DNA from: Ottowia thiooxydans DSM 14619 | GTDB taxonomy: Bacteria; Pseudomonadota; Gammaproteobacteria; Burkholderiales; Burkholderiaceae_C | Assembly (NCBI RefSeq): GCF_000422885.1 | Contig: NZ_AUGX01000017.1 | Span: 1 to 64,000, forward strand | Length of the DNA stretch: 64,000 nt | Direction of reading: 5' to 3' | Part shown: one piece after another, positions 1 to 64,000 of the stretch | How the letters are laid out: each line of letters begins with the position of its first letter | How positions within the stretch are numbered: position 1 is the stretch's first letter | Notes under the pieces: generated by a model | The model's input: only the letters and a program-made list of their open reading frames with translations | What the model was told of the DNA's origin: nothing | The model's database searches: none | Program-made: the position numbers and the translations under genes

Positions 1-258
1 GATCTTGATGCGCACAACTTGGGCCTGCTGAAGCTCGGCAAACACACGATCGAGCACGCCACTCTTGGACCAGCGACTCATGCGCGTGTAGATGGTGTGC
101 CAGTTGCCCAAGCGCGCGGGCAGGCCACGCCATTTGCACCCGTGCTCAGCAACATAAAGAATCGCATTCAACACGTCCAAATTCGAGACACCTACATTGC
201 CGCGCTGTACAGGAAGGCAGTGCTCGATCTGGGCAAACTGGGCTGGTGTGATTTCCAT
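1..258 (-). CDS. IS5-family transposase, N-terminal part (runs off the window)
   Basis: The reverse strand reads from an ATG at 258 through 86 codons to the window edge without a stop. The protein starts MEITPAQFAQIEHCLP and contains GNVGVSNLDVLNAIL, EHGCKWRGLPARLG and NWHTIYTRMSRWSKSGV. This is the DUF4096-type N-terminal helix-turn-helix domain of IS5-family (IS427-like group) transposases, which bind the element ends. In that group the transposase is often split into two frames joined by frameshifting, and the second half would lie left of this window. A terminal-repeat-like sequence lies just upstream of the start. The family call is firm; whether the element is intact cannot be seen. Confidence 0.88.
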   Translation of the reverse strand, partial: MEITPAQFAQIEHCLPVQRGNVGVSNLDVLNAILYVAEHGCKWRGLPARLGNWHTIYTRMSRWSKSGVLDRVFAELQQAQVVRIKI

Positions 259-311
259 GGATGAAGTATCTCTGGCCACCCAGGGGTAACTCAATTAGTG
301 TTAACACGCCC
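1..311 (-). mobile_element. End of an IS5/IS427-like insertion sequence
   Basis: Beside the transposase start the reverse strand begins GGGCGTGTTAACACTAATT (311 down to 293), which resembles the terminal inverted repeat of IS427-group elements. CTAG at 311-314 may be the target site or part of a short duplication. The other end and the second copy of the target duplication are outside the window, so the boundary is approximate. Confidence 0.7.
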
Positions 312-591
312 TAGTTCTTGAAGCAAGAGCATCTTTCAGTGCTCTTGCCCGCCCCTTGCCCCGCGCTCCTCAGCACGGCCTCAAGGGGTGGGATACCCAC
401 TCGGGCCATTGCTGCGCTCGGCCCTGCACTGTTAGTCGCAAGCGAATGGTTTTACGCCCTCTCCCGCATGGCAGTAGGAGCGCCGAACTTCAAGTGACTC
501 CCATGACCTGGATGCACTACCGATCATGATAAAAATGCAGTTAGCGAAAGGCCGAAAAATAATTTCAGCATGAGAACGCTAAGGAGCAACG
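312..591. other. Intergenic stretch between IS end and FRP-like gene
   Basis: I see no convincing gene in these 280 bases. The last part is AT-rich (around 525-570) and should hold the promoter of the FRP-like gene. AAGGAG at 580-585 lies 6 bases before its ATG. Confidence 0.5.
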
Positions 592-912
592 ATGTCAAAC
601 TTCAATTGGTCAGCATCAGAAAAAAAGATCGCACGCCGTGTTTACGACGAGGCCCTTCATGCCGAACTGGCCGAAGTCATGGCCGAGTTCAAGGAGAAAG
701 CGGCAGCCGCAGCAAGCCCAGACGATATGTGGGCCGTCGAGGAGTATTTAGAACGCAAGAGACGCGAGATCGACCGGAAGTACGACTACCGATATTCGCA
801 ACTGACTTTTGTTTTTGGATACCTGCTGAGGGAAGGTCGCATACAAGAGGCGCAACTAACCGGTTTGGCAGAGGACCGATTGTCAAACATCCGACTTATC
901 GCCTCGCTTTGA
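592..912 (+). CDS. Fluorescence recovery protein (FRP)-like protein
   Basis: This 106-residue protein matches, from memory, the fluorescence recovery protein of Synechocystis over nearly its full length. Both open with a W-S start (NWSASEKKIARRVYDEAL here). Both have an acidic-DDxW motif followed by KR-x-EID-x-KYD-x-R (here DDMWAVEEYLERKRREID then RKYDYRYSQLTFVFGYLL), and both end in L-x-GLAEDR-type residues. Cyanobacterial FRP is an all-helical dimer that speeds return of the active orange carotenoid protein to its resting form and so ends photoprotective quenching. No carotenoid protein or phycobilisome gene is in this window, so the target here is unknown. AAGGAG precedes the ATG by 6 bases. 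It stands alone between an IS end and an oppositely oriented gene. The family call is strong; the function is open. Confidence 0.85.
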   Translation: MSNFNWSASEKKIARRVYDEALHAELAEVMAEFKEKAAAAASPDDMWAVEEYLERKRREIDRKYDYRYSQLTFVFGYLLREGRIQEAQLTGLAEDRLSNIRLIASL

Positions 913-947
913 ACCTAGGATATACAACCTAGGGCCACCGCACCTAG

Positions 948-986
948 CTCGCGCCATCTCCTCTGAACTGAAGAGGCTAGCGCGAG
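948..986 (+). terminator. Hairpin after the FRP-like gene
   Basis: An interrupted stem pairs CTCGCGC (948-954) with GCGCGAG (980-986) and CCTCT (960-964) with AGAGG (972-976). There is no T-run, so intrinsic termination is uncertain. It lies between two convergent genes. Confidence 0.4.
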
Positions 987-1035
987 AGTCGGTATCCCTG
1001 AATCCACCCGCAATGCAATGCAATGCCGCCGCAGC

Positions 1036-2028
1036 TTAACCTTCGGGCTGAAGCCCTAACTCGGGGATGAGCTTTTTCCACAACTCCAGATCGCGCTTGA
1101 GATAGCTACCCAGTTCCGCAGGAGTGCCGGATCTCACGTGATAGCCGGTCTCTTCCAGGTTCTTTCGCACATCAGGTTTGGTCAGCACCGCATTGAGTTC
1201 GGCGTTGAGTCTGGCTACGATAGCCGGCGGAGTCTTCGCTGGCACGAGCATGGCAACCCAGCCGACGTTGAGCGGTATGCCCGACAGGCCCGCCTCCGAA
1301 GCGGTCGGGACATCGGCAATGACGGGGTTGCGCGCTGCCTCCATTGTGGCGAGTGCGCGCAGTTGACCTGAGCGGATGCGAGGTATGGCGCTTGGAAGAT
1401 CCAAGAATTGCATCGTGACCTGGCCGCCCATGACGGCAAGGCTCGATTCCGGCGTGGACTTGAAAGGCACGATGGTGATGTCCAAGCCAACCTTGCGCTT
1501 TAGCAATTCGCAAAACACCCGGGTACTTGCGTTACCAAAGCTGCAACTGCGGCGCTCCGGATCCTTTCTCATGAGTTCCACGAGCTCAGATAACGTCTTC
1601 ACAGGCAGTTTGGGATCGACCATCAACACATAGGGCGCCTGAACCATGTGGCCCACAGGTTCGAAATCACTCACTGCGTCGTATCGAACCCCTCGGATAA
1701 GGCCGGCCGGCCCGATGGTCAGACCTGAATTTGCCGCCACCAGTACGGTGTATCCATCAGGCTTCGAACGCGCCACAGCTTCAGTAGCCAGCGTTGAGAG
1801 CGCGCCAGGACGGTTCTCCACGATGATCGGCTGCCCAAGCGCAGCCGACATCCCTTGTGCCGTCAACCTCGCCTGAGCGTCTGTCGCCGAGCCTGGCCCG
1901 AAACCCAAAATGAATTTGATGGGCTTGTCTGGGTAGGTCGTTTGTGCATAGCCAGCGCTCCAGCCAAGGCAGCACAATAAAAACGGAGCGGCGGCTCTCA
2001 AAAGACTCGTCATTCGCAGAAAAGGCAT
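1036..2028 (-). CDS. Bug/TctC-family periplasmic solute-binding protein
   Basis: This 330-residue protein has a Sec signal peptide (basic start, hydrophobic stretch, SAGYAQ before TTYPDKPIKFIL). It carries family marks: YPDKPIK at the mature start, GFGPGSATDAQAR, GQPIIVENRPG and KPDGYTVLVA. Such proteins bind small carboxylates or related anions in the periplasm for TctA/TctB-type transporters; in Burkholderiales most are encoded far from any membrane partner, as here. AAGGAGA lies 6 bases before the ATG. It is the last gene of a leftward run behind a second Bug gene. The ligand cannot be told from sequence. Confidence 0.9.
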   Translation of the reverse strand: MPFLRMTSLLRAAAPFLLCCLGWSAGYAQTTYPDKPIKFILGFGPGSATDAQARLTAQGMSAALGQPIIVENRPGALSTLATEAVARSKPDGYTVLVAANSGLTIGPAGLIRGVRYDAVSDFEPVGHMVQAPYVLMVDPKLPVKTLSELVELMRKDPERRSCSFGNASTRVFCELLKRKVGLDITIVPFKSTPESSLAVMGGQVTMQFLDLPSAIPRIRSGQLRALATMEAARNPVIADVPTASEAGLSGIPLNVGWVAMLVPAKTPPAIVARLNAELNAVLTKPDVRKNLEETGYHVRSGTPAELGSYLKRDLELWKKLIPELGLQPEG

Positions 2029-2140
2029 AAAGGTCTCCTTGTCAATTTATGGTTAGTCACGCTCAAGGCCAGAGTTCAAGGCGTGATCCTTGGCTCAGGC
2101 AGGTGTCGGGGGATCCAGGGCGGGTTCACGCCCTAGTGCT

Positions 2141-3085
2141 TTATTCCTTCTTCAGCAAAGCTGAGTAAACGTCGCTCTCGTCCTTGATGCGCTGGGCAAT
2201 TTGTTGCCGGTCGAGCGCGAACTCGTCGTAACCTTTCTCGCGCATCTGCTGCTGGAATACAGGATCTTTCTGGATCGCTCGGAGCACAGCGGACAGCTTT
2301 TCGCTGGCAGCCGATGGGGTGCCTACATGCTGGAACAGGGACATCCAAGTAGTCACCTCATAGCTCGGATAACCCTGTTCGGCGATAGTGGGCAGCAGGG
2401 GGAAAGCAACGTTGCGCGTACGAGAGGTGACTCCGAAGGCATTGATACGATCATGTTTCGCATAACCCTGCGCAGTCGCAGTCACGTCAAAGAACATCGA
2501 AATCTGGCCTCCCAGCAGATCAGCCATAGCGGGTGCGGCCCCTTTATAGGGAACGTGTACCAACGACGTGCCCGAAAGCTTGCCCAGCAGTTCGCCCGAC
2601 AAGTGACTGGACGAGCCCTCACCGGAACTACCGTACGTCACACGGCCTGGGTGTGCCTTGGCATGTGCAATCAGCTCCCTGAGTGATTTCGCCGGCACGG
2701 CCTTGCTCACCAACAGCACGTTAGTAACGCTCACCACGCCGCCTATCGGAGCCAGGCTCTTCAGTGGCCCGAGTGCTGCATCCTTCGACACGAAAGGTGT
2801 CACGGTGAACGTACCGGCGGCGCCAAGATACAAGGTGTAGCCATCTGCGGGTGCGCCAGCTACTGCAGCGGCCCCCACCAATCCCGACGCGCCGGCGCGA
2901 CTTTCGACCACGACCGGTTGGCCTAGCGCGATCCCCATATGGTTTGCCAAGATCCGTGCTGCACCATCTACCGAACCTCCCGCTGGGTAGCCAATGACCA
3001 GCTTCAGGGGTCGCTCCGGATATGCTGCATGCGCAATACAAACCATGAGGCCAAGAATGACGGGTACGAAATATCGTTTGAGCAT
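2141..3085 (-). CDS. Bug/TctC-family periplasmic solute-binding protein
   Basis: I place the start at the ATG at 3085, because residues from there form a clean signal peptide (MLKRYFVPVILGLMVCIAHA) and the open frame upstream reads like noncoding sequence. The 314-residue product has AYPERPLKLVIGYPAGGSVDG, GQPVVVESRAGASG, ADGYTLYLG and VPYKGAAPAMADLLGGQI, all typical of Bug proteins. It lies 29 bases after a tautomerase gene and 112 bases before another Bug gene, in a leftward run led by an IclR regulator. The ribosome site is weak. The ligand is unknown but likely feeds the pathway of the neighbouring cupin, tautomerase and aldolase genes. Confidence 0.88.
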   Translation of the reverse strand: MLKRYFVPVILGLMVCIAHAAYPERPLKLVIGYPAGGSVDGAARILANHMGIALGQPVVVESRAGASGLVGAAAVAGAPADGYTLYLGAAGTFTVTPFVSKDAALGPLKSLAPIGGVVSVTNVLLVSKAVPAKSLRELIAHAKAHPGRVTYGSSGEGSSSHLSGELLGKLSGTSLVHVPYKGAAPAMADLLGGQISMFFDVTATAQGYAKHDRINAFGVTSRTRNVAFPLLPTIAEQGYPSYEVTTWMSLFQHVGTPSAASEKLSAVLRAIQKDPVFQQQMREKGYDEFALDRQQIAQRIKDESDVYSALLKKE

Positions 3086-3114
3086 TTGAATCCAAAGAAA
3101 ATAGTTGCGTTGCC

Positions 3115-3486
3115 TTATCGGCCCAGCGCCACCGCAGTAATCCCGCCGATGCCGACATTGGCCTTTGGCATGTCGTGAAATAGCACCCGTACGCTGGCGG
3201 CCGGCACCTCCCCCCAACGAGATGTGGCCGCGGTAAGAGCCCCGATGAGCAAGGCCTTCTGTTCGTCGGTGCGGCCGGGCATAAGGTAGATGTGCAATAA
3301 CGAAATGCCCTCACCCACACGGCCCCCCACCGAGACGCTGTCGGCCGGTTGACTGGCGAGCAGCACACGCACCTGGGCAAGAGGCGCATCGAGCGCTTCC
3401 ACGATGCATCGGGTATAGGCCGCGCACAACTCTGCTCGCACGGGGCTGGGATAGTCGCGGTTGAAAAATGCTTGCAGCATTGGCAT
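3115..3486 (-). CDS. Tautomerase-superfamily protein
   Basis: A 123-codon gene whose product begins Met-Pro, so Met removal would expose the N-terminal proline that acts as catalytic base in the 4-oxalocrotonate tautomerase superfamily. At about 122 residues it is twice the length of the classic 62-residue enzyme, as in the fused members (malonate semialdehyde decarboxylase or cis-CaaD types). RVLLASQPADSVSVGG and RVLFHDMPKANVGIGG look like equivalent segments of the two halves, supporting an internal duplication. AGGAGAAG precedes the ATG. It sits between a bicupin gene and a Bug gene, so it may tautomerise an enol ring-cleavage product. The substrate is unknown. Confidence 0.78.
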   Translation of the reverse strand: MPMLQAFFNRDYPSPVRAELCAAYTRCIVEALDAPLAQVRVLLASQPADSVSVGGRVGEGISLLHIYLMPGRTDEQKALLIGALTAATSRWGEVPAASVRVLFHDMPKANVGIGGITAVALGR

Positions 3487-3559
3487 GGCCTTCTCCTAGT
3501 TCGCCGTTTGCACATGGCGATCGACACTGCGGCATGCGGAAAGCATCCGCAAAGCGCAA

Positions 3560-4399
3560 TCAGGTGTCATTGGGATTTTTAGACTGGGTCGACGCCGGAA
3601 CCGACTGGGCGGGGGAGTGCCCTGCCGGTAAATCTGTGTAGCGGGAATCACGGGCATCTAACGCCAACACGACAGCTAGCGCGCCAGCAGCGCCAGCCGA
3701 CACATACAGCTCTGCATCGCGCTCTGTACGCGCCAGTGACTCCCAAGCGCCCAACGTCTGGTTCCCGCATTGCAGTTCTCCTTCAAGCACCAGAACAAAC
3801 TGTGCAACAGACAGAGAAAAGGCAGGAAGACATGCCTGTGCCCCTGGCCCCAAACGAATGGCTGCGGCGCTGGCACTGCCGTCGGCATTCGCGGCCAAGG
3901 GCTCCGGTACTTGTGCCTCGTGCGCATTCAAGTGCATAGGCGCACCATCGGTTGGCACTACAGGACCTGCATGGAACTGGTGTCTTGGCCCGCGCTGAAG
4001 CATCTCCCTATGTTCCGGAATGAAATATGCGCCAGCCTCAAACACCGCACGTATAGTGAAATAGGAAAGTCCCTCGGGACCAGCCACCAGGGGCCCGTAA
4101 CCCGTATAGGCGGTTGCATAGTGGATCAACCCAGGTGACAGAGCATGCGGCCCCAACGTACCGCTTCCCTGCACCACCACTTGGAATTCATTCTGTGCAT
4201 GGAAATGCGTTCGCAGGCAAGAGCCAGGGGGTTGCTCGACGAGAAACACGGTCGGAGAGAGCAAAGGATCTCGAGTGGATTCCATCCACTCGCTCTTGCA
4301 ATAGGTAAAACCATCGCCAGCAGTAAGCTGACGGTGTGTAGCATCTCTGCGACTGCGCAGGCCGTAGAACATGGCGTCAGTAGACATAGCGCCAATCAT
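3560..4399 (-). CDS. Bicupin protein, metal site in the N-terminal cupin
   Basis: About 279 residues from the ATG at 4399 (a second ATG at 4387 is equally possible; neither has a strong ribosome site). The N-terminal half has a cupin motif THFHAQNEFQVVVQG (His-x-His with a following Glu) and a later His in PGLIHYATAY, a plausible metal site. The C-terminal half keeps the barrel pattern (FVLVLEGELQCGNQTLGAWESLA) but has lost the His ligands. Unlike gentisate dioxygenase, it cannot be assigned a reaction; a ring-cleavage dioxygenase or an isomerase are possibilities. It lies between the IclR gene and the tautomerase gene, reading the same way. Confidence 0.6.
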   Translation of the reverse strand: MIGAMSTDAMFYGLRSRRDATHRQLTAGDGFTYCKSEWMESTRDPLLSPTVFLVEQPPGSCLRTHFHAQNEFQVVVQGSGTLGPHALSPGLIHYATAYTGYGPLVAGPEGLSYFTIRAVFEAGAYFIPEHREMLQRGPRHQFHAGPVVPTDGAPMHLNAHEAQVPEPLAANADGSASAAAIRLGPGAQACLPAFSLSVAQFVLVLEGELQCGNQTLGAWESLARTERDAELYVSAGAAGALAVVLALDARDSRYTDLPAGHSPAQSVPASTQSKNPNDT

Positions 4400-4549
4400 T
4401 CAGCGATACGCCCGATATATTCCGCTCTGTGATGTGATTGACGCCAATGAGGTGGCGTCGGACAGACCAGCTTTCTTTCTGAGAACTCATCAACGTCTTT
4501 CTTGTTTGAATTGCATGCCGCAAACTTGCGTCCGTGACGTCTCATTACG

Positions 4550-5422
4550 TCAATAGCGCTCCTGAATTTGCGCGGCAGCATCCCTTACGAATGGCAGCAC
4601 TCGATCAATCCACGCGGTGCCCATCGACTGCGAAAAAGTCGAACAACCCAAGACACCTAGAAGCTCACCGGACCGGGCGTGCAGGGGCACTGCCAACGCG
4701 CTGCTCTCGTCTGGTCGAACGCCGGCGCGTAAGCCGTAGCCCTGCCGCCGTGTTCGCCGCACAAGGCTCCGAAGCGCCTTGCTCTCAAACGTTGCATCAG
4801 CGAGCCCCTGCTCCCGCAGCAGTTGCACAAGGATGCGCCGCTCTGAGGCGCTGCAGTAGGACAAATAGGCAGTGCCCAGGGCCGTGTCCAACAGGCCATA
4901 GCGCTGGCCGAAGCAAGTCGGCTTCATGGAATAGGGGCTGTAGGGCATGGTGCAGAGGTTGGCTCTTACCTCTGCACCATCAATCACGCCGACCGCCAAG
5001 GGCCACTTCATCTTTTTGGTTGCCCCGACCAAAATTGGACCGGCAATATCGGCAAGTCGATTTTTTTCCACGAACCCACTGCTCAAATTACGGACGTGGT
5101 GGGTCAACCGGTACTGACCATACATCTCCTCGCCGCTATGCACATAGTGCTCAGCTTGCAATGTTGCCAACAAGCGATGGACAGTGGTTTTTGGAAGGCC
5201 CGTGCGCTGCTGCAAATCCTGTAATGACCAGATCTCGCGCTCATTCAACGCGCGCAGGACCAACAACGCCCGCTGAATGGATCGGGTCAGCCCTTCCGTC
5301 GGCGGCAGGGGTGTTTCCCTGCCTGCTCCGACACGCGGTGAGTGAGATCGTCGGTGTGCTCTTCCGGGCGAGTCTCGTTCAACGGACGATCCCCGCGGTG
5401 CACGCTTTTGCGCGTATTCCAT
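4550..5422 (-). CDS. IclR-family transcriptional regulator
   Basis: This 290-residue protein has an IclR winged helix near residues 45-110 (TRSIQRALLVLRALN, SLQDLQQRTGLPKTTVHRLLATL) and an effector domain after it. GGAGA lies 6 bases before the ATG at 5422. The first 40 or so residues are basic and low in complexity, longer than usual, so a later start is possible. The gene heads a leftward run (bicupin, tautomerase, two Bug genes) and faces an aldolase gene across about 420 bases that contain a perfect palindrome. IclR regulators commonly control ring-cleavage or carboxylic-acid pathways next door. Confidence 0.88.
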   Translation of the reverse strand: MEYAQKRAPRGSSVERDSPGRAHRRSHSPRVGAGRETPLPPTEGLTRSIQRALLVLRALNEREIWSLQDLQQRTGLPKTTVHRLLATLQAEHYVHSGEEMYGQYRLTHHVRNLSSGFVEKNRLADIAGPILVGATKKMKWPLAVGVIDGAEVRANLCTMPYSPYSMKPTCFGQRYGLLDTALGTAYLSYCSASERRILVQLLREQGLADATFESKALRSLVRRTRRQGYGLRAGVRPDESSALAVPLHARSGELLGVLGCSTFSQSMGTAWIDRVLPFVRDAAAQIQERY

Positions 5423-5838
5423 ACATGTCTCCAGTTGGGACCATCCGGTAACCCTTATGCGTCAGGCTTGGGCCTTTCGCAGCGATCACTGTCGCTTTGA
5501 TGGAGGGAATTCTAGGACCGACATGGGTGCAACTACAAGCGTCTCAACTCCTTCATTCCCATGATTCCGTCTGACGGAATTCATGAAGTTCCAAGCCCTG
5601 AGAAAGCCGTGGATAGATAGACTCACTCGTAACGCAGGCTTATCAGAGCCAAGCATGGTGGATAGGGAGATTGGTTGTGAGCTTCATCCCTCAAAGCGCG
5701 AACCGCCTGCACGTTACCCGCATTTCAAATGAGCAGTGGCATTCAATCAAAACACACGCCTTGCTGGTCGCGTGATTGAACCAACCGTTTCGTTTTGATT
5801 TCCTTTCGTTCCTGCTGATCCGTAAAAAGCTTCCCTCT
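5423..5838. other. Divergent control region between IclR and aldolase genes
   Basis: No gene is evident in these 416 bases. The stretch holds one perfect palindrome (listed separately) and AT-richer parts around 5690-5830 that could serve the aldolase promoter. Confidence 0.5.
5564..5580. promoter_or_regulatory. Palindrome, probable IclR operator
   Basis: ATTCCGTC-T-GACGGAAT is a perfect 17-base palindrome, about 140 bases upstream of the IclR start and 260 bases upstream of the aldolase start. Its form (TTCCG/CGGAA arms) resembles sites bound by IclR-family regulators. Binding is inferred. Confidence 0.55.
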
Positions 5839-6636
5839 ATGACCAACATTCACCACCAGCACGCGGTTGCTTTCCGTCAGCGGTTCTGCAACCGGGAGAC
5901 GCTTCTTGGAACATTTATAAAATCTTCCGGTGGTGCACCCGTGGAGATCATGGGCCAGGCGGGGTTTGACTTCGTGGTTGTAGATGCGGAGCACGCGCCT
6001 TTCGATCGGGCAGCTGTCGAACTATCCATACTCGCAGCCCGGGCTAGCGGCATTGCATCCATTGTCCGGGTACCCAGTGCCTCGCCGCACGCGCTTTTGG
6101 CGCCGCTGGACGATGGCGCCTGCGGCGTGATGGTGCCTCATGTGCGCTCCGCGCAGGTGGCACGAGATATCGTGGCAGCCTGCCGCTACGCCTGGGGGCG
6201 AGGCTTCTCCAATTCTCCCCGGGCGGGCGGGTATGGCGTTCGCACAATGTGGGAGCATGTAGACGCCGCGGACCAGGCGGTTACGGTGATCGCCATGATC
6301 GAAGATCCTGAGGCTTTGGATGAGATCGATGACATCCTGGCAGTAGACGGGATCGACGGCGTGTTCATTGGCCGCGGCGACTTGGCTGTGGCATTGCAGG
6401 ACCGCGAGCCAGGCAGCCCTCAGGTGGCCCAACTCACTGATCGAGTGCTCCAGGCTTGTGCCCGCGCAGACAAACCTGCTTGCCTTCTCACCACCCGCTC
6501 ATCTGAGGCGCAGACTTTGCAAGCTTTCGGTGCCAGCGCGTTCGTTATCGCATCCGACCAAGGGTTCATGCGCACCGCCGCAGAACAGGCACAAAGCCAG
6601 TTCCGTGCCGCATTGTCATCTTTCACCACAACCTAG
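5839..6636 (+). CDS. HpcH/HpaI-family aldolase
   Basis: The product from the ATG at 5839 is 265 residues. It has the family's marks: TFIKSSGGAPVEIMGQAGFDFVVVDAEHAPFD (split here as GFDFVVVDAEHAPFD, the conserved Asp-x-Glu-His), DDGACGVMVPHVRSA with metal-site context, and DGVFIGRGDLAVAL (Gly-x-x-Asp-Leu). HpcH/HpaI enzymes are metal-dependent class II aldolases that split 4-hydroxy-2-oxo acids to pyruvate and an aldehyde, the usual last step of meta-cleavage pathways. An ATG 21 codons upstream at 5776 also opens the frame but would add an unlikely Phe/Leu-rich leader. It is followed 59 bases later by a bicupin gene. Confidence 0.9.
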   Translation: MTNIHHQHAVAFRQRFCNRETLLGTFIKSSGGAPVEIMGQAGFDFVVVDAEHAPFDRAAVELSILAARASGIASIVRVPSASPHALLAPLDDGACGVMVPHVRSAQVARDIVAACRYAWGRGFSNSPRAGGYGVRTMWEHVDAADQAVTVIAMIEDPEALDEIDDILAVDGIDGVFIGRGDLAVALQDREPGSPQVAQLTDRVLQACARADKPACLLTTRSSEAQTLQAFGASAFVIASDQGFMRTAAEQAQSQFRAALSSFTTT

Positions 6637-6695
6637 CCCCCGCTCCCGTGAGATTCCGCGCGCGTCAAGCGCTCCACTAGAAAAAGCAACTCGTC

Positions 6696-7610
6696 ATGTA
6701 CAACCCAACCGACCCCCGCTCCTCCCTGGCACCCGGACTTGCCTCCGGTCATCCCGCCGCCACGACGTTCTCAGCCGCCGAATACGCTCGCTTTTACGCC
6801 GATCCACCGCAGGTGACGGATTTGCTTTCTCGGCAGTGGTTTGCACGCGGTCAGAATTTCGTTTTGGTCTATATGGAGGCAGAGGCTGGCGCAACATTCA
6901 GCCGCGTTGAGCAACCTGACGAATATGTAGTGCTACTGCCGGACACGGTAACGGCTGTCACGCTTGATTGCGAGGGACAGCAGCACGCCCTGCCGGGCTA
7001 CACCATTGCTTTCGTCCCCCCAGGGTCCAGTCGCATCGTCGTGGAAAAGCCAGGGCGGGTGGTGCTGATGTTCACCACCCGAAGCACAGACCTGTGCGCT
7101 ATGTGCAGCAATGCAACCGCGTACGCCGAATCCCATCCCAATATTCCTGCGTTCGAGGCTTGGCCAACACCGATCGACGGGTTGAAACTGAGGCAATACA
7201 GCCTGGACGTTCCGGAAGTGCCCGGCCGCTTCGGCCGCATCTGGCGCTGCACTACTTTCATGGTGAATTTCCTGCCAACTCAGTTCGGCCCGCGTGATGT
7301 CACCAAGCTTTCGCCCCATCAGCACGACACGTTTGAACAGGGATCGCTTGCGTTGAAGGGCTCGTTCATGCACCACGTTCGTTGGCCATGGACTCCAAAC
7401 CTGCACGCCTGGCGCGCCGATGATCATGAGCAATGCGGTTCGCCTTCATTTGCCGTTATTCCGCCTCCTGCCATTCACACTTCGCGCGGGCTGGACGCAG
7501 GCGCGAACGACCTGGTCGATGTGTTCTCGCCCCCCCGGATGGATTTCTCGCTCGCGCCAGGCTGGGTGTTGAACGAAGCAGACTACCCCATGCCTGCGAT
7601 CCAGGCTTGA
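6696..7610 (+). CDS. Bicupin protein, metal site in the C-terminal cupin
   Basis: A 304-residue protein I cannot name. The first half has cupin-like strands (VLVYMEAEAGATFSRVEQ, DEYVVLLPD) but no His ligands. The second half has SPHQHDTFEQGSLALKGSF (His-x-His with a downstream Glu) and a later His in PPAIHTSRGL, so a metal site is likely there. This is the mirror image of the bicupin at 3560-4399. It follows the HpcH/HpaI aldolase in the same direction. A dioxygenase, isomerase or decarboxylase role would fit but is not shown. Confidence 0.6.
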   Translation: MYNPTDPRSSLAPGLASGHPAATTFSAAEYARFYADPPQVTDLLSRQWFARGQNFVLVYMEAEAGATFSRVEQPDEYVVLLPDTVTAVTLDCEGQQHALPGYTIAFVPPGSSRIVVEKPGRVVLMFTTRSTDLCAMCSNATAYAESHPNIPAFEAWPTPIDGLKLRQYSLDVPEVPGRFGRIWRCTTFMVNFLPTQFGPRDVTKLSPHQHDTFEQGSLALKGSFMHHVRWPWTPNLHAWRADDHEQCGSPSFAVIPPPAIHTSRGLDAGANDLVDVFSPPRMDFSLAPGWVLNEADYPMPAIQA

Positions 7611-7628
7611 TCAGGTGCGACAGTTATT

Positions 7629-7654
7629 GCCCGCAAACGCGGGCGTTTCGTTCT
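7629..7654 (+). terminator. Probable intrinsic terminator after bicupin gene
   Basis: GCCCGC (7629-7634), AAAC loop, GCGGGC (7639-7644), then GTTTCGTTCT. It is a stable stem with a T-rich tail, 19 bases after the stop codon. Confidence 0.7.
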
Positions 7655-7837
7655 CTGCAGGCGCCTACGTGAGTAAAAGTCAAAGGCCGCTTACTTGTCG
7701 AACTCAGGTCAATCGAAGCGACGCATTTCCTGAACTTTCCAGCCTGTGAGAAACTCCGCACCGATCAATCGTGTCGGGGCCTTTTAAGGCCACTAAAACG
7801 CGCATCTCCAACGACTCAAGCAGGAAAAGGGGCGAAC

Positions 7838-10660
7838 TTGAAAAATGCAGTCAGCACGGCCAAGGACAGTAGCAAGCTCAAGGATGAGCGCCCCTTGGTG
7901 GAGGACATTCGGTTATTGGGCCGCATTCTGGGCGATGTCATTCGTGAGCAGGAAGGTGTAGCCGCATTCGAGTTGGTCGAGCAGGTGCGTCAGCTCTCGG
8001 TGGCGTTCCGCCGCGACGCCGATCAGGAAGCTGACCGAGCACTGAAGAAACTGCTCAAAGGCCTGCCCAGCGAGCAGACCGTGAGCGTGATTCGCGCTTT
8101 CACTTACTTCAGCCACCTGGCCAACCTGGCCGAGGATCGCCACCATATTCGCCGTCGTGTGATTCATGAACGCGCGGGCAATACGCAGGAAGGCAGCATA
8201 GAGGCGGCCATGGCGCGGCTGCGCAAGGCGGGCATCGGGCCCAAAGCCATATCTCAGACCCTGGCCGAGTCCTACGTTTCACCTGTGCTCACGGCTCACC
8301 CTACCGAAGTGCAGCGCAAGAGCATTCTGGATGCCGAGCGCGACATCGCCATCTTGTTGACTCAGCGTGACGATATTCGCGCCCGCGCCCTGCCCAAGGA
8401 CGCACTCGCACCACGAGAGCTGGCCGCGAACGAAGTCCAAATGCGGGCCCGGGTGCTGCAACTGTGGCAGACGCGGCTGCTTCGTTTTACCAAGCTCACG
8501 GTGGCAGACGAAATCGAGAACGCCTTGAGTTATTACGAGGCGACGTTCTTGCGCGAAATCCCCAAGCTGTATGCCGATCTGGAGCGTCAGCTCGGCAACC
8601 ACCCCGTAGCCAGCTTCTTTCGCATGGGCCAGTGGATTGGAGGTGACCGCGATGGCAACCCGAATGTCACAGCCGAAACGCTGGAACATGCGCTGCGTCG
8701 TCAGTCCGAAGTGGCATTACGGCACTATCTGACCGAAGTCCACCGCCTGGGCAGCGAACTCTCACTCTCTGCCTTGCTGGTGGGTTGCACGCCCGCCATG
8801 CAGGAACTGGCCGACCGCTCTCCTGACCTCAATGAGCATCGCCAGGACGAGCCTTACCGCCGCGCGCTGACCGGCCTCTACGCCCGGCTCGCCGCCACGC
8901 TCAAGTTGCTGAGCGGTGCAGAGGCCGCGCGCCACGCGGTGGCACCGCAAAACCCTTATCCGAACGCAGAAGCTTTTCTGGCGGATATGCAAATCATTCG
9001 GGATTCCCTGGGCGCCCACTATGCCAGTGGACTCATCGGCCAACGCGTGGGGCCGCTGATGCGGACCGCAGAGGTGTTTGGCTTTCATCTGGCCACGGTC
9101 GATTTGCGCCAGAGCTCGGACAAGCACGAGGAGACCATCACCGAGCTGCTAGCCACCGCGCGCATCGAATCTGACTATGCCGCGCTGCCGGAAGATCGCA
9201 AGCAGGCCTTGCTGCTGCAACTGCTGGCCGACGCCCGGCCACTCCGCGTAATGAACGCGAAGTACAGCGAGCAGACGGTGAGCGAAATCGCGATCTTCGA
9301 AAGCGCCAAGCGCATGCGCGAGCTCTACGGAGCACAGGCGATCCGCCACTACATCATCAGCCACACAGAAACCGTGAGCGATCTGCTGGAAGCGCTGTTG
9401 CTGCAGAAGGAAGTCGGCCTCATGCGGGGCACCCTGGGACTAGGCTCCCCGGACGACGCGGTGAACGACCTGATTGTGGTGCCGCTGTTCGAAACCATCG
9501 AAGACCTGCGCAACGCCGCGCCTATCATGCGTGCGTTTTATGCGCTGCCCGGCGTGGCACACATGGTGGTCCGCAGTGGTTCCGAGCAGGACATCATGCT
9601 GGGCTATAGCGACAGCAACAAGGATGGCGGCATTTTCACCAGCAACTGGGAGCTCTACCGGGCAGAGATTGCGTTGGTGGAGCTGTTCAACGAGCTGGAG
9701 GCCTCCCATAAGATCCGCCTTCGAATGTTCCATGGCCGTGGTGGCACTGTGGGCCGTGGGGGTGGCCCAAGCTACCAGGCCATCCTGGCCCAGCCACCGG
9801 GCACAGTACGGGGCCAGATCCGGCTGACCGAGCAAGGCGAAGTGATCGGCTCCAAGTATGCCAATCCCGAGATCGGGCGGCGCAATCTGGAGACGCTCGT
9901 AGCCGCCACGCTGGAAGCCACGCTCCTGCAACCCACCAAACCTGCTACCCCTGCGTTTCTGTCCGCTGCCGAAGCGCTGTCGCAGGCCAGCATGGCGGCA
10001 TACCGATCGCTGGTGTACGAAACACCCGGTTTCACCGATTATTTCTTCAGCGCTACGCCCATCCGCGAAATCGCCGAACTCAACATCGGCTCGCGCCCAG
10101 CCTCTCGGAAAGCGGCGCGCAACATTGAAGATCTGCGCGCTGTACCCTGGAGCTTCAGTTGGGGGCAGTGCCGGCTGACGATCAATGGCTGGTATGGCTT
10201 CGGAAGCGCAGTGCACCGCTTCCTGAATGAAACCCCTGGGCAGTCGCGGCGCGCCGGTTTGGCCTTGCTGCAGAGCATGTACCGCGAGTGGCCCTTCTTC
10301 CGCACGTTGCTCTCCAACATAGACATGGTGTTGGCTAAAAGCGATTTGGGCTTGGGCTCACGCTACAGCGAATTGGTCAGTAACACGAGGCTGCGCAAGA
10401 AGGTGTTCGCAACGATAGAAGCGGAATGGAAACTGACGCTGGAGGCGTTGGCGCAAATCACAGGCGACAAACAGCTGCTGGCGCATAACGCATCGCTGTC
10501 GCGCTCCATCCGCCACCGTTTCCCTTACATCGATCCACTGCACCACCTGCAGGTGGAATTGGTGCGCAGACACCGCGCAGGCAAGATCGATGAGCGGGTG
10601 CACCGCGGTATCCATATCTCCATCAACGGCATTGCAGCCGGTCTACGCAACACGGGTTGA
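7838..10660 (+). CDS. ppc: Phosphoenolpyruvate carboxylase
   Basis: The 940-residue product adds bicarbonate to phosphoenolpyruvate to form oxaloacetate, refilling the TCA cycle. Signature motifs are present: [14 protein letters not shown] with the catalytic His (about residue 153), [13 protein letters not shown], and the Gly-rich [19 protein letters not shown] loop. The C-terminus ends in the conserved Asn-Thr-Gly. The start is a TTG at 7838 behind a purine-rich site (AGGAAAAGGGG); the ATG at 7845 is out of frame. Length matches the bacterial family. It converges with gcvP, and the two share a strong hairpin. Confidence 0.98.
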
Positions 10661-10668
10661 TACCCACT

Positions 10669-10703
10669 CTCTACGCCCTCATCCAATGGAAGAGGGCGTA
10701 GAG
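10669..10703. terminator. Bidirectional terminator between ppc and gcvP
   Basis: CTCTACGCCCTC (10669-10680) pairs perfectly with GAGGGCGTAGAG (10692-10703) across an 11-base loop. It lies between the stops of two convergent genes. Confidence 0.7.
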
Positions 10704-10714
10704 GTATGCAAGAT

Positions 10715-13597
10715 TCAGGCTAGCTCTTCAATGGGCACGCAGCTGCAGAAAAGATTGCGGTCACCATGGACGTTATCAATCCGGCTGACGGGCGGCCAGT
10801 ATTTGACGCCGCCTGCTCTATGCGCTCCGCTGGCGGCCCCAATTGCACGGGAATAGGAGTGCGGCCATTCGGCACCTAGCAGCACATCTGCCGTGTGGGG
10901 GGCGTTCTTCAGCGGGTTGTCTTCCATTGGCCACTCGCCTCGCTCAATCATGCGGATCTCCTCACGGATAGCGATCATGGCATCAATGAAGCGGTCGATT
11001 TCTTCCAGTGTTTCGCTCTCGGTGGGCTCGACCATCAGGGTATTGGCCACCGGGAAGCTCAGCGTGGGCGCGTGGAACCCATAGTCAGCCAAACGCTTGG
11101 CGACATCTTCGGCCATGACACCGCTGGTTTCCTTCAAACCCCTCAGATCCAGAATGCATTCGTGCGCCACATGCCCGTTCGCACTGGCGTACAGCGTGGG
11201 GTAATGCGGCTGCAGGCGCTTGCTGATGTAGTTGGCACTGAGAATGGCTGCCTCGGTGGCATGCGTGAGGCCTTCCGGGCCCATCATGCGGATGTACATC
11301 CAGCTGATGGGCAGCACTTCCGCATTGCCATAAGGCGCCGCGCTGATGGCCCCCACGCCGCCCTTCAAGCCAGTCGTGGCATGACCAGGCAAGTAAGGCA
11401 CCAGGTCTTCGACCACGCACACAGGCCCCACGCCCGGGCCGCCACCGCCGTGCGGAATGCAAAAGGTTTTATGAAGGTTCAGGTGACTGACATCGCCACC
11501 GAACTCACCGGGCGCAGCCACGCCCACCATGGCGTTCATGTTGGCGCCATCCACGTAGACCCGTCCGCCGTGGCTGTGGACCATCCGGCAAAGCTCTTTC
11601 ACCTCAGTCTCGAACACGCCGTGGGTACTGGGGTAAGTGATCATGACGCAGGCCAGCCTGTCGCTGTGCTGCTCGCATTTGGCTTTCAAGTCTGCCATGT
11701 CGACGTTGCCTTGGGCGTCGGTGGCGGTCACAACCACCTTGAGCCCCACCATCTGCGCGCTGGCCGGATTGGTGCCGTGTGCGCTGGCTGGAATCAGGCA
11801 GATGTCGCGCTGGCCCTGGCCGTTGGCGTCGTGCCAGGCCTTGATGGCCAGCAGACCAGCGTACTCACCCTGGCTACCCGCATTAGGTTGCAGGCTGACG
11901 TCCGCATAGCCTGTGATGCTGCTCAGCCAGCGCCGCAGCAACGCATCCAGCTCCTGATAACCCAGCAACTGGTCCGCAGGTGCGAAGGGGTGAAGGTTCG
12001 CGAACTCAGGCCAGGTGATGGGAATCATCTCGCTGGTGGCGTTCAGCTTCATGGTGCAGCTGCCCAGCGGGATCATGCTGCGATCAAGCGCAAGATCCTT
12101 GTCTGACAGCTGACGGATATAGCGAAGCATTCCGGTTTCGCTATGGTGCGTATTGAATACCGGGTGCGTCAGGAAAGTGCTGGTGCGACGCAGTTCTGCA
12201 GGAATGAGATCGGGCGCGCTGGCTTCGAGTGCTGAGAAATCGAGCACAGGCTGACCACCTGCGAAGATGCTCCAGATGAGCTCCACGTCTGATCGTGTGC
12301 TGGTCTCATCGAGTGCAATGCAAAGATAGATGTCCCAGGCCTTGCGCAGGTTGGCCCCGGCAGCCACAGCACGCGCGGCGATGGCATCCGTGTCCGCATC
12401 GGTTTTGAGGCAGATGGTGTCAAACGCTGACGCATGGTGCGTGGCCGTAAAGCCGATTTGCTTGAGACCCGCTGCCATGATGGCCGCCAGACGCGCCACT
12501 CGTGCCGCAATACGAGCCAAGCCTGTAGGGCCGTGATAGACCGCATACATGCTGGCGATCACCGCCGGCAGCACTTGTGCAGTGCAGATATTGCTGGTGG
12601 CCTTTTCACGGCGGATATGCTGCTCGCGCGTTTGCAGCGCCAACCGGTAGGCAGGCTTACCCTGTGCATCCACGCTCACACCGACCAGGCGGCCAGGCAA
12701 GGAGCGCTTGAAGGCATCACGGCAAGCCATGAAGCCGGCGTGCGGGCCTCCAGCGCCCATGGGCATACCGAAGCGCTGCGCGCTGCCGATGACGATATCT
12801 GCGCCCATCTCTCCGGGGACCTTGATCAAGGTGAGTGCCAGCAGATCGGCCGCAAAAATGACAGCCGCGCCCTTGGAGTGCACGGCTTCTGCGTCCTTGG
12901 ACCAATCATGCAGCCAGCCACTGCTGGCGGGATACTGAATGAGCACAGCGAAATAATCGTCTGCCGCCAACGCGGCATCCCACTCCTGCGCCGAATTGGC
13001 CAGCTTGACGGCAAGTCCCAGCGGCGCCGCACGGGTTTGCATGACCTCAATGGTCTGAGGATGTACGTCACCGCTGACCACAATCGTCTGGCCTTTGGCT
13101 TTAACGCTGCGCTTGGCAAGCGTCATGGCCTCTGCAGCGGCGGTGGCTTCGTCCAGCATCGAGGCATTGGCGATATCCATACCGGTCAGATCGCACACCA
13201 TGGTCTGGAAATTAATCAGCGCTTCCATGCGGCCCTGGCTGATTTCAGCCTGATAGGGCGTGTAGGCCGTATACCAAGCTGGGTTTTCCAGCACGTTGCG
13301 CAAAATGACACCGGGGGTGTAGGTGCCATAGTAGCCCTGGCCGATAAAGCTCTTCAACACCTGGTTGCGGCTTGCGATCTCTTTCAGCTCGGCAAGCGCC
13401 GCTGCCTCAGTGATGGCAGGCGGAAGGTCCAGAGCCTTGGCGCGCGCAATGCTGCGCGGCACGATCGAATCGATCAGCGCCTGGCGGGATGCTTCTCCGA
13501 TGACAGAAAGCATCTGCTTTTCATCAGCGGCTCCGATGCCGATATGACGAGCAACGAATTCACTGGGGTTTTCGAGGGCGCTGAGCGAGATGGACAT
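10715..13597 (-). CDS. gcvP: Glycine dehydrogenase (decarboxylating), P protein
   Basis: The 960-residue product starts at the ATG at 13597 ([20 protein letters not shown], the family's usual start); the frame runs 45 codons further up without support. It is the PLP enzyme of the glycine cleavage system, releasing CO2 from glycine and passing the aminomethyl group to lipoyl-GcvH. Both halves of the single-chain form are present (an N-terminal segment with [10 protein letters not shown] and a C-terminal segment with [11 protein letters not shown]). The PLP lysine lies in [19 protein letters not shown]. It is last in the leftward gcv run and lies about 300 bases after gcvH, so it may have its own promoter. 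Confidence 0.98.
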
Positions 13598-13894
13598 GGT
13601 CGTTGTATCCGACGGGAAGAAAAGAGGGTTGGCGTTGGCCCCGCCGCACTGGCAACGGTAGGGTTTGGGGGGTAGGCAGCGCTTTAGAGGGATGCTGTAT
13701 GAGCCACCACCGGTCGGGCCGTGCCGCTCCACCTTGCCTTATGAGGCATCGGTATCTACACAACTTCCTTTGTTCCTCTCCGTCATCCCCGCCTGCGCGC
13801 GGGGCCGGCCATCCGGGGATGACGGAGACAGGAGATGTCTTGATGCCTACAGTTAGAAAGGGAAGGAGAAAGTCAAAGACGACTGATCGATCAC
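13598..13894. other. gcvH-gcvP spacer with repeat
   Basis: Nearly 300 bases without a convincing gene, containing the inverted repeat at 13777-13828. The long gap is unusual inside a gcv operon. Confidence 0.5.
13777..13828. repeat. Dispersed palindromic repeat (GTCATCCCC type)
   Basis: TCTCCGTCATCCCC (13777-13790) is perfectly inverted at 13815-13828, with a 24-base GC-rich centre. A degraded relative (CCGTCATCCCGCC) occurs near 19191-19215 between two other genes. Such GTCATCCCC hairpins are common dispersed repeats in proteobacteria; here it could also attenuate read-through from gcvH to gcvP. Confidence 0.65.
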
Positions 13895-14266
13895 TCAGGC
13901 GGCGTCAGTCAGCTTGGTGTAGCTGGCCTCGTCCATCAAGGCGGTCAGTTGATCCGGTTGAGAAAACTTGACCTTGAAAAACCAGCCAGCCCCGAGAGGG
14001 TCGGTATTGGCCAGGCTCGGGTCATCGCGCAAAGCTTCGTTGACTTCCGTGATTTCGCCAGTGATCGGCATGTACACATCGGCGGCGGCTTTCACGGATT
14101 CGACAACGCCAGACACTTCTTTTTGATCGAATGACTTGCCCACCTCGGGCAACTCAACAAACACCACGTCACCCAGAGCGTCCTGAGCATGCTTGGTGAT
14201 GCCAACGGTAGCAATACCGTCTTCGACTTTGATCCATTCGTGGTCTTCGGTGTAGAGCAGGGTCAT
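13895..14266 (-). CDS. gcvH: Glycine cleavage system H protein
   Basis: The 123-residue product begins [17 protein letters not shown] at the ATG at 14266; upstream codons in the open frame overlap the glycosyltransferase gene and look noncoding. It is the lipoylated shuttle protein of glycine cleavage. The lipoyl lysine sits in [16 protein letters not shown], the family's ESVKAA motif. It lies 53 bases after the glycosyltransferase gene. Confidence 0.97.
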
Positions 14267-14319
14267 GATGATCTTTGGAGTTTCGGATGAGTTGAGTGGG
14301 AGGGAGGAAAACAGAAATC

Positions 14320-15012
14320 TCAGGGCGCCACCACGGCATCCCATTTGCGCAGGTAAGCATTGCGGCCGGCTTGCCACCCAGGTGTGCCAAAAGCGCCACC
14401 ACTTTGGTGCGTCAAGGCAATAGGCCAGGTACCAAGCCGCAGCCCTTTAGCACGCAGGCTGCGGCAAAAATCCATGTCATAGAAGTGAAAGTTGAAACGC
14501 TCATCGAAGAGCACCCCGCTATTCACGAGCACATCCCGCCGGGCAGCCAGCAGAACGCCATCGAGCAATTCACACTCTGCGGGTGTCGGCCCAAAATGGC
14601 TGATGGCACCGAAGGGCATCTTGCCGTGCGCCACACTGCCAGACAGGTTGGCTCGGTCGTCCCACTCCAGCCTTTCGTTCACGAAAGCCCAGGCGGGTTG
14701 GTTGCGCACGCGTCGGCGGTTACCTGCTACGCCAATGGCATCAAACTTCTGCAGCCCTTCTGCGATACGTTGGCTGAAGAAATAATCATCAAGCCAGACG
14801 TCGTCATGCAGAAATACCAGCAGGCTGCCCACTGGAGCAGCTTGAATCAGCCGGTTATAGATGACGGGCAAGCCAAGGGTATTTTCAAAGGTGACGCTTG
14901 CTCGCAAGTGTGTGTCGAACGCCAGTCTCTTAAGCGACTGGCCCAGCGCCGATTCCTGCCAGAACCTCTCGGCCGGCAGGCGGGTAGCACTTGCGACAAT
15001 TACATCAGTCAA
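14320..15012 (-). CDS. Glycosyltransferase-like protein (GT2-type), embedded in gcv operon
   Basis: About 230 residues. A TTG at 15012 has GAAGGA 7 bases ahead and is preferred over a TTG at 15030. The protein has [17 protein letters not shown] with the Asp-Asp-x-Trp of a GT-A nucleotide-sugar site, [16 protein letters not shown], and [20 protein letters not shown] near the end, all common in family-2-like glycosyltransferases that act in the cytoplasm. The acceptor is unknown. It lies between gcvT and gcvH, in the same direction, and is not part of the known glycine cleavage pathway. A large inverted repeat separates it from gcvT. Confidence 0.72.
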
Positions 15013-15041
15013 AGCGTGATCCTTCGTCAACCCTGATCTTA

Positions 15042-15120
15042 GAACGTGTTCTTAGAGCGTGCTTATGATCTTTTCGAGGCTGGATACCCGGCGCCCAAAA
15101 AGATCATGAACACGTTCTTA
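15042..15120. repeat. Imperfect inverted repeat overlapping the gcvT stop
   Basis: AGAACGTGTTC then, after 11 extra bases, TATGATCTTTT on the left (about 15041-15077) is mirrored on the right by AAAAGATCATGAACACGTTCT (about 15099-15119, written in two joined parts: AAAAGATCATGA and ACACGTTCT). The right arm overlaps the gcvT stop codon. The two arms look like two inverted copies of one short element. It may act as a hairpin that lowers transcription past gcvT. Confidence 0.6.
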
Positions 15121-16245
15121 GCCCCGGTAGTAGCGCGCAGGCACAAAGGGCATGGCAGAGACGGTCATGGGTACTGGTTTGCCACGAACCATGGCAAACA
15201 GTTCGGTGCCCGGAACGGCGTAATCCGGTTGCACGTACGCCATGGCGATCGGCTGATCGATAGTGGGGGCAAGCAACCCGCTGGTGACTTCGCCAATGGT
15301 CTGGCCGTCCATGTTTTCCAGTTTGACTTGCTCCCGGACAGGAATGCGCTCCTTCGCAATCAGCCCGACGCGCTTGCGCGCCACAGGCAGCTTGCCATCG
15401 AGCTGCGCAAGCACGAAATCAGCGCCAGGAAAGCCGCCAGCGCGCTCCCCTCCCGTACGCCGTACCTTCTGCATGGCCCAGTTCAGCCCGCCTTCAACCG
15501 GTGTGGTGGTGGGATCCAGATCGTTGCCGTACAGGCAAAGGCCGGCTTCCAGCCTCAGGGAGTTGCGCGCGCCCAGGCCAGCAGGCTTGACTTCAGGCTC
15601 GGCCAGCAGTGCACGCGCGAACGCCTCGGCTTGCTCGCCGGGAAGGGAAATTTCAAAGCCATCTTCGCCGGTGTAGCCGCTGCGGGTGATGTAGAGCTCT
15701 GCGCCCTGCCAGATAAAAGCACCGCCCGTCATGAAAACCAGTTTCTCTACCCCGGGCACCTGCCGCTGCAGCGCAGCCACGGCTTTCGGTCCCTGGAGGG
15801 CCAGCAGGGCCTGATCCGGCATGGGAACGATCTGGCAGCGCCCGCCAATGGCGGCTTGCATGTGCGCGATATCCCCTACCTTGCAGGCGCCATTCACGAT
15901 CACGAATAGATGGTCACCCCGATTGACGAACATCAGATCGTCAATGATTCCGCCCGCATCGTTCAGCAGCAGGCCGTAGCGCTGCTTGTCTTGCCCCAGG
16001 CTGATCACATCCACAGGCATCAGCGTCTCAAAAGCGGCAGCAGCGTCCGGCCCGGCCAGTTTGAGCTGCCCCATGTGCGAGACATCAAACAGACTGGCGG
16101 CGTCACGCGTTTGGCGATGCTCTGCTATCAGACCTGCAGGGTATTGCACTGGCATGGAGTAGCCGGCAAAAGGCACCATGCGAGCGCCCAATTCGATATG
16201 CAGGGCATTCAGAGGGGTTTGTAGCAGGGCGGTATCGACGGTCAT
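15118..16245 (-). CDS. gcvT: Aminomethyltransferase (T protein)
   Basis: The 375-residue product starts at the ATG at 16245, with AAGGAG 9 bases ahead. It moves the one-carbon unit from aminomethyl-lipoyl-GcvH to tetrahydrofolate and frees ammonia. Family motifs include ALHIELGARMVPFAGYSMPVQY (given here as GARMVPFAGYSMPVQY), SLFDVSHMGQ, GYTGEDGFEISLP and AGLGARNSLRLEAGLCLYGND. It is the first gene of the gcv run, behind a tandem glycine riboswitch. Confidence 0.97.
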   Translation of the reverse strand: MTVDTALLQTPLNALHIELGARMVPFAGYSMPVQYPAGLIAEHRQTRDAASLFDVSHMGQLKLAGPDAAAAFETLMPVDVISLGQDKQRYGLLLNDAGGIIDDLMFVNRGDHLFVIVNGACKVGDIAHMQAAIGGRCQIVPMPDQALLALQGPKAVAALQRQVPGVEKLVFMTGGAFIWQGAELYITRSGYTGEDGFEISLPGEQAEAFARALLAEPEVKPAGLGARNSLRLEAGLCLYGNDLDPTTTPVEGGLNWAMQKVRRTGGERAGGFPGADFVLAQLDGKLPVARKRVGLIAKERIPVREQVKLENMDGQTIGEVTSGLLAPTIDQPIAMAYVQPDYAVPGTELFAMVRGKPVPMTVSAMPFVPARYYRG

Positions 16246-16335
16246 GGCCAGGGCTCCTTGAAATGCGTATAAATCGTGCATCGGCACGCCGCCCCCAAAA
16301 CCAATGCGTTTGGAAGCTTCGTGCCTGGAACCCTG

Positions 16336-16534
16336 CTGTCCTCTTTACCTGAGAGATTCAACGTCGCCGCGTAGCAGCGCGCGCTTTGCCCCTTCGGTGA
16401 GCGCCATGAGACCACGGCGCTTCTCTCCAACAGAATTGTGTTGTGTCAGTCCTTTTTGCCTGAGCGTTCGGCCTTCGGCGGCGCCAGGGCTTCAGGCATT
16501 AAGCGCCCAAGCTCCCCGGAACTCTCTCCTGACA
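16336..16534 (-). promoter_or_regulatory. Tandem glycine riboswitch ahead of gcvT
   Basis: The reverse strand carries two glycine aptamers in a row. Aptamer 1 (16534-16444) is closed by TGTCAG/CTGACA and contains GGAGAG, CGCCGAAGGCC and CTCAGGCAAAAAGGAC. Aptamer 2 (16433-16336) is closed by CTGT/ACAG and contains GGAGAG, CACCGAAGGGGCAA and CTCTCAGGTAAAGAGGAC. These are the hallmark strings of the class, which switches on glycine cleavage genes when glycine is abundant. The expression platform lies between 16335 and the gcvT start. Aptamer 1 begins about 10 bases after the stop of the upstream gene. Confidence 0.93.
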
Positions 16535-16543
16535 CGCCCAATT

Positions 16544-18244
16544 CTACATGCCCGAATAGTTAGGGCCGCCGCCGCCCTCAGGAGTGACCCACACAATGTT
16601 CTGCGTGGGATCCTTGATGTCACAGGTCTTGCAATGCACGCAGTTCTGCGCGTTGATTTGCAAACGCTGGGCACCCCCGCCCTGAGCTTCGTCAGGCACA
16701 AACTCATAGACGCCTGCAGGGCAAAAGCGGCTTTCCGGGCCGGCGTACTCGGCCAGGTTGATGCGCACAGGCACCGTGGGGTCCTTGAGCGTCAGGTGGG
16801 CGGGCTGATTTTCTTCGTGGTTGGTGTTGCTGATGAACACGCTGGAGAGGCGATCGAAGGTCAGCTTGCCGTCGGGCTTGGGGTAGACGATGGGCTTGCA
16901 CGCAGCCGCCGGTTTAAGCTGCACATGATCCGGCTGCTGACGATGCAGCGTCCAAGGAGCATGGCCGCGCAACACGAACTGCTCAAAGCCGTTCATCACG
17001 GTTCCCACCGTCAGGCCCTTCTTGAACCAGTTCTTGAAGTTGCGGTCTTTGTTGAGCTCAGCAGCCAGCCAGCTTTGATCGAACGCCTCTGGATAAGCAG
17101 CCAGTTCGTCGTGCTGGCGCCCCGCCACCACGGCGTCGTAAGCCGCGTCTGCGGCCAGCATGCCCGTCTTGATGGCTGCATGGCTGCCCTTGATGCGGCC
17201 CACGTTCAGGTAGCCGGCGTCGCACCCTATCAGTGCACCACCCGGAAACACGGTCTTGGGCAGCGCCAGGATGCCGCCAGCCGTAATGGCCCGCGCACCA
17301 TAGGAGATGCGCTTGGCATTCACATTGCCTTTGTCATCGGTGAAATACCACTTGACGCGCGGATGCGTCTTCCAGCGCTGAAACTCCTCGAATGGGCTCA
17401 GGTGGGGGTTGCCATAGTTCAGGCCGACCACGTAGCCGCAAAATACCTTATTGCCCTCCGCGTGATAGAGAAACGCGCCGCCGTAGGTCTGCTCGTCCAT
17501 TGGCCAGCCGGCCGTGTGCATGACAAACCCGGGGGTGTGTTTGCTCGGGTCAATCTCCCACATCTCCTTGATGCCGATGGCGTAGCTTTGCGGATCGCTG
17601 TTTTCGTCGAGCTTGTAACGCTCAATGAGCTGGCGGCCCAGGTGGCCGCGAGAGCCTTCTGCAAACAAGGTGTATTTGGCGTGCAGCTCCATGCCAAGCT
17701 GGAAGTTTTCTGTGGGCTCGCCGTCTTTGCCCACGCCCATGTTGCCAGTAGCCACGCCCTTGACGCTGCCATCTTCGTTGTAGAGAACCTCTGCCGCAGG
17801 GAAGCCCGGGAAGATCTCCACGCCCAGCTCTTCGGCCTGAGTGGCCAGCCAGCGAACCACATTGCCAAGGCTGACGATGTAGTTGCCATGGTTATTGGCG
17901 AAAGGCGGCAGCACCATGTTGGGCACCCGGGTGCCATCAGTCTCACTGAGGAAGACGTAGGCATCGTCTGTGACCGGCTGGTGAAGGGGTGCGCCTTTGG
18001 CTTTCCAATCCGGGATCAGTTCGGTCAGGGCCTTGGGATCCATCACGGCGCCCGAAAGAATGTGGGCACCGGGCTCCGAGCCCTTTTCTAGCACCACCAC
18101 AGAGACGTCCTGGCCCTTTTCGGCGGCCACTTGTTTCAGGCGGATGGCCGCCGAAAGTCCAGCCGGGCCAGCCCCGACAATGACCACGTCATACTCCATG
18201 GCCTCGCGCGGGCCGTACTGTTCGATGATTTGTTCGGGTGTCAT
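16544..18244 (-). CDS. Electron transfer flavoprotein-ubiquinone oxidoreductase
   Basis: The 566-residue product (ATG at 18244; MTPEQIIEQYGPREAMEYD) has an FAD-binding start VVIVGAGPAGLSAAIRLKQ. A C-terminal ferredoxin-like end carries the 4Fe-4S cysteines (FCPAGVYEF, then NAQNCVHCKTCDIKDPTQN). It passes electrons from ETF, reduced by acyl-CoA dehydrogenases among others, to ubiquinone at the membrane. That suits a window with three acyl-CoA dehydrogenases. It is divergent from an SDR gene and reads toward the gcv operon. Confidence 0.96.
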   Translation of the reverse strand: MTPEQIIEQYGPREAMEYDVVIVGAGPAGLSAAIRLKQVAAEKGQDVSVVVLEKGSEPGAHILSGAVMDPKALTELIPDWKAKGAPLHQPVTDDAYVFLSETDGTRVPNMVLPPFANNHGNYIVSLGNVVRWLATQAEELGVEIFPGFPAAEVLYNEDGSVKGVATGNMGVGKDGEPTENFQLGMELHAKYTLFAEGSRGHLGRQLIERYKLDENSDPQSYAIGIKEMWEIDPSKHTPGFVMHTAGWPMDEQTYGGAFLYHAEGNKVFCGYVVGLNYGNPHLSPFEEFQRWKTHPRVKWYFTDDKGNVNAKRISYGARAITAGGILALPKTVFPGGALIGCDAGYLNVGRIKGSHAAIKTGMLAADAAYDAVVAGRQHDELAAYPEAFDQSWLAAELNKDRNFKNWFKKGLTVGTVMNGFEQFVLRGHAPWTLHRQQPDHVQLKPAAACKPIVYPKPDGKLTFDRLSSVFISNTNHEENQPAHLTLKDPTVPVRINLAEYAGPESRFCPAGVYEFVPDEAQGGGAQRLQINAQNCVHCKTCDIKDPTQNIVWVTPEGGGGPNYSGM

Positions 18245-18390
18245 GGCTGTCTCTTGTGGGTTTGAAATAATGGGCGTTATCGTGCACCCGCGCTCAGCCG
18301 CCATGCGGCATGATGTACATCCGATTTTATGCATCACGCGGCAGAGTTGCCGCGCGAGCTTCATTTCACGCCAAAAAGAAGGATCATCCC

Positions 18391-19173
18391 ATGGCTTACA
18401 GCATAGATTTGTCCGGCCGCGTGGCCCTCATCACAGGTGCCTCCAGCGGCCTGGGAGCTCACTTTGCGCGCACCCTCGCTCGCGCCGGTGCCGGTGTGGT
18501 GCTGGCCAGCCGCCGCCTTGAAAAATTGAAGGATCTGCGCGCCCGCATTGAAGGCGAAGGCGGCGATGCCCACGTGATCGAGTGCGATGTCAATGACCTG
18601 GACTCCATCAAATCCGCCGTAGCGCACGCCGAGACCGAGATGGGCTCGATCGACATCCTGATCAACAACTCAGGGGTAAGTACCACTCAGCGCCTTCAGG
18701 ATGTCACCGAGGAAGACTTCAACTTCATCTTTGATACCAACGTACGGGGCGCGTTCTTTGTGGCTCAGGAAGTGGGCAAACGCATGATCGCTCGCTCCAA
18801 AGGCGCCGCTCCCGGCAGCTTTACGGGTGGCCGTATCATCAATATCGCCAGCATGGCGGGTTTGAAGGTGCTGCCCCAGATCGGCGTGTACTGCATGAGC
18901 AAGGCCGCTGTCATCCAGATGACCAAGGCCATGGCGATGGAATGGGGCCGCTTTGGGATCAATGTGAATGCCATATGCCCTGGCTACATCGATACCGAGA
19001 TCAATCACGAGCATTGGAAAACAGAGCAGGGCCAGAAGCTCATCAATATGCTTCCCCGCAAGCGCATAGGCGATCCCAAAGATCTGGACGCGGTTCTGAT
19101 GATGTTGGCCTCTGATGCAAGCCATTTCGTCAATGGCGCGGTGATTGCGGCCGATGACGGTTTCGCGATCTAA
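18391..19173 (+). CDS. SDR-family oxidoreductase
   Basis: The 260-residue product starts at the ATG at 18391 with AAGAAGGA ahead. It shows the classical short-chain dehydrogenase pattern: TGASSGLG for the cofactor, NNSGVS, a catalytic Ser in INIASMAG and Tyr-x-x-x-Lys in YCMSK. The sequence around residue 34 (VLASRRLEKL, with Arg-Arg) suggests NADP(H). It is divergent from the ETF-QO gene and followed by a thioesterase gene, so a role on a 3-hydroxyacyl-CoA is possible. The substrate is not known. Confidence 0.9.
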   Translation: MAYSIDLSGRVALITGASSGLGAHFARTLARAGAGVVLASRRLEKLKDLRARIEGEGGDAHVIECDVNDLDSIKSAVAHAETEMGSIDILINNSGVSTTQRLQDVTEEDFNFIFDTNVRGAFFVAQEVGKRMIARSKGAAPGSFTGGRIINIASMAGLKVLPQIGVYCMSKAAVIQMTKAMAMEWGRFGINVNAICPGYIDTEINHEHWKTEQGQKLINMLPRKRIGDPKDLDAVLMMLASDASHFVNGAVIAADDGFAI

Positions 19174-19190
19174 GAATCGTCAGGGTTTCC

Positions 19191-19220
19191 GTCATCCCGC
19201 CTGATCGGGACTGGCGGAAG
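19191..19220. repeat. Degraded GTCATCCCC-type repeat
   Basis: CCGTCATCCCGCC followed by an imperfect inversion ending CTGGCGG. It resembles the intact repeat at 13777-13828 and lies between the SDR and thioesterase genes. Confidence 0.4.
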
Positions 19221-19251
19221 CAACTTCAAGCTCACACATCAAGAAATATCA

Positions 19252-19674
19252 ATGAAGATCGAAATTCCAGAGCGCAAGAAGCTCGTTTTCGAAAGCCGCA
19301 TTCCCGTGCGCTGGGGCGATATGGATGCCATGAGGCACCTGAACAACGCCACCTATTTCCGCTACATGGAAACGGCACGCATCGACTGGTTTCACACGTT
19401 GGGCTGTGTGCCTGCCACCTCGCAAGAAGGCCCGGTGATCGTGAACGCGTTCTGCAATTTTTATCGGCAGTTCGAGTACCCCGATGAAGTGCTCATCAAA
19501 ATGTATGTCAGCGACCCCAGGCGCACCACCTTTGAGAGTTGGGCCACCATGGAGAGCGTTTCCGAGCCCGGCGTAATACGCGCTGCCGGTGGCGCGACCA
19601 CCATCTGGGTGAATTTTGCTCAGCAAAAGGCCGTTGACCTTCCGGAAAGCCTGCGAACCCTCATCGGCGATTGA
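19252..19674 (+). CDS. Acyl-CoA thioesterase (4HBT hot-dog fold)
   Basis: A 140-residue single hot-dog protein. VRWGDMDAMRHLNNATYFRYME is represented here by WGDMDAMRHLNN, the motif with the catalytic Asp of the 4-hydroxybenzoyl-CoA thioesterase class, followed by TYFRYMETARIDWF. These enzymes hydrolyse acyl-CoA thioesters in the cytoplasm. It follows the SDR gene by 78 bases, and its last 14 bases overlap the end of a convergent glycosyltransferase gene. Confidence 0.9.
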   Translation: MKIEIPERKKLVFESRIPVRWGDMDAMRHLNNATYFRYMETARIDWFHTLGCVPATSQEGPVIVNAFCNFYRQFEYPDEVLIKMYVSDPRRTTFESWATMESVSEPGVIRAAGGATTIWVNFAQQKAVDLPESLRTLIGD

Positions 19675-20677
19675 CTTGCCTGATAGGCACCAAAGCCTGC
19701 TCGAATTGCCGGCTGGCCTGGGGCCAGTTGAACTGTTCCGCATGGCGGCGAACGCCGTCACGAGGTTTCCCTAGCGCGGCCAGACAGGCCGCTCTGAGAT
19801 CCATATCTATGGCCCCGCCGGGTGAGGCGTGACCCACCACGTCGATGGGGCCTGGTACGGGATAAGCCGCCACTGGCGTGCCGCACGCCATCGACTCAGC
19901 CATCACCAGGCCAAAGGTGTCTGTAACGCTGGGGAACACCATCACATCCGCGGTGCGATAGACCGCTGCCAGATCGTCCCCACTCATCACCCCGAACCAG
20001 CGCGCATTGGGGTAGCGCGCTTTCAGCTTCGCTTCCTCCGGCCCGGTACCTGCCACCCATTTTTCACCCGGAAGATCGAGTTCTAGGAATTTGTGAACTT
20101 GTTTTTCCACGGCCAATCGGCCCACATACAGGAAGACCGGCCCAGCGCCGCGCTCCAGCCTGGGGCCTTCGGGCGAGAACGCATCCAGATTCACTCCGCG
20201 GGACCATAGCCGGGCCCTTTTGAAGCCGCGCGCCTTGAGGTCATCAACGATAGCCGGCGTGGGGGCCAGCGTGCCCTCACCTGCGTTGTGGAATTTGCGC
20301 AAAAGCGCGTAGCTCCAATCCACCGGCAGACGTACCCGTGCATGCACGTACTCCGGAAATCGGCTGTGATAGGCGGTAGTGAAAGGCCAACCGCGCCGCA
20401 TGGCCACACCCCGGGCCGCCCAGCCTAGCGGGCCTTCAGTCGCTATGTGCAGGCAATCTGGCCCCACGGCATCAATACGACGTGCCGCGGCAGCGCGCGT
20501 GGCCAAGGCGAGCGATATTTCAGGATACGTGGGGCAAGGCACCGACTTGAAATCCAAAGGCGAAAGAATGTGCGTGGTATGCCCCATGGCGCGCAGCTCT
20601 CGCGTGGTCATTTTCAGCGTGCGCACCACGCCATTGACTTGCGGCTCCCAAGCGTCGGTCACGATCATGATCTTCAT
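19661..20677 (-). CDS. GT4-family glycosyltransferase (mannosyltransferase-like)
   Basis: A 338-residue GT-B enzyme beginning MKIMIVTDAWEPQVNGVV, as in GDP-mannose-dependent alpha-mannosyltransferases. It has FTTAYHSRFPEYVHAR, PVFLYVGRLAVEKQV, and a C-terminal donor site VFPSVTDTFGLVMAESMACG (given as PSVTDTFGLVMAE) with the conserved Glu. It probably works at the inner face of the membrane on a lipid acceptor. Its start overlaps the lplT stop by 4 bases (ATGA), so the two are likely co-translated and may both serve membrane lipid handling. Confidence 0.9.
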   Translation of the reverse strand: MKIMIVTDAWEPQVNGVVRTLKMTTRELRAMGHTTHILSPLDFKSVPCPTYPEISLALATRAAAARRIDAVGPDCLHIATEGPLGWAARGVAMRRGWPFTTAYHSRFPEYVHARVRLPVDWSYALLRKFHNAGEGTLAPTPAIVDDLKARGFKRARLWSRGVNLDAFSPEGPRLERGAGPVFLYVGRLAVEKQVHKFLELDLPGEKWVAGTGPEEAKLKARYPNARWFGVMSGDDLAAVYRTADVMVFPSVTDTFGLVMAESMACGTPVAAYPVPGPIDVVGHASPGGAIDMDLRAACLAALGKPRDGVRRHAEQFNWPQASRQFEQALVPIRQVNRR

Positions 20678-22002
20678 GGTTGCTTTTCTTTCAAAGGTCT
20701 TTCCGGATCAGGCTGCACCCAGCGGACACCCTGGCCTGAATAGGTCACAGAGACGCACGCCTTCCGGTATTGCCACATCAATAAGGCCACCCCGCCGGCC
20801 ACGAATACGCCCAACAGGAGCGCCAGTTGATGCAGCGGCCATCCCGCCACCTGCAAACCTGCGTAGGCGCCCAACATGGCCAGCACACAAAGGTTTTCGC
20901 TGAAGTTCTGAACCGCGATGGACTCGCCAGAGCCCAAGGGGCGGTCAGAATTGCAACTTGGACGGCCGCCCAGCAATACCTGACCACGATGCTGAAGGAG
21001 CGCGTTCATAGGCACCACGAGGAACCCCGTCAGGGCCCCCACAACCACCATGAGTGGAGCAGCCACCATCACGCTCTGCACGAAGGTCATCATCGGCACC
21101 ACAAGGCCAATCAACACGCCCAGCCCCAGCAACTGCGGCGCCTGCTCCAGCGTGACCCAGCGGCCTGCTGCCAGCGCCCCCAACCCTATTCCCACCGCCA
21201 CCAAACCCTGAAGGTAGGCAGCTCCTGACAGGGAGAGCCCAAGCTCTTGCTGCGCCCACGCCAGCACCACGAACTGCAAGGTAGCACCCGCCCCCCAGAA
21301 CAGTGTGGTGACCCCCAAGGAAATTCCCGCCAAGGGGTCACGCCACAACACGCCTTGGGCTCGTACAAAACGTTCCATCAACTCGCCCAGGGAAAGCTGC
21401 ATCGCCCGTAGCTGGGCGCCGCTCGCCGGAATAACCCAATTCAGCGCCGCAGCCACCACATACAGCGTGAGAACCATCATCAGCGCCACCGACAGGGGTG
21501 AGTCAACCGGTAACCAAGCGCCAAGCTCCCGCACCAACTCCCAAGCCAGCAATGGCCCCACCAACCCACCACCCAGCATGGTGCCCAGAACGATGGCCCC
21601 CACGGTGGTCACCTCCAGCCAACCGTTGGCGTGCACCAGTCGATCTGTAGGCGCCAACTCCGCCATCAGCCCATACTTTGCAGGGGAGTAAACAGCCGCT
21701 CCGACTCCCGCGATCGCAAAAGCCAACAACGGGTCAACTCCGGAAGCGATCAGCACACATCCCAGCGCCTTGAGAGCGTTGGCGGCGAACATCACCCTGC
21801 CCTTGGGCCAACGATCAGCTATCGCTCCCACAGCGGGCGCCAGCCCCACGTACGCCAGGGTGAACATCGCTTTGAGCAGTGGTGCGAGCCACATGTTCTG
21901 GCCAGTCTCTTTCAGCCACGCCATCGCCACGATCAACAAGGCGCTGTCAGCCAACCCCGACACAAACTGTGCCGCCACAAGAAAGCCGATGCCGCGCTTC
22001 AT
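20674..22002 (-). CDS. lplT: Lysophospholipid transporter LplT
   Basis: A 442-residue MFS protein with about twelve hydrophobic segments. Its start MKRGIGFLVAAQFVSGLADSA and later VYSPAKYGLMAEL and ANGWLEVTTVGAI match LplT, which flips lysophospholipids inward across the inner membrane for re-acylation. In enterobacteria lplT is joined to the acyltransferase gene aas; here the coupled partner is a glycosyltransferase instead. Confidence 0.92.
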   Translation of the reverse strand: MKRGIGFLVAAQFVSGLADSALLIVAMAWLKETGQNMWLAPLLKAMFTLAYVGLAPAVGAIADRWPKGRVMFAANALKALGCVLIASGVDPLLAFAIAGVGAAVYSPAKYGLMAELAPTDRLVHANGWLEVTTVGAIVLGTMLGGGLVGPLLAWELVRELGAWLPVDSPLSVALMMVLTLYVVAAALNWVIPASGAQLRAMQLSLGELMERFVRAQGVLWRDPLAGISLGVTTLFWGAGATLQFVVLAWAQQELGLSLSGAAYLQGLVAVGIGLGALAAGRWVTLEQAPQLLGLGVLIGLVVPMMTFVQSVMVAAPLMVVVGALTGFLVVPMNALLQHRGQVLLGGRPSCNSDRPLGSGESIAVQNFSENLCVLAMLGAYAGLQVAGWPLHQLALLLGVFVAGGVALLMWQYRKACVSVTYSGQGVRWVQPDPERPLKEKQP

Positions 22003-22130
22003 CGCGCAGCGCTACCAGTCCACTGAAACAGGCTCATTGGACGATTGGAACGAGCTAGTGTGAAAGCGGGATGACGGTTAGAAGGCGGTCAGACGTGGGA
22101 TGAGCAAGCGCTATTGCAGGGGAAATATTT

Positions 22131-22150
22131 TTGGTATACCATAATACCAA
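22131..22150. promoter_or_regulatory. Probable GntR (FCD-type) operator
   Basis: TTGGTAT (22131-22137) and ATACCAA (22144-22150) form an inverted repeat, and TGGTATACCA (22132-22141) inside it is a perfect palindrome. The TGG/CCA form suits FadR/FCD-type GntR regulators. It lies 21 bases before a Bug gene whose operon ends with such a regulator. Confidence 0.6.
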
Positions 22151-22170
22151 CATACAAATGGAGACCTCCC

Positions 22171-23175
22171 ATGACAGCACCTCATCACCCCACCGGCTTG
22201 ACAAAACGGCTTGCCCACCAATTTCGGCTCATGGCGATTGGGCTCGCATGCGCCAGTACGGCTGCCTTTGCTGCCTTCCCTGAAAAGCCGGTCACGCTGG
22301 TGGTGCCTTTCGCGCCAGGTGGCAGCTCAGACAATATTGGCCGCACCCTTGGGCAGCCTCTGGCCGAAAAGTTGGGGCAACCTGTGGTCATCGAGAACGT
22401 CGCGGGTGCAGGGGGTGTACTCGGTACGCAGCGCACAGTGCGCGCACAGCCTGACGGCTACACGGTGCTCCTCGGATCAGGCTCTGAAATCCTGATCAAC
22501 AAGCTCATCAATCCTGGCATTTCATACGATGCATCCCGCGACCTGACGCCTGTGGTTTTCATCGGTACAGGGCCTATGGTGTTGCTCGGCAAACCCGGCT
22601 TGCCAGCCAATAACATCGCCGAACTGCTGCAGCTCGCTCGCTCTAAACCAGGGATGTTGAGCTACGGTTCAGCCGGCAACGGGACGCCCATGCATGTGGC
22701 CGGTGAACTGTTGAAAATGCGGGCCAACATCTCCATGACTCATGTGCCCTACCGCGGTGCGGCGCCTGCTCTGGTTGACTTGCTGGGTGGCCAGATTGAT
22801 CTGGCCGTTTCCACACTGAGTGCGGCCCAGACCTACATCAAGAGCGGCCGCGTGAAAGCGCTCGCCGTCACCGGAGCGAAGCCTTCCGAACTTGCACCAG
22901 ACATCCCTGCCATGGGAATGCAACCGGGCCTTACCGGGTTTGATCTAGGGGTGTGGTTCGGCCTCTTCGTTCCGGCAAAAACATCACCAGAAGTGGTGCG
23001 GAAGATCCAGACCGCTGCACAGCAAGTGCTGGCTGACCCGGCTGTGCGCACCCGCCTGGCTGAGCAGGGCGTGAGCGCCTCGGGTGAATCCGCCGAGAGC
23101 CTTCGCAAATTCATGGCCGCCGAAACCGAAAAATATCGTGCGGTCGTCAAGGCAGCCAACATCACCGCTGAGTGA
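22171..23175 (+). CDS. Bug/TctC-family periplasmic solute-binding protein
   Basis: I take the ATG at 22171 (GGAGA ahead) rather than an upstream frame opening at 22114 that runs through the operator. The 334-residue product has a signal peptide ending near STAAFA, then AFPEKPVTLVVPFAPGG, GQPVVIENVAGAGG, QPDGYTVLLG and VPYRGAAPALVDLLGGQI. It is first in a likely operon with an amino-acid-synthesis family protein, an alpha/beta hydrolase and a GntR regulator. It probably captures that pathway's substrate, which is unknown. No membrane partner is nearby. Confidence 0.9.
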   Translation: MTAPHHPTGLTKRLAHQFRLMAIGLACASTAAFAAFPEKPVTLVVPFAPGGSSDNIGRTLGQPLAEKLGQPVVIENVAGAGGVLGTQRTVRAQPDGYTVLLGSGSEILINKLINPGISYDASRDLTPVVFIGTGPMVLLGKPGLPANNIAELLQLARSKPGMLSYGSAGNGTPMHVAGELLKMRANISMTHVPYRGAAPALVDLLGGQIDLAVSTLSAAQTYIKSGRVKALAVTGAKPSELAPDIPAMGMQPGLTGFDLGVWFGLFVPAKTSPEVVRKIQTAAQQVLADPAVRTRLAEQGVSASGESAESLRKFMAAETEKYRAVVKAANITAE

Positions 23176-23207
23176 GTCACTCCACCTCTCACATCGAAGA
23201 AATCCAC

Positions 23208-23795
23208 ATGAACGCCAATATCCGCAAGATCGTCACCTATTCCGAAGAAACCCGCATTGAAGGCGGCAAACAAGCTGCCCGTCCGCTGACGATGTACGGG
23301 GTGGCTGCAGTGCTTGCCAACCCATGGGCTGGCCGTGGCTTTGTGGAAGATCTTCAGCCTGAAATCCGTGCCATCGCCCCCATTCTTGGTGAGCTACTGA
23401 CTTCAGCCATCCTGCGCCAAACGGGTTCAGGCGAGGTGATCGAGGGGTATGGCAAGGCTGCTGTCGTCGGTACGTCTGGAGAAGTGGAACACGCCTCTGC
23501 ACTCATCCATACGCTGCACTTCGGCAATTTCTATCGCAAAGCGGTGGGCGCCAAGAGCTACCTGAGCTTCACCAACGTGCGCGGAGGGCCGAACTGCTCC
23601 ATAGCCATCCCTATGATGCACAAGAACGACGAAGGCATGCGCTCGCACTACCTGACGCTGCAATTCGCGATCAATGACTCCCCCGCCCCAGACGAGATCG
23701 TCGTGGCCCTGGGCGCCTCGATCGGCGGCCGCCCACATCATCGCATCGGCGACCGCTATCAGGATCTGAAAGAGCTCGGCAGCAATGATGCGTGA
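23208..23795 (+). CDS. Amino-acid synthesis family protein (AA_synth, DUF1185-like)
   Basis: The 195-residue product (ATG at 23208) carries NIRKIVTYSEETRIEGG, GRGFVEDLQPEIRAIAPILG, AAVVGTSGEVEHASALIHT and ASIGGRPHHRIGDRYQDL, which I recognise as the AA_synth family. Its members occur in catabolic clusters of Burkholderiales with Bug proteins and hydrolases; the biochemical role is not established. The family name comes from old genetic data and should not be read as a function. It overlaps the next gene by 11 bases. Confidence 0.75.
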   Translation: MNANIRKIVTYSEETRIEGGKQAARPLTMYGVAAVLANPWAGRGFVEDLQPEIRAIAPILGELLTSAILRQTGSGEVIEGYGKAAVVGTSGEVEHASALIHTLHFGNFYRKAVGAKSYLSFTNVRGGPNCSIAIPMMHKNDEGMRSHYLTLQFAINDSPAPDEIVVALGASIGGRPHHRIGDRYQDLKELGSNDA

Positions 23796-24600
23796 GGACA
23801 TCACCTTGTACGCCCCCGATGGAACGGCCTACGCCGTTCACGGCGAAGGCGAACCTGTGGTGTTGATCCATGGTGTCGGTATGCAGCACGGGGTCTGGGC
23901 GCCGCAGATTGAAGATCTGGCGCGCTCGCATCAAGTGATTGCCTACGACATGCTTGGCCACGGCGGCAGCCCCTTGCCACCAGACGATGCAAGATTGCAA
24001 GACTACGCAGAGCAGCTTGAACGCCTTCTGGATCATCTGGGCATTCCTGCAGCCAACGTGGCAGGGCATTCAATGGGTGCCTTGGTGGCTATGGAGTTCG
24101 CGTTGCGGCACCCTTCAAGGACATCGCGCCTGGCTGCCCTCAATGCAGTCTTTCGCCGAACGCCCGAGCAGCGTGCAGCCGTTCAATCGCGCTCCGAGGC
24201 TCTGGACCAATCGGGTGTGCAGGCCACCATTGGCTCTACCATTTCCCGCTGGTTTGGCGATCCCGTGCCAGCTTCGCTGCAATCCATGGCGACTACCGTC
24301 GCAGGCTATCTGCGGGATGTTCACCCAGAAGGCTACGCCCGCACTTACAGGCTCTTCTCCTCATCCGACGAAGCGCACGCGGGCAAGCTGCATCAGTTGA
24401 CCATGCCCACGCTGTTTCTCACCGGCGAGTTCGACGCCAACTCGTCACCGGAAATGTCAGAATCAATGAGCAAGGAAGTGCCTCAATCGATCGTCGAAAT
24501 CATCCCCGGCGAGCGGCACATGATGACCGTAGTGGCACCCGATGCGGTCAACCAGAGTCTGCGCAATTGGCTTGCCTTTCGGCGTGATATTCAGACGTGA
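23785..24600 (+). CDS. Alpha/beta hydrolase
   Basis: A 271-residue alpha/beta-fold enzyme. The nucleophile is the Ser of AGHSMGALVAM, the oxyanion region is VVLIHGVGM, the acid is probably the Asp of FLTGEFDANSS, and the His lies in PGERHMMTV. The layout resembles meta-cleavage-product hydrolases and enol-lactonases, but the substrate is open. Two adjacent ATG codons (23785, 23788) could start it. It overlaps the preceding gene, so translation is probably coupled. Confidence 0.85.
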   Translation: MMREDITLYAPDGTAYAVHGEGEPVVLIHGVGMQHGVWAPQIEDLARSHQVIAYDMLGHGGSPLPPDDARLQDYAEQLERLLDHLGIPAANVAGHSMGALVAMEFALRHPSRTSRLAALNAVFRRTPEQRAAVQSRSEALDQSGVQATIGSTISRWFGDPVPASLQSMATTVAGYLRDVHPEGYARTYRLFSSSDEAHAGKLHQLTMPTLFLTGEFDANSSPEMSESMSKEVPQSIVEIIPGERHMMTVVAPDAVNQSLRNWLAFRRDIQT

Positions 24601-24636
24601 AATACTTGCGCCTCGGAGAATGTACTGAGGAACGCC

Positions 24637-25326
24637 ATGACTACGCCCCGCCCAGCCTCGCTGAAGGTTGACCGCAGCGCCAAGACGCTGCGCGAGCTTT
24701 CGCTTGAAAAGATGCGAGATGCCATCTGGAATGGGCATTTCAAACCCGGAGAACGGCTGGTAGAGCGCAATCTTTGCGAACAGCTGGAGGTTAGCCGCTC
24801 CATCGTGCGGGAAGTCCTGCGCCACCTCGAAACTGAAGGCCTGGTGGAATCGGGCAGTCAGCAAGGCCCGGTCGTTGCCACGCTGACAGCTGATCAAGCC
24901 GCTCAAATCTATGAAATCCGCGCCTTGCTCGAAGGGCATGCGGCCCATACGTGCGCCGAGAAAGCCGATGCCGCAGCCATCCAGCGGCTCGTTTCGTTAA
25001 ACGCAGCCACGCAGGAGGCGTTTCGCAAAGACGATTTCCACGAAGTACTGGTACGGACCACTGCTTTCTACGAAGCCCTGTTCAACGAAGCCGGGCTTAG
25101 CATGGCGTGGGAGGTGGTTCAGTCGCTCAATGCACGCATCAACCGCCTGCGTGTCATGACCATCAGTTCGCCCGGACGCAAGAAAGAAGCTGCAGACGAG
25201 ATGAGCAAAATCGTCGAAGCACTCCAAAAGCGTGATTCGAAGGCGGCGCAGCAGGCTTCGCAGGCGCATGTTCAGCGCGTGGCCCAGATCGCCGCCGAGC
25301 GCTTGCGCGAAAGCGGCGTGGCCTGA
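24637..25326 (+). CDS. GntR-family regulator (FCD domain)
   Basis: A 229-residue protein with an N-terminal GntR winged helix (MRDAIWNGHFKPGERLVE, LCEQLEVSRSIVREVLRHLE) and a C-terminal all-helical FCD domain. EIRALLEGHAAHTCAEK marks the start of FCD, and the later helices may hold the metal/carboxylate-binding residues. It is the last gene of the Bug-led operon. The palindrome at 22131-22150 is the natural candidate for its binding site, which would make it autoregulated. Confidence 0.9.
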   Translation: MTTPRPASLKVDRSAKTLRELSLEKMRDAIWNGHFKPGERLVERNLCEQLEVSRSIVREVLRHLETEGLVESGSQQGPVVATLTADQAAQIYEIRALLEGHAAHTCAEKADAAAIQRLVSLNAATQEAFRKDDFHEVLVRTTAFYEALFNEAGLSMAWEVVQSLNARINRLRVMTISSPGRKKEAADEMSKIVEALQKRDSKAAQQASQAHVQRVAQIAAERLRESGVA

Positions 25327-25354
25327 GAATGACCTAACGCCCACTACCCACCTA

Positions 25355-26110
25355 TCAGCGCCTCACGACAGCCCGGTAGGTGAATTGATCCGGCAGGCTG
25401 TACATATCAGAATAGAACAATGCGAGCCCCGTCAGGTCATGGGGCACGAAGCGCATGTACAGCAAAGGCGTATCCGCAGGAACCTTGAGCAAAACACCTC
25501 GCATCCACCCGGCCTTCACGGCGGAGGCTGAAATCTGAGTGCGATCCAGACGGAAGCCCAACTCGTCTTCCAACAAGTTCATGGCGTCTTCATCGGCGAG
25601 GCGAGAAGCCAGGATCTCACGGCCCAGCGTGGGCTCGTAATACGCTTGAAAAAACGCGGCCGGCACGCCATCTGCCATGCGCACGGTGCGCACGACGGTG
25701 ACCGGCGTACGAGGCGCCAGCTTGAGCGCCCGGGCCACGCGAGCAGGCGCCGGACCCGTCCGCGTGCTGAAAGTTCGCCCGCTCGCCGCACGGCCGTGTG
25801 TACGCAAAAGCTCGTTGAAACCCGCCAGCATCCCCAGACGTGATGATCCAGCGGGACGCGTGACGAAACTGCCTTTACCGTTCTTCGTCTCAATGAGGCC
25901 TTCAGATTGGAGCTCGTTCAAAGCTTGTCTGATGGTGATTCGACTCACGCCAAAAGCCAATTGAAGTTGAGCCTCCGATGGAAGCTTTTGGCCTGCCGGA
26001 AGGCGTTTTTCAAGGATGTCCTCACGTAGACGCCCCTTGATCTGTGCAAACAGAGGGATCTCGCCAACTGCGTCGGCACTAGGAAAAGTTGGGGCGCTGG
26101 AGCTTGTCAT
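25355..26110 (-). CDS. GntR-family regulator (HutC/UTRA type)
   Basis: A 251-residue protein with a GntR head (FAQIKGRLREDILEKRLPAG, LQLAFGVSRITIRQALNELQ, GLIETKNGKGSFVT) and a UTRA effector domain of the HutC type (VVRTVRMADGVPAAFFQAYY, near the end LLYMRFVPHDLTGLALFYSD). It is divergent from the acyl-CoA operon at 26280-32727 and probably controls it through two inverted repeats in the shared control region. The effector could be an acyl-CoA or acid of that pathway. Confidence 0.9.
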   Translation of the reverse strand: MTSSSAPTFPSADAVGEIPLFAQIKGRLREDILEKRLPAGQKLPSEAQLQLAFGVSRITIRQALNELQSEGLIETKNGKGSFVTRPAGSSRLGMLAGFNELLRTHGRAASGRTFSTRTGPAPARVARALKLAPRTPVTVVRTVRMADGVPAAFFQAYYEPTLGREILASRLADEDAMNLLEDELGFRLDRTQISASAVKAGWMRGVLLKVPADTPLLYMRFVPHDLTGLALFYSDMYSLPDQFTYRAVVRR

Positions 26111-26168
26111 GTGTCCGGAGCAGGCGTCACGTCGAGTTTGTATCAGCTTAGTGTAGCCCCATTAGCCA

Positions 26169-26223
26169 ACCTGTCATATCAGGTATTGCCACGCCGAGTT
26201 TTTCAACCTATCATGACAGGTTG
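26169..26223. promoter_or_regulatory. Two operator-like inverted repeats between HutC-type gene and Bug-led operon
   Basis: Site 1 is ACCTG-TCATAT-CAGGT (26169-26184). Site 2 is CAACCT-ATCATGAC-AGGTTG (26204-26223). Their centres are 37 bases apart, about 3.5 turns, and the half-site sequences are shared. Both suit a dimeric GntR/HutC regulator. Confidence 0.6.
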
Positions 26224-26279
26224 AAGCATCCGGTGAATACGACAAACCGGTGCCTTCATCCAACTAAAGGAGACACTCA

Positions 26280-27245
26280 ATGAACCTTCGGCACCTGTTT
26301 CAATCCCTGGCCGCTATCGCCGCGGTGACCATCCTGGGCAGCTCAGCTCACGCCGCTGATGCCTACCCTTCCAAGCCGATCAAGATCGTCGTGCCCTATG
26401 CGGCCGGCGGGGTGGTTGATGTGCAGACGCGGGCCCTCACGCAGACCATGTCTGAGCTGCTGAAGACCCCTATCGTGGTGGAAGCCAAACCCGGCGCCAG
26501 CGGGAGCATTGCGGCGGAATCCGTTTCCCAGGCCGCCCCGGATGGGTACACCCTGATCGTCTCCGCGAGCTTCCTGAATGCCGCTCCGCTGCTGGAAAGC
26601 AATCTGCGCTGGTCACCCAAGCAGTTCACACCGGTAGGGCGCTTCTCCCTCTCACCCAGCTACTTCGCCGTGCCTGCCACCTCACCGGCCCGTACCGTGA
26701 AAGAGTTTGTGGAGATGGCCAAAAAGGCGCCCAAGCCACTGCAATACGCCAACGGCGGAAACGGAACACCTCAGCACATTGCCAACGAATTGTTCAGCGC
26801 AGAAGCGGGACTCCGCCTTGAACCAGTGATGTACAAAGGTGCGCCACCCACGGTGCCTGATCTGATCAACGGGCTGATCTCCATGGCGGTGCTGCCCTCT
26901 TCCGTAGCCTACCCCCAGTTCCAAGGCGGCAAGCTGCGCGCCCTGGCCATCATGAGCAATGCCCGCTCGGCCCAGCTGCCAGATGTGCCAACCATCGCAG
27001 AGGCCGGCTATCCCGGTGCTGCAGTGCTCTCCTGGTACGGCTTGCATGCGCCTGCCGGCACGCCACAGGAAGTCATCCGAACTTTAGAGGCAGCGATGCG
27101 GCAAGCGTGCGCCGGTGCAGACGTCAAACAGCGCCTGGTCTCGGCTGGCGGCGAAGAAGCGTTCATGGGGACACAGGACTTTTCTGCCTTCATCAGCAGG
27201 GACGCCCAGCAATGGGCAAAGGCAGTGAAGGTGATCTCAAAATGA
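26280..27245 (+). CDS. Bug/TctC-family periplasmic solute-binding protein
   Basis: A 321-residue protein with a signal peptide ending near SSAHAADA, then YPSKPIKIVVPYAAGGVVD, TPIVVEAKPGASGSIAAE, APDGYTLIVSA and NGGNGTPQHIANELF. AAGGAGA precedes the ATG by 9 bases. It is the first gene of a tight operon for acyl-CoA breakdown, so the ligand is probably an organic acid that is later activated to its CoA ester. It overlaps the next gene by 4 bases (ATGA). Confidence 0.92.
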   Translation: MNLRHLFQSLAAIAAVTILGSSAHAADAYPSKPIKIVVPYAAGGVVDVQTRALTQTMSELLKTPIVVEAKPGASGSIAAESVSQAAPDGYTLIVSASFLNAAPLLESNLRWSPKQFTPVGRFSLSPSYFAVPATSPARTVKEFVEMAKKAPKPLQYANGGNGTPQHIANELFSAEAGLRLEPVMYKGAPPTVPDLINGLISMAVLPSSVAYPQFQGGKLRALAIMSNARSAQLPDVPTIAEAGYPGAAVLSWYGLHAPAGTPQEVIRTLEAAMRQACAGADVKQRLVSAGGEEAFMGTQDFSAFISRDAQQWAKAVKVISK

Positions 27246-28420
27246 GACATCTGGCCAGTACACGCTCCCCTGATGAGTACACCGCGCTGATCGATAACCT
27301 CAAGGATTTCATCGACTCGGAAGTCATCCCCCGTGAGAATCTTTCGGCAGCGCATGATGGCGCCGAAGTACGCCGCACCGCGCAAGAACTGAATGCATTG
27401 GCTTTGGCACGCGGCTTGGGCGCTCCCCGTACCCGCCGCGAAGACGGCGGCATGGCGCTAACCTGGACAGAGTGCTGCGCCTACCTTGAACAAGCTGGCC
27501 GCAGCTTTCTTGGCCCACTGGCCTTGCGTTGCGCGCCACCGACACAACCAGACGTGTTCGCGCTGGAGAGCCTGGCGAGCCCCATTCAACGCGAGCGCTA
27601 TCTGCTGCCGCTGCTTAGCGGGGAGCGCGCTTCCTGCTTTGCCATGACCGAACCAGCCCCCGGGGTGGGGTCCGATCCGCGCATGCTGGCCACCACAGCG
27701 CGCCGCACCTCTAACGGCTGGGTGATCAATGGCCACAAGTGGTTCATCTCCGGCGCCATGCGGGCTGATTTCGCCATCGTCGTCGCAAAAACTGACGCCG
27801 GGCCATCGTGGTTCCTAGTGGACATGGACACGCCAGGCTTTCGAATCGTGCGCGATATCCCGACCATGGAGCCGTTCGACATTGGCGGGCACGCCGAGAT
27901 CCTTTTGGAGGAATGCGCAGTCCCGGCCGAGGCACTCATTGGTGAAGAAGGCAAGGGGCTGGCGCACTCGCAACTGCGGTTGGAAGGCGCCCGGCTTTTT
28001 CACTGCATGCGCTATATAGGCCTTGCCTCGCGCGCCATGAGCATCGCGCAAGACTACGCCCTTCGGCGTGAGTCGCAAGGCACCAAGCTGGCAGACCATC
28101 AGATGGTGCAGGCCATGGTGGCGGACGCGCACATTCAGCTCTATGCCGCAAGGCACATTGTTCTGGACGTGGCACGCCGGCTGGATGAGGGCGAATCCAT
28201 TCGCCACCACTCCTCCATGGCCAAGGTATTCGTTTCTGAAGCTGTCTACAAAGTGGCAGATTCGGCGGTGCAGATCTGCGGCGCATTGGGCATTTCAGAA
28301 GATATCCCCCTCTCCATGATTTTGCGCATGCTCCGGCCATTCCGTATCTATGACGGTGCCTCGGAAGTACATCGCGCGGCCATCGCCCGCCGTGCGCTAC
28401 ACCACGGCCTGACCCCGTGA
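27242..28420 (+). CDS. Acyl-CoA dehydrogenase
   Basis: A 392-residue flavoenzyme starting at the ATG at 27242, which overlaps the Bug stop (ATGA). Typical motifs are FAMTEPAPGVGSDP and WVINGHKWFISGA in the middle, and IYDGASEVHRAAIARRAL at the end, as in phosphotransferase-unrelated CaiA-like dehydrogenases. It removes two hydrogens from an acyl-CoA at the alpha-beta bond and reduces ETF, which then needs the ETF-QO encoded at 16544-18244. The substrate is unknown. It lies in a six-gene operon with two more dehydrogenases. Confidence 0.93.
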   Translation: MRHLASTRSPDEYTALIDNLKDFIDSEVIPRENLSAAHDGAEVRRTAQELNALALARGLGAPRTRREDGGMALTWTECCAYLEQAGRSFLGPLALRCAPPTQPDVFALESLASPIQRERYLLPLLSGERASCFAMTEPAPGVGSDPRMLATTARRTSNGWVINGHKWFISGAMRADFAIVVAKTDAGPSWFLVDMDTPGFRIVRDIPTMEPFDIGGHAEILLEECAVPAEALIGEEGKGLAHSQLRLEGARLFHCMRYIGLASRAMSIAQDYALRRESQGTKLADHQMVQAMVADAHIQLYAARHIVLDVARRLDEGESIRHHSSMAKVFVSEAVYKVADSAVQICGALGISEDIPLSMILRMLRPFRIYDGASEVHRAAIARRALHHGLTP

Positions 28421-28443
28421 TCACTGGCAAGAAAGAGACAAGC

Positions 28444-29631
28444 ATGCTCGCCACCAAAGATCTTGATCAGTTTCGCCAGCAAGTGCGGCACTTCGTAGCT
28501 GACCAATTGCCGAACGACCTGCGCCAGACGGTGCACCAAGGGCAGATGCCCACGCGAGTCCAATTGCATGACTGGCATGCACGGCTGGCAGCGGCAGGAG
28601 TGCTGGTGCCGCACTGGCCTGCTGAGTGGGGCGGACGCGGTTGGACAGTAGCCCAACAGATGGTGTTTGACGAAGAAATGGCTTTGGGAGGTGCGCCAGA
28701 GTTGAACGCCATCACGTTCGACATGATTGGCCCGGTATTGATGCGATTTGGCAGCCCCGCGCAGCAGCAGCGATTTCTGCCGACCATCGCCACCGGCCAG
28801 CAATGGTGGTGCCAGGGTTACTCAGAACCCAATGCCGGCTCGGACCTGGCGGGCCTGGCAACACGCGCCGAAAGGGATGGGCAGGATTACCTTGTCAATG
28901 GCTCCAAGATCTGGACCTCCTATGCGCAATACGCAGACTGGATCTTTGTCCTGGTGCGCACCGACCGGGCAGGCAAGCCGCAAGAAGGCATCAGCTTCCT
29001 GTTGATCGAGATGAATACGCCCGGCATCAGCGTGCGCCCTATCGTGGGCATACATGGGTGGCCGGTATTTTGCGAGGTGTTCTTCGACAACGTCCGCGTG
29101 CCTGTGGATCAACGCGTAGGGGAAGAAGACAAGGGCTGGACGGTTGCCAAATCCCTGCTGGAGTTCGAGCGGCTCAAACTAGCGCGCATAGGAGAAAACA
29201 AACGCCGCATGGCCCGTGTGCGTGATATTGCTCTTTCGCGCACCCGAGGCGGTCGCCGCGTGGCCGATATGCCCTGGTTTCGCGAGCGTTTTGCCGAACT
29301 TGAATCTCGCTTGATCGCACTGGAGGCCAATGCGGCGCGCTTTGTGGCGCGGCAGGCAGCCGGCGAACGGCTGGGGGCCGAGGTCTCCATGCTCAAGATG
29401 CGCGGGAGCCGGCTCATACAGCTGTGGGAAGAGCTGATCGTGGATGCCCTCGGCCCTGAGGCCATGCCCTTGTCTCAGGAATGGTTGGAAGGCAAAGCCG
29501 GTGCCACGCTTCAAGACCCGTTAGCCGGTACCGCGTCTTCACGCAGATTCCTGGCACGCGGCTACACCATCGCTGGCGGTACCAGCGAGATTCAGCACAA
29601 CATCATGGCCAAGCAGGTGCTCGCACTATGA
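28444..29631 (+). CDS. Acyl-CoA dehydrogenase, PimC-like large subunit
   Basis: I choose the ATG at 28444 (AAGAAAGAGAC ahead) over the GTG at 28417. The 395-residue protein has LVPHWPAEWGGRGWT, QGYSEPNAGSDLAGL, NGSKIWTSYAQYADW and the end motif TIAGGTSEIQHNIMAKQVL. It resembles PimC and similar subunits that work with a divergent partner, here probably the next gene, with which it overlaps by 4 bases. Such pairs act on branched, cyclic or dicarboxylic acyl-CoAs; which one is not known. Confidence 0.9.
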   Translation: MLATKDLDQFRQQVRHFVADQLPNDLRQTVHQGQMPTRVQLHDWHARLAAAGVLVPHWPAEWGGRGWTVAQQMVFDEEMALGGAPELNAITFDMIGPVLMRFGSPAQQQRFLPTIATGQQWWCQGYSEPNAGSDLAGLATRAERDGQDYLVNGSKIWTSYAQYADWIFVLVRTDRAGKPQEGISFLLIEMNTPGISVRPIVGIHGWPVFCEVFFDNVRVPVDQRVGEEDKGWTVAKSLLEFERLKLARIGENKRRMARVRDIALSRTRGGRRVADMPWFRERFAELESRLIALEANAARFVARQAAGERLGAEVSMLKMRGSRLIQLWEELIVDALGPEAMPLSQEWLEGKAGATLQDPLAGTASSRRFLARGYTIAGGTSEIQHNIMAKQVLAL

Positions 29632-30743
29632 CTGACACAGATACCGAGATTCATGAGATGTTGGTCGACAGCGCGCGCCGCTGGGCCGAACGCGCCTGCA
29701 CGCCAGAAGTCCGCGGCGCAGTGTCCAATCACACCACGGGATGTCCACCGGATCGTTGGCGTGAATTGGCAGAGCTCGGGTGGTTAGGCATCGCACTCCC
29801 AGAGCGCGACGGGGGCATGGGAGCGGGCTTGCCAGAACAATGCTTGCTCGTGGAGCAGCTAGGCCGGGCTCTATTGGTCGAGCCCTTCGTGGCAAGCGCA
29901 GTTCTTGGCGGTGGCTTGCTGGAAAGCGTGGCGAAGGGCGAGCTGCGAGAAGTGTGGCTTGCGGCGCTGGCGGCTGGCGAGCGCCGTGTAGCCTGGGCCG
30001 CCTGGGAGCCGGATGGCGCCACCACGCTGGCCAAGCCATCCACCACGGCCACCTGCCAAGGTGAACTCTGGCGGCTTTCAGGTACAAAAGGCCTGATGCC
30101 CGGTGCCGGTGGAGCAGATGCAGTGCTGGTCACCGCACAGCTCTCTCAAGACACCACGACAACAGGCTTGTTCCTGGTAGAAGCCAATGCAGGCGGCCTC
30201 ACGCTCAGCAACCAACGCTTGTACGACGGAAGGCATGCCGCCACACTGCAGCTCGAAAACACAACGGGAACCCTGTTGCAAGAAGGCCCCGTCGAAGACA
30301 TGCTTTCCATGCTGAACCAGGCCTTGAACAAAGGACGTGTGGCTCATTGCGCAGAGACGCTAGGGTCCGCTCAGGCCGCTTTCGACATCACACTGGAGTA
30401 TGTGCGCACTCGGCGTCAGTTTGGCAAAGCGCTGGGACAAAACCAGGTGGTACAGCACCGGCTGGTCGATCTGTATGTCGAAATCCAGGAGGCGCGAGCC
30501 TTGTGCCTGGAAGCAGCTGCCGCCCCAACCCGACGCCATGTTGCTGCGCTAGGAATTCGCACCGGGCAGGTGGCTCGCCACACCTGGGAAGAAGCCATAC
30601 AGCTTCACGGCGCCATAGGCATGACAGATGAGTACGTGCTGGGAGCCTATGTGCGCCGTCTCGCACTCGCCGCTGATCTCTATGGCACCAGCGCAGACTA
30701 CACCGATCTGCTGGCCGATCTTTCCTTGGGAGCCCCCGCATGA
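29628..30743 (+). CDS. Acyl-CoA dehydrogenase, PimD-like small subunit
   Basis: A 371-residue protein starting at an ATG that overlaps the previous stop (ATGA). LGIALPERDGGMGAG, YVRTRRQFGKALGQNQVVQH and IQLHGAIGMTDEYVLGAYVRR place it in the acyl-CoA dehydrogenase family, and it is shorter and more divergent than the others. The middle lacks the usual clear T-E-P-x-x-G-S substrate motif (WAAWEPDGATT stands at that place), as expected of the small partner in heteromeric dehydrogenases. It likely works with the product of the preceding gene. Confidence 0.88.
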   Translation: MTDTDTEIHEMLVDSARRWAERACTPEVRGAVSNHTTGCPPDRWRELAELGWLGIALPERDGGMGAGLPEQCLLVEQLGRALLVEPFVASAVLGGGLLESVAKGELREVWLAALAAGERRVAWAAWEPDGATTLAKPSTTATCQGELWRLSGTKGLMPGAGGADAVLVTAQLSQDTTTTGLFLVEANAGGLTLSNQRLYDGRHAATLQLENTTGTLLQEGPVEDMLSMLNQALNKGRVAHCAETLGSAQAAFDITLEYVRTRRQFGKALGQNQVVQHRLVDLYVEIQEARALCLEAAAAPTRRHVAALGIRTGQVARHTWEEAIQLHGAIGMTDEYVLGAYVRRLALAADLYGTSADYTDLLADLSLGAPA

Positions 30744-31537
30744 CCAAAGCCAGCCTGTCTCATGAGCCTGTCCTCGTCGAACGTCAGGATGGAATCATTC
30801 AGCTCACCCTCAACTCCCCTGAAAACCGAAATTCGCTGCAGACCCCAGGCATCTATGAAGGTCTGATGGCCGGACTGGAAGAGCTGGAGCAAGATGCCAG
30901 CTTGCGAGCCGCCATCATCACAGGAGCCGGTGGCGCCTTCTGCTCAGGTGGCGATTTGCGCCAACTGGCCGCTGGCAGCGAAGAGGAAGTGCGCAGGCGC
31001 ATGACGCGCAATACCTGGCTGTATCGCCGCATCGCGCTCTCTGACAAACTGATCGTCGCCGCCGTGGACGGCCCCGCTTACGGGGCAGGCCTGGGCCTGG
31101 CAACTGCCTGTGACATAGTGGTTGCCGGGCAAAGTGCCGTATTTTGCTGCGCCTTTACCCGAGTGGGCGCCATGCCCGATGCCGCTCTCTTCTGGTCCTT
31201 GCCAGCACGTGTGGGCCTTTCCCAAGCACGCCGCCTCATGCTGTGGGCCGGTGAAGTGAAAGGCGCGGAAGCCGTATCAATAGGCCTTGCGGACGAGCAT
31301 GCGCCGGAAGGCAGCGCACTTCCCTTGGCCCAAAAACTGGCACGGCGTATTGCAGAAGGTCCGGCGCGCGCGTTCGGGCGCATCAAGACCGGGCTGCGAC
31401 AAAGCCCCATGACGCTGGAGCAGGCCCTCGGCTTTCAGATCGACAACGCACCGCCCTTGTTTGGAAGCGCTGACTTCAAAGAAGGCGCCAGCGCTTTCTT
31501 TGAAAAGCGTCGCCCCCAGTTCGGGCAGGGCGAGTAA
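30740..31537 (+). CDS. Enoyl-CoA hydratase/isomerase
   Basis: A 265-residue crotonase-fold protein, again joined by an ATGA overlap. AAIITGAGGAFCSGGDLRQLA and DGPAYGAGLGLATACDIVVA form the two oxyanion-hole regions. The later segment CAFTRVGAMPDAALFWSLPAR covers the catalytic-Glu region of hydratases, where Asp and Ala stand instead of the usual Gly-Gly, so hydratase activity cannot be assumed. It should act on the unsaturated product of the dehydrogenases. Confidence 0.9.
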   Translation: MTKASLSHEPVLVERQDGIIQLTLNSPENRNSLQTPGIYEGLMAGLEELEQDASLRAAIITGAGGAFCSGGDLRQLAAGSEEEVRRRMTRNTWLYRRIALSDKLIVAAVDGPAYGAGLGLATACDIVVAGQSAVFCCAFTRVGAMPDAALFWSLPARVGLSQARRLMLWAGEVKGAEAVSIGLADEHAPEGSALPLAQKLARRIAEGPARAFGRIKTGLRQSPMTLEQALGFQIDNAPPLFGSADFKEGASAFFEKRRPQFGQGE

Positions 31538-31551
31538 ATCCACCCTTCCCC

Positions 31552-32727
31552 ATGAACACCCCTATGACAACCCAACAAGCCGCTTCAGGCGCGATCGATC
31601 CGCCGCTCCAGGGTCTGCGTGTCATCGAGTTCGGTCAGTACATTGCTGCGCCCGCTGCCGGGCAGACCTTGGCCGACTTGGGCGCTGACGTCATCAAGAT
31701 CGAACCCCCAGGCGGCGATGCCTCTCGACGGGTCGGTTGGACTGGAGACGATTACGGCCCCATGTTCAGCGCCTACAACCGAGACAAGCGCTCGGTCATG
31801 CTGGACCTTCGCAGCAGTGAAGGCCAGAGGCAGGCCAAGCGCCTGGCCTTGAATGCCGATGTGGTTTTGTCCAACTCTCGTCCCGGGGCACTGGAGAAGC
31901 TGGGCTTGGGTGCGGAGCAACTGATCTCGGAAGCACCGCGACTGGTCTACGGCCGCGTCAGCGCCTTCGGTCAAACCGGCTCCGCCAGCATCCGGGCCGG
32001 GTTCGACATCGCGGCCCAGGCGGAGAGCGGCATGATGAGCCTCAATGGCGAAGGAGACCGAGATCCAGTGCGGGTTGGTTTTACGGTAGTCGACATCCTG
32101 GCCGGGCAATCCTTGGCAACTGGAGTACTGGCTGCGCTTGTGCGCCGTGGCGTCACGGGCAGAGGCGCATTGGTTGATCTCTCCTTGATTGACGTCGCAG
32201 TTTCAGCACTGGGCAACGCCTGGGCAGAATATCGCCAACTCGGGCTCATGCCCATACGCCGTGGCAATGGCCAGCCCACGGTGGCGCCAGCTGCTGACGT
32301 CCTAAAAACTCGGGACGGAATGGTGGTGCTTTCCGCCTACATGGACGAGCATTTCATCCGCCTTTGCAAAGCGATCGGGCAACCGGAGTTGGCAAAAGAC
32401 GCACGGTTCTCGAACAACCCCGCCCGGGTAAGCCATCGTGCCGAACTGATGGACGTGCTGAAAAAAGCATTGAGCCAATTTGACTCCGAAGCATTGGTGG
32501 CCATGCTGGCCGAGGGGGGAATTGTGGCTGGTGCCATCAAAGATATGTCTCAAGTGCACGCGGGCCAAGGCGGAGTGAGCAAGGATCTTTTCATTGACGT
32601 GCATGCTGCTGGCCGAGACCCCATCAGCGTACCCGGACTGGCCATCAATCTGGATGGCATTCGCCGGCAGCCCGGGCGCTTGCCTGCACTTGGCGAGCAT
32701 ACCGAACAGGTGCTCGCTGAACTTTAA
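31552..32727 (+). CDS. CaiB/BaiF-family CoA transferase (family III)
   Basis: A 391-residue protein with GLRVIEFGQYIAAPAAGQTLADLGADVIKIEPP (its core FGQYIAAPAAGQTLADLGA shown), DKRSVMLDLRSSEG, SNSRPGALEKLGLG and GRVSAFGQTGS, all standard for family III. These enzymes move CoA between carboxylates in the cytoplasm. As the last gene of the operon it probably activates the imported acid using another acyl-CoA as donor. An ATG at 31561 is an alternative start. Confidence 0.92.
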   Translation: MNTPMTTQQAASGAIDPPLQGLRVIEFGQYIAAPAAGQTLADLGADVIKIEPPGGDASRRVGWTGDDYGPMFSAYNRDKRSVMLDLRSSEGQRQAKRLALNADVVLSNSRPGALEKLGLGAEQLISEAPRLVYGRVSAFGQTGSASIRAGFDIAAQAESGMMSLNGEGDRDPVRVGFTVVDILAGQSLATGVLAALVRRGVTGRGALVDLSLIDVAVSALGNAWAEYRQLGLMPIRRGNGQPTVAPAADVLKTRDGMVVLSAYMDEHFIRLCKAIGQPELAKDARFSNNPARVSHRAELMDVLKKALSQFDSEALVAMLAEGGIVAGAIKDMSQVHAGQGGVSKDLFIDVHAAGRDPISVPGLAINLDGIRRQPGRLPALGEHTEQVLAEL

Positions 32728-32761
32728 GCAGGAGCAACACCCGCGGGGATCAGTTGACGAG

Positions 32762-33418
32762 ATGACGGCGGGCTCGCGCGCATGCGTAGAGCGGCATGCC
32801 GTGGGCTACGATCTGCGCATGCGTGACGCTTTCTCAGATCTACCCAGCGCCGAAGTGAGGCGTTGGAATATACGCCCGCTCGAATTGAATGACCTGGATG
32901 GCCTCATGCAGGTGCAAGAAGCTTGCTATGGCAGTGGGTACATGGAGAGCATGGAGACCTACCGTGCTCGCCTGGCATGCCCAGCGCAATGTTCCCTCGT
33001 GGTTGTGCAGCAGGGTGTGGTCCTGGCCTATCTGGCAGCCTACCGCTCGACACTAGGCAGCATTACACCGCTGCATGGGAATTTTCCATCGCAGGGCCGC
33101 TCCCAAGATGGAAAAGCAACCCCCTCGGGGGGCAAAACAGGGGAGCGTGGGGACGCGTTACAAGACACTTTGTACTTGCACGATATGGCCGTGAGCCCTG
33201 ACTATGGTGCCCAAGGTCTGGCTTCAGCTTTGCTCACTGCCTTGTGGGAAAGTGCCCGTGATTGGTCACCTCGTTACGCGGCATTGGTATCCGTGCAGGG
33301 CTCACAGAGTTATTGGGCACGCAAGGGATATGCGGTACATGCAGAGCTGACAGAAGAAAACACCAAGGCCTTGCGAAGCTATGGCCATGATGCGGTCTAC
33401 ATGACGCGGCCTTATTGA
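32762..33418 (+). CDS. GNAT-family N-acetyltransferase with a repeat-derived insert
   Basis: The product is 218 residues from the ATG at 32762, or 199 from a second ATG at 32819. NIRPLELNDLDGLMQVQEACYG is typical of the first helices (RPLELNDLDGLMQVQEA), and LHDMAVSPDYGAQGLASALL carries the acetyl-CoA-binding motif (D-Y-G-A-Q-G-L-A-S). Between two strands it has an extra, Gly/Ser-rich stretch (residues about 108-135 of the longer form) whose DNA looks like a dispersed palindromic element inserted in frame. The substrate is unknown. Confidence 0.8.
   Translation: MTAGSRACVERHAVGYDLRMRDAFSDLPSAEVRRWNIRPLELNDLDGLMQVQEACYGSGYMESMETYRARLACPAQCSLVVVQQGVVLAYLAAYRSTLGSITPLHGNFPSQGRSQDGKATPSGGKTGERGDALQDTLYLHDMAVSPDYGAQGLASALLTALWESARDWSPRYAALVSVQGSQSYWARKGYAVHAELTEENTKALRSYGHDAVYMTRPY
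33094..33152. repeat. Palindromic repeat inside the GNAT gene
   Basis: GGGCCGCTCCC and GGGGAGCGTGGGG flank an inner CCCCCTCGGGGGG hairpin; CGCTCCC (33098-33104) is inverted as GGGAGCG (33141-33147). It resembles the GC-rich intergenic palindromes common in Comamonadaceae genomes. Here it lies within a reading frame. Confidence 0.55.
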
Positions 33419-33486
33419 CCCAGAAGCAGGAGCCGTAGAAGCCCCGCCATTGGCTCTGATAACTAGTCTCCGCTCAAAAATATTAA

Positions 33487-33546
33487 CCGTTCGGGCTGAG
33501 CTTGTCGAAGCCTTGCGCAGCGCTTCAACAGGCTCAGCCCAAACGG
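33487..33546. repeat. REP-like repeat, copy 1, between convergent genes
   Basis: A 60-base hairpin: CCGTTCGGGCTGAGCTTG then TCGAAGC at the left is mirrored by GCTTCAACAGGCTCAGCCC then AAACGG at the right. A second copy of the same length lies at 51421-51480. Both stand between convergent gene ends, so it probably terminates transcription from both sides. The family (CTGAGCTTGTCGAAGC) is a common dispersed repeat. Confidence 0.8.
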
Positions 33547-33573
33547 TGTTTATCCATTAAAAGCGATTTCCTT

Positions 33574-33954
33574 TTAATTAGTTTGCGTCGGCACCGCTTG
33601 ACGCAACGCCACCTGCTTGTTGGCCGAATCCACGAATACGAGCTTGGGCTTGTGTTCGCTGAGCTTGTCCTCATGCACCTGAGCAAATGCCGCGATGATG
33701 AGCAAATCGCCTATAGCTGCACGACGCGCCGCCGAACCATTCACGGAAATCATCCCGCTGCCACGTTGCCCCTTGATGGCGTAGGTGACGAAGCGCTCAC
33801 CATTGTTCACGTTCCAGATATGGACCTGCTCATTCTCTGCAATGTCAGCGGCGTCCAGGAGGTCTTCATCAATCGCGCACGAGCCCTCGTAATGAAGCTC
33901 GCTATGCGTCGCGGCAGCGCGATGGATCTTGGATTTAAGAAGCGTACGGAACAT
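33574..33954 (-). CDS. panD: Aspartate 1-decarboxylase proenzyme
   Basis: A 126-residue proenzyme. It cleaves itself between Gly24 and Ser25 in HYEGSCAID to make the pyruvoyl group, then converts aspartate to beta-alanine for pantothenate and Co[14 protein letters not shown] and [20 protein letters not shown] are family motifs with the conserved Tyr (about residue 58). AGGAGG lies 7 bases ahead of the ATG. It stands alone, with a 200-base spacer up to the exporter gene. Confidence 0.97.
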
Positions 33955-34158
33955 GAAAAACCTCCTTGGATCTGAGCTTCAAGCAAGGCTTGGAGCCTAC
34001 GCCGAACCGGCCCGCGAACTGCAAAGCCGCTGGGCAGCAAGCGTACCTCAGAATGGCACCACATCACGCTGACCAGGCCTGCCACGCGACTGAAGAGATT
34101 CGCGAGATCGGCTCGAACGGGGTAGACCCGGTTTCGGAGCCGACCCATGACATCCAAG

Positions 34159-35424
34159 TCAAATCTTCCTGCGGGTACTAGGAAGAAACGCCGTTGCCAC
34201 CCCGAGCAACGGCAAAAAGCTGGTCACACCATAAACCCAGACAATGCCGTACTTGTCTGCAAGCTCCCCTAGCCCGGCTGCGCCAATGCCGCCTATGCCG
34301 AACATCAGACCAAACATCAAACCGGAAACCAGACCCACCCGGCCAGGCGCGGCTTCTTGCGCGTAAACCACCAGCGCGGCAAATGCCGAAGACATGACGA
34401 GTCCGATGGCTATGGAGAGCGCACCAGTCCAGAATAAGTTGGCATAAGGCAACGCCAAAGCAAAGGGAGCCACGCCAAGGAACGAAATCCAGATCACGGC
34501 CTTGCGCCCAATCCGGTCACCGACCGGGCCACCGGCGAAAGTCCCCGCCGCCACGGACGCGAGAAACATGAAAAGGAACAACTGACTCTGCTGCACGCTG
34601 AGACTGAAGCGTTCAATCAGATAGAAGGTGAAGTAGTTCGTAAAAGAGGCGATGTAGACGAACTTCGCGAACATCAAAATGCAGATGACCGCCACCGCTT
34701 GAACGATTTTCGAGCGGGCAAGGCCCTCCTTATGCACACTCTCCAGGCTTTTCGCCTTGGCCACCCCATGCTGTTTGACCCAGATCGTCAGCCGGTAAAG
34801 CACCACGATCGCGACACCAGCAGCCACCGTGAACCAGGCCGCTGCTTTTTGCCCATAAGGAATGATGATGGCCGCGGCAAGCAAAGGGCCTATGGCGGAG
34901 CCTGTATTGCCTCCCACCTGGAACGTCGATTGCGCCGTTCCAAAGCGCCCTCCTGATGCCAAACGCGCAATTCGTGATGCCTCCGGATGAAACGTGGCCG
35001 AGCCGACCCCAACGACAGCCGCAGCCACCAGCAACATGTAGAAGCTTCCCGCCGTCGCCAACAAAACAATGCCGATGAAGGTCATTCCCATACCGGAAGG
35101 CAAGAGGAACGGCTTGGGATGCTTGTCGGTATACATGCCAATCCACGGCTGCAGCAGAGAGGCTGTTACCTGGTAGACCATCGCAAGGATGCCAATCTGG
35201 CCGAAAGTCAGCGAAAAATTGGCCTTCAGCAACGGATAGATGGCCGGCAGCATCGCCTGAATCATGTCGTTCAGAAGATGGGCAAACGCTGCTCCGCCTA
35301 CGATAGGCAGAAGAAAGCCATTAGATTTTTCAGCGGCAGGGTTTGTGGACGAGATGTCCGGCGCTCCAAGCGCAGCAGATTTAGCGGTCATGAACAGACA
35401 AGGGGAGAATGGAGAGGCGGTCAA
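34159..35424 (-). CDS. MFS exporter, fosmidomycin-resistance (Fsr) type
   Basis: A 421-residue transporter with about twelve membrane segments. HLLNDMIQAMLPAIYPLLK, QPWIGMYTDKHPKPF and GVGSATFHPEASRIARLASG match the Fsr group, which pump small molecules out by proton exchange. The start is taken as a TTG at 35424 because GGAGGAGAGGA lies just ahead of it; an ATG at 35391 has no such site. A near-perfect 26-base palindrome at 35481-35506 upstream suggests control by a repressor, perhaps TetR-type, not found in this window. The substrate is unknown. Confidence 0.88.
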   Translation of the reverse strand: MTASPFSPCLFMTAKSAALGAPDISSTNPAAEKSNGFLLPIVGGAAFAHLLNDMIQAMLPAIYPLLKANFSLTFGQIGILAMVYQVTASLLQPWIGMYTDKHPKPFLLPSGMGMTFIGIVLLATAGSFYMLLVAAAVVGVGSATFHPEASRIARLASGGRFGTAQSTFQVGGNTGSAIGPLLAAAIIIPYGQKAAAWFTVAAGVAIVVLYRLTIWVKQHGVAKAKSLESVHKEGLARSKIVQAVAVICILMFAKFVYIASFTNYFTFYLIERFSLSVQQSQLFLFMFLASVAAGTFAGGPVGDRIGRKAVIWISFLGVAPFALALPYANLFWTGALSIAIGLVMSSAFAALVVYAQEAAPGRVGLVSGLMFGLMFGIGGIGAAGLGELADKYGIVWVYGVTSFLPLLGVATAFLPSTRRKI

Positions 35425-35480
35425 ATCCTCTCCTCCGTCCTACGTCTAAAGACGAGCATCAAGAGCTGTTTGGCCGCGAA

Positions 35481-35506
35481 ATGTCCAGCGAACGTTCACT
35501 GGACAT
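35481..35506. promoter_or_regulatory. Near-perfect 26-base palindrome upstream of Fsr-like exporter
   Basis: ATGTCCAG (35481-35488) is inverted as CTGGACAT (35499-35506) around a GAACGTTC centre, with only one mismatched pair. It lies about 57 bases before the exporter start. The shape suits a TetR-family operator, but no TetR gene is adjacent. Confidence 0.6.
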
Positions 35507-35584
35507 CGTGAGAATAGCGCTTCTGAATCAAGCCTATCGCTCACAATCAGCCAAACTCTGTGGAGTTCCTGCCATCACGAGGCC

Positions 35585-36712
35585 TTAGACCACAGCCGCG
35601 AGCCTTTCGAACAACTCCTGCGCCAAGTTGAAGTGCTGCCGCGCGCTGTCAGGATCTGGGGAGGCATTCAACATGACTGAGATCGTGGCGCGGCTTGAAG
35701 CGTGGTTCATAGTCGCGACTTGAAACCCGACGCCTGTGCCTGTGTGACCCCACCAGTCGCCTATCTGACCGATACCAAGGCCGTAGCGGTCGTACTCCGG
35801 GCCATTGGTGACATCTCGCGCCATGGATTTGCGAAGCGCCTGGGTTGAGGAATTCAGGAGGAGGCCTTCGCCCAACGCTTCGCCCCATGTGAGCAAATCG
35901 GCCAGGGTGGAGGCCATGGCACCGGATCCAGCCAGGGACGTGGGGCTGACGAGGGGTTGATCGTCGATTTCGCCGGTGAGCACATTCAATGCATACGACG
36001 TTGGCGTAGGTGCGGGCAGATACGGTGTGAACGGATAGCTCGTGCCACTCAGGCCTAATGGTTTGAATATTTGCGCGGTCAGCAGCTCCGGCAGTGCTTG
36101 GCCGGTTACCTGCTCGATCAACAGGCCAAGAAGCACCGTGTTCGTATTGCTGTATTGGTATTGCGCGCCCGGGAGAAACGCTGGCTCCGCGGCAAACGAG
36201 AAAGCCAACAGCTCCTGTGGCGTCCAGACGTGCAGCGTATCCCTGATGAAAATCTCAAAAAAGCCCCGCTGCGTGGAGTAATCCGCAAGCCCGCTCTGAT
36301 TGCCAGCCAGATCGCCCAGGTTGATGAGATCCCCGTTGGGCACACCTGAGAAATAGCGCCCGATCTTGTGATCCAGTGCCAACTGCCCGGTTTGAACCAA
36401 TCTGAGCAAGAGCGTCACTGTGAAGGACTTCGTAATGCTGCGGATGGGGAACGTGCTGTTCAGCGCCATGGGTATTTTAGCGTCCACATCAGCCAGCCCG
36501 AATGCCGCCGCCCATGGCTCTTGGCCAGCGACGCGGACGCCCGCCAAAACGCCCGGGGTGTGGTAGTCCGTGAAAATGCTTTCGACCGCCTTGACGTACT
36601 CCTCCTCGCGGATTTCCCTATCGCTTGAACCGCCACACGCAGCCAGCCAAGGAGTCAGAGCAGCCGCACCGGCTAAGCGGCCAAAATGGCGGCGTGATGG
36701 ATCGAAATGCAT
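35585..36712 (-). CDS. Beta-lactamase-family serine hydrolase (class C-like), lipoprotein
   Basis: The product from the ATG at 36712 (AAGGAG ahead) is 375 residues. It begins with twin Arg and a hydrophobic stretch ending in a lipobox (TPWLAACGGSS, Cys near residue 26), so it should be a lipoprotein. The catalytic Ser-x-x-Lys is in IRSITKSFTV, the Tyr motif is YSN in QYQYSNTNTV, and WGHTGTGVG gives the third motif. These enzymes hydrolyse esters or peptides such as D-Ala-D-Ala; resistance to beta-lactams is not implied. It is divergent from the glycine-rich surface-protein gene. Confidence 0.88.
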   Translation of the reverse strand: MHFDPSRRHFGRLAGAAALTPWLAACGGSSDREIREEEYVKAVESIFTDYHTPGVLAGVRVAGQEPWAAAFGLADVDAKIPMALNSTFPIRSITKSFTVTLLLRLVQTGQLALDHKIGRYFSGVPNGDLINLGDLAGNQSGLADYSTQRGFFEIFIRDTLHVWTPQELLAFSFAAEPAFLPGAQYQYSNTNTVLLGLLIEQVTGQALPELLTAQIFKPLGLSGTSYPFTPYLPAPTPTSYALNVLTGEIDDQPLVSPTSLAGSGAMASTLADLLTWGEALGEGLLLNSSTQALRKSMARDVTNGPEYDRYGLGIGQIGDWWGHTGTGVGFQVATMNHASSRATISVMLNASPDPDSARQHFNLAQELFERLAAVV

Positions 36713-37112
36713 GAAAGTGCTCCTTCGGCGTGTATTAAAGCTGTGCGCAACATCGCGCTGAACGCATCCTATGGGATCGATGACCGCGATGACGTGGAGG
36801 TTTTCAGACCTGGGACGCCCACAGCAAACATGGGACTCAGTGACGAAAGTTGTCCCAGGCTTTGCAATCGCACGCAAGCCAAGCTGCCAACACAGGCAAC
36901 GGCCCTTGGAGGAGGAAACGCTGGCACGCACTCTCTCCTTGCAGTTTCTGGTGGCTAGCCGCGGGTCCTGAATCTGCGAATCGCCCCTGAAAGATCAACT
37001 TGCAGGCGGCACACAAATGCGGTCTACTTCGCTCAGTGTTACAAAAAGCTTCTAAATTCAGGATAACCATCTGAGCCGAAGCGGCCTCTCCTTCAATCAA
37101 CCAAGTGAGCCT
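36713..37112. other. Divergent control region
   Basis: 400 bases between the hydrolase and the glycine-rich protein gene without a credible gene. The part nearest the latter (37020-37070) is AT-richer and likely holds its promoter. Confidence 0.4.
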
Positions 37113-39512
37113 ATGTTCGCCATGAAATCAATTCCGACCCAAAGATCGTCCATCTTCCAGGCGGTTGGACTATTGATTTTCTTGCTCACCATCCAACCTG
37201 CGTTCGCCCTGACCACGCTCACCGTCACGAGTAGCTCAGATAACAATCCTGGTGGCCAAGGGGAAGTGGGTGATTTTCGGTATGCGTTGAATGTGATGAA
37301 TAGCAATTTGAACGTCATCCCGGATGACTACGCAATTGTGTTCGCCTCTCCGATGACCATTCAGCTGAATGGAATTTTGCCGCTCATCAACAATTCAGCC
37401 AATCCAGTCAATATCACCATTGGCAACCCAAGCCCATCATCGACAGTCACCATTGATGGAAACGGTGGCACCTACAGCGGGTTTTTCATCCCCACGGGCA
37501 ACGTAAAACTCCAGAACATGGTGCTCCAGAATTTGACCGCAAAAGGCGGCAATGGGGGGAATGGCATATCCGGGGGCGGCGGGGGCATGGGTGCTGGCGG
37601 CGCTATTTACGCGCCTCAAAGCTTTTTGAATGGCTCGAATCCCTCTGTCACCTTGCTCAATGTGTCGATCAAAAACGCCTCGGCTATTGGAGGAAATGGG
37701 GGGAGTTACGCCGGGGGGACGCTCACAGGCCACGAAGGTGGCGGTGGCGGCGGTGGTTTCAGCGGGAACGGTGGCTCCATTTCGACAATAGGCTCAACCG
37801 GCGGTGGCGGCGGCGGCGGCTTTGGCGGAGATGGTGGCGCAGTCAGCTTGTCGACGAACGACGTGCATGGAGGTGGAGGCGGTGGAGGCGGCGGCCTGGG
37901 ATCCCGCGCCACCTTGGGGCTGCTATTCAACCTTGGGAATGGTGGTTCGGATCAGACCCCTGGATTAGATGGCAATGGATTTGGCCTCTCCATCACTGCG
38001 GGTTTCGGCGGTGCCGGCCATAACGGGGGATCTCGTGCAGGCGGCGGCGGCGGCGGAGCGCCATCTAGTGAATTTGGTGCCCCGGGGGGTGGCGGCGGCG
38101 GAAGCTCTGGATCAAATGGCATAACAGCTCAGGGCTCCATCGCTGCGCGTGCACTCGCCACCCCTTCTGCTGGAAACGGAGGAGATGGTGCGGGAGGTGG
38201 TGGATCTGGAATAGTCGTCACTGCTGTTACCAACGATGTTGATGGCCAAGGCGGAAATGGTGGTTACGGCGGTGGCGGTGGTGGCGGCGCTGGTTCTGGC
38301 GCCTATGACATCGACTACTCACAAAAAGGCGGCTCGGGTGGTATTGGCGGTGGAGGCGGTGGCGGTGGAACCAATTGGTCTGCCATGACGCCCTCCGGAG
38401 GTGGTAACTCTCTCGGCGGCGGTGGTGGCGCCGGTGGTGGCCCGTCTAACGGCGAGGCCTCCGCAGGTGGAGCCGATATCGGCCGCCTGGGCGGAGGCTC
38501 TGGTGGGGTCGGCATGAACTCCGGCACCTTCGGTGGCGGCGGTGGCGGCGGAGGAAGTGGCCTGGGTGGAGCTATCTTTATAGATAGCAACCTTAATTTC
38601 ACTGTGCAGGCAATTCCCGGCGTGCCCACCACCTTTGACACCTCCAACAATTCCACTCAAGCAGGAATTCGCGGCACGGGCGCTTCAGGGGGTGCGACGG
38701 ATGGCACGGATGGATCGGCGTTAGGAGAAAGCATTTTCCTGCGCAGTACTGCTTCACTCACGTTTTTGGCCCATGACGCTGCGGATCTTTTGACCTTGGG
38801 CGAACAAGTCGCATTTGTTGATGACACCAGCTTCGGCGCTGGTGGTACAAGTATTTTTGTTCGAGGCAACGGGCGCGTTATTTACAACGGAAATTCGACT
38901 TACGAGGGAAGCATCCTCGTCGAGAATGCCGATTTCAAAGTCAATGGTGAAATTAATCAAGCACCCGTTTTCGTGATGAGAAATAGCAGCTTCAGCGATC
39001 AAAAGAGCACGCTGAGCGGAACGGGGCGTTTAACCGGCACTGTCTTTACCAATGCGGGCGTTATTTACCCTGACCCAGGAGCGACGCTAACTCTTGGGTC
39101 TTTGGTGCTGGCATCCTCAGAACAAAGCGCTGTTCGCACCACGATCAACACAGGTGGTGCATCCCTGATATCGGTTATTGGCCTCGCAAGTCTGGCCGGC
39201 ACCCTGGAAGTCAATCTCGATCCGGCGGCAAACCGGGCTGGCTCGTACACCATACTTTCATCAGCGGGAATCGCAGGCGCCTTTGACTCTGTGACATTCA
39301 CAGGAGCAACCCCGGCAAGATATTCGCTCTCGTATCTGCCCATGGGTGCCCCTACATTCGTTCAACTGGATATTCTGGACCCTATCCCTATCCCTCCCCC
39401 TATCCCCACCCCGGTTGTCACGATAGCGCCAGTACCTACGCTGGAAGGCTGGGCAGTGATGATGCTGAGTGGCCTCATAGGCCTGGTGTGGGTGCAAAGG
39501 CGCCGGCCCTGA
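37113..39512 (+). CDS. Glycine-rich surface protein with IPTL-CTERM sorting tail
   Basis: A 799-residue protein with a signal peptide (hydrophobic run near residues 15-30, ending QPAFAL). The N-terminal part looks like a beta-helix start (TLTVTSSSDNNPGGQGEVGD, then DYAIVFASPMTIQL). Residues about 145-480 are dominated by runs of glycine broken by N, S, A and F. Next comes a Ser/Thr-rich stretch of autotransporter-like repeats (SLTFLAHDAADLLTLGEQ, NGRVIYNGNSTYEG), then a Pro/Ile linker. The tail is VPTLEGWAVMMLSGLIGL followed by VWVQRRRP: the IPTL-CTERM signal, one membrane segment and a basic end, processed in other species by exosortase H. It is probably exported and surface-held. No exosortase is in the window. 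An ATG at 37122 is an alternative start. Confidence 0.85.
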   Translation: MFAMKSIPTQRSSIFQAVGLLIFLLTIQPAFALTTLTVTSSSDNNPGGQGEVGDFRYALNVMNSNLNVIPDDYAIVFASPMTIQLNGILPLINNSANPVNITIGNPSPSSTVTIDGNGGTYSGFFIPTGNVKLQNMVLQNLTAKGGNGGNGISGGGGGMGAGGAIYAPQSFLNGSNPSVTLLNVSIKNASAIGGNGGSYAGGTLTGHEGGGGGGGFSGNGGSISTIGSTGGGGGGGFGGDGGAVSLSTNDVHGGGGGGGGGLGSRATLGLLFNLGNGGSDQTPGLDGNGFGLSITAGFGGAGHNGGSRAGGGGGGAPSSEFGAPGGGGGGSSGSNGITAQGSIAARALATPSAGNGGDGAGGGGSGIVVTAVTNDVDGQGGNGGYGGGGGGGAGSGAYDIDYSQKGGSGGIGGGGGGGGTNWSAMTPSGGGNSLGGGGGAGGGPSNGEASAGGADIGRLGGGSGGVGMNSGTFGGGGGGGGSGLGGAIFIDSNLNFTVQAIPGVPTTFDTSNNSTQAGIRGTGASGGATDGTDGSALGESIFLRSTASLTFLAHDAADLLTLGEQVAFVDDTSFGAGGTSIFVRGNGRVIYNGNSTYEGSILVENADFKVNGEINQAPVFVMRNSSFSDQKSTLSGTGRLTGTVFTNAGVIYPDPGATLTLGSLVLASSEQSAVRTTINTGGASLISVIGLASLAGTLEVNLDPAANRAGSYTILSSAGIAGAFDSVTFTGATPARYSLSYLPMGAPTFVQLDILDPIPIPPPIPTPVVTIAPVPTLEGWAVMMLSGLIGLVWVQRRRP

Positions 39513-39554
39513 AGCTACCCTGGCATCACTTTCACACAGAACTTTGGTTTCATC

Positions 39555-39573
39555 AGGGCTTCGTTTAAGCCCT
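39555..39573. terminator. Terminator between convergent genes
   Basis: AGGGCTT-CGTTT-AAGCCCT is a perfect 7-base-pair stem with a 5-base loop between the ends of the glycine-rich gene and the yeiH-like gene. Confidence 0.55.
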
Positions 39574-39599
39574 TGCGCCTGACCGTGAAATCAGGTGCT

Positions 39600-40625
39600 C
39601 TATACGGCCCAGGCAAACACGATGGCCGCGATGAAAATCGTCTCACTGAGCAGCATGACCACTGGGCGCCAACCCAGCTTCATGAGATCAGCAAAGTTGG
39701 TTTTGATCCCTGCTGCCCCAATGGCGGCCACCAGCAACCAGCGGGATGCATCGCTTGCCACGGCAGCAGTCTGCGCTCCTATGACACCCGCCGAGGTCAG
39801 GATCACAAAAAACAGAAACCACAACAGAAAGGCTGGGAACGCCGGTACACGAGAGCCCACTGATGCGCTTGATCGATCGCGGTAGAGCACGGCAATCACA
39901 GCCACGATAGGAACCAGCAGCGCCACGCGGAAGAGCTTGACGATCGTGGCCGTTTCCCCTGCCTCAGGGCCTAAGATGAGCCCAGCCGCCACTACCTGCG
40001 CGATGTCATGAATGGTCCCACCCAGCAGTACGCCCGAGACGCGCGCTGGCGTCTCCAGCACGCTGAGGATCAGCGGATAAAGCACCATGGCAATGGTCGA
40101 TAGCAGCGTAACCCCCACTACGGCCAGGAGCGTGAACCGCTCGTTTTCCTTGGTGGGAGGCAAAGCTGCCGACACAGCCAGGGCTGCGGATGCGCCACAG
40201 ATGCCTACCGAACAACCCGAGACGATCCCCTCGACCTGTGGCCGCTTCATGAGCTTGGCCAGGAGCACGCCAAAAACGATGGTGGCCACAACAGATGCAG
40301 CAATGCCCACGCCCGTGGCTACACCGAGGCTAGCCACCTGATCCACCGTGATGCGCGCCCCCAGAAGCGCCACCCCGCACCGGAGCCCGGTACGTGCGCA
40401 AACCGAAACACCAGCCATGACGCGATCAACCCCTGCCAGGAAGTTGCACGCCAAGCCAATCAGGAGTGCATAAAGCAGCTGAGGGCCGCCATGATGATCC
40501 GAAATGAAGGTGGCCGCCAGCGCAACAACGATGCAAACCAGGAAGCCAGGCCAGAGGTTGGCCAAGTTGCTGACAGCGGGACCTACGCCCGGGCGGAACC
40601 TGAGAAAAGCGCTATATGACTTCAT
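39600..40625 (-). CDS. yeiH: YeiH-family membrane protein (UPF0324)
   Basis: A 341-residue protein with about ten membrane segments. ALLIGLACNFLAG, CARTGLRCGVALLGARIT, GCSVGICGASAALAVSAAL and GGTIHDIAQVVAAG are the family's signatures. Members are thought to export sulfite- or sulfonate-derived anions, on weak evidence. In other genomes it is divergent from a LysR gene; here it follows a hydrolase gene by 98 bases. An AT-rich stretch ahead of the start (40626-40710) may be its own promoter. Confidence 0.9.
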   Translation of the reverse strand: MKSYSAFLRFRPGVGPAVSNLANLWPGFLVCIVVALAATFISDHHGGPQLLYALLIGLACNFLAGVDRVMAGVSVCARTGLRCGVALLGARITVDQVASLGVATGVGIAASVVATIVFGVLLAKLMKRPQVEGIVSGCSVGICGASAALAVSAALPPTKENERFTLLAVVGVTLLSTIAMVLYPLILSVLETPARVSGVLLGGTIHDIAQVVAAGLILGPEAGETATIVKLFRVALLVPIVAVIAVLYRDRSSASVGSRVPAFPAFLLWFLFFVILTSAGVIGAQTAAVASDASRWLLVAAIGAAGIKTNFADLMKLGWRPVVMLLSETIFIAAIVFAWAV

Positions 40626-40723
40626 TGACTATGAGCATATGTTTTTCTCATAAGGCAAAAAAGCGAATAATTCAGATCAAATTGACCATTAATATCGATT
40701 GATTTGGGGGATTTGCCCCAGCA

Positions 40724-41890
40724 TCACGGCAGCGCGTGGCACCACTCTGCAATCAGCTTGCAACAGGTCTGCTTGTGCTCCGGCTGATCAAAGAGGTAAT
40801 GCTTGGCACCTTGAATCGGTGTGAGCCACTTCCGATCGTGCTTCACACCTTCATACAGCATCTTTGCGTGGCCGGGATAGCAACCTGGATCGGCCGTGCC
40901 ATAGATCACATGCACGGGAACTTGCACCGTGTTCAGGCGCTCCGGGCCATGGCCGTTGGATAGACGCATGCTCCACTGCGAAAGCCAGGAGCGCAAGCTG
41001 GTGTAGTGGCCAATCGAAGCAGGTATGAAATTAGCCACTGCAGGCGGCCCCCATTGCGTAGTGGCTGCGCGGTCAGATGGATCAAGCGTCAGATCCAGGT
41101 TACGCGGATCTGCCATGGTGCCGTGCACCACAAAAGGAAGATCGTCCAAGCGAGGGTCTGCTCTGACCTTCAGCAGCGCAAGCTGATCAAGCGCCCATTG
41201 TGTAATGCGTTCACTGCGCGCTAGCTGAGCTGCCTTGTAGCGCTCCAGAAAAGCGGCGGTGTAAGGCGGTTTGAGGTCTGGATTAAAAAGGTCTAGCTCG
41301 GGATCACGGCGGAAAGGTTCATGCTCATCCAGAATGGCCGGGTCCAACTTCTCGGTGAGCACGATGTTGCGGCTAGGGTGCGCCATCAGCATGATGAGCG
41401 CATCCGCTGGTGGAAGATCCGCCTTGGTCAGATCCGGCGGGCCGCCCGCCGGCGGCGCTTTGATGGTGGGCTTTTCTGCCTGGTTTTCATAGAGCGCCAC
41501 CAGGCCCCCGCCACCTGAGTTACCGATCAGCACCACACGCTGATAGCCCTCGTTGCGCAGGTGGCGTATGACAGAGCCTATGTCCACCACGCAGTGCTCA
41601 AGTATCAGCATGGCCTCATTGCCGATATAACGTGTGCTCATGCCGACGGCATCCACGCCACATTCGGCCAAGGCATCCAGCGCATAGTGCCCCATGAAGT
41701 TGGACGAAGGGTGAACCACCACCACGGCAGTCTTGGCAATAGGCCCACCAATGCCTGACGCCCGATGCCGTGTACACCACAGCAAGCCAGCGCGGCGTGC
41801 CACGCCAGACTGCACATCCATCTCTCCCGTGCTCTGCATGGGAACAGCCAAGAGTTCGCGTCTGTTCATTTTTTTGGAATCTCCCTGCAT
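40724..41890 (-). CDS. Alpha/beta hydrolase
   Basis: A 388-residue protein starting at an ATG that shares one base with the stop of the upstream gene (TGATG). It has KTAVVVVHPSSNFMGHYAL, a nucleophile motif VVLIGNSGGGGLVALYE (Ser in G-N-S-G-G), VHVIYGTADPGCYPGH with the likely acid, and a final His in GAKHYLFDQPEH. It is co-translated with a homogentisate-dioxygenase-like protein and could hydrolyse that enzyme's ring-cleavage product. It is longer than typical C-C hydrolases, so another ester substrate is possible. Confidence 0.85.
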   Translation of the reverse strand: MQGDSKKMNRRELLAVPMQSTGEMDVQSGVARRAGLLWCTRHRASGIGGPIAKTAVVVVHPSSNFMGHYALDALAECGVDAVGMSTRYIGNEAMLILEHCVVDIGSVIRHLRNEGYQRVVLIGNSGGGGLVALYENQAEKPTIKAPPAGGPPDLTKADLPPADALIMLMAHPSRNIVLTEKLDPAILDEHEPFRRDPELDLFNPDLKPPYTAAFLERYKAAQLARSERITQWALDQLALLKVRADPRLDDLPFVVHGTMADPRNLDLTLDPSDRAATTQWGPPAVANFIPASIGHYTSLRSWLSQWSMRLSNGHGPERLNTVQVPVHVIYGTADPGCYPGHAKMLYEGVKHDRKWLTPIQGAKHYLFDQPEHKQTCCKLIAEWCHALP

Positions 41891-43056
41891 CAGCGTGCGT
41901 TCCAAGACGTGTAGTAATCAGGACGTTCACTGCGCAAGGCGGCGCCGCCAAGCAGTAATGGCTTGAAGGTGTCGAGCATCACGGCGCACTCCTCCGTGTG
42001 TTGGCCTACACGTGCCGCCCCCCCCTGATAAGCATCTGGGTGCGGCCCGTGGATGTGGCCGGCGGGATGCAAGCTCAAGGCCCCGCGCTCAACACCGCTG
42101 CCTTTTCGGCTGAAGAAATTTCCTTCGGCATAAAAGATCAATTCATCTGAATCCACGTTCGAGTGATAGGAAGGAATGGGCATGGCCCGGGGGTCATAGT
42201 CAAGCATGCGAGGCACGAAGTTGCAGAACACGCAGCCCGGCGCTTCGAACACTTGGTGGACTGGCGGAGGCCGGTGAAAACTGCCAGTGATAGGAGAGAA
42301 ATCAGAGATATTCAGTGCATACGGATAGTTGCACCCAAACCAGCCCACTACATCGAACGGGTGGCGTTGATAGGTATAGCGGGTCAGGCCATTTCGGTTC
42401 CTGACGAGCACCTCGACATCACGGCCTTCCGTCAACAAGGGGCCTTGCGGGCGACGCAGATCCAGCTCTGAGTAAGGGGCCTCCTGGTTGTACTGCCCGT
42501 ATGCCGTGAGGTAACGACGTGGTGGCCGCACATGGCCTGCAGTCTCAAAGACCAGCGCTCGAAGTGGCTCGCTCCCTGTGGGCACCCAGCGGTGAGTGGT
42601 CGCCTTGGGGATGACCACATAGTCGCCGCGGGACACATCAATGCTGCCGAAGACTGTCTCCAGGCGTGCAGACCCGTCATGAACGTAGAGCAACTCACCG
42701 CCTTCTGCATTTCGGTAAAGAGAGGAAGGCTGATCGCTGACCATGAACGACACCCGTACGTCTGCGTTTCCACACAGCACGGTGCGATCGAGCACGGGGT
42801 CAGCCACGGTCTGAAGGCCACTTGTGGTGAACAGGCGTGGCAGCAGGGGGTGATTGGGGGTCAGGCTCTCGCGTGCATCCACCACCACATCGCACTTCGT
42901 CACAGCCGCTGGCGCGTGGCGATGGTAAAGGAGCGACATGTTCGAAGAAAAGCCCTCCTCACCCATGACCTCTGCCGCGTAGAGGCCACCTTCGGGACGC
43001 TGGAACTGAGAGAAGCGCTTGCGTGGGATGTCACCCATCTGCATGAAATAAGGCAT
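41890..43056 (-). CDS. Homogentisate 1,2-dioxygenase-like protein
   Basis: A 388-residue member of the homogentisate dioxygenase superfamily. HPFDVVGWFGCNYPYALN, VFCNFVPRMLDYDPRAMP, YHSNVDSDELIFYAEGNF (His and Glu metal ligands) and LHPAGHIHGPHPDAYQG (more His) match. True HmgA proteins are about 430 residues with a different ligand spacing, so this is likely a paralogue for another aromatic diol. It is divergent from an FAD monooxygenase gene, a plausible source of such a diol. Confidence 0.85.
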   Translation of the reverse strand: MPYFMQMGDIPRKRFSQFQRPEGGLYAAEVMGEEGFSSNMSLLYHRHAPAAVTKCDVVVDARESLTPNHPLLPRLFTTSGLQTVADPVLDRTVLCGNADVRVSFMVSDQPSSLYRNAEGGELLYVHDGSARLETVFGSIDVSRGDYVVIPKATTHRWVPTGSEPLRALVFETAGHVRPPRRYLTAYGQYNQEAPYSELDLRRPQGPLLTEGRDVEVLVRNRNGLTRYTYQRHPFDVVGWFGCNYPYALNISDFSPITGSFHRPPPVHQVFEAPGCVFCNFVPRMLDYDPRAMPIPSYHSNVDSDELIFYAEGNFFSRKGSGVERGALSLHPAGHIHGPHPDAYQGGAARVGQHTEECAVMLDTFKPLLLGGAALRSERPDYYTSWNAR

Positions 43057-43211
43057 GGTAGGAACAGGGCAATGGAAGGAATTTAATGACGCCGAGCGTA
43101 TAGAGCACTCAGAAAAGTGTCATCCGGGTTTACGACAATAAAATAAAACAGTGTTCCAAAATAATATCGCCGTCATTGGTCGCCGCACAGCGCGATCCGA
43201 TTGAGGACGAG

Positions 43212-44906
43212 ATGGAACTGACTTTCGAGGAGTACTTTCCGTACACCCACCACGCTGCACGCGTGCCGGAACTTACCGATGGCTGCGACACCCAACGCCA
43301 CAGCGTGGTAATTGCTGGAGGTGGCCCCACGGGGCTGGCGCTAGCTCTGGGCCTGGCCAATCACGGCGTAGCGAGCGTGGTGCTCGAATCTGACGACACG
43401 GTGTGCTCAGGGAGCCGAGCGGGCGCCTTTACGCGGCGCACGTTGGAGATCCTGGAGCAGTTGGGGGTCATCGATGAAGTGATGCGCACGGGCCACGCGT
43501 GGAGCACAGGTTGGACCTACTTCCGTGACCGCGAAGTCTTCCGGCTTCAGATGCCGCACGACGATAGCCAGAAACATCCACCGGCTATCAGCCACCTGCA
43601 GAACTACATCGAACAATGCCTTGTAGATGCGGCCAAACGCCGCAGCGACCTGATAGATCTGCGTTGGCAAAGCCGTGTGGACAAGGTGAAACAGCTGGGG
43701 GATTGCGTTCGCCTGGAGGTGCAAACACCGCAGGGAAACTATGCCCTGGAAACCGATTGGCTGGTGGCCTGTGACGGCGGGCGCAGCACGGTGCGCGACA
43801 TGATGGACCTGCGCTTGCAAGGCCACCGTCACGAAGGCCGCTACGTGATCATTGATATCCGAATCGACACCGAAGGCCTGCCGGTGGGGCGGCGCTGCTG
43901 GTTCGATCCACCTTCCAAGCCGGGCGGCACTTTGCTCATGTACAAAAAGCCCGGCGGCATGCTGCGCTTTGACTACCAATTGCAGGACGACGACGACGAG
44001 GTCGAGGAAATGAAGCCCGAGCGCGTGTTCGCACAGGTGAACAGGCATCTGGAGATGATGGGCATCCACAAAGAATGGAAGCCTGTATGGATGAGCCTGT
44101 ACCGGGCCAGCGCCATGACCCTGGAACGCTATTGGCACAACAGAGTTCTGTTCGCAGGAGACGCCGCGCACCTGGTGCCGATCTTTGGTGTGCGTGGCAT
44201 GAATTCCGCCATTGATGATGCCCACAATCTGGCCTGGAAACTGGCCTTTGTGGTGAGAGGTCTGGCGGCGCCTCCATTGCTGGAAACCTACAGCAGCGAG
44301 CGGGTCTACGCAGCGCGCGAGAACCACCGCTTTGCATCCAAGAGCGCCGAGTTCATGGCGCCGCCCGCGCCGGCCGCGCGTTTGATGCGCAACGCCGTGC
44401 TGTCCTTGTGCGAGAAAGACCCCTGGTTCAGCAGCCTGCTGAACCCACGGCAACACTCTGCCATTCCTTTGGTGAAGTCTCCGCTGAATATTCCGGCAGA
44501 AGCCACGGACGTGTTCACACGCGGCCCACGCCCTGGCGACATCCTTCTCGAATGCCCGCTGGAACTGCAAGGCAAACCAGGCCACCTTACCGATTTGTTG
44601 AAACCGCAGTTCACCGTGCTCTATTTCAGCGAAGACGAGTCCTTGCCCACGGATTGGGCAGACGCCGTCGCCGAGCTGTCGTCACGCGTGCCCTTGCAAG
44701 CTCATGCGATCACACGTACGAAGTCCGGCAGCGCATCAGCCGTCGATGCTCCAGGCCGGCTTTTCACCATGTATGACGCGGTGCCCGGCACGGTCTACCT
44801 CGTGCGACCAGATGGACACGTCATGGGGCGCTGGAAATGCCCTGCGCCTTCCGTCATCGGGCAAGCGCTGGAACGCGTACTGCAAGCAGAAATGGAGACC
44901 ATGTGA
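43212..44906 (+). CDS. FAD-dependent aromatic monooxygenase (phenol hydroxylase/MhpA type)
   Basis: The 564-residue product (ATG at 43212; a TTG at 43176 also opens the frame) has the FAD motif VVIAGGGPTGLALALGLANHG (core GGGPTGLALALGLANHG), a DG motif in LVACDGGRSTVRDMM, and the GD motif FAGDAAHLVPIFGVRGMN with SAIDDAHNLAWKLAFV after it. It uses NAD(P)H and oxygen to hydroxylate an aromatic ring. The C-terminal thioredoxin-like part resembles MhpA and TfdB enzymes. It shares one base with the next small gene. The substrate is unknown. Confidence 0.92.
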   Translation: MELTFEEYFPYTHHAARVPELTDGCDTQRHSVVIAGGGPTGLALALGLANHGVASVVLESDDTVCSGSRAGAFTRRTLEILEQLGVIDEVMRTGHAWSTGWTYFRDREVFRLQMPHDDSQKHPPAISHLQNYIEQCLVDAAKRRSDLIDLRWQSRVDKVKQLGDCVRLEVQTPQGNYALETDWLVACDGGRSTVRDMMDLRLQGHRHEGRYVIIDIRIDTEGLPVGRRCWFDPPSKPGGTLLMYKKPGGMLRFDYQLQDDDDEVEEMKPERVFAQVNRHLEMMGIHKEWKPVWMSLYRASAMTLERYWHNRVLFAGDAAHLVPIFGVRGMNSAIDDAHNLAWKLAFVVRGLAAPPLLETYSSERVYAARENHRFASKSAEFMAPPAPAARLMRNAVLSLCEKDPWFSSLLNPRQHSAIPLVKSPLNIPAEATDVFTRGPRPGDILLECPLELQGKPGHLTDLLKPQFTVLYFSEDESLPTDWADAVAELSSRVPLQAHAITRTKSGSASAVDAPGRLFTMYDAVPGTVYLVRPDGHVMGRWKCPAPSVIGQALERVLQAEMETM

Positions 44907-45079
44907 TGAATGAAGAAGACCTGGACGCGCTCTACACCAAACTATGTGAAAAGCTCGGCCCGCTCGATCCATCACAGGTGCAGATGGCGCTGGCGCGGTT
45001 GACGCTCCTGCTGATGAAGCGGGTAGGTGCACGGCATGCCGTAGACGAAGCGATTGAAATTGCTTTGCAAACAGATTGA
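44906..45079 (+). CDS. Small DUF2783-like protein
   Basis: A 57-residue protein starting at an ATG that shares one base with the monooxygenase stop (TGATG). MNEEDLDALYTKLCEKLG and ARLTLLLMKRVGARHAVDEA resemble DUF2783 proteins, small helical proteins found beside FAD monooxygenases in Burkholderiales. The coupling suggests a stable complex or helper role, not demonstrated. Family assignment is from memory and moderate. Confidence 0.65.
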   Translation: MNEEDLDALYTKLCEKLGPLDPSQVQMALARLTLLLMKRVGARHAVDEAIEIALQTD

Positions 45080-45163
45080 ACGCGTGCAGCCTCCCGTTTC
45101 TCAAGCCCGTGCATCGGGGCACGCAACCACGGTGATCTCGAACTTACAACAAGGAGACATGAC

Positions 45164-46144
45164 ATGAGCACATTGACACGCATCCTGGGCCTGGCGACCT
45201 TCCTGGTCTGTGCGGCCCTGCCAGCGCACGCAGCGGACCCATTCCCGCAAAAGGGCAAGGTGCTGCGCATCATCTCGCCTCTTTCACCCGGAGGCTCTTC
45301 CGATGTGCAAGCACGGGCCATTGCCAACAAGCTGTCGCAGCAGCTGGGCATTCCTGTGATGGTGGAAAACAAGCCAGGCGCATCCACAGGCATCGCCGTG
45401 CGTGAACTGATGCGCTCCCCTGCGGATGGCTACACCGTGCTCTACACGATCACGGTCACGACCAGCCAACTGCCCCACCTGTACGAAAAGCCCCCGTTCG
45501 ATGTCTTCAAGGATATGACGCCGGTTGGGGTGGCAGCGCGCACTCGAACGATACTGGTGGCCACTCCAAAAGCACCGTACAGCACACTCAAGGAGCTGGT
45601 CTCCTATGCCAAAGCCAACCCAGGAAAAATCAACTACGGCTCATATGGCCTGGGTTCGTCTGGCCATGTGAACGGCGAGCTGCTCAAAGCCAATGCCGGC
45701 ATCGATATCGTGCACGTTCCCTACAAGGGCAGTACCGATGCCGTGCGCGATCTGCTGGCGGGCCAGATCCAGTTCGTCTTCGACGGCCCAAGCACCGCCA
45801 TATCCAATGCCAAGGGTGGCCTTGTCAAGATCCTCGGCGTAGCTGACAAGGAACGTCTGCCGGCGATTCCTGATGTGCCCACGCTGACCGAAGCCGGCGT
45901 GGCCGGCATTGATCTCCCAGGGCTGGAACAGTTCTTCGTTCCTGTAGGCACGCCCAAAGAGATAGTGAACAAGCTCAACAGCGAGCTCATGAAAGCCGTT
46001 CGCTCGCCAGAAGTCTCGGACATGTATGTGCGTGGTGGCTCAACGGTCGTGGCGAGCACGCCTGAAGAGCATGCCCGGATGATGCGCGAAGACAGCGCTC
46101 AGTGGGGCACAGTCATGCGCCGCCTGAACATCCGGGCAGATTGA
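45164..46144 (+). CDS. Bug/TctC-family periplasmic solute-binding protein
   Basis: A 326-residue protein with a signal peptide ending in PAHAADP, then FPQKGKVLRIISPLSPGGSSDV, GIPVMVENKPGASTGIAV, SPADGYTVLYT and VPYKGSTDAVRDLLAGQI. AAGGAGA lies 8 bases ahead of the ATG. It follows the monooxygenase and small protein genes and precedes an IclR gene, so its ligand is probably the aromatic acid handled by that cluster. Confidence 0.92.
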   Translation: MSTLTRILGLATFLVCAALPAHAADPFPQKGKVLRIISPLSPGGSSDVQARAIANKLSQQLGIPVMVENKPGASTGIAVRELMRSPADGYTVLYTITVTTSQLPHLYEKPPFDVFKDMTPVGVAARTRTILVATPKAPYSTLKELVSYAKANPGKINYGSYGLGSSGHVNGELLKANAGIDIVHVPYKGSTDAVRDLLAGQIQFVFDGPSTAISNAKGGLVKILGVADKERLPAIPDVPTLTEAGVAGIDLPGLEQFFVPVGTPKEIVNKLNSELMKAVRSPEVSDMYVRGGSTVVASTPEEHARMMREDSAQWGTVMRRLNIRAD

Positions 46145-46222
46145 GCTAAGAGCGCAGGGCCACGCTCCGGGTGGAAGTCCGCCTCTAGAATCAAGTCCAA
46201 TGCCCGCTTCCTGATCCACGCC

Positions 46223-47014
46223 ATGACCGACGACATGCTGAACCCCACCGCTACCTCCAAGGACGAGGTCAGTGCGCTTGCACGCGGCCTTGCCGTGCTG
46301 GCAGTCGTCGCCAGAGCGCCGGGAGCTCTCAGCAACCGTGAACTGGCAGATGCCACCAAAATCCCCAAGGCCACCGTATCGCGCCTGGCCGCCACCTTGG
46401 TCGCGGCGGGCTATCTGAGGCAACAGGCAGACAGCGAGCGCTTTACCCTTGGGGCAGGGGTGATGGAATTGGGTAGCGCTTATCTGCGAAAGTTCGATCT
46501 GCGCAGCCATGCCCGCTTGCATCTGGCCGAGGTGGCGGAGTTTGCCGGCGCTTCCGTGCACATGGGTGTGCGAGAAGGATTGGACATTGTCGTCATTGAC
46601 GCTATCCGGCCCCATTCAGCCGTCATCCTTTCGCGCCTGGATGTCGGACTGCGGCTTGCCATTTCTTCGTCTGCCATGGGGCGCGTGTACACCGCTGCGG
46701 TGGATGCGCCCGCACGTACAGACCTTCTGACCGAGCTGCGGCAGGCCGCCGGTAAGGATTGGCGCAAACAAGCCGCCAAACTGCAAGAAGCTGAACGCGA
46801 GTATGCAGAGTACGGTTATTGCTCCTCCTTTGGCGATTGGCACCGCGACATGCACGCGATCGGTGTACCCGTTCACGGCCCTGGCGGCGAGTTATACGCC
46901 GTCAGTTGCGGAGGTCCAGCCTATTTGCTGACCGAGCGTGTGATGCGCGAAAAGATTGCGCCGCGCCTGATGGAGGCGGCGCGCGCAATTTCCAAAGAGG
47001 CTGGGCAAGCCTGA
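46223..47014 (+). CDS. IclR-family transcriptional regulator
   Basis: A 263-residue protein with the IclR winged helix (ALARGLAVLAVVARAPG, NRELADATKIPKATVSRLAATL, GYLRQQADSERFTLG) and a C-terminal effector domain with GMSFVIRPH-like residues replaced by EGLDIVVIDAIRPHSAV. It is the last gene of the rightward run starting at the monooxygenase and is likely its regulator. The start at 46223 is the first ATG (MTDDML). Confidence 0.9.
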   Translation: MTDDMLNPTATSKDEVSALARGLAVLAVVARAPGALSNRELADATKIPKATVSRLAATLVAAGYLRQQADSERFTLGAGVMELGSAYLRKFDLRSHARLHLAEVAEFAGASVHMGVREGLDIVVIDAIRPHSAVILSRLDVGLRLAISSSAMGRVYTAAVDAPARTDLLTELRQAAGKDWRKQAAKLQEAEREYAEYGYCSSFGDWHRDMHAIGVPVHGPGGELYAVSCGGPAYLLTERVMREKIAPRLMEAARAISKEAGQA

Positions 47015-47019
47015 AGGCA

Positions 47020-47045
47020 ACGCTGAGTCTTGACTGCATCAGCGT
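47020..47045. terminator. Hairpin between convergent genes
   Basis: ACGCTGA (47020-47026) and TCAGCGT (47039-47045) form a 7-base-pair stem between the IclR gene and the flavin reductase gene. No T-run is seen. Confidence 0.45.
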
Positions 47046-47067
47046 CACCTGAGATCACAAAGCTTGA

Positions 47068-47703
47068 TCAGGAGCCTTTTACTGCCATTTCTGGCTCCAC
47101 AGGCCGTGTCACTTGGAATAGGTCAGTACTGCGCGAATACCAACCGCCCCCATGCATACGGCTGATCAGCCCAAGTGCTGGCGTGTTGACGAAGCCTTGT
47201 TCCGCATCCAGCACCAGCGCATCCTCAATATGCGCTGCCAGCACCCGCCCAATCACAACCGTTTGATGAGGCCCGGTGACGAGTGACGTGAGCGCCACGC
47301 ATTCCAGGGACACTGGGCTGCCCTGGATCAGCGGCGCCTTCACATGCCGGGCGGGCAGAGCAACCAGCCCGGCCTGCTCCAGCTCGTTGACCTCCGACGG
47401 GTAGTCCGCACAGGTCTGGTTCATCTGCAGGACCAGACTTTCTGGAACCAGATTTACGACGAACTCTCCGGTCTCCAGAATATTCGCTGCCGTGTCCTTC
47501 AGTGAGCCACTCGGGTGGCGCATCATGCCCAGCGCGATCGTAGGCGGCTTATGGCCCATGACGTTAAAGAAGCTGTAAGGCGCTGCGTTCACCACCCCTG
47601 CACTGGAACGCGTCGTCACCCATGCGATAGGACGCGGGGTGACGGTAGCGGTGAGGAGGTTGTAGTTGGTCTGCGCCGGTTGGGCCCCAAAATCAAAATA
47701 CAT
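47068..47703 (-). CDS. Flavin reductase-family protein (FMN-binding split barrel)
   Basis: A 211-residue protein with LLTATVTPRPIAWVTTRSSAGVVNAAPYS (core VTPRPIAWVTTRSS), FNVMGHKPPTIALGM, DTAANILETGEFVVNL and VIGRVLAAHI. The pattern is of the flavin reductase-like domain that binds FMN and reduces it for a partner oxygenase, or itself acts as a reductase or decarboxylase. No flavin-dependent two-component oxygenase lies beside it. It follows the nitrilase gene by 13 bases. Confidence 0.88.
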   Translation of the reverse strand: MYFDFGAQPAQTNYNLLTATVTPRPIAWVTTRSSAGVVNAAPYSFFNVMGHKPPTIALGMMRHPSGSLKDTAANILETGEFVVNLVPESLVLQMNQTCADYPSEVNELEQAGLVALPARHVKAPLIQGSPVSLECVALTSLVTGPHQTVVIGRVLAAHIEDALVLDAEQGFVNTPALGLISRMHGGGWYSRSTDLFQVTRPVEPEMAVKGS

Positions 47704-47716
47704 GAATCAACTCTCC

Positions 47717-48679
47717 TCAGCTCTCCGAAACCGGTTGCACCGGTGCGCTTAACACCACCGCCTGTTTGGAACGCGTATCCACATGCAGTTGGAAAATATC
47801 AGGGCGCGAATAGTGCCCTGTAGCGTCGAAGTCGTACTTGCCACGCAGGATCTCGTTGGGATCAACCTGGGCGTACAAAATAGTTTCTCCGCTGTAGTCT
47901 GGCCCCGCCAGCACCTCGCCAAGCGGGCCGATGATGGCGCTGCCACCGCGCATCAGCACGGTGTCAGGCGCATTGCCCAGCGCGCACTCGAAATCTTCCG
48001 GGTACGCGTCACGGCGCAAATGCTGGCATGAAGTGAGTACGTAGCAGCGGCCCTCCAGGGCGATATGGCGCATGCTGGGGATCCAGGTGTCGCGATCATC
48101 CGCGGTGGGTGCGCAGTAGATTGCCACGCCCTGGCTGTACATGTAGGTGCGCAGCATGGGCATGTAGTTCTCCCAGCAAATCACCGCACCCACGCGGCCA
48201 TAGGCCGTTTCGATGACGGGCATGGTGGAACCATCGCCAAAGCCCCAGATCAACCGCTCGGCCGCAGTCGGCATGAGTTTGCGGTGCTTGCCCACAAAAC
48301 CCTGTTTGCCGTTGAAGTACAGCACGGTGCAGTGAAGCGTTCCACCGTCCACCTCAATGCAGCCGATCACGACCACGGAATCTGTCTCTATGGCCGCTTG
48401 CTCGATCAACGCCACTTCCTCGCCATCCAGGCGGATGGCTTGGCGGTGGTACCTTGCAAAGGCGTCACGGCCTTCTGGCTTGCGCATGCCGATGGGGGCG
48501 CCGAAGGAGTTGCCTTTGGGGTAACCACCCAAAAACGCCTCGGGAAACACCATCACTTTGGCCCCGTTGGCAGCAGCTTCTTGAATGAGCCCCACCGCCT
48601 TGCGTGCCGTGGCCATGCTGTCCTGCGGCAGCGAGGCTGCCTGGATGACGGCGACTTTGAATGGATTGTGATTGTTCAT
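47717..48679 (-). CDS. Nitrilase
   Basis: A 320-residue carbon-nitrogen hydrolase. The catalytic triad is visible: Glu in MVFPEAFLGGYPKG, Lys in GKHRKLMPTAAERLIWG, Cys in GAVICWENYMPMLR. The E-N-Y-M-P context after the Cys and the W-G-F-G-D-G-S that follows the Lys are typical of true nitrilases that convert a nitrile to its acid and ammonia. It lies between the flavin reductase and an MHS transporter gene, reading the same way, so an imported nitrile or a nitrile intermediate may be the substrate. Aliphatic versus aryl preference cannot be read. Confidence 0.93.
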   Translation of the reverse strand: MNNHNPFKVAVIQAASLPQDSMATARKAVGLIQEAAANGAKVMVFPEAFLGGYPKGNSFGAPIGMRKPEGRDAFARYHRQAIRLDGEEVALIEQAAIETDSVVVIGCIEVDGGTLHCTVLYFNGKQGFVGKHRKLMPTAAERLIWGFGDGSTMPVIETAYGRVGAVICWENYMPMLRTYMYSQGVAIYCAPTADDRDTWIPSMRHIALEGRCYVLTSCQHLRRDAYPEDFECALGNAPDTVLMRGGSAIIGPLGEVLAGPDYSGETILYAQVDPNEILRGKYDFDATGHYSRPDIFQLHVDTRSKQAVVLSAPVQPVSES

Positions 48680-48703
48680 GTCTTCGCTCTCAATCGTGTG
48701 GCC

Positions 48704-50362
48704 TCAAGCCCGAGGCACATATTCTTCATCGATGGCTTTGGCGCGCGTGTTGGGCAGCAGAATCGAACCGATCACACCAACCACGGCCGTCACCACCACC
48801 GGGTACATCAGGCCACCGAAGATATTCCCGCTGGCCTGTGCCAGATAGGTAGCCGTAAACGGAACGATACCCCCAAAAATGCCCGCACCAATGTGATATG
48901 GAAAAGACAGCGCGGTATAGCGGATGCGAGCCGGGAACAGCTCCACCAGGTAGGCAGCCACCGGGCCGTACACCATAGCAACCACTGCCGTCATCAGCAC
49001 CAGAATCAGTACGATGGTGAACCGGTCAATACGCGCTGGGTCAGCACGCTGTGGATAGCCGGCATCTTTTAGCGCCGCGGAGTAAGCCTTGGCATCAAAG
49101 CCATTCACCGTAGTGTTGCCCACCGTCATCGCGATATTCTGTCCTTCCAGCGGTGCGGCGTATTCAAAGTTGATCCCTTTGGAAACCAGCAACTTCTTGG
49201 CCTGCACACACACCTTCTTGTGATCCGGGTGCGCGCTCACCAAGGCCGCCTGCAAACCGAAATCACAAACACCTCCACTGGTGTCAGCATGGATCCGAAC
49301 TGGCGTGCTCTGCATCACTTGCGCGAGCTCAGGGTTGCCAGCCTTGAGCAGGGCACCAAACATGGCGTGGTAACCCAGCGCGGCTACGAACAGGCCTGTC
49401 ATCATGATCCACTTGCGGCCAATCTTGTCAGACAGCCATGCAAACAACACGAACGTAGGCGCGCCGATGAGAAAGCCCAGCACCACCAGCTCATACACCG
49501 TCTTCTGATCAATCTGCGCGGCTTGCTGCAGGAAAATCATCACGTAGAACTGGCCCGTGAAGTAAGTAGCACCCTGCCCTGCAGTCACGCCAATCAAAGC
49601 AATCAGCACCAGACGCATGCTGGACCATTGACCGAAGGTCTCCTTCACCGGGTTCTTGGAGAGGCGGTTTTCCTGCTTCATGCGGGTGAACACCGGCGAC
49701 TCATGCAGCTTGGCGCGCACGTAGACCGAAATGGCCAGCATCACGATCGACAGAATGAACGGCAGGCGCCAGCCCCACTGGCGGAAGTCTTCAGGGCTCA
49801 TCGACGCCTGGGTCAACAAGATAACGACCAGCGAAAGAATCAGACCCGCAGACGAGGTGATCTGAATCCAGCCCGTCAGTAAGCCGCGGCGCTTGGGCTC
49901 GCAATGCTCAGCCACGTAAATCACCGCACCGCCGTACTCACCGCCTACTGCCAGGCCTTGAATCACACGCAGGGTCAACAGCAAGATCCACGAGAGATGG
50001 CCTACCGACTCATACGTGGGAAGACAGCCGATCAAGACCGTAGCACCGCCCATCATCACCACAGTGATCAGGAAGGTGTACTTGCGGCCCCATTTGTCAC
50101 CCAGGTAGCCAAACATCACCGCGCCCAAGGGGCGAATGATGAAACCCACCGCCAAAGCGCCCAGCGCAGCCAGCAAGGCCACGGTGGGGTTGTCTTGGGG
50201 AAACAGCACCTGACTCATGAATACAGCAAGCGAGCCGTAGATGAAGAAGTCGTACCACTCGAACAAAGTTCCAAGAGTGGAAGCCAGTACAACCTGACGT
50301 TCCTCCTTGCGATTCAGGGTCTGTTCCTGACCTCCCGATGGCTGCGCAATGTTCGCTTGCAT
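48704..50362 (-). CDS. MFS transporter of the metabolite:H+ symporter (MHS) family
   Basis: A 552-residue protein, longer than the usual 430-450. The start of the transport domain is typical: LASTLGTLFEWYDFFIYGSL, GFIIRPLGAVMFGYLGDKWGRK and RVIQGLAVGGEYGGAVIYVAEH. Residues about 350-445 form a hydrophilic insert (VRIHADTSGGVCDFGLQAAL, NIAMTVGNTTVNGFDAK) with two Cys, probably a folded periplasmic domain between segments 8 and 9. It should bring in a dicarboxylate- or aromatic-acid-like substrate by proton symport. It is first of the run with nitrilase and flavin reductase, divergent from an IclR gene. Confidence 0.9.
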   Translation of the reverse strand: MQANIAQPSGGQEQTLNRKEERQVVLASTLGTLFEWYDFFIYGSLAVFMSQVLFPQDNPTVALLAALGALAVGFIIRPLGAVMFGYLGDKWGRKYTFLITVVMMGGATVLIGCLPTYESVGHLSWILLLTLRVIQGLAVGGEYGGAVIYVAEHCEPKRRGLLTGWIQITSSAGLILSLVVILLTQASMSPEDFRQWGWRLPFILSIVMLAISVYVRAKLHESPVFTRMKQENRLSKNPVKETFGQWSSMRLVLIALIGVTAGQGATYFTGQFYVMIFLQQAAQIDQKTVYELVVLGFLIGAPTFVLFAWLSDKIGRKWIMMTGLFVAALGYHAMFGALLKAGNPELAQVMQSTPVRIHADTSGGVCDFGLQAALVSAHPDHKKVCVQAKKLLVSKGINFEYAAPLEGQNIAMTVGNTTVNGFDAKAYSAALKDAGYPQRADPARIDRFTIVLILVLMTAVVAMVYGPVAAYLVELFPARIRYTALSFPYHIGAGIFGGIVPFTATYLAQASGNIFGGLMYPVVVTAVVGVIGSILLPNTRAKAIDEEYVPRA

Positions 50363-50383
50363 GTTGCTGAGTCCCTGCGTTGA

Positions 50384-50421
50384 AAATTGATAATGCTGTA
50401 TGCGTTAACTATTATCAATTT
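50384..50421. promoter_or_regulatory. Inverted repeat in MHS-IclR divergent region
   Basis: AAATTGATAAT (50384-50394) and ATTATCAATTT (50411-50421) are perfect 11-base arms with a 16-base spacer, 22 bases upstream of the transporter start. A likely operator for the divergent IclR regulator. Confidence 0.6.
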
Positions 50422-50520
50422 CAGATCCCAAACTCTCCTATTAGGGACAACCCGTATTCACCGTCATAAGCCTCACCCCTGCACTGCTAAACTCAACTGA
50501 TCAGGACACGAGGAAATCGA

Positions 50521-51360
50521 ATGGCGAGAACGTCGACTAAGGCTGACAAAGGCGGCGAGCCCAAGCCAGCCAGTGCCCGCCGAGGCATACAGTCCATCGA
50601 GGTGGGGTTCCGCATCCTGGATGCCATTCGCCAGGCGGGCCGCCCGCTGCCACTCAAAGAACTGGCGGAGTCCTGCAAACTCACCGTGCCCAACGTGCAC
50701 TACTACCTGGTGAGTTTTCAAAAAGTGGGGCTCGCGCACCAGCAGGCAGACACGGGCTTCTACGGCCTCGGCCCTTATGCACTGCGTCTGGGTTTGGCGG
50801 CACTGGAGCAATTCGATGTGTTCACCACCGCTCGCCCAGCCATGGCGGAACTGGCAGCCATCACCGGGCAGACCGTATTCCTGGGCGTGTGGGGCAACAA
50901 GGGCCCGACCATCGTGTACCGGGTAGAAGGTAGTCGCAGCCGCCCGCTGCTGGAGTTGCGTGTGGGCAGCGTGCTACCGTTGCTTTCATCGGCGTTAGGC
51001 CGCAATTTTCTGGCCCATTTGCCCGCCGCCAGCACCCGTGACCTGCTGGATCAGGAACTTGCCAGCATGCGGAAAAGCGGCGAAGAGAAAAAGTACTCCA
51101 TGCGCGATGTGGAAGCCATGCGCCAGGAAGTGCTCACCCACCACATGAGCCGTTGCCGGGACGCCCTGCTGCCGCACTTCACCTCCATGTCAGCACCGAT
51201 TTTCGACATGCTTGGGGAAATGAAAGCAGCCATCACTGTGATGGGGCCGGTAGGCTCATTGGACGATGACCTTGACTCCGACACAGCTCGCGTCTTGATC
51301 GAAAAGGCTCAGTCCATTTCGGAAGTGGCTGGGTGGACGAAAGCCATGATATCGCCTTGA
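50521..51360 (+). CDS. IclR-family transcriptional regulator
   Basis: A 279-residue protein with the IclR winged helix near residues 25-90 (GIQSIEVGFRILDAIRQAG, LPLKELAESCKLTVPNVHYYL, QADTGFYGLGPYALRLG) and an effector domain starting at RPAMAELAAITGQTVFLG. It is divergent from the MHS-nitrilase-flavin reductase run and probably controls it. A GAGGAAAT-like site precedes the ATG. The gene ends at a REP-like hairpin. Confidence 0.9.
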   Translation: MARTSTKADKGGEPKPASARRGIQSIEVGFRILDAIRQAGRPLPLKELAESCKLTVPNVHYYLVSFQKVGLAHQQADTGFYGLGPYALRLGLAALEQFDVFTTARPAMAELAAITGQTVFLGVWGNKGPTIVYRVEGSRSRPLLELRVGSVLPLLSSALGRNFLAHLPAASTRDLLDQELASMRKSGEEKKYSMRDVEAMRQEVLTHHMSRCRDALLPHFTSMSAPIFDMLGEMKAAITVMGPVGSLDDDLDSDTARVLIEKAQSISEVAGWTKAMISP

Positions 51361-51420
51361 GAGCGATGCCGCGATCGACAAGCGCTGAGACGTCCTCTCA
51401 TACGGGGAGACCCACTACAC

Positions 51421-51487
51421 CCGTTCACGCTGAGCTTGTCGAAGCGCCGCGCAAGGCTTCGACAAGCTCAGCCTGAACGGTTTTTTA
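51421..51487. repeat. REP-like repeat, copy 2, with T-run
   Basis: A second 60-base copy (51421-51480) of the hairpin at 33487-33546: CCGTTCACGCTGAGCTTG then TCGAAGC, inverted as GCTTCGACAAGCTCAGC then CTGAACGG. It is followed by TTTTTT and lies between two convergent genes, so it probably works as a terminator. Confidence 0.85.
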
Positions 51488-51578
51488 TCGATTGAACGCC
51501 ACTTTTCGATTAACGGAAAACATATGCCTCAGCGTGGTCGGCTTATATTTTTGATAGCAAATTGATATCAAGCGCCGG

Positions 51579-52226
51579 TCACTCAGCGTCCGGCTGACGA
51601 GAAGGCTGTGCGTCCGCGAATGCGGGCAGGGCTTGGCAGTTCGCATACACCTGGAGCACGGTGGGGCAGTGCGACAGATCGACATTGAAACGTTGAGCGC
51701 TGAACACTTGAGGCACCAGGCAGCAATCGGCCATGGTGGGGGTGTCACCTAAGCAGAATGCCGATGCCGGGCGGCGTACCAACTCCGCCTCCACCGCTTC
51801 CAAGCCTTGCGTGATCCAGTTCGCGATCCAGGCTGACTTTGCCGCCTCATCTACACCCAAGGTAGTGGTGAGGTACTTCAACACGCGCAGGTTATTAAGA
51901 GGGTGGATATCGCACGCGATACCCAGAGAAAGCTGGCGCACGAAAGCGCGGTCACCTACCGCCTTCGGCAGTAGCGGGCGGTCTGGATAGGCTTCATCGA
52001 GGTATTCCATGATGGCCAACGACTGGCTCACCGTGACACCATCATCCAGCAGAACAGGGACCAGCCCCTGCGGATTGAGTGCGCGAAAAGCTTCAGTGAA
52101 CTGCTCACCACCGTTGCGCGTCAGATGAACAAAGACCTGCTCGGCAGCCAGGCCCTTAAGGTTCATCGCGATGCGAACGCGGTAGGCAGCGGAGCTACGA
52201 AAGTAAGTGTGGAGGATTCGTGTCAT
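51579..52226 (-). CDS. nagL: Maleylpyruvate/maleylacetoacetate isomerase (zeta-class GST)
   Basis: A 215-residue glutathione S-transferase of the zeta class. YFRSSAAYRVRIAMNLKGL carries the Ser-Ser glutathione-activating motif, followed by NPQGLVPVLLDDG, SQSLAIMEYLDEAYP and DIHPLNNLRVLKYL. In gentisate clusters this enzyme turns maleylpyruvate into fumarylpyruvate with glutathione. A maleylacetoacetate role (maiA) is the alternative, but the neighbours (gentisate dioxygenase and a fumarylacetoacetase-family hydrolase) favour maleylpyruvate. It is last in the leftward operon. Confidence 0.88.
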   Translation of the reverse strand: MTRILHTYFRSSAAYRVRIAMNLKGLAAEQVFVHLTRNGGEQFTEAFRALNPQGLVPVLLDDGVTVSQSLAIMEYLDEAYPDRPLLPKAVGDRAFVRQLSLGIACDIHPLNNLRVLKYLTTTLGVDEAAKSAWIANWITQGLEAVEAELVRRPASAFCLGDTPTMADCCLVPQVFSAQRFNVDLSHCPTVLQVYANCQALPAFADAQPSRQPDAE

Positions 52227-52312
52227 ATACGGCCGTGACTGAAACGTTGGAGTAAGAGGCGTGACGAAGCGGGTGCTGGGCCGCGCTCAATGAGCGGCGC
52301 AGAGTAAGTCCG

Positions 52313-52633
52313 TCATTCACCCAGTTGCAGGAAGACGCGACCGCCTTCGATACGCACAGGGTAGCTGCGCACATCTTCTGTAATGGGCGCGCAGGTGCCC
52401 TTGCCGTCTCGCACGTCGAACTTCCCTTGGTGCAAAGGGCATTCGATCTCAAAGCCATCAAGGAAGCCATCGCACAGCCGCGCATGGCCATGGGTGCAGA
52501 TGTTGTCTGTGGCATAAACACTGCCCTCGACTTTGTAGAGAGCAATGTCGCGGCCGGCGACCTGCACACCGACGACATCGTCCTCGGGCACGCTGTCTTC
52601 GTCGGTTGCATCGATCCAGGATGTGTCGTTCAT
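52313..52633 (-). CDS. nagAb: Rieske-type ferredoxin of ring hydroxylase
   Basis: A 106-residue ferredoxin. The Rieske 2Fe-2S ligands are in [13 protein letters not shown] (Cys-x-His) and [11 protein letters not shown] (Cys-x-x-His). It carries electrons from the reductase encoded at 56308 to the hydroxylase subunits encoded just upstream. In the nag system the same ferredoxin also serves naphthalene dioxygenase; no such dioxygenase is here. Confidence 0.88.
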
Positions 52634-52640
52634 GGTGGGC

Positions 52641-53129
52641 TCAGATGGGATAGATGACGGAATTGGGGATCATTTCGCTGTCGTAGACGCACAGGCGCTG
52701 AGAAAACTTCATGCCTTCGGGCGTGCGCACAATGACGTCAAGGTAACGGCCCACGTTGAAGACCGTCGACTCCTGCGAGAGCTTGGTGCGGAACACAGCG
52801 TAGTTGGCTTCAACCTCAAAGCGGTCCGCCTCGGCCTTGTGGATCAGCGGTGCGCCCACCACATGGCGTTGATAGTAGGGGTCGTGAAACAGAGTTTCGC
52901 GAATGCCATAGACACGGTCTTTCAGCATGCCTTTGCTCTCGAAGAAAAGCGTAGCCAGCGGAAATCCTCGTTCATGGTTCTCACGCGGGATCAGTTTGTA
53001 GACGCATTCATCGGTGAAGAACTCAGGCCATAAATCCCAGTTACCAGAATCCACCGCCTGGGCATAGTCGGCATAGAGCTGGGTGATCTGAAGGTAGTCG
53101 GCAAAGCCGATGTCAGGTGCGCGCGTCAT
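52641..53129 (-). CDS. nagH: Aromatic-ring hydroxylase, small subunit (NagH-like)
   Basis: A 162-residue NTF2-like beta subunit: [28 protein letters not shown] (core [20 protein letters not shown]), [28 protein letters not shown] and [12 protein letters not shown] choose the ATG at 53129, with GGAGGAG 5 bases ahead, over a GTG at 53135; either way it nearly abuts the large-subunit stop. Beta subunits hold the hexamer together. The best fit is salicylate 5-hydroxylase. Confidence 0.86.
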
Positions 53130-53131
53130 AC

Positions 53132-54436
53132 TCACTCCTCCGCTTCCATGATTTCCCGCCAGTACTCGTACATGCCGCGGATCAATGTCTCAGTCACCAT
53201 GTGATCGGTGTCCTCAACCGCACGACCACCCATCTCCACCAGAGTGCGGTGCGAAGGCTTTTGCTCAAAGCCCATCTGCGACAACTCAATCACCTCACCA
53301 TCGTCCGCGGACACAAAGCCAGCCGGGCCAAACAAGTTGGCTTGGCGCAAGCGCCGTTGTGTCATTTCCTGCGTATCGTCCTCAAAGCCAAAGTGCGTCC
53401 AGACGAAATCAAAGGAGCCGTGACCATCAGGCTGGATGTGGCGCGTGGAGACGCTGTTGACCTGCTGCTGCAAGATAACGCTGGGAAAGAGCGTGGTCAT
53501 CACCGCCGTCGGCCCATTCCACCAGGGTTCAGGCACGATATCCAGGAAGCGAGGGTCGTGGAGCTGCATGCTCTCCTTGAAGCTGGAAACCTGGGTAACC
53601 TGTGAAGCACCCTCGGTCGCCTTTCCAGCGGAACCGCGCGTGGAAATCATGGCCGCATGACGGTGCTTTGCATCCATCTTCAGCTCGCTCTTGTTGTCAG
53701 CACGCCAGAGACCGAAAGTGACGAACCACGTATGAAGCAGGCCTGGGTGGTACGGGTCCTTGATGTTCTCCTGCATCAGCTTCCAGTTGCCGGGAATACG
53801 CTGGCGGTTGTATCCCAGGATCTTCAATTGGCGCCCGTTGAAAAGACGATCGAAGTAGCCCAGGATGACAGGGCCCAGAAAGTCTTCGAGCGACTCAACG
53901 CCATGATCAAAGCTTGCAAACACCACACCGCCGCGCGTAGCAACCTTGAGCTTGGTCAGGCCATGCTCTACGTTCTTGAAGTCGGCGGGCATGCCACCAT
54001 TGACCTTGCCATCCTGCTTCACACCTCGCCGAAACGGCACACCTTGCAGATCACCTTTGAGGGTGTAGCTCCACTGGTGATAGGGGCACACGAAATCTTT
54101 CTTGTTCCCGTGGCGTTCGCGGCAAAACTGCATACCCCGGTGAGCGCAAACGTTCTCGACCACGCTGATGCCACCATCCACGTCGCGCACCATGATGACC
54201 GAGCGCTCGCCCACCACCGTCCGTTTGAAGTCCCCGGCATTGGGTACCTCGGCCTCCAAACCCACGTAATTCCAGTGCTTGGTATAGAAGAAGCGTTCAA
54301 GCTCCTTCTTGTGCTGATCAGGGTCTGTGTACGCCATGAAAGGAATCCGGCTCGTACCCTCGGATTCCCACTGAAGCTTGATCGGGAAGGTGGGCGCGTT
54401 GGCGGCCGTCCCGGTTTCGTTTTCGGTGGTGCTCAT
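53132..54436 (-). CDS. nagG: Aromatic-ring hydroxylase, large subunit (salicylate 5-hydroxylase-like)
   Basis: A 434-residue Rieske oxygenase alpha subunit. The Rieske ligands are in VCAHRGMQFC (Cys-x-His) and VCPYHQWSY (Cys-x-x-His). The mononuclear iron site has the two His of NIKDPYHPGLLHTWF, and the bridging Asp/Glu usually seen just before is NIKD. The start is the ATG at 54436 with AAGGAG 7 bases ahead. With nagH, ferredoxin and reductase it should hydroxylate an aromatic acid to gentisate, as NagGH does with salicylate; a related acid cannot be excluded. Confidence 0.88.
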   Translation of the reverse strand: MSTTENETGTAANAPTFPIKLQWESEGTSRIPFMAYTDPDQHKKELERFFYTKHWNYVGLEAEVPNAGDFKRTVVGERSVIMVRDVDGGISVVENVCAHRGMQFCRERHGNKKDFVCPYHQWSYTLKGDLQGVPFRRGVKQDGKVNGGMPADFKNVEHGLTKLKVATRGGVVFASFDHGVESLEDFLGPVILGYFDRLFNGRQLKILGYNRQRIPGNWKLMQENIKDPYHPGLLHTWFVTFGLWRADNKSELKMDAKHRHAAMISTRGSAGKATEGASQVTQVSSFKESMQLHDPRFLDIVPEPWWNGPTAVMTTLFPSVILQQQVNSVSTRHIQPDGHGSFDFVWTHFGFEDDTQEMTQRRLRQANLFGPAGFVSADDGEVIELSQMGFEQKPSHRTLVEMGGRAVEDTDHMVTETLIRGMYEYWREIMEAEE

Positions 54437-54475
54437 CACTTGTCTCCTTTTCTGACTACCAGGAACGCTGCGGTC

Positions 54476-55171
54476 TCAGCTTGCCACAGTCACGGTGATA
54501 CCGGCCAGCCCTGCGATGTCGCCCTGCATCACATCGCCGGCAACCACGGCGTTCACACCTTCGGGCGTGCCGGTCATGATCAGATCGCCGGGCTCCAAGG
54601 TTTCGTACTCGCTGAGATAGGCAATGCACTCAGACACGGACCAGATCAGCTTGGCGACGTCAGACGACTGACGCGCATCGCCATTGACGGTGACGCTGAT
54701 AGCGCCCTCCCCTACATGGCCCACATCTGCCACTCGGCCAATGCTCCCCACAGGGGCCGACTGCGCGAAGGACTTGCCAAATTCCCACGGCCGACCTTTG
54801 TCGCGGGCATCGAGCTGCAGATCGCGGCGCGTCATATCAAGGCCAGTGGCGTAACCGTAGACATGCTTCAGGGCGTCTCCCACCGCGATGTCTTTACCGC
54901 CGGTGCCAATGGCCACCACGAGTTCGATCTCATGGTGGAAATTGGCCGTCTTGGGTGGGTAGGGAACAGTCACGGGCGCCGAGGCATCCACTGCGGCGTT
55001 GGCCGGCTTCATGAAAAAGAACGGCGGATCGCGCTCTGGGTCTTTGCCCATCTCGCGCGCATGGGCGGCATAGTTGCGGCCAACACAGAAGATGCGGTTA
55101 ACGGGAAAGCGCTCGGTGATGCCAGCTACGGCAAGAGAGGTCACAGCGGCGGGGGCAATGGCGTAGTTCAT
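54476..55171 (-). CDS. nagK: Fumarylpyruvate hydrolase (FAH family)
   Basis: A 231-residue fumarylacetoacetase-fold protein: RIFCVGRNYAAHAREMG, PPFFFMKPANAAVD, NFHHEIELVVAIGTGGKDI (Glu-x-Glu metal site), GYATGLDMTRRDLQ and PGDLIMTGTPEGVNAV. In the gentisate path it splits fumarylpyruvate into fumarate and pyruvate. It lies between the gentisate dioxygenase and large-subunit genes. Confidence 0.9.
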   Translation of the reverse strand: MNYAIAPAAVTSLAVAGITERFPVNRIFCVGRNYAAHAREMGKDPERDPPFFFMKPANAAVDASAPVTVPYPPKTANFHHEIELVVAIGTGGKDIAVGDALKHVYGYATGLDMTRRDLQLDARDKGRPWEFGKSFAQSAPVGSIGRVADVGHVGEGAISVTVNGDARQSSDVAKLIWSVSECIAYLSEYETLEPGDLIMTGTPEGVNAVVAGDVMQGDIAGLAGITVTVAS

Positions 55172-55206
55172 ATGGGTTCGTGGATTAATTCAATAACCGG
55201 AGGGTT

Positions 55207-56262
55207 TCAGGCGCGCTGCTCACGCCATAGGCCAAGTGCCTGCTGAACGGGCCTGTCGGAGTAGCTGAAGAGCACAGTCTCAGGGCCAGCGCGCAGTTGG
55301 AGGCTGTGCCAAGAGGGCACAACGAGCACATCGTTTTCTTGCAGCGTGTAGTCGCGCCCTTCCACGCTGGCCTGTGCACTGCCTTGCAGGCAGACGTAGA
55401 CCGTGCCGTCGGTACAGCGGTAGGGTTGGGTCTCAAACCCGGCCGGCAACAACTGCGAGAACGCAGCCATAGTGGGCATGGGTGAGCGGCCAGTGGCCGG
55501 GTTAACGTAACGCTGCTTGTGACCAAAATGGGCTTCAGGCGTGCCACGGGCGACCGCCTTGAGCGAGGCGATGGTGCGCTCCCAGGGATAGACGAACACC
55601 TTGGTCGGCTCGGCAGGCTGTTGGTAAAAATCAACCGGCACCATGTTGGAGCCGTAGCGGGCCAGTGCATCACCTTCAGGGCGCGTCTCAGCCTGGTATT
55701 CAGACTCGCTTTTCTCAGCGAAGCCAGCATCGAGAAACCGCACAATGGGAATATCCAGGCCGTCGAGCCAGACCACCGGCTCCTGACCGAGATTGCCGTG
55801 ATCGTGCCAGGTCCAGGCCGGAGTGATGATGAAGTCGCCGCGGCGCATGGTGGTGCGCTCACCGTCCACAGCGGTGTAAGCACCCTCGCCGTCAAGCACG
55901 AGGCGCAGCGCAGTCTGCGTGTGGCGGTGTGCCGGCGCCACCTCACCAGGCATGATGAGCTGCAGGCCCGCGTACAGCGACTGCGTAATGCAGGATTGGC
56001 CACGCAGTGCGGGGTTCTCAAGAATGAGCACGCGGCGCTCGGCCTCCGCTGCGCTGATTAGTTGGCCAGCCTCCATGACCTGGCTGCGAACATCTGCATA
56101 GGCCCAGTGATGAGGGACAGCCGGCGAGCGCGGCTGCGGCGGCACCAGCGCGCCCAGCACTTCCCACAAGGGCGTCATGCTGCCCTGGCCGATACGCTCG
56201 TAATAAGCCTTGCGTTCAGCCAGCGCTTCAGGGGAATGGAGTTCGGGGGGTCTGGCGTTCAT
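55207..56262 (-). CDS. nagI: Gentisate 1,2-dioxygenase
   Basis: A 351-residue bicupin. The N-terminal iron site is in PGEVAPAHRHTQTALRLVLDG (core HRHTQTALRLVLDG) with ITPAWTWHDHGN giving the third His. The second cupin (CTDGTVYVCLQGSAQASV) lacks the full ligand set, as usual. It opens gentisate with oxygen to maleylpyruvate. A close relative, salicylate or 1-hydroxy-2-naphthoate dioxygenase, has a similar sequence, but the isomerase and hydrolase neighbours favour gentisate. GGAG precedes the ATG. Confidence 0.9.
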   Translation of the reverse strand: MNARPPELHSPEALAERKAYYERIGQGSMTPLWEVLGALVPPQPRSPAVPHHWAYADVRSQVMEAGQLISAAEAERRVLILENPALRGQSCITQSLYAGLQLIMPGEVAPAHRHTQTALRLVLDGEGAYTAVDGERTTMRRGDFIITPAWTWHDHGNLGQEPVVWLDGLDIPIVRFLDAGFAEKSESEYQAETRPEGDALARYGSNMVPVDFYQQPAEPTKVFVYPWERTIASLKAVARGTPEAHFGHKQRYVNPATGRSPMPTMAAFSQLLPAGFETQPYRCTDGTVYVCLQGSAQASVEGRDYTLQENDVLVVPSWHSLQLRAGPETVLFSYSDRPVQQALGLWREQRA

Positions 56263-56307
56263 AGTTGGCTCCGATGTCTAGGCAATCGTGGCTGGCGGGC
56301 GCCGGCC

Positions 56308-57291
56308 TCAGGTACCGCTCGCGTAGAACGCGTCGGCGTAAATCTGTTCAGGCAGTACGCCAAGCTGGCGCACCAGCAGCGTCGCGGCTTCGACCATGGG
56401 TGGCGCGCCGCAGAGATAGGCTCGAAATCCGGTAAGGCTTTTCCAGTCCTGCGTGATGGCTTCGGTCACGAGGCCGGTACGGCAGCTGTCCGCTTTGCCG
56501 GAGGTCACGGCAATGTGCACATGAAGCTGCGGGTGCTGGCGCTGCAACGCCAGCAGCCAGTCGCGGCCATAAATGTCGCGCTCTGAGCGCACACCAAAGT
56601 AGACGTGGATGGGATTGCTCATCCCGCTATCAATCACGCCGCGGATGATGGACAAAATGGGGGCCAATCCGGTGCCGCCTGCCACGCAGAGCATGGGCCC
56701 TTCATGTTTGCGGCGCAGGTAGGCCGAGCCGAGCGGCCCGCTGACGCGCACCGCGTCGCCTACCTTCAGCGTGTTGGCGATGTAACTGGTGACCCGTCCG
56801 CCCTCTACAAGACGCACATGGAACTCGAGTTCACTGTCACCGTGCAGACCCGCCATTGAATAGGGACGAATGTGCTCTGGCGTGAACTGAAGCTGAGCAT
56901 ACTGACCGGGAGAGAATTCCAGCGGTTTGGCCGCTTTCAGCCTGAGACGCTTGATATCGTGAGTCTGGTCCTCAATGGCGACGACCGTGGCCTTGATGAT
57001 CTTCGCAGTGTGGACCACTACCTCATCGGGCTCGGAGATTTCGACGGTGCAGGATTCGGTCAGAAAGGTCTGACAGGCCAGCACGTATTCCTCCTGGCCT
57101 GCTTGTGGCCGCTGCGCCTCACCACCGGACTCCAACACATCACCGCCCGACACCTTGCAACGACAAGTGCCACAGCGCCCGGCCAGACAGCTGTAAGACA
57201 CCGGCACATCGTTGGCGCGCAGTGCGTCTAGCAGGTTGACCCCAGGGGCCACGCTAAGCGTACGCTGGAGCGGGCGCACAAAAATTTCCAT
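56308..57291 (-). CDS. nagAa: Ferredoxin reductase component of ring hydroxylase
   Basis: The 327-residue product from the ATG at 57291 has an N-terminal plant-type 2Fe-2S domain ([16 protein letters not shown] with three Cys, then LACQTFL with the fourth). A flavin domain (RPYSMAG) and an NAD domain ([28 protein letters not shown]) follow. It feeds electrons from NAD(P)H to the ferredoxin. This is the first gene of the leftward operon, divergent from the LysR gene. Confidence 0.9.
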
Positions 57292-57402
57292 TTTGTTCTG
57301 TCTAACTTTGTCTCGTGGGAAATCACGGGCCAGCCCGTATGGGCATGCTGCGATCAATGGAAAGAATGATCACCGACATAGAAATATCAGTCAATACAAT
57401 GT

Positions 57403-57431
57403 CATCAATGTTTTTCATCATTGAAATCAAT
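57403..57431. promoter_or_regulatory. Operator-like repeats between nagAa and LysR genes
   Basis: TCAATG (57405-57410) and CATTGA (57419-57424) form an inverted repeat with an 8-base spacer, and ATTGA-AA-TCAAT (57420-57431) overlaps it. Both are plausible parts of a NagR/NahR-type binding region. The classic ATTCACGCT site is not obvious. Confidence 0.4.
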
Positions 57432-57459
57432 AATACTTTGTACAAAGGGAGCCCATGAC

Positions 57460-58386
57460 ATGGAACTCAAGGACATTGACCTGAACCTTCTGGTGATCTT
57501 CAACCAGCTGCTCGTGGAGAAAAAGGTAGGCAAAGTAGCGGAAAACCTGGGCCTGGGCCAGCCGGCGGTGAGCAACGCGCTAGCGCGGCTGCGCAAGCTT
57601 TTCGGTGACGAGCTTTTTCTGCGCACCTCCAGCGGCATGCAGCCCACGCCCTTCGCCGACCAGCTAGCCGAATCCATCGGCTATGCACTGAGCATGATCC
57701 ATGGAGCAGTCAACGCACGCAATTCCTTTGACCCCAAGACCAGCCAGCGCAGCTTCACCATTGGCATGACCGACATCGGGGAGATTTACTTTCTGCCGTT
57801 GCTGATGAAGCAATTGCAGAAGACGGCGCCGGGCATCTCCATCAGCACCGTGCGCAACACCGCGATCAATCTGAAGGATGCGATGGAAGCCGGGCAAATT
57901 GATCTGGCCATCGGACTTCTGCCGCAGTTGAAAGCGGGATTCTTCCAGCAGCGGCTTTTCATGCAGCAATACGTGTGCATGTACCGCAAAGGCCATGCAC
58001 TGAGCAAAAAGAAGTTGTCGCCCCAAGCCTTTTTCGAAGCGGACCACGTAGCCATCATCTCGGCCGGCACGGGCCACGGCCAGGTCGACGAGATTCTGGA
58101 TGCCGCGTCGCCGCGACGGCAGATCAAGCTGCATGTGCCGCACTTTGTGGCCGTAGGCCACATCCTGCAATCTACCGACCTCATCGCCACCGTACCGGAG
58201 CGCTTGGCCGAACGCATGACAAAGCCCTTTGGCCTCAGCTACGTGCAGCACCCAATAGAACTACCCCAGATTGCCATCAACCTTTTCTGGCACGCCAAAT
58301 ACCATAAGGACACCGCCAACCAATGGCTGCGAAGCACCGTGTTCGATCTGCATGCCGATAACCGCCAGCGGGTGGTGCGCGCCTGA
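57460..58386 (+). CDS. nagR: LysR-family regulator (NagR/NahR/DntR type)
   Basis: A 308-residue LysR regulator starting at the ATG at 57460 (MELKDIDLNLLVIFNQLL). Its helix-turn-helix is in KVAENLGLGQPAVSNALARL, and it continues with RKLFGDELFLRTSSGMQPTPFA (core DELFLRTSSGMQPT). The opening and the effector part (FTIGMTDIGEIYFLPLLM) closely match NahR/NagR/DntR, which answer to salicylate. It is divergent from nagAa, the arrangement seen in nag clusters, and should activate the operon when the aromatic acid is present. Confidence 0.92.
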   Translation: MELKDIDLNLLVIFNQLLVEKKVGKVAENLGLGQPAVSNALARLRKLFGDELFLRTSSGMQPTPFADQLAESIGYALSMIHGAVNARNSFDPKTSQRSFTIGMTDIGEIYFLPLLMKQLQKTAPGISISTVRNTAINLKDAMEAGQIDLAIGLLPQLKAGFFQQRLFMQQYVCMYRKGHALSKKKLSPQAFFEADHVAIISAGTGHGQVDEILDAASPRRQIKLHVPHFVAVGHILQSTDLIATVPERLAERMTKPFGLSYVQHPIELPQIAINLFWHAKYHKDTANQWLRSTVFDLHADNRQRVVRA

Positions 58387-58466
58387 ACCACAAAGCTGGG
58401 AACACAAGAACGCCTGATCAGTGGTGGGGCCCAGAGTCGGAGGCTGCTCTCTCCATCGAAACTGAG

Positions 58467-58916
58467 TCAGTTCGATGCACTCAGCTTCTTCTGAAGGAAC
58501 CGCGCAACCGACCCCAGTACAGGAAGCTTGGCAAATATCTCTTCTACCGGGTCCCAGTAATCCCTGTGCACAAGCACGAGGCCATCGGGCGCATATTCGA
58601 GATAGCTCGTGCCGCAGATGGCCATGGTCTGACCTGAGTCCCGGAGAAATCTCAGCTCCCACAGCAGAAAGCCTCTGTATCCGTTGGACGCACCTTCGAG
58701 GACCGTGAAGCGAGGCTCCTTGATCTGCTTGAACATGTGGCTGAAAACACCCTTGATGGCGCGTCTGCCACGCACTTCATTGAAAGGGTCTTTGAACACC
58801 GCCTGCTCGCTGTACAGAGATACCAGATCATCCAGGCGCGCAGGGTGAAGTGTTTCGTAGGCCACGGAGAGACGAATCAGTCTTGGGTCGGATATGTCCG
58901 CGCTCATAGCTCTCAT
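58467..58916 (-). CDS. SnoaL/NTF2-like protein
   Basis: A 149-residue NTF2-fold protein: VAYETLHPARLDDLVSLYSEQ, VFKDPFNEVRGRRAIKGVF and HRDYWDPVEEIFAKLPVLG. The fold serves as isomerase, cyclase or binding protein. Its start overlaps the SDR stop by 4 bases (ATGA). This type is a regular end member of the cluster with SDR, DUF3833, MFS, chalcone-isomerase-like, Cfa-like and DUF1365 genes; the exact role is unknown. Confidence 0.82.
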   Translation of the reverse strand: MRAMSADISDPRLIRLSVAYETLHPARLDDLVSLYSEQAVFKDPFNEVRGRRAIKGVFSHMFKQIKEPRFTVLEGASNGYRGFLLWELRFLRDSGQTMAICGTSYLEYAPDGLVLVHRDYWDPVEEIFAKLPVLGSVARFLQKKLSASN

Positions 58917-59704
58917 GCTCCAGTGATGCGGCGAACCGCCGAAAAATACCAGGCGTCAGGCATGCAGCGCATCAGCCGAACCCAACGTGTAAAGCGGCGT
59001 GGAAAATTCATCTCGAAGCGCCCTTCTGCCCAGCCGCGCAGCATATGCTGAGCCGCTTCATCCGGACGGATCAACGCGGGCATCTTGAAACTGTTCTGCG
59101 CCGTCAGCGGCGTTTCGACGAAGCCCGGGTTGATGATGGACACACCGAGCCCAAGGCCATGCAGATCGAGGTAGAGATTTTCCGCCAGGTTGTTCAGGGC
59201 GGCCTTGGTGGGACCGTAGGCCAGCGACATCGGAAGCCCGCGGTACCCTGCCACCGAACCGACCAATGACAGATGGCCGCGGCCTGCAGCCAGCAACATG
59301 GGCAGCACCGCTTCGAGTAAATGCAGCGCGCCACCATAGTTCACGGCCAAATGGCGTTGCATTTCAGGAAGGTCGAACTGGGTGGCACGCTGCGCCTGGT
59401 AATGACCGACGCAGTAGAGAATCAGGTCCGGAACACCGCCGCCATGTGCGAACACGGCCTGAGCTGCCGCCGCAACGGCTCCGGCATTGGTGACATCCAA
59501 AGGCACGGACAGGCACCCGGTGCGTCCGAGCACAAAATCCTTCAGCGCCGCATCATCGCGCGCGGAAACGATCACGCGAGCGCCCTGGCTGTACAACGCT
59601 TCCGCCGTCGCCCGCCCTATGCCTGACGACGCCCCAAGGATCCAGGCCGACCGTCCCTTCCAGTCGGTCAGCGGCGGGTTGAGGCCCTTGGATGACAGCA
59701 GCAT
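58913..59704 (-). CDS. SDR-family oxidoreductase
   Basis: A 263-residue short-chain dehydrogenase with WILGASSGIGRATAEAL, a Ser in LSLVGSVAGYRG and Tyr-x-x-x-Lys in YGPTKAALN. RVIVSARDDAAL suggests NADP(H). AAGGAG lies 7 bases ahead of the ATG and overlaps the DUF3833 gene's end, so translation is linked. It belongs to the lipid-type operon and may reduce a keto or aldehyde group on a modified fatty acid (inference). Confidence 0.9.
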   Translation of the reverse strand: MLLSSKGLNPPLTDWKGRSAWILGASSGIGRATAEALYSQGARVIVSARDDAALKDFVLGRTGCLSVPLDVTNAGAVAAAAQAVFAHGGGVPDLILYCVGHYQAQRATQFDLPEMQRHLAVNYGGALHLLEAVLPMLLAAGRGHLSLVGSVAGYRGLPMSLAYGPTKAALNNLAENLYLDLHGLGLGVSIINPGFVETPLTAQNSFKMPALIRPDEAAQHMLRGWAEGRFEMNFPRRFTRWVRLMRCMPDAWYFSAVRRITGA

Positions 59705-59708
59705 GCCA

Positions 59709-60293
59709 TCACTCCTTGATGAAGGTCAGCGTGATATCGCCCAGATGCACGCCGAACTTGCTCATGGCGGCTCGGTTGAGCATGATCCGGTCGTCCATCT
59801 GGTACATCCAGTCGTCCATGCTGACATTCCAGACTCTCCCGTCCACGGGCAGGGCCAGCACATAGTTCCAGTGGAAAGCATTGCCCGCAGTCTGGCCATT
59901 GGCCTCCCCGACCACATCGTCCGCCTTGCCGCTGTAGCGGCCTTCGCCCAAGTGCGTGAGGCGCCATACGCGCTGCTGCGTGCTGCCATCGCTGTAATCA
60001 AAGTGCTCATCAAGCACGCCCTCGTTGCCGTTCCAGCGGCCCGTCATGCGCACTTTGAAACGCTTGACCACCTTGCCCGAGCGATCCGTGAAGATGCCGT
60101 GAGCCGTCAGCGGACCGTTGAAGTATTGCCTCAGGTCCAGTACGGGACGCTCCTTGGCGTACTCTTGCACCGAAGGGGCTGCGCACCCTACCAGGAACAC
60201 CGCGAGGAATGCCGCGAGGAATGCCGCGAATGTGGCGCCCATGCAGAGCCGACGCAGCGACAAAAAGGGACTTGAAAATAACGCGTGCTTCAT
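59709..60293 (-). CDS. DUF3833 lipoprotein
   Basis: The 194-residue product (ATG at 60293, overlapping the MFS stop by 4 bases) has a signal peptide with repeated Ala-Phe-Leu steps and a lipobox LVGCAAP. Mature-part motifs RPVLDLRQYFNGPLTAHGIF, FKVRMTGRWNGNEGVLDEHF and MYQMDDRIMLNRAAMSKFG are those of DUF3833. It should be anchored to the inside of the outer or inner membrane. Function unknown; the beta-barrel look hints at binding a lipid. Confidence 0.88.
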   Translation of the reverse strand: MKHALFSSPFLSLRRLCMGATFAAFLAAFLAVFLVGCAAPSVQEYAKERPVLDLRQYFNGPLTAHGIFTDRSGKVVKRFKVRMTGRWNGNEGVLDEHFDYSDGSTQQRVWRLTHLGEGRYSGKADDVVGEANGQTAGNAFHWNYVLALPVDGRVWNVSMDDWMYQMDDRIMLNRAAMSKFGVHLGDITLTFIKE

Positions 60294-61564
60294 GCGAGCC
60301 TCCAGGATGAATGCAGGCGTTCTGCACGCCAGAGAAAAGCGACCGCCGTCAACTTGAGCAGACAAGGCAGACCGCCATAAGCCCAAGCCAGCGCCTGCAA
60401 ACCGGCCGGGTCTGTGCCGCCACTGGAGTAACCCGCAGCGGAAAGCAGAGGCAATGCGAGGCCAGCGGCCAAAGCGAGATTGAGTTTGGTCGCGCAGCTC
60501 CACCAGCCCACGTACCGGCCCTCACCGCGCCCGCCTTCGCCAGACTCGTGGATCACGCCAGTCAGCAAAGCGCCCGGCAGGACCAAATCCGCACCCAGCG
60601 CCAAGCCGCTCGCCAGGCAGATCGCCGCGAACGCCACTGAATCGCCCACTCCCAGCCAAGGAGTGAAGCCAAAAGCGAGCACACTGGCCAGCATGCCCGC
60701 ACGCCAAGTGGGGGCCAAGCCCCAGCGCGCCACTGCTTTCACCCAAAGCGGCAGACCCAAGGCGGCGGCGCCGAAATAGCACAGCAGCAGCACCGGTTGC
60801 AGCGACGGCGCTTGCAGCTGATCGGCGATAAAAAAGGGGAGCAATGTGGCGGGGATGGCAGCAGCTACGCCGTTGAGCATAAACACGGTGAGCAGCCGCT
60901 TGAAGCCTGCGTTCCTCCAAGGCGACGTCTCGCGGGTGGAGGCGGTTGCCGACACCACGACGCGTGGAGCTTTGAGCTGAGATAACCCCACCAGCCCCAG
61001 CGCCAAGCCAAGTGCCAGAACGACGCCGGTTGCATCAAAACCCAGCCAGATTGGCAACACGCTAGCCAGCAGCACACCCGCCAAGGTGGAGCCCTCACGC
61101 CACGCTGTGACGCGCGCACGCCATGTCGGCTCCCCACCCCAGCGGGTTCCCCAGGCTTGGTGAAGTATGGTGACCGCGCTGTAGGCCAAGGTGCATACCA
61201 GCAAGCTGGCGGCGAGCCAGCCCAGCATCGCAGCCTCTCCATCCAACGGTGGATGCCAGAGAGCAAAAAAGCCCAGCGCCATCAACACGCTACCCAAAGC
61301 CGCCAAACACCAAGCCGGAAACGGCCCCCGGTGCAACAGGCGATCAGCCAGGCGCCCCAAGGCGGGGTCCAAAAAGGCATCAAAAGCGCGGGTGGCCAAC
61401 AACACGGCGCCCAGCCCGGCGAGCGGCGCACCCGCCACGGAGGCATAGTGGTGCGGGAGGCTCACATACAGTGGCAATGACGCGAAGGCCAAAGGAGCAG
61501 CCAGCCCACCATAGGCCAACCCGGTTTGCCAGGACAGCGGTTGGGTGGCAATGGTCGGAGTCAT
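60290..61564 (-). CDS. MFS transporter (GPH/MelB-like)
   Basis: A 424-residue protein with about twelve membrane segments. It opens with GLAYGGLAAPLAFASLPLYV, and ATRAFDAFLDPALGRLADR holds the family's Asp-rich loop (D-A-x-x-D-P). In the photooxidative-stress clusters of other proteobacteria a transporter of this type travels with DUF3833 and SDR genes; its cargo is unknown. It follows the chalcone-isomerase-like gene by 17 bases. Confidence 0.88.
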   Translation of the reverse strand: MTPTIATQPLSWQTGLAYGGLAAPLAFASLPLYVSLPHHYASVAGAPLAGLGAVLLATRAFDAFLDPALGRLADRLLHRGPFPAWCLAALGSVLMALGFFALWHPPLDGEAAMLGWLAASLLVCTLAYSAVTILHQAWGTRWGGEPTWRARVTAWREGSTLAGVLLASVLPIWLGFDATGVVLALGLALGLVGLSQLKAPRVVVSATASTRETSPWRNAGFKRLLTVFMLNGVAAAIPATLLPFFIADQLQAPSLQPVLLLCYFGAAALGLPLWVKAVARWGLAPTWRAGMLASVLAFGFTPWLGVGDSVAFAAICLASGLALGADLVLPGALLTGVIHESGEGGRGEGRYVGWWSCATKLNLALAAGLALPLLSAAGYSSGGTDPAGLQALAWAYGGLPCLLKLTAVAFLWRAERLHSSWRLA

Positions 61565-61581
61565 GACTCGGTCACAAGCGA

Positions 61582-62160
61582 TCAGCTCAACCCAAGCAGT
61601 GCCGTGCGCAGCGCAGGTGAAGAGCTTTGAGGTGCAAGCCAGATACCGAAGAAAAGGCGGGCGTACTCGGCGTCTCGTATGCGAACGGTCTGCTTGCCGT
61701 TATGGACGAAGCTCACCTCCCCTTGTCCATCGCAAAGACCTAGCAGGCGGTCCCCGGCTGCCACGTCGGGAAAGGCCTGCGTCATCAGTGCGAGCCACTG
61801 CCGAGACTGCTCTTCCGTGAAGTTTCCGACCCTGCGCATTTCAGCGATAGAGCGCTCAGCTATGGCTTTGCCTTCCAGCTTACGCTCATAGACCAACTCC
61901 AGCGCGAACGCGTGCTGGGCATAGTTTTCCGGCAAGAACCCAGGCGCCGCCCATAGCCGAGCCTCGTAAACACGCAAGCCGAAGAAACGCAACACGCCCG
62001 TTCCCACCAAGCGCGCGGCAGGCAAGGCGGTGCGTAGCTCCACCGGAAGGTCTGCAGTCGTGGTCATGGCGTTTAGTTGTTTGGACATGGCAATGGGAGA
62101 AGAAAAAATGACGTTGGCGGCGCCCCACGCCAGTGCTTGGCGGCGTCGTATGGAGGTCAT
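61582..62160 (-). CDS. Chalcone-isomerase-like protein
   Basis: A 192-residue protein with LVGTGVLRFFGLRVYEARLW, FALELVYERKLEGKAIAERS and DRLLGLCDGQGEVSFVHNGKQ. These match the bacterial chalcone-isomerase-like group, probably a fatty-acid-binding fold in the periplasm rather than an isomerase. The N-terminus has a twin-Arg-like RRRQALAWGAANV segment that could be an export signal. It overlaps the methyltransferase stop by 4 bases. Confidence 0.82.
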   Translation of the reverse strand: MTSIRRRQALAWGAANVIFSSPIAMSKQLNAMTTTADLPVELRTALPAARLVGTGVLRFFGLRVYEARLWAAPGFLPENYAQHAFALELVYERKLEGKAIAERSIAEMRRVGNFTEEQSRQWLALMTQAFPDVAAGDRLLGLCDGQGEVSFVHNGKQTVRIRDAEYARLFFGIWLAPQSSSPALRTALLGLS

Positions 62161-63431
62161 GACAGGGGTTTGCGCAAAGTGAACTGGACAACGTCGGTGT
62201 TACCGGTTTCAAAGGCGGCTTCGCAGTAGGCGAGGTAGAAGGTCCAGATGCGCACAAAGCGTTCGTCAAAGTTTTGCCCCAGAACGGATTCAATGTTCTC
62301 CCCAAAGGCGTGGCGCCAGCGCCTCATGGTTTCTGAATAGTCACGCCCGAAGGCCATTCGGCCCTCGACGACCAAGCCCGCGCGCTGCGCCTCTTGCTCG
62401 AAAGCCGGGATGCTGGGCAACAAGCCGCCTGGGAAGATGTACTGCTGTATGAAATCAGTGGAGCGTAGATAGCGCGCGAACAGATCCTCGCGCAGCGTGA
62501 TCGTCTGGATGCAAGCGTACCCGCCGGGCTTGAGGCAATCTCGCAGTGTTTCAAAGTAGCCGCGCCAGTACTCGCGACCTACGGCTTCAAACATTTCTAT
62601 GGAAACGATCGCGTCCACTGGCTGACCCGCATACAGCGCGGGGAGATCGCGGTAGTCTTGATAGCGCAACTGCACCTGCCCATCCAAGCCCGCCTCACGC
62701 ACGCGCTGCTGCCCCCACAGCAACTGCTCGCGCGACAGCGTTACACCCGTAACCTGCGCTCCCCGTTCGCGTGCAGCCGTCTCTGCCAGGCCGCCCCAGC
62801 CGCAGCCTATCTCCAGCAGGTGCTGGCCGGGCTGCAGCCGTACCTCGTCCAGAGTGCGCCGCATCTTGGCTTGCTGGGCGGCCTGAAGATCGGCCTGCCG
62901 CAGCGCCTCGCCTTCGCGCCCTTCGAACCACGCGGCGCTGTAACTCATACCCGGATCCAGCCATAGACGGTAGAAGTCGTTGCCCAGATCGTAGTGCGCA
63001 TGAATGTTCCGGGCGCTGCCCGAACGCGAGTTGCGTTGCAACAGATGTCTCAGCCGGTAGCCCAAACGACCCCACCAGCTACCGTAGACCAGGCGTTCTA
63101 CATGGTCGCGGTTTTCCATGCATAGGCGCAGCAGTGCGGGCAAGTCCGGGCTGCCCCATTCGCCTGCAATATAGCCTTCGGCCAGGCCGATGTCGCCCGA
63201 TGCCAGTATGCGCTCCAGGGCCTGCCAGGTATGCAGCACACATCGCCCATCCGCATGGCCCGAATGGGGCTGCTCTGATAGATGCAGCAGACGACCATCA
63301 GGCAGTTCCAGATCGAGTTGCCCGCGCGGCAACCGATGAAGAAGATTCAGCACACGGCGCGCGTTCCTGGGAGTGTGTCGCGGTGGTGAGGCGGAAGGGC
63401 TCAACCGGGGGGCGGCGGTGGTGGTGTTCAT
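62157..63431 (-). CDS. Cyclopropane-fatty-acid-synthase-like methyltransferase
   Basis: A 424-residue S-adenosylmethionine enzyme. NIHAHYDLGNDFYRLWLDPGM and SYSAAWFEGR mark the lipid site, LLEIGCGWGGLAETAARERG is the SAM motif, and VSIEMFEAVGREYWRGYF and YIFPGGLLPSIPAF follow. It methylates or cyclopropanates an unsaturated acyl chain of a membrane phospholipid. In photooxidative clusters the relatives act on the way to cyclopropane or furan fatty acids; which reaction occurs here is not shown. Its start overlaps the DUF1365 stop by 4 bases. Confidence 0.92.
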   Translation of the reverse strand: MNTTTAAPRLSPSASPPRHTPRNARRVLNLLHRLPRGQLDLELPDGRLLHLSEQPHSGHADGRCVLHTWQALERILASGDIGLAEGYIAGEWGSPDLPALLRLCMENRDHVERLVYGSWWGRLGYRLRHLLQRNSRSGSARNIHAHYDLGNDFYRLWLDPGMSYSAAWFEGREGEALRQADLQAAQQAKMRRTLDEVRLQPGQHLLEIGCGWGGLAETAARERGAQVTGVTLSREQLLWGQQRVREAGLDGQVQLRYQDYRDLPALYAGQPVDAIVSIEMFEAVGREYWRGYFETLRDCLKPGGYACIQTITLREDLFARYLRSTDFIQQYIFPGGLLPSIPAFEQEAQRAGLVVEGRMAFGRDYSETMRRWRHAFGENIESVLGQNFDERFVRIWTFYLAYCEAAFETGNTDVVQFTLRKPLS

Positions 63432-64000
63432 CGTGTGACGAAGCGCTTGGGCTTCGAGGGTTTGCCATGGAAAGGCACGCGCTTAGCCCAAAGGCGCAGC
63501 GCCTGCCAATGAATGCGAGCAATGACGCCTAGCGTCATCAACGGCGTTCCGAAGAAGGCGCGGCGCACGCTGGTGCTGTTCAGGGCCTCCAGCACGCCAC
63601 CTACGCTGGTCTGCAGCAGGGGACCCTGGTCATCGTGCAGGTCCACGCGCGCCAAGATCCGACCATCACCGTACTCGAACCTGAAACGGTACTCACCCCG
63701 CACCTCGCAAAATGGTGAGACATGGAACTGCTTGACAGCGGACTGCTCCAGACCCCAATCCAGGCTGGGCCCGGCCAGAAGATAGGCATGGCGTTCGCCG
63801 AAGGTGTTGTTCACCTCCACCAACACGGCGGCCAACGTGCCATCTGCGCGGTGGGCATACCAGAAGCTCACGGGTTTGAACACATAGCCGAGCACGCGTG
63901 GAAAGGTGTGCAACCAGACTTCGCCATCCGCATCTGAAATTCCCTCGGTTTCCAGCAAATGCTCGAACCATGCCAGCGCATCAGCGCCGCCCTCGCCATG
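63428..64000 (-). CDS. DUF1365 protein (partial, 5' end outside window)
   Basis: The frame is open from the right edge (HGEGGADALAWFEHLLET first) to the stop at 63428, 190 residues. TFPRVLGYVFKPVSFWYAH, VNNTFGERHAYLLAG, KQFHVSPFCEVRGEYRFRF and IARIHWQALRLWAKRVPFH are DUF1365 hallmarks. The missing part is about 60 residues. DUF1365 proteins are usually preceded by an FAD amine-oxidase-like gene in the same operon, which should lie just right of the window. Confidence 0.9.
   Translation of the reverse strand, partial: HGEGGADALAWFEHLLETEGISDADGEVWLHTFPRVLGYVFKPVSFWYAHRADGTLAAVLVEVNNTFGERHAYLLAGPSLDWGLEQSAVKQFHVSPFCEVRGEYRFRFEYGDGRILARVDLHDDQGPLLQTSVGGVLEALNSTSVRRAFFGTPLMTLGVIARIHWQALRLWAKRVPFHGKPSKPKRFVTR

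Follow-up and report, generated by a model that had tools for sequence, protein, structure and literature searches.

An FRP-like protein of Ottowia thiooxydans in a genome without a match to the orange carotenoid protein

Introduction

Relatives of the fluorescence recovery protein (FRP) in genomes without an orange carotenoid protein (OCP) have been a puzzle in print since 2023, when Steube et al. (PMC10172135, cited here and below from excerpts of its text) named the FRP-like proteins (FRPLs), found mainly in proteobacteria and acidobacteria, and solved the structure of the FRPL from P. borbori (8AG8). According to these excerpts, no OCP, HCP or CTDH was found in the FRPL-bearing genomes, and the function of FRPLs was left open. 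The level and location of P. borbori FRPL change with starvation, with the protein forming polar foci; it leaves OCP1 virtually unaffected, and an FRPL from Desulfobacteraceae accelerates OCP recovery in vitro. The same excerpts describe cyanobacterial FRP as recruited from a non-cyanobacterial FRPL branch, cite two earlier papers for FRP homologues of this type, and give F76, K102 and L106 as the OCP-contact residues of FRP, of which F76 and K102 also appear in PMC6155142. In the full text of open-licence PubMed Central, we found no FRPL paper besides Steube et al. among the matches listed.

Here we describe frpl, a gene in a 64,000-nucleotide stretch of Ottowia thiooxydans DSM 14619 (contig NZ_AUGX01000017.1; hereafter the window). 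An initial annotation had recognized an FRP homologue at this position and held that FRP has no known role beyond switching off OCP, a statement that is out of date given the FRPLs published for OCP-free genomes (PMC10172135, excerpts). O. thiooxydans is an additional host for this already described family, and a comparison of residues between FRPLs and FRPs yields a contrast that is new. Also new are a congener locus that lacks the neighbouring insertion sequence and a survey of the genes around FRPL.

Assignment of the frpl product

The frpl reading frame runs uninterrupted from ATG to TGA, with a Shine-Dalgarno-like sequence five bases 5' of the start codon (Table 1). Its product matches the Pfam FRP family (PF18032) with 75.7 bits (E 3.9e-21; cut-off 26.6) over profile positions 1-98 of 99 and is thus a full-length family member. 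FRP is the sole Pfam family above its cut-off, as the matches to CHIP_TPR_N and ABC1 both fall under their own cut-offs, and the search gave no better match to an unrelated family. The motifs on which the homology had been proposed (DDMW, KRREIDRKYDYR and FVFGYLLREG) are all present.

Table 1. Features at the frpl end of the window.
Feature	Position	Strand	Basis
N-terminal part of a presumed IS5-type transposase, open at contig end	1..294	-	ORF and genome copies
Outer end of the insertion sequence (IS), counterpart at start of contig C50	295..314	.	19/20 bases common with G000:C50:125-144
Upstream stretch conserved with congener G004	483..591	.	blastn 78.5% over window 483-751 vs L107; alignment
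Shine-Dalgarno-like AAGGAG	581..586	+	read from sequence
frpl, FRP-like protein, 106 aa, intact	592..912	+	Pfam PF18032, PDB 8AG8, model TM
Convergent downstream gene, not an operon partner; product taken to be a TctC/Bug-type solute-binding protein	1036..2028	-	ORF list

A phmmer search of the PDB returned P. borbori FRPL as the best match (8AG8, 1.2e-38), ahead of both cyanobacterial FRPs, those of Synechocystis (4JDX, 5.9e-18) and Fremyella (5TZ0, 1.5e-17). The structure comparison advised in the initial annotation had been meant for the dimer; our AlphaFold model is of the monomer (pLDDT 95.1), and in a Foldseek search it superposes best on 8AG8 (TM 0.96, rmsd 1.0). The TM to FRP chains is 0.79-0.89 across six chains, with 0.89 for 5TZ0 and 0.79-0.81 in four chains of 4JDX and 4JDQ; chains E and F of 4JDQ, which have another shape, reach only 0.36.

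In a tree built by a quick method from few columns and with many open forks, one branch with SH-aLRT 99 parts the 71 FRPL rows from the 26 FRP rows. The frpl product lies on the FRPL side, nearest to a Variovorax row (70% identity), and is the only FRP match in the Ottowia genome by profile search. We regard it as an FRPL with near certainty. The dN/dS between frpl and the copy in congener G004 is 0.15 (52 codons), and values of 0.05-0.46 were obtained in 10 of 11 FRPL pairs, the eleventh being saturated; the compared FRPLs therefore look to be under purifying selection.

The closest described protein, P. borbori FRPL, has the same length as the frpl product and 61% identity to it in the structural alignment, and its genome is likewise without an OCP-type match. 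It differs in its host, in its gene surroundings and at the OCP-contact positions, where F, Y and S are reported (PMC10172135, excerpts) against F73, N99 and I103 in O. thiooxydans. Cyanobacterial FRP (Slr1964, 4JDX; Fremyella, 5TZ0) shares with the frpl product the Pfam family, the fold (A-chain TM 0.80 and 0.89), the equivalents of W50 and R60, and the EID-KYD block. It sits, however, on the opposite side of the supported branch and carries 15-19 of 19 FRP-diagnostic residues, positions we chose from the FRP consensus, compared with 4/19 in the frpl product, for which no OCP was found in the genome or beside the gene.

Contact residues and polar patch

Only the phenylalanine of the three OCP-contact residues is kept in the frpl product. 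In FRPs, F76, K102 and L106 are nearly invariant (31/32, 32/32 and 31/32), whereas among 13 FRPLs recruited by profile the same positions hold F in 1/13, K in 0/12 and L in 3/12. The reverse pattern is seen in a group of polar positions. The profile-recruited FRPLs conserve K11 (11/12), R15 (12/12), K34 (12/13), R67 (12/13), Y68 (12/13) and S69 (12/13), while the equivalent positions in 32 FRPs carry K in 23, R in 4 (Q in 22), K in 4 (R in 19), R in 18, Y in 22 and S in 22, respectively. W47 (12/13) and R57 (9/13) of the FRPLs correspond to W50 and R60, present in 32/32 FRPs, and are therefore part of the FRP surface shared with FRPLs. A larger group of 49 FRPLs under 70% identity gives the same patch pattern, but it is a biased set, since the 80 pattern-recruited loci were recruited in part on this motif; the 13 rows recruited by profile allow a fairer comparison.

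The AlphaFold model places residues 64-70 in a loop that connects helix 45-63 to helix 71-80, and the hairpin would bring this loop near the start of helix 1. Judged by aligned residues, FRPLs keep a polar patch that is relaxed in FRPs, and FRPs have fixed OCP-contact positions that vary in FRPLs. Three points temper a functional reading of the patch: most FRPs have R in place of K34, which is only a mild change; W47 and R57 show part of the FRP surface to be shared; and the conserved residues may hold the structure together through salt bridges instead of binding a partner.

Search for an OCP-type partner

The initial annotation had proposed either that a carotenoid-protein partner is encoded elsewhere in the genome or that heterotrophs put the fold to another use. 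The former was not borne out. Carot_N has no match in the O. thiooxydans genome (G000; 7.05 Mb, 99.37% complete, 78 contigs), nor in P. borbori, Variovorax sp. dw_308 or Ramlibacter sp. WS9; in a cyanobacterium used as positive control it has three. A full OCP query with the N- and C-terminal domains gave 0 matches in G000 at E <= 0.1 and none in P. borbori; in the control cyanobacterium it gave four, namely OCP, two N-terminal HCP-like proteins, one of them containing an internal stop, and one C-terminal CTDH-like protein. The second proposal agrees with our results and is already the published view (PMC10172135, excerpts).

Gene context separates the two groups as well. FRP was found in 46 of 116 genomes of the control cyanobacterium's class, and an OCP-like gene lies within ~1.5 kb at 28 of 30 of these loci, the 30 being the best-scoring of the 46. 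Among 101 FRPL locus records, some of which overlap and whose flanks range from <1 kb to 10 kb, a single one, the cyanobacterial L086, has an OCP-like neighbour. We are confident that the frpl product is not an OCP regulator in O. thiooxydans, in agreement with the view that OCP is not the target of FRPLs.

The C-terminal domain of OCP is NTF2-like, and members of this fold do occur beside some FRPL genes: in L015 a DUF4440/SnoaL gene lies downstream of FRPL, and in L087 a SnoaL_3 gene lies upstream of it. SnoaL_2 accounts for 2 of 111 members in one set of FRPL neighbours, and the set of 100 includes the L015 gene (first 25 of 154 families). NTF2-like families make up 1/66 of the small proteins near FRPL and at least 2/79 of those far from it. 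An NTF2-like protein as FRPL partner is unsupported.

Gene neighbourhood

The absence of an operon partner, already pointed out in the initial annotation, agrees with the convergent gene downstream of frpl and with the divergent gene upstream in the congener. By eye, the window at 1036-6636 holds what we take to be two TctC-type genes, a tautomerase-like gene, a cupin-type dioxygenase, an IclR-type regulator and an aldolase, which looks like an aromatic or hydroxy-acid degradation cluster.

A survey of homologue surroundings, suggested at the outset, revealed no dominating family among 211 dereplicated neighbours (of 215 representatives of at least 60 aa), and what it did bring out was an orientation bias. 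The highest family counts were GNAT 5/111, DJ-1 3/111, glyoxalase 3/111 and short-chain dehydrogenase 3/100, tallied in two sets over the first 25 of 154 and the first 25 of 143 families. These counts leave out L102, L108 and L109, taken as duplicates of L028, L036 and L066, and the broken L107, and they depend on a home-made composition scorer as gene caller, whose neighbour calls can err. The upstream gene is co-directional with FRPL at 39/43 loci, compared with 426/648 for other genes there (p 0.0003) and 28/46 for the downstream gene; with stricter neighbours the figures are 29/31 upstream versus 18/30 downstream. For orientation, FRPL rows at least 70% identical to a kept row were left out; the 49 loci kept, of which 6 lack a called upstream gene and 3 a called downstream gene, can still share surroundings, as with ThuA in L036 and L049. 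Co-directional upstream genes lie within 150 bases of FRPL at 28 loci and within 200 bases at 30; the latter (28 annotated, plus L016 and L072) belong to many unrelated families, and four to none. We read this as FRPL often riding on a local transcript and not as a partner signal, the pattern having been spotted after the fact.

Some neighbours recur locally. DJ-1/ThuA genes adjoin FRPL in L016, L062, L072 and the ThuA-type Mesorhizobium loci, an observation made without a control. In the Mesorhizobium group, FRPL follows an MmyB-type regulator in L034, L035, L043, L051, L052, L054, L066, L080 and L081 (by Pfam for L066, by eye for the rest), with a LysR-like gene (by eye) pointing towards FRPL, in L066 with one gene between; in other loci of this group, such as L036 (Pfam), it follows ThuA. 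Toxin-antitoxin genes occur within two genes of FRPL in several loci. Counted by Pfam names among small proteins (55-135 aa) at loci outside the Mesorhizobium group, they make up 11/66 near FRPL versus 7/79 far from it (p 0.21), so that a link specific to FRPL is unsupported.

A promoter scan of window positions 280-1080 found no sigma-70-like site. In 87 FRPL upstream stretches, many of them near-identical Mesorhizobium sequences, an EcfG-like motif occurs once, against a mean of 0.7 in shuffles that keep base content only, and no sigma-54 or LexA-like site was found. None of the motifs tried marks FRPL as a stress gene, which counts against a stress reading. Some 7-letter words are in excess over the shuffles in these 87 stretches. 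Rfam has no match in window 1-3000.

Locus history and spread

The IS end noted beside frpl in the initial annotation, where it was given its presumed family name, IS5, is real. Positions 1-312 have five 100% copies in the genome, their own included (four full, one of 300/312 bases), and one 72% copy. The five 100% copies sit within 30 bases of contig ends, and the window start is such an end. Sequence past the IS end, as far as 428-468, is found again with ~97% identity close to the ends of contigs C10 and C5; therefore, a repeat longer than the IS breaks the assembly.

The start of C50 carries the same outer IS end as the window and presumably encodes the C-terminal end of the IS5-type transposase, and the N-terminal end is encoded on the minus strand at the window start. 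In congener G004, the 3.5 kb that precede the FRPL gene match G000:C50:590-3934 at 80%, and 68 bases, with no IS, separate this C50-like part from the part that matches the window. This fits the insertion in O. thiooxydans of one IS and some repeated flanking sequence between the divergent gene and FRPL, where we infer the linkage across the gap and the IS end is multi-copy. Because the congener has FRPL at apparently the same site without the IS, the IS is probably the later arrival. The divergent gene of G004 resembles nylon hydrolases, ThnT and L-aminopeptidase/D-esterase. The FRPL copy of G004 (L107:9986-10253) is similar only up to codon 52, ~110 bases short of the end of its contig, and is therefore broken or misassembled. 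In the other three congeners FRPL lies, by eye, in different surroundings, which suggests that the gene moved, or was lost and regained, within the genus.

FRP-profile matches are thinly spread. With the own genome included throughout, the genus has them in 5/29 genomes (one match falling below the family cut-off), the relatives in 6/100, the family in 8/399, the class in 1/370 (the own genome) and the phylum in 4/398. The initial annotation had raised transfer on account of the IS; the patchiness still suggests transfer or loss on a longer timescale. The genome-contig scan confirmed 159 relatives, of which the best 80 were kept, and more distant FRPLs may be missing from it. Plasmids, phages and viral contigs gave no FRPL match, and phage or plasmid carriage was set aside.

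Two loci carry unexpected labels. L089:148-507 is an FRPL gene near the edge of a single Methanothrix-labelled MAG contig, with a G+C of 0.494 compared with 0.508 for the contig. It has 10/19 FRP-diagnostic residues, adjoins the FRPs in the tree (support 90), and could be an FRPL-to-FRP intermediate. The sets holding its neighbours gave DUF2111 (archaeal by description), OapB and OapC in tallies that leave the individual member unnamed, and one neighbour, searched against the PDB, gave no match. L038, labelled Mycobacterium sp. KBS0706, pairs with Inquilinus limosus (support 100), and its label may be wrong.

Discussion

We consider the frpl product most likely to be a dimeric, stress-related regulator that binds a protein other than OCP. 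FRPL would act as an alpha-helical dimer that binds another protein, much as FRP does via its head domains. The predicted client would be neither OCP nor a protein encoded beside frpl, and the contact would likely include the start of helix 1 (K11, R15) and the helix 2-3 loop D65-Y66-R67-Y68-S69-Q70. The role would probably lie in stress or starvation, going by the published P. borbori data (PMC10172135, excerpts), and in O. thiooxydans frpl appears to form a single-gene unit with its own upstream region. This choice of patch and mechanism is tentative, and we would put it at slightly less than an even call.

A more appreciable competitor, though still an unlikely one, is that FRPL has no specific partner and serves as a structural or chaperone-like stress protein, whose patch would do no more than hold helix 1 to the helix 2-3 junction. 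The lack of a dominating neighbour family, the patchy distribution and the helix boundaries of the model, by which the patch would join the two ends of the helical hairpin, speak for it; FRPs, however, retain the hairpin yet relax the patch residues, which would be difficult to explain if the patch served structure alone. We give a lower place to the idea that FRPL is a general accessory encoded last in short operons, assisting whichever gene immediately precedes it. The orientation bias and the short upstream distances favour such a role, but it seems improbable given that the upstream genes come from families with no relation to one another (HepT, MmyB-type regulator, ThuA, TPP enzyme, cupin, MFS, GNAT, SnoaL and others), that the bias was noticed only afterwards, and that the upstream gene is divergent in G004, the congener with the shared site.

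The remaining two alternatives are very hard to maintain. A true FRP that regulates an OCP-like carotenoid protein which has escaped detection, here or in a partner organism, would account for the shared fold and Pfam family and for the retained F73, and the Desulfobacteraceae FRPL does speed OCP recovery in vitro (PMC10172135, excerpts). Against this stand the lack of any OCP, HCP or CTDH match with a positive control, N99 and I103 in place of K102 and L106, and the close kinship to P. borbori FRPL with its virtual lack of effect on OCP1. Recent import of frpl by the adjacent IS is just as improbable: the transposase frame ends 297 bases before the frpl start and the IS end is present in five identical copies, but G004 combines the same upstream gene with FRPL and has 68 bases, and no IS, between the stretches that match C50 and the window.

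Extending the preferred reading of a regulator with a client other than OCP, one can imagine a single ancestral binding site common to FRPLs, formed by K11, R15 and the D65-Y66-R67-Y68-S69-Q70 loop and serving a widely conserved client. Cyanobacterial recruitment for OCP would then have fixed a second surface (H53, D54, S57, G65, F76, K102, L106) and released the old site. We offer this as speculation that may well prove wrong. The residue contrast singles out positions for mutation in P. borbori FRPL and would make FRPL function directly testable. In the published account (PMC10172135, excerpts), a light-protection regulator was derived from FRPLs; if the ancestral-site scenario were true, FRPL would be a general stress regulator, and FRP and FRPL would represent a traceable swap of binding faces on one scaffold.
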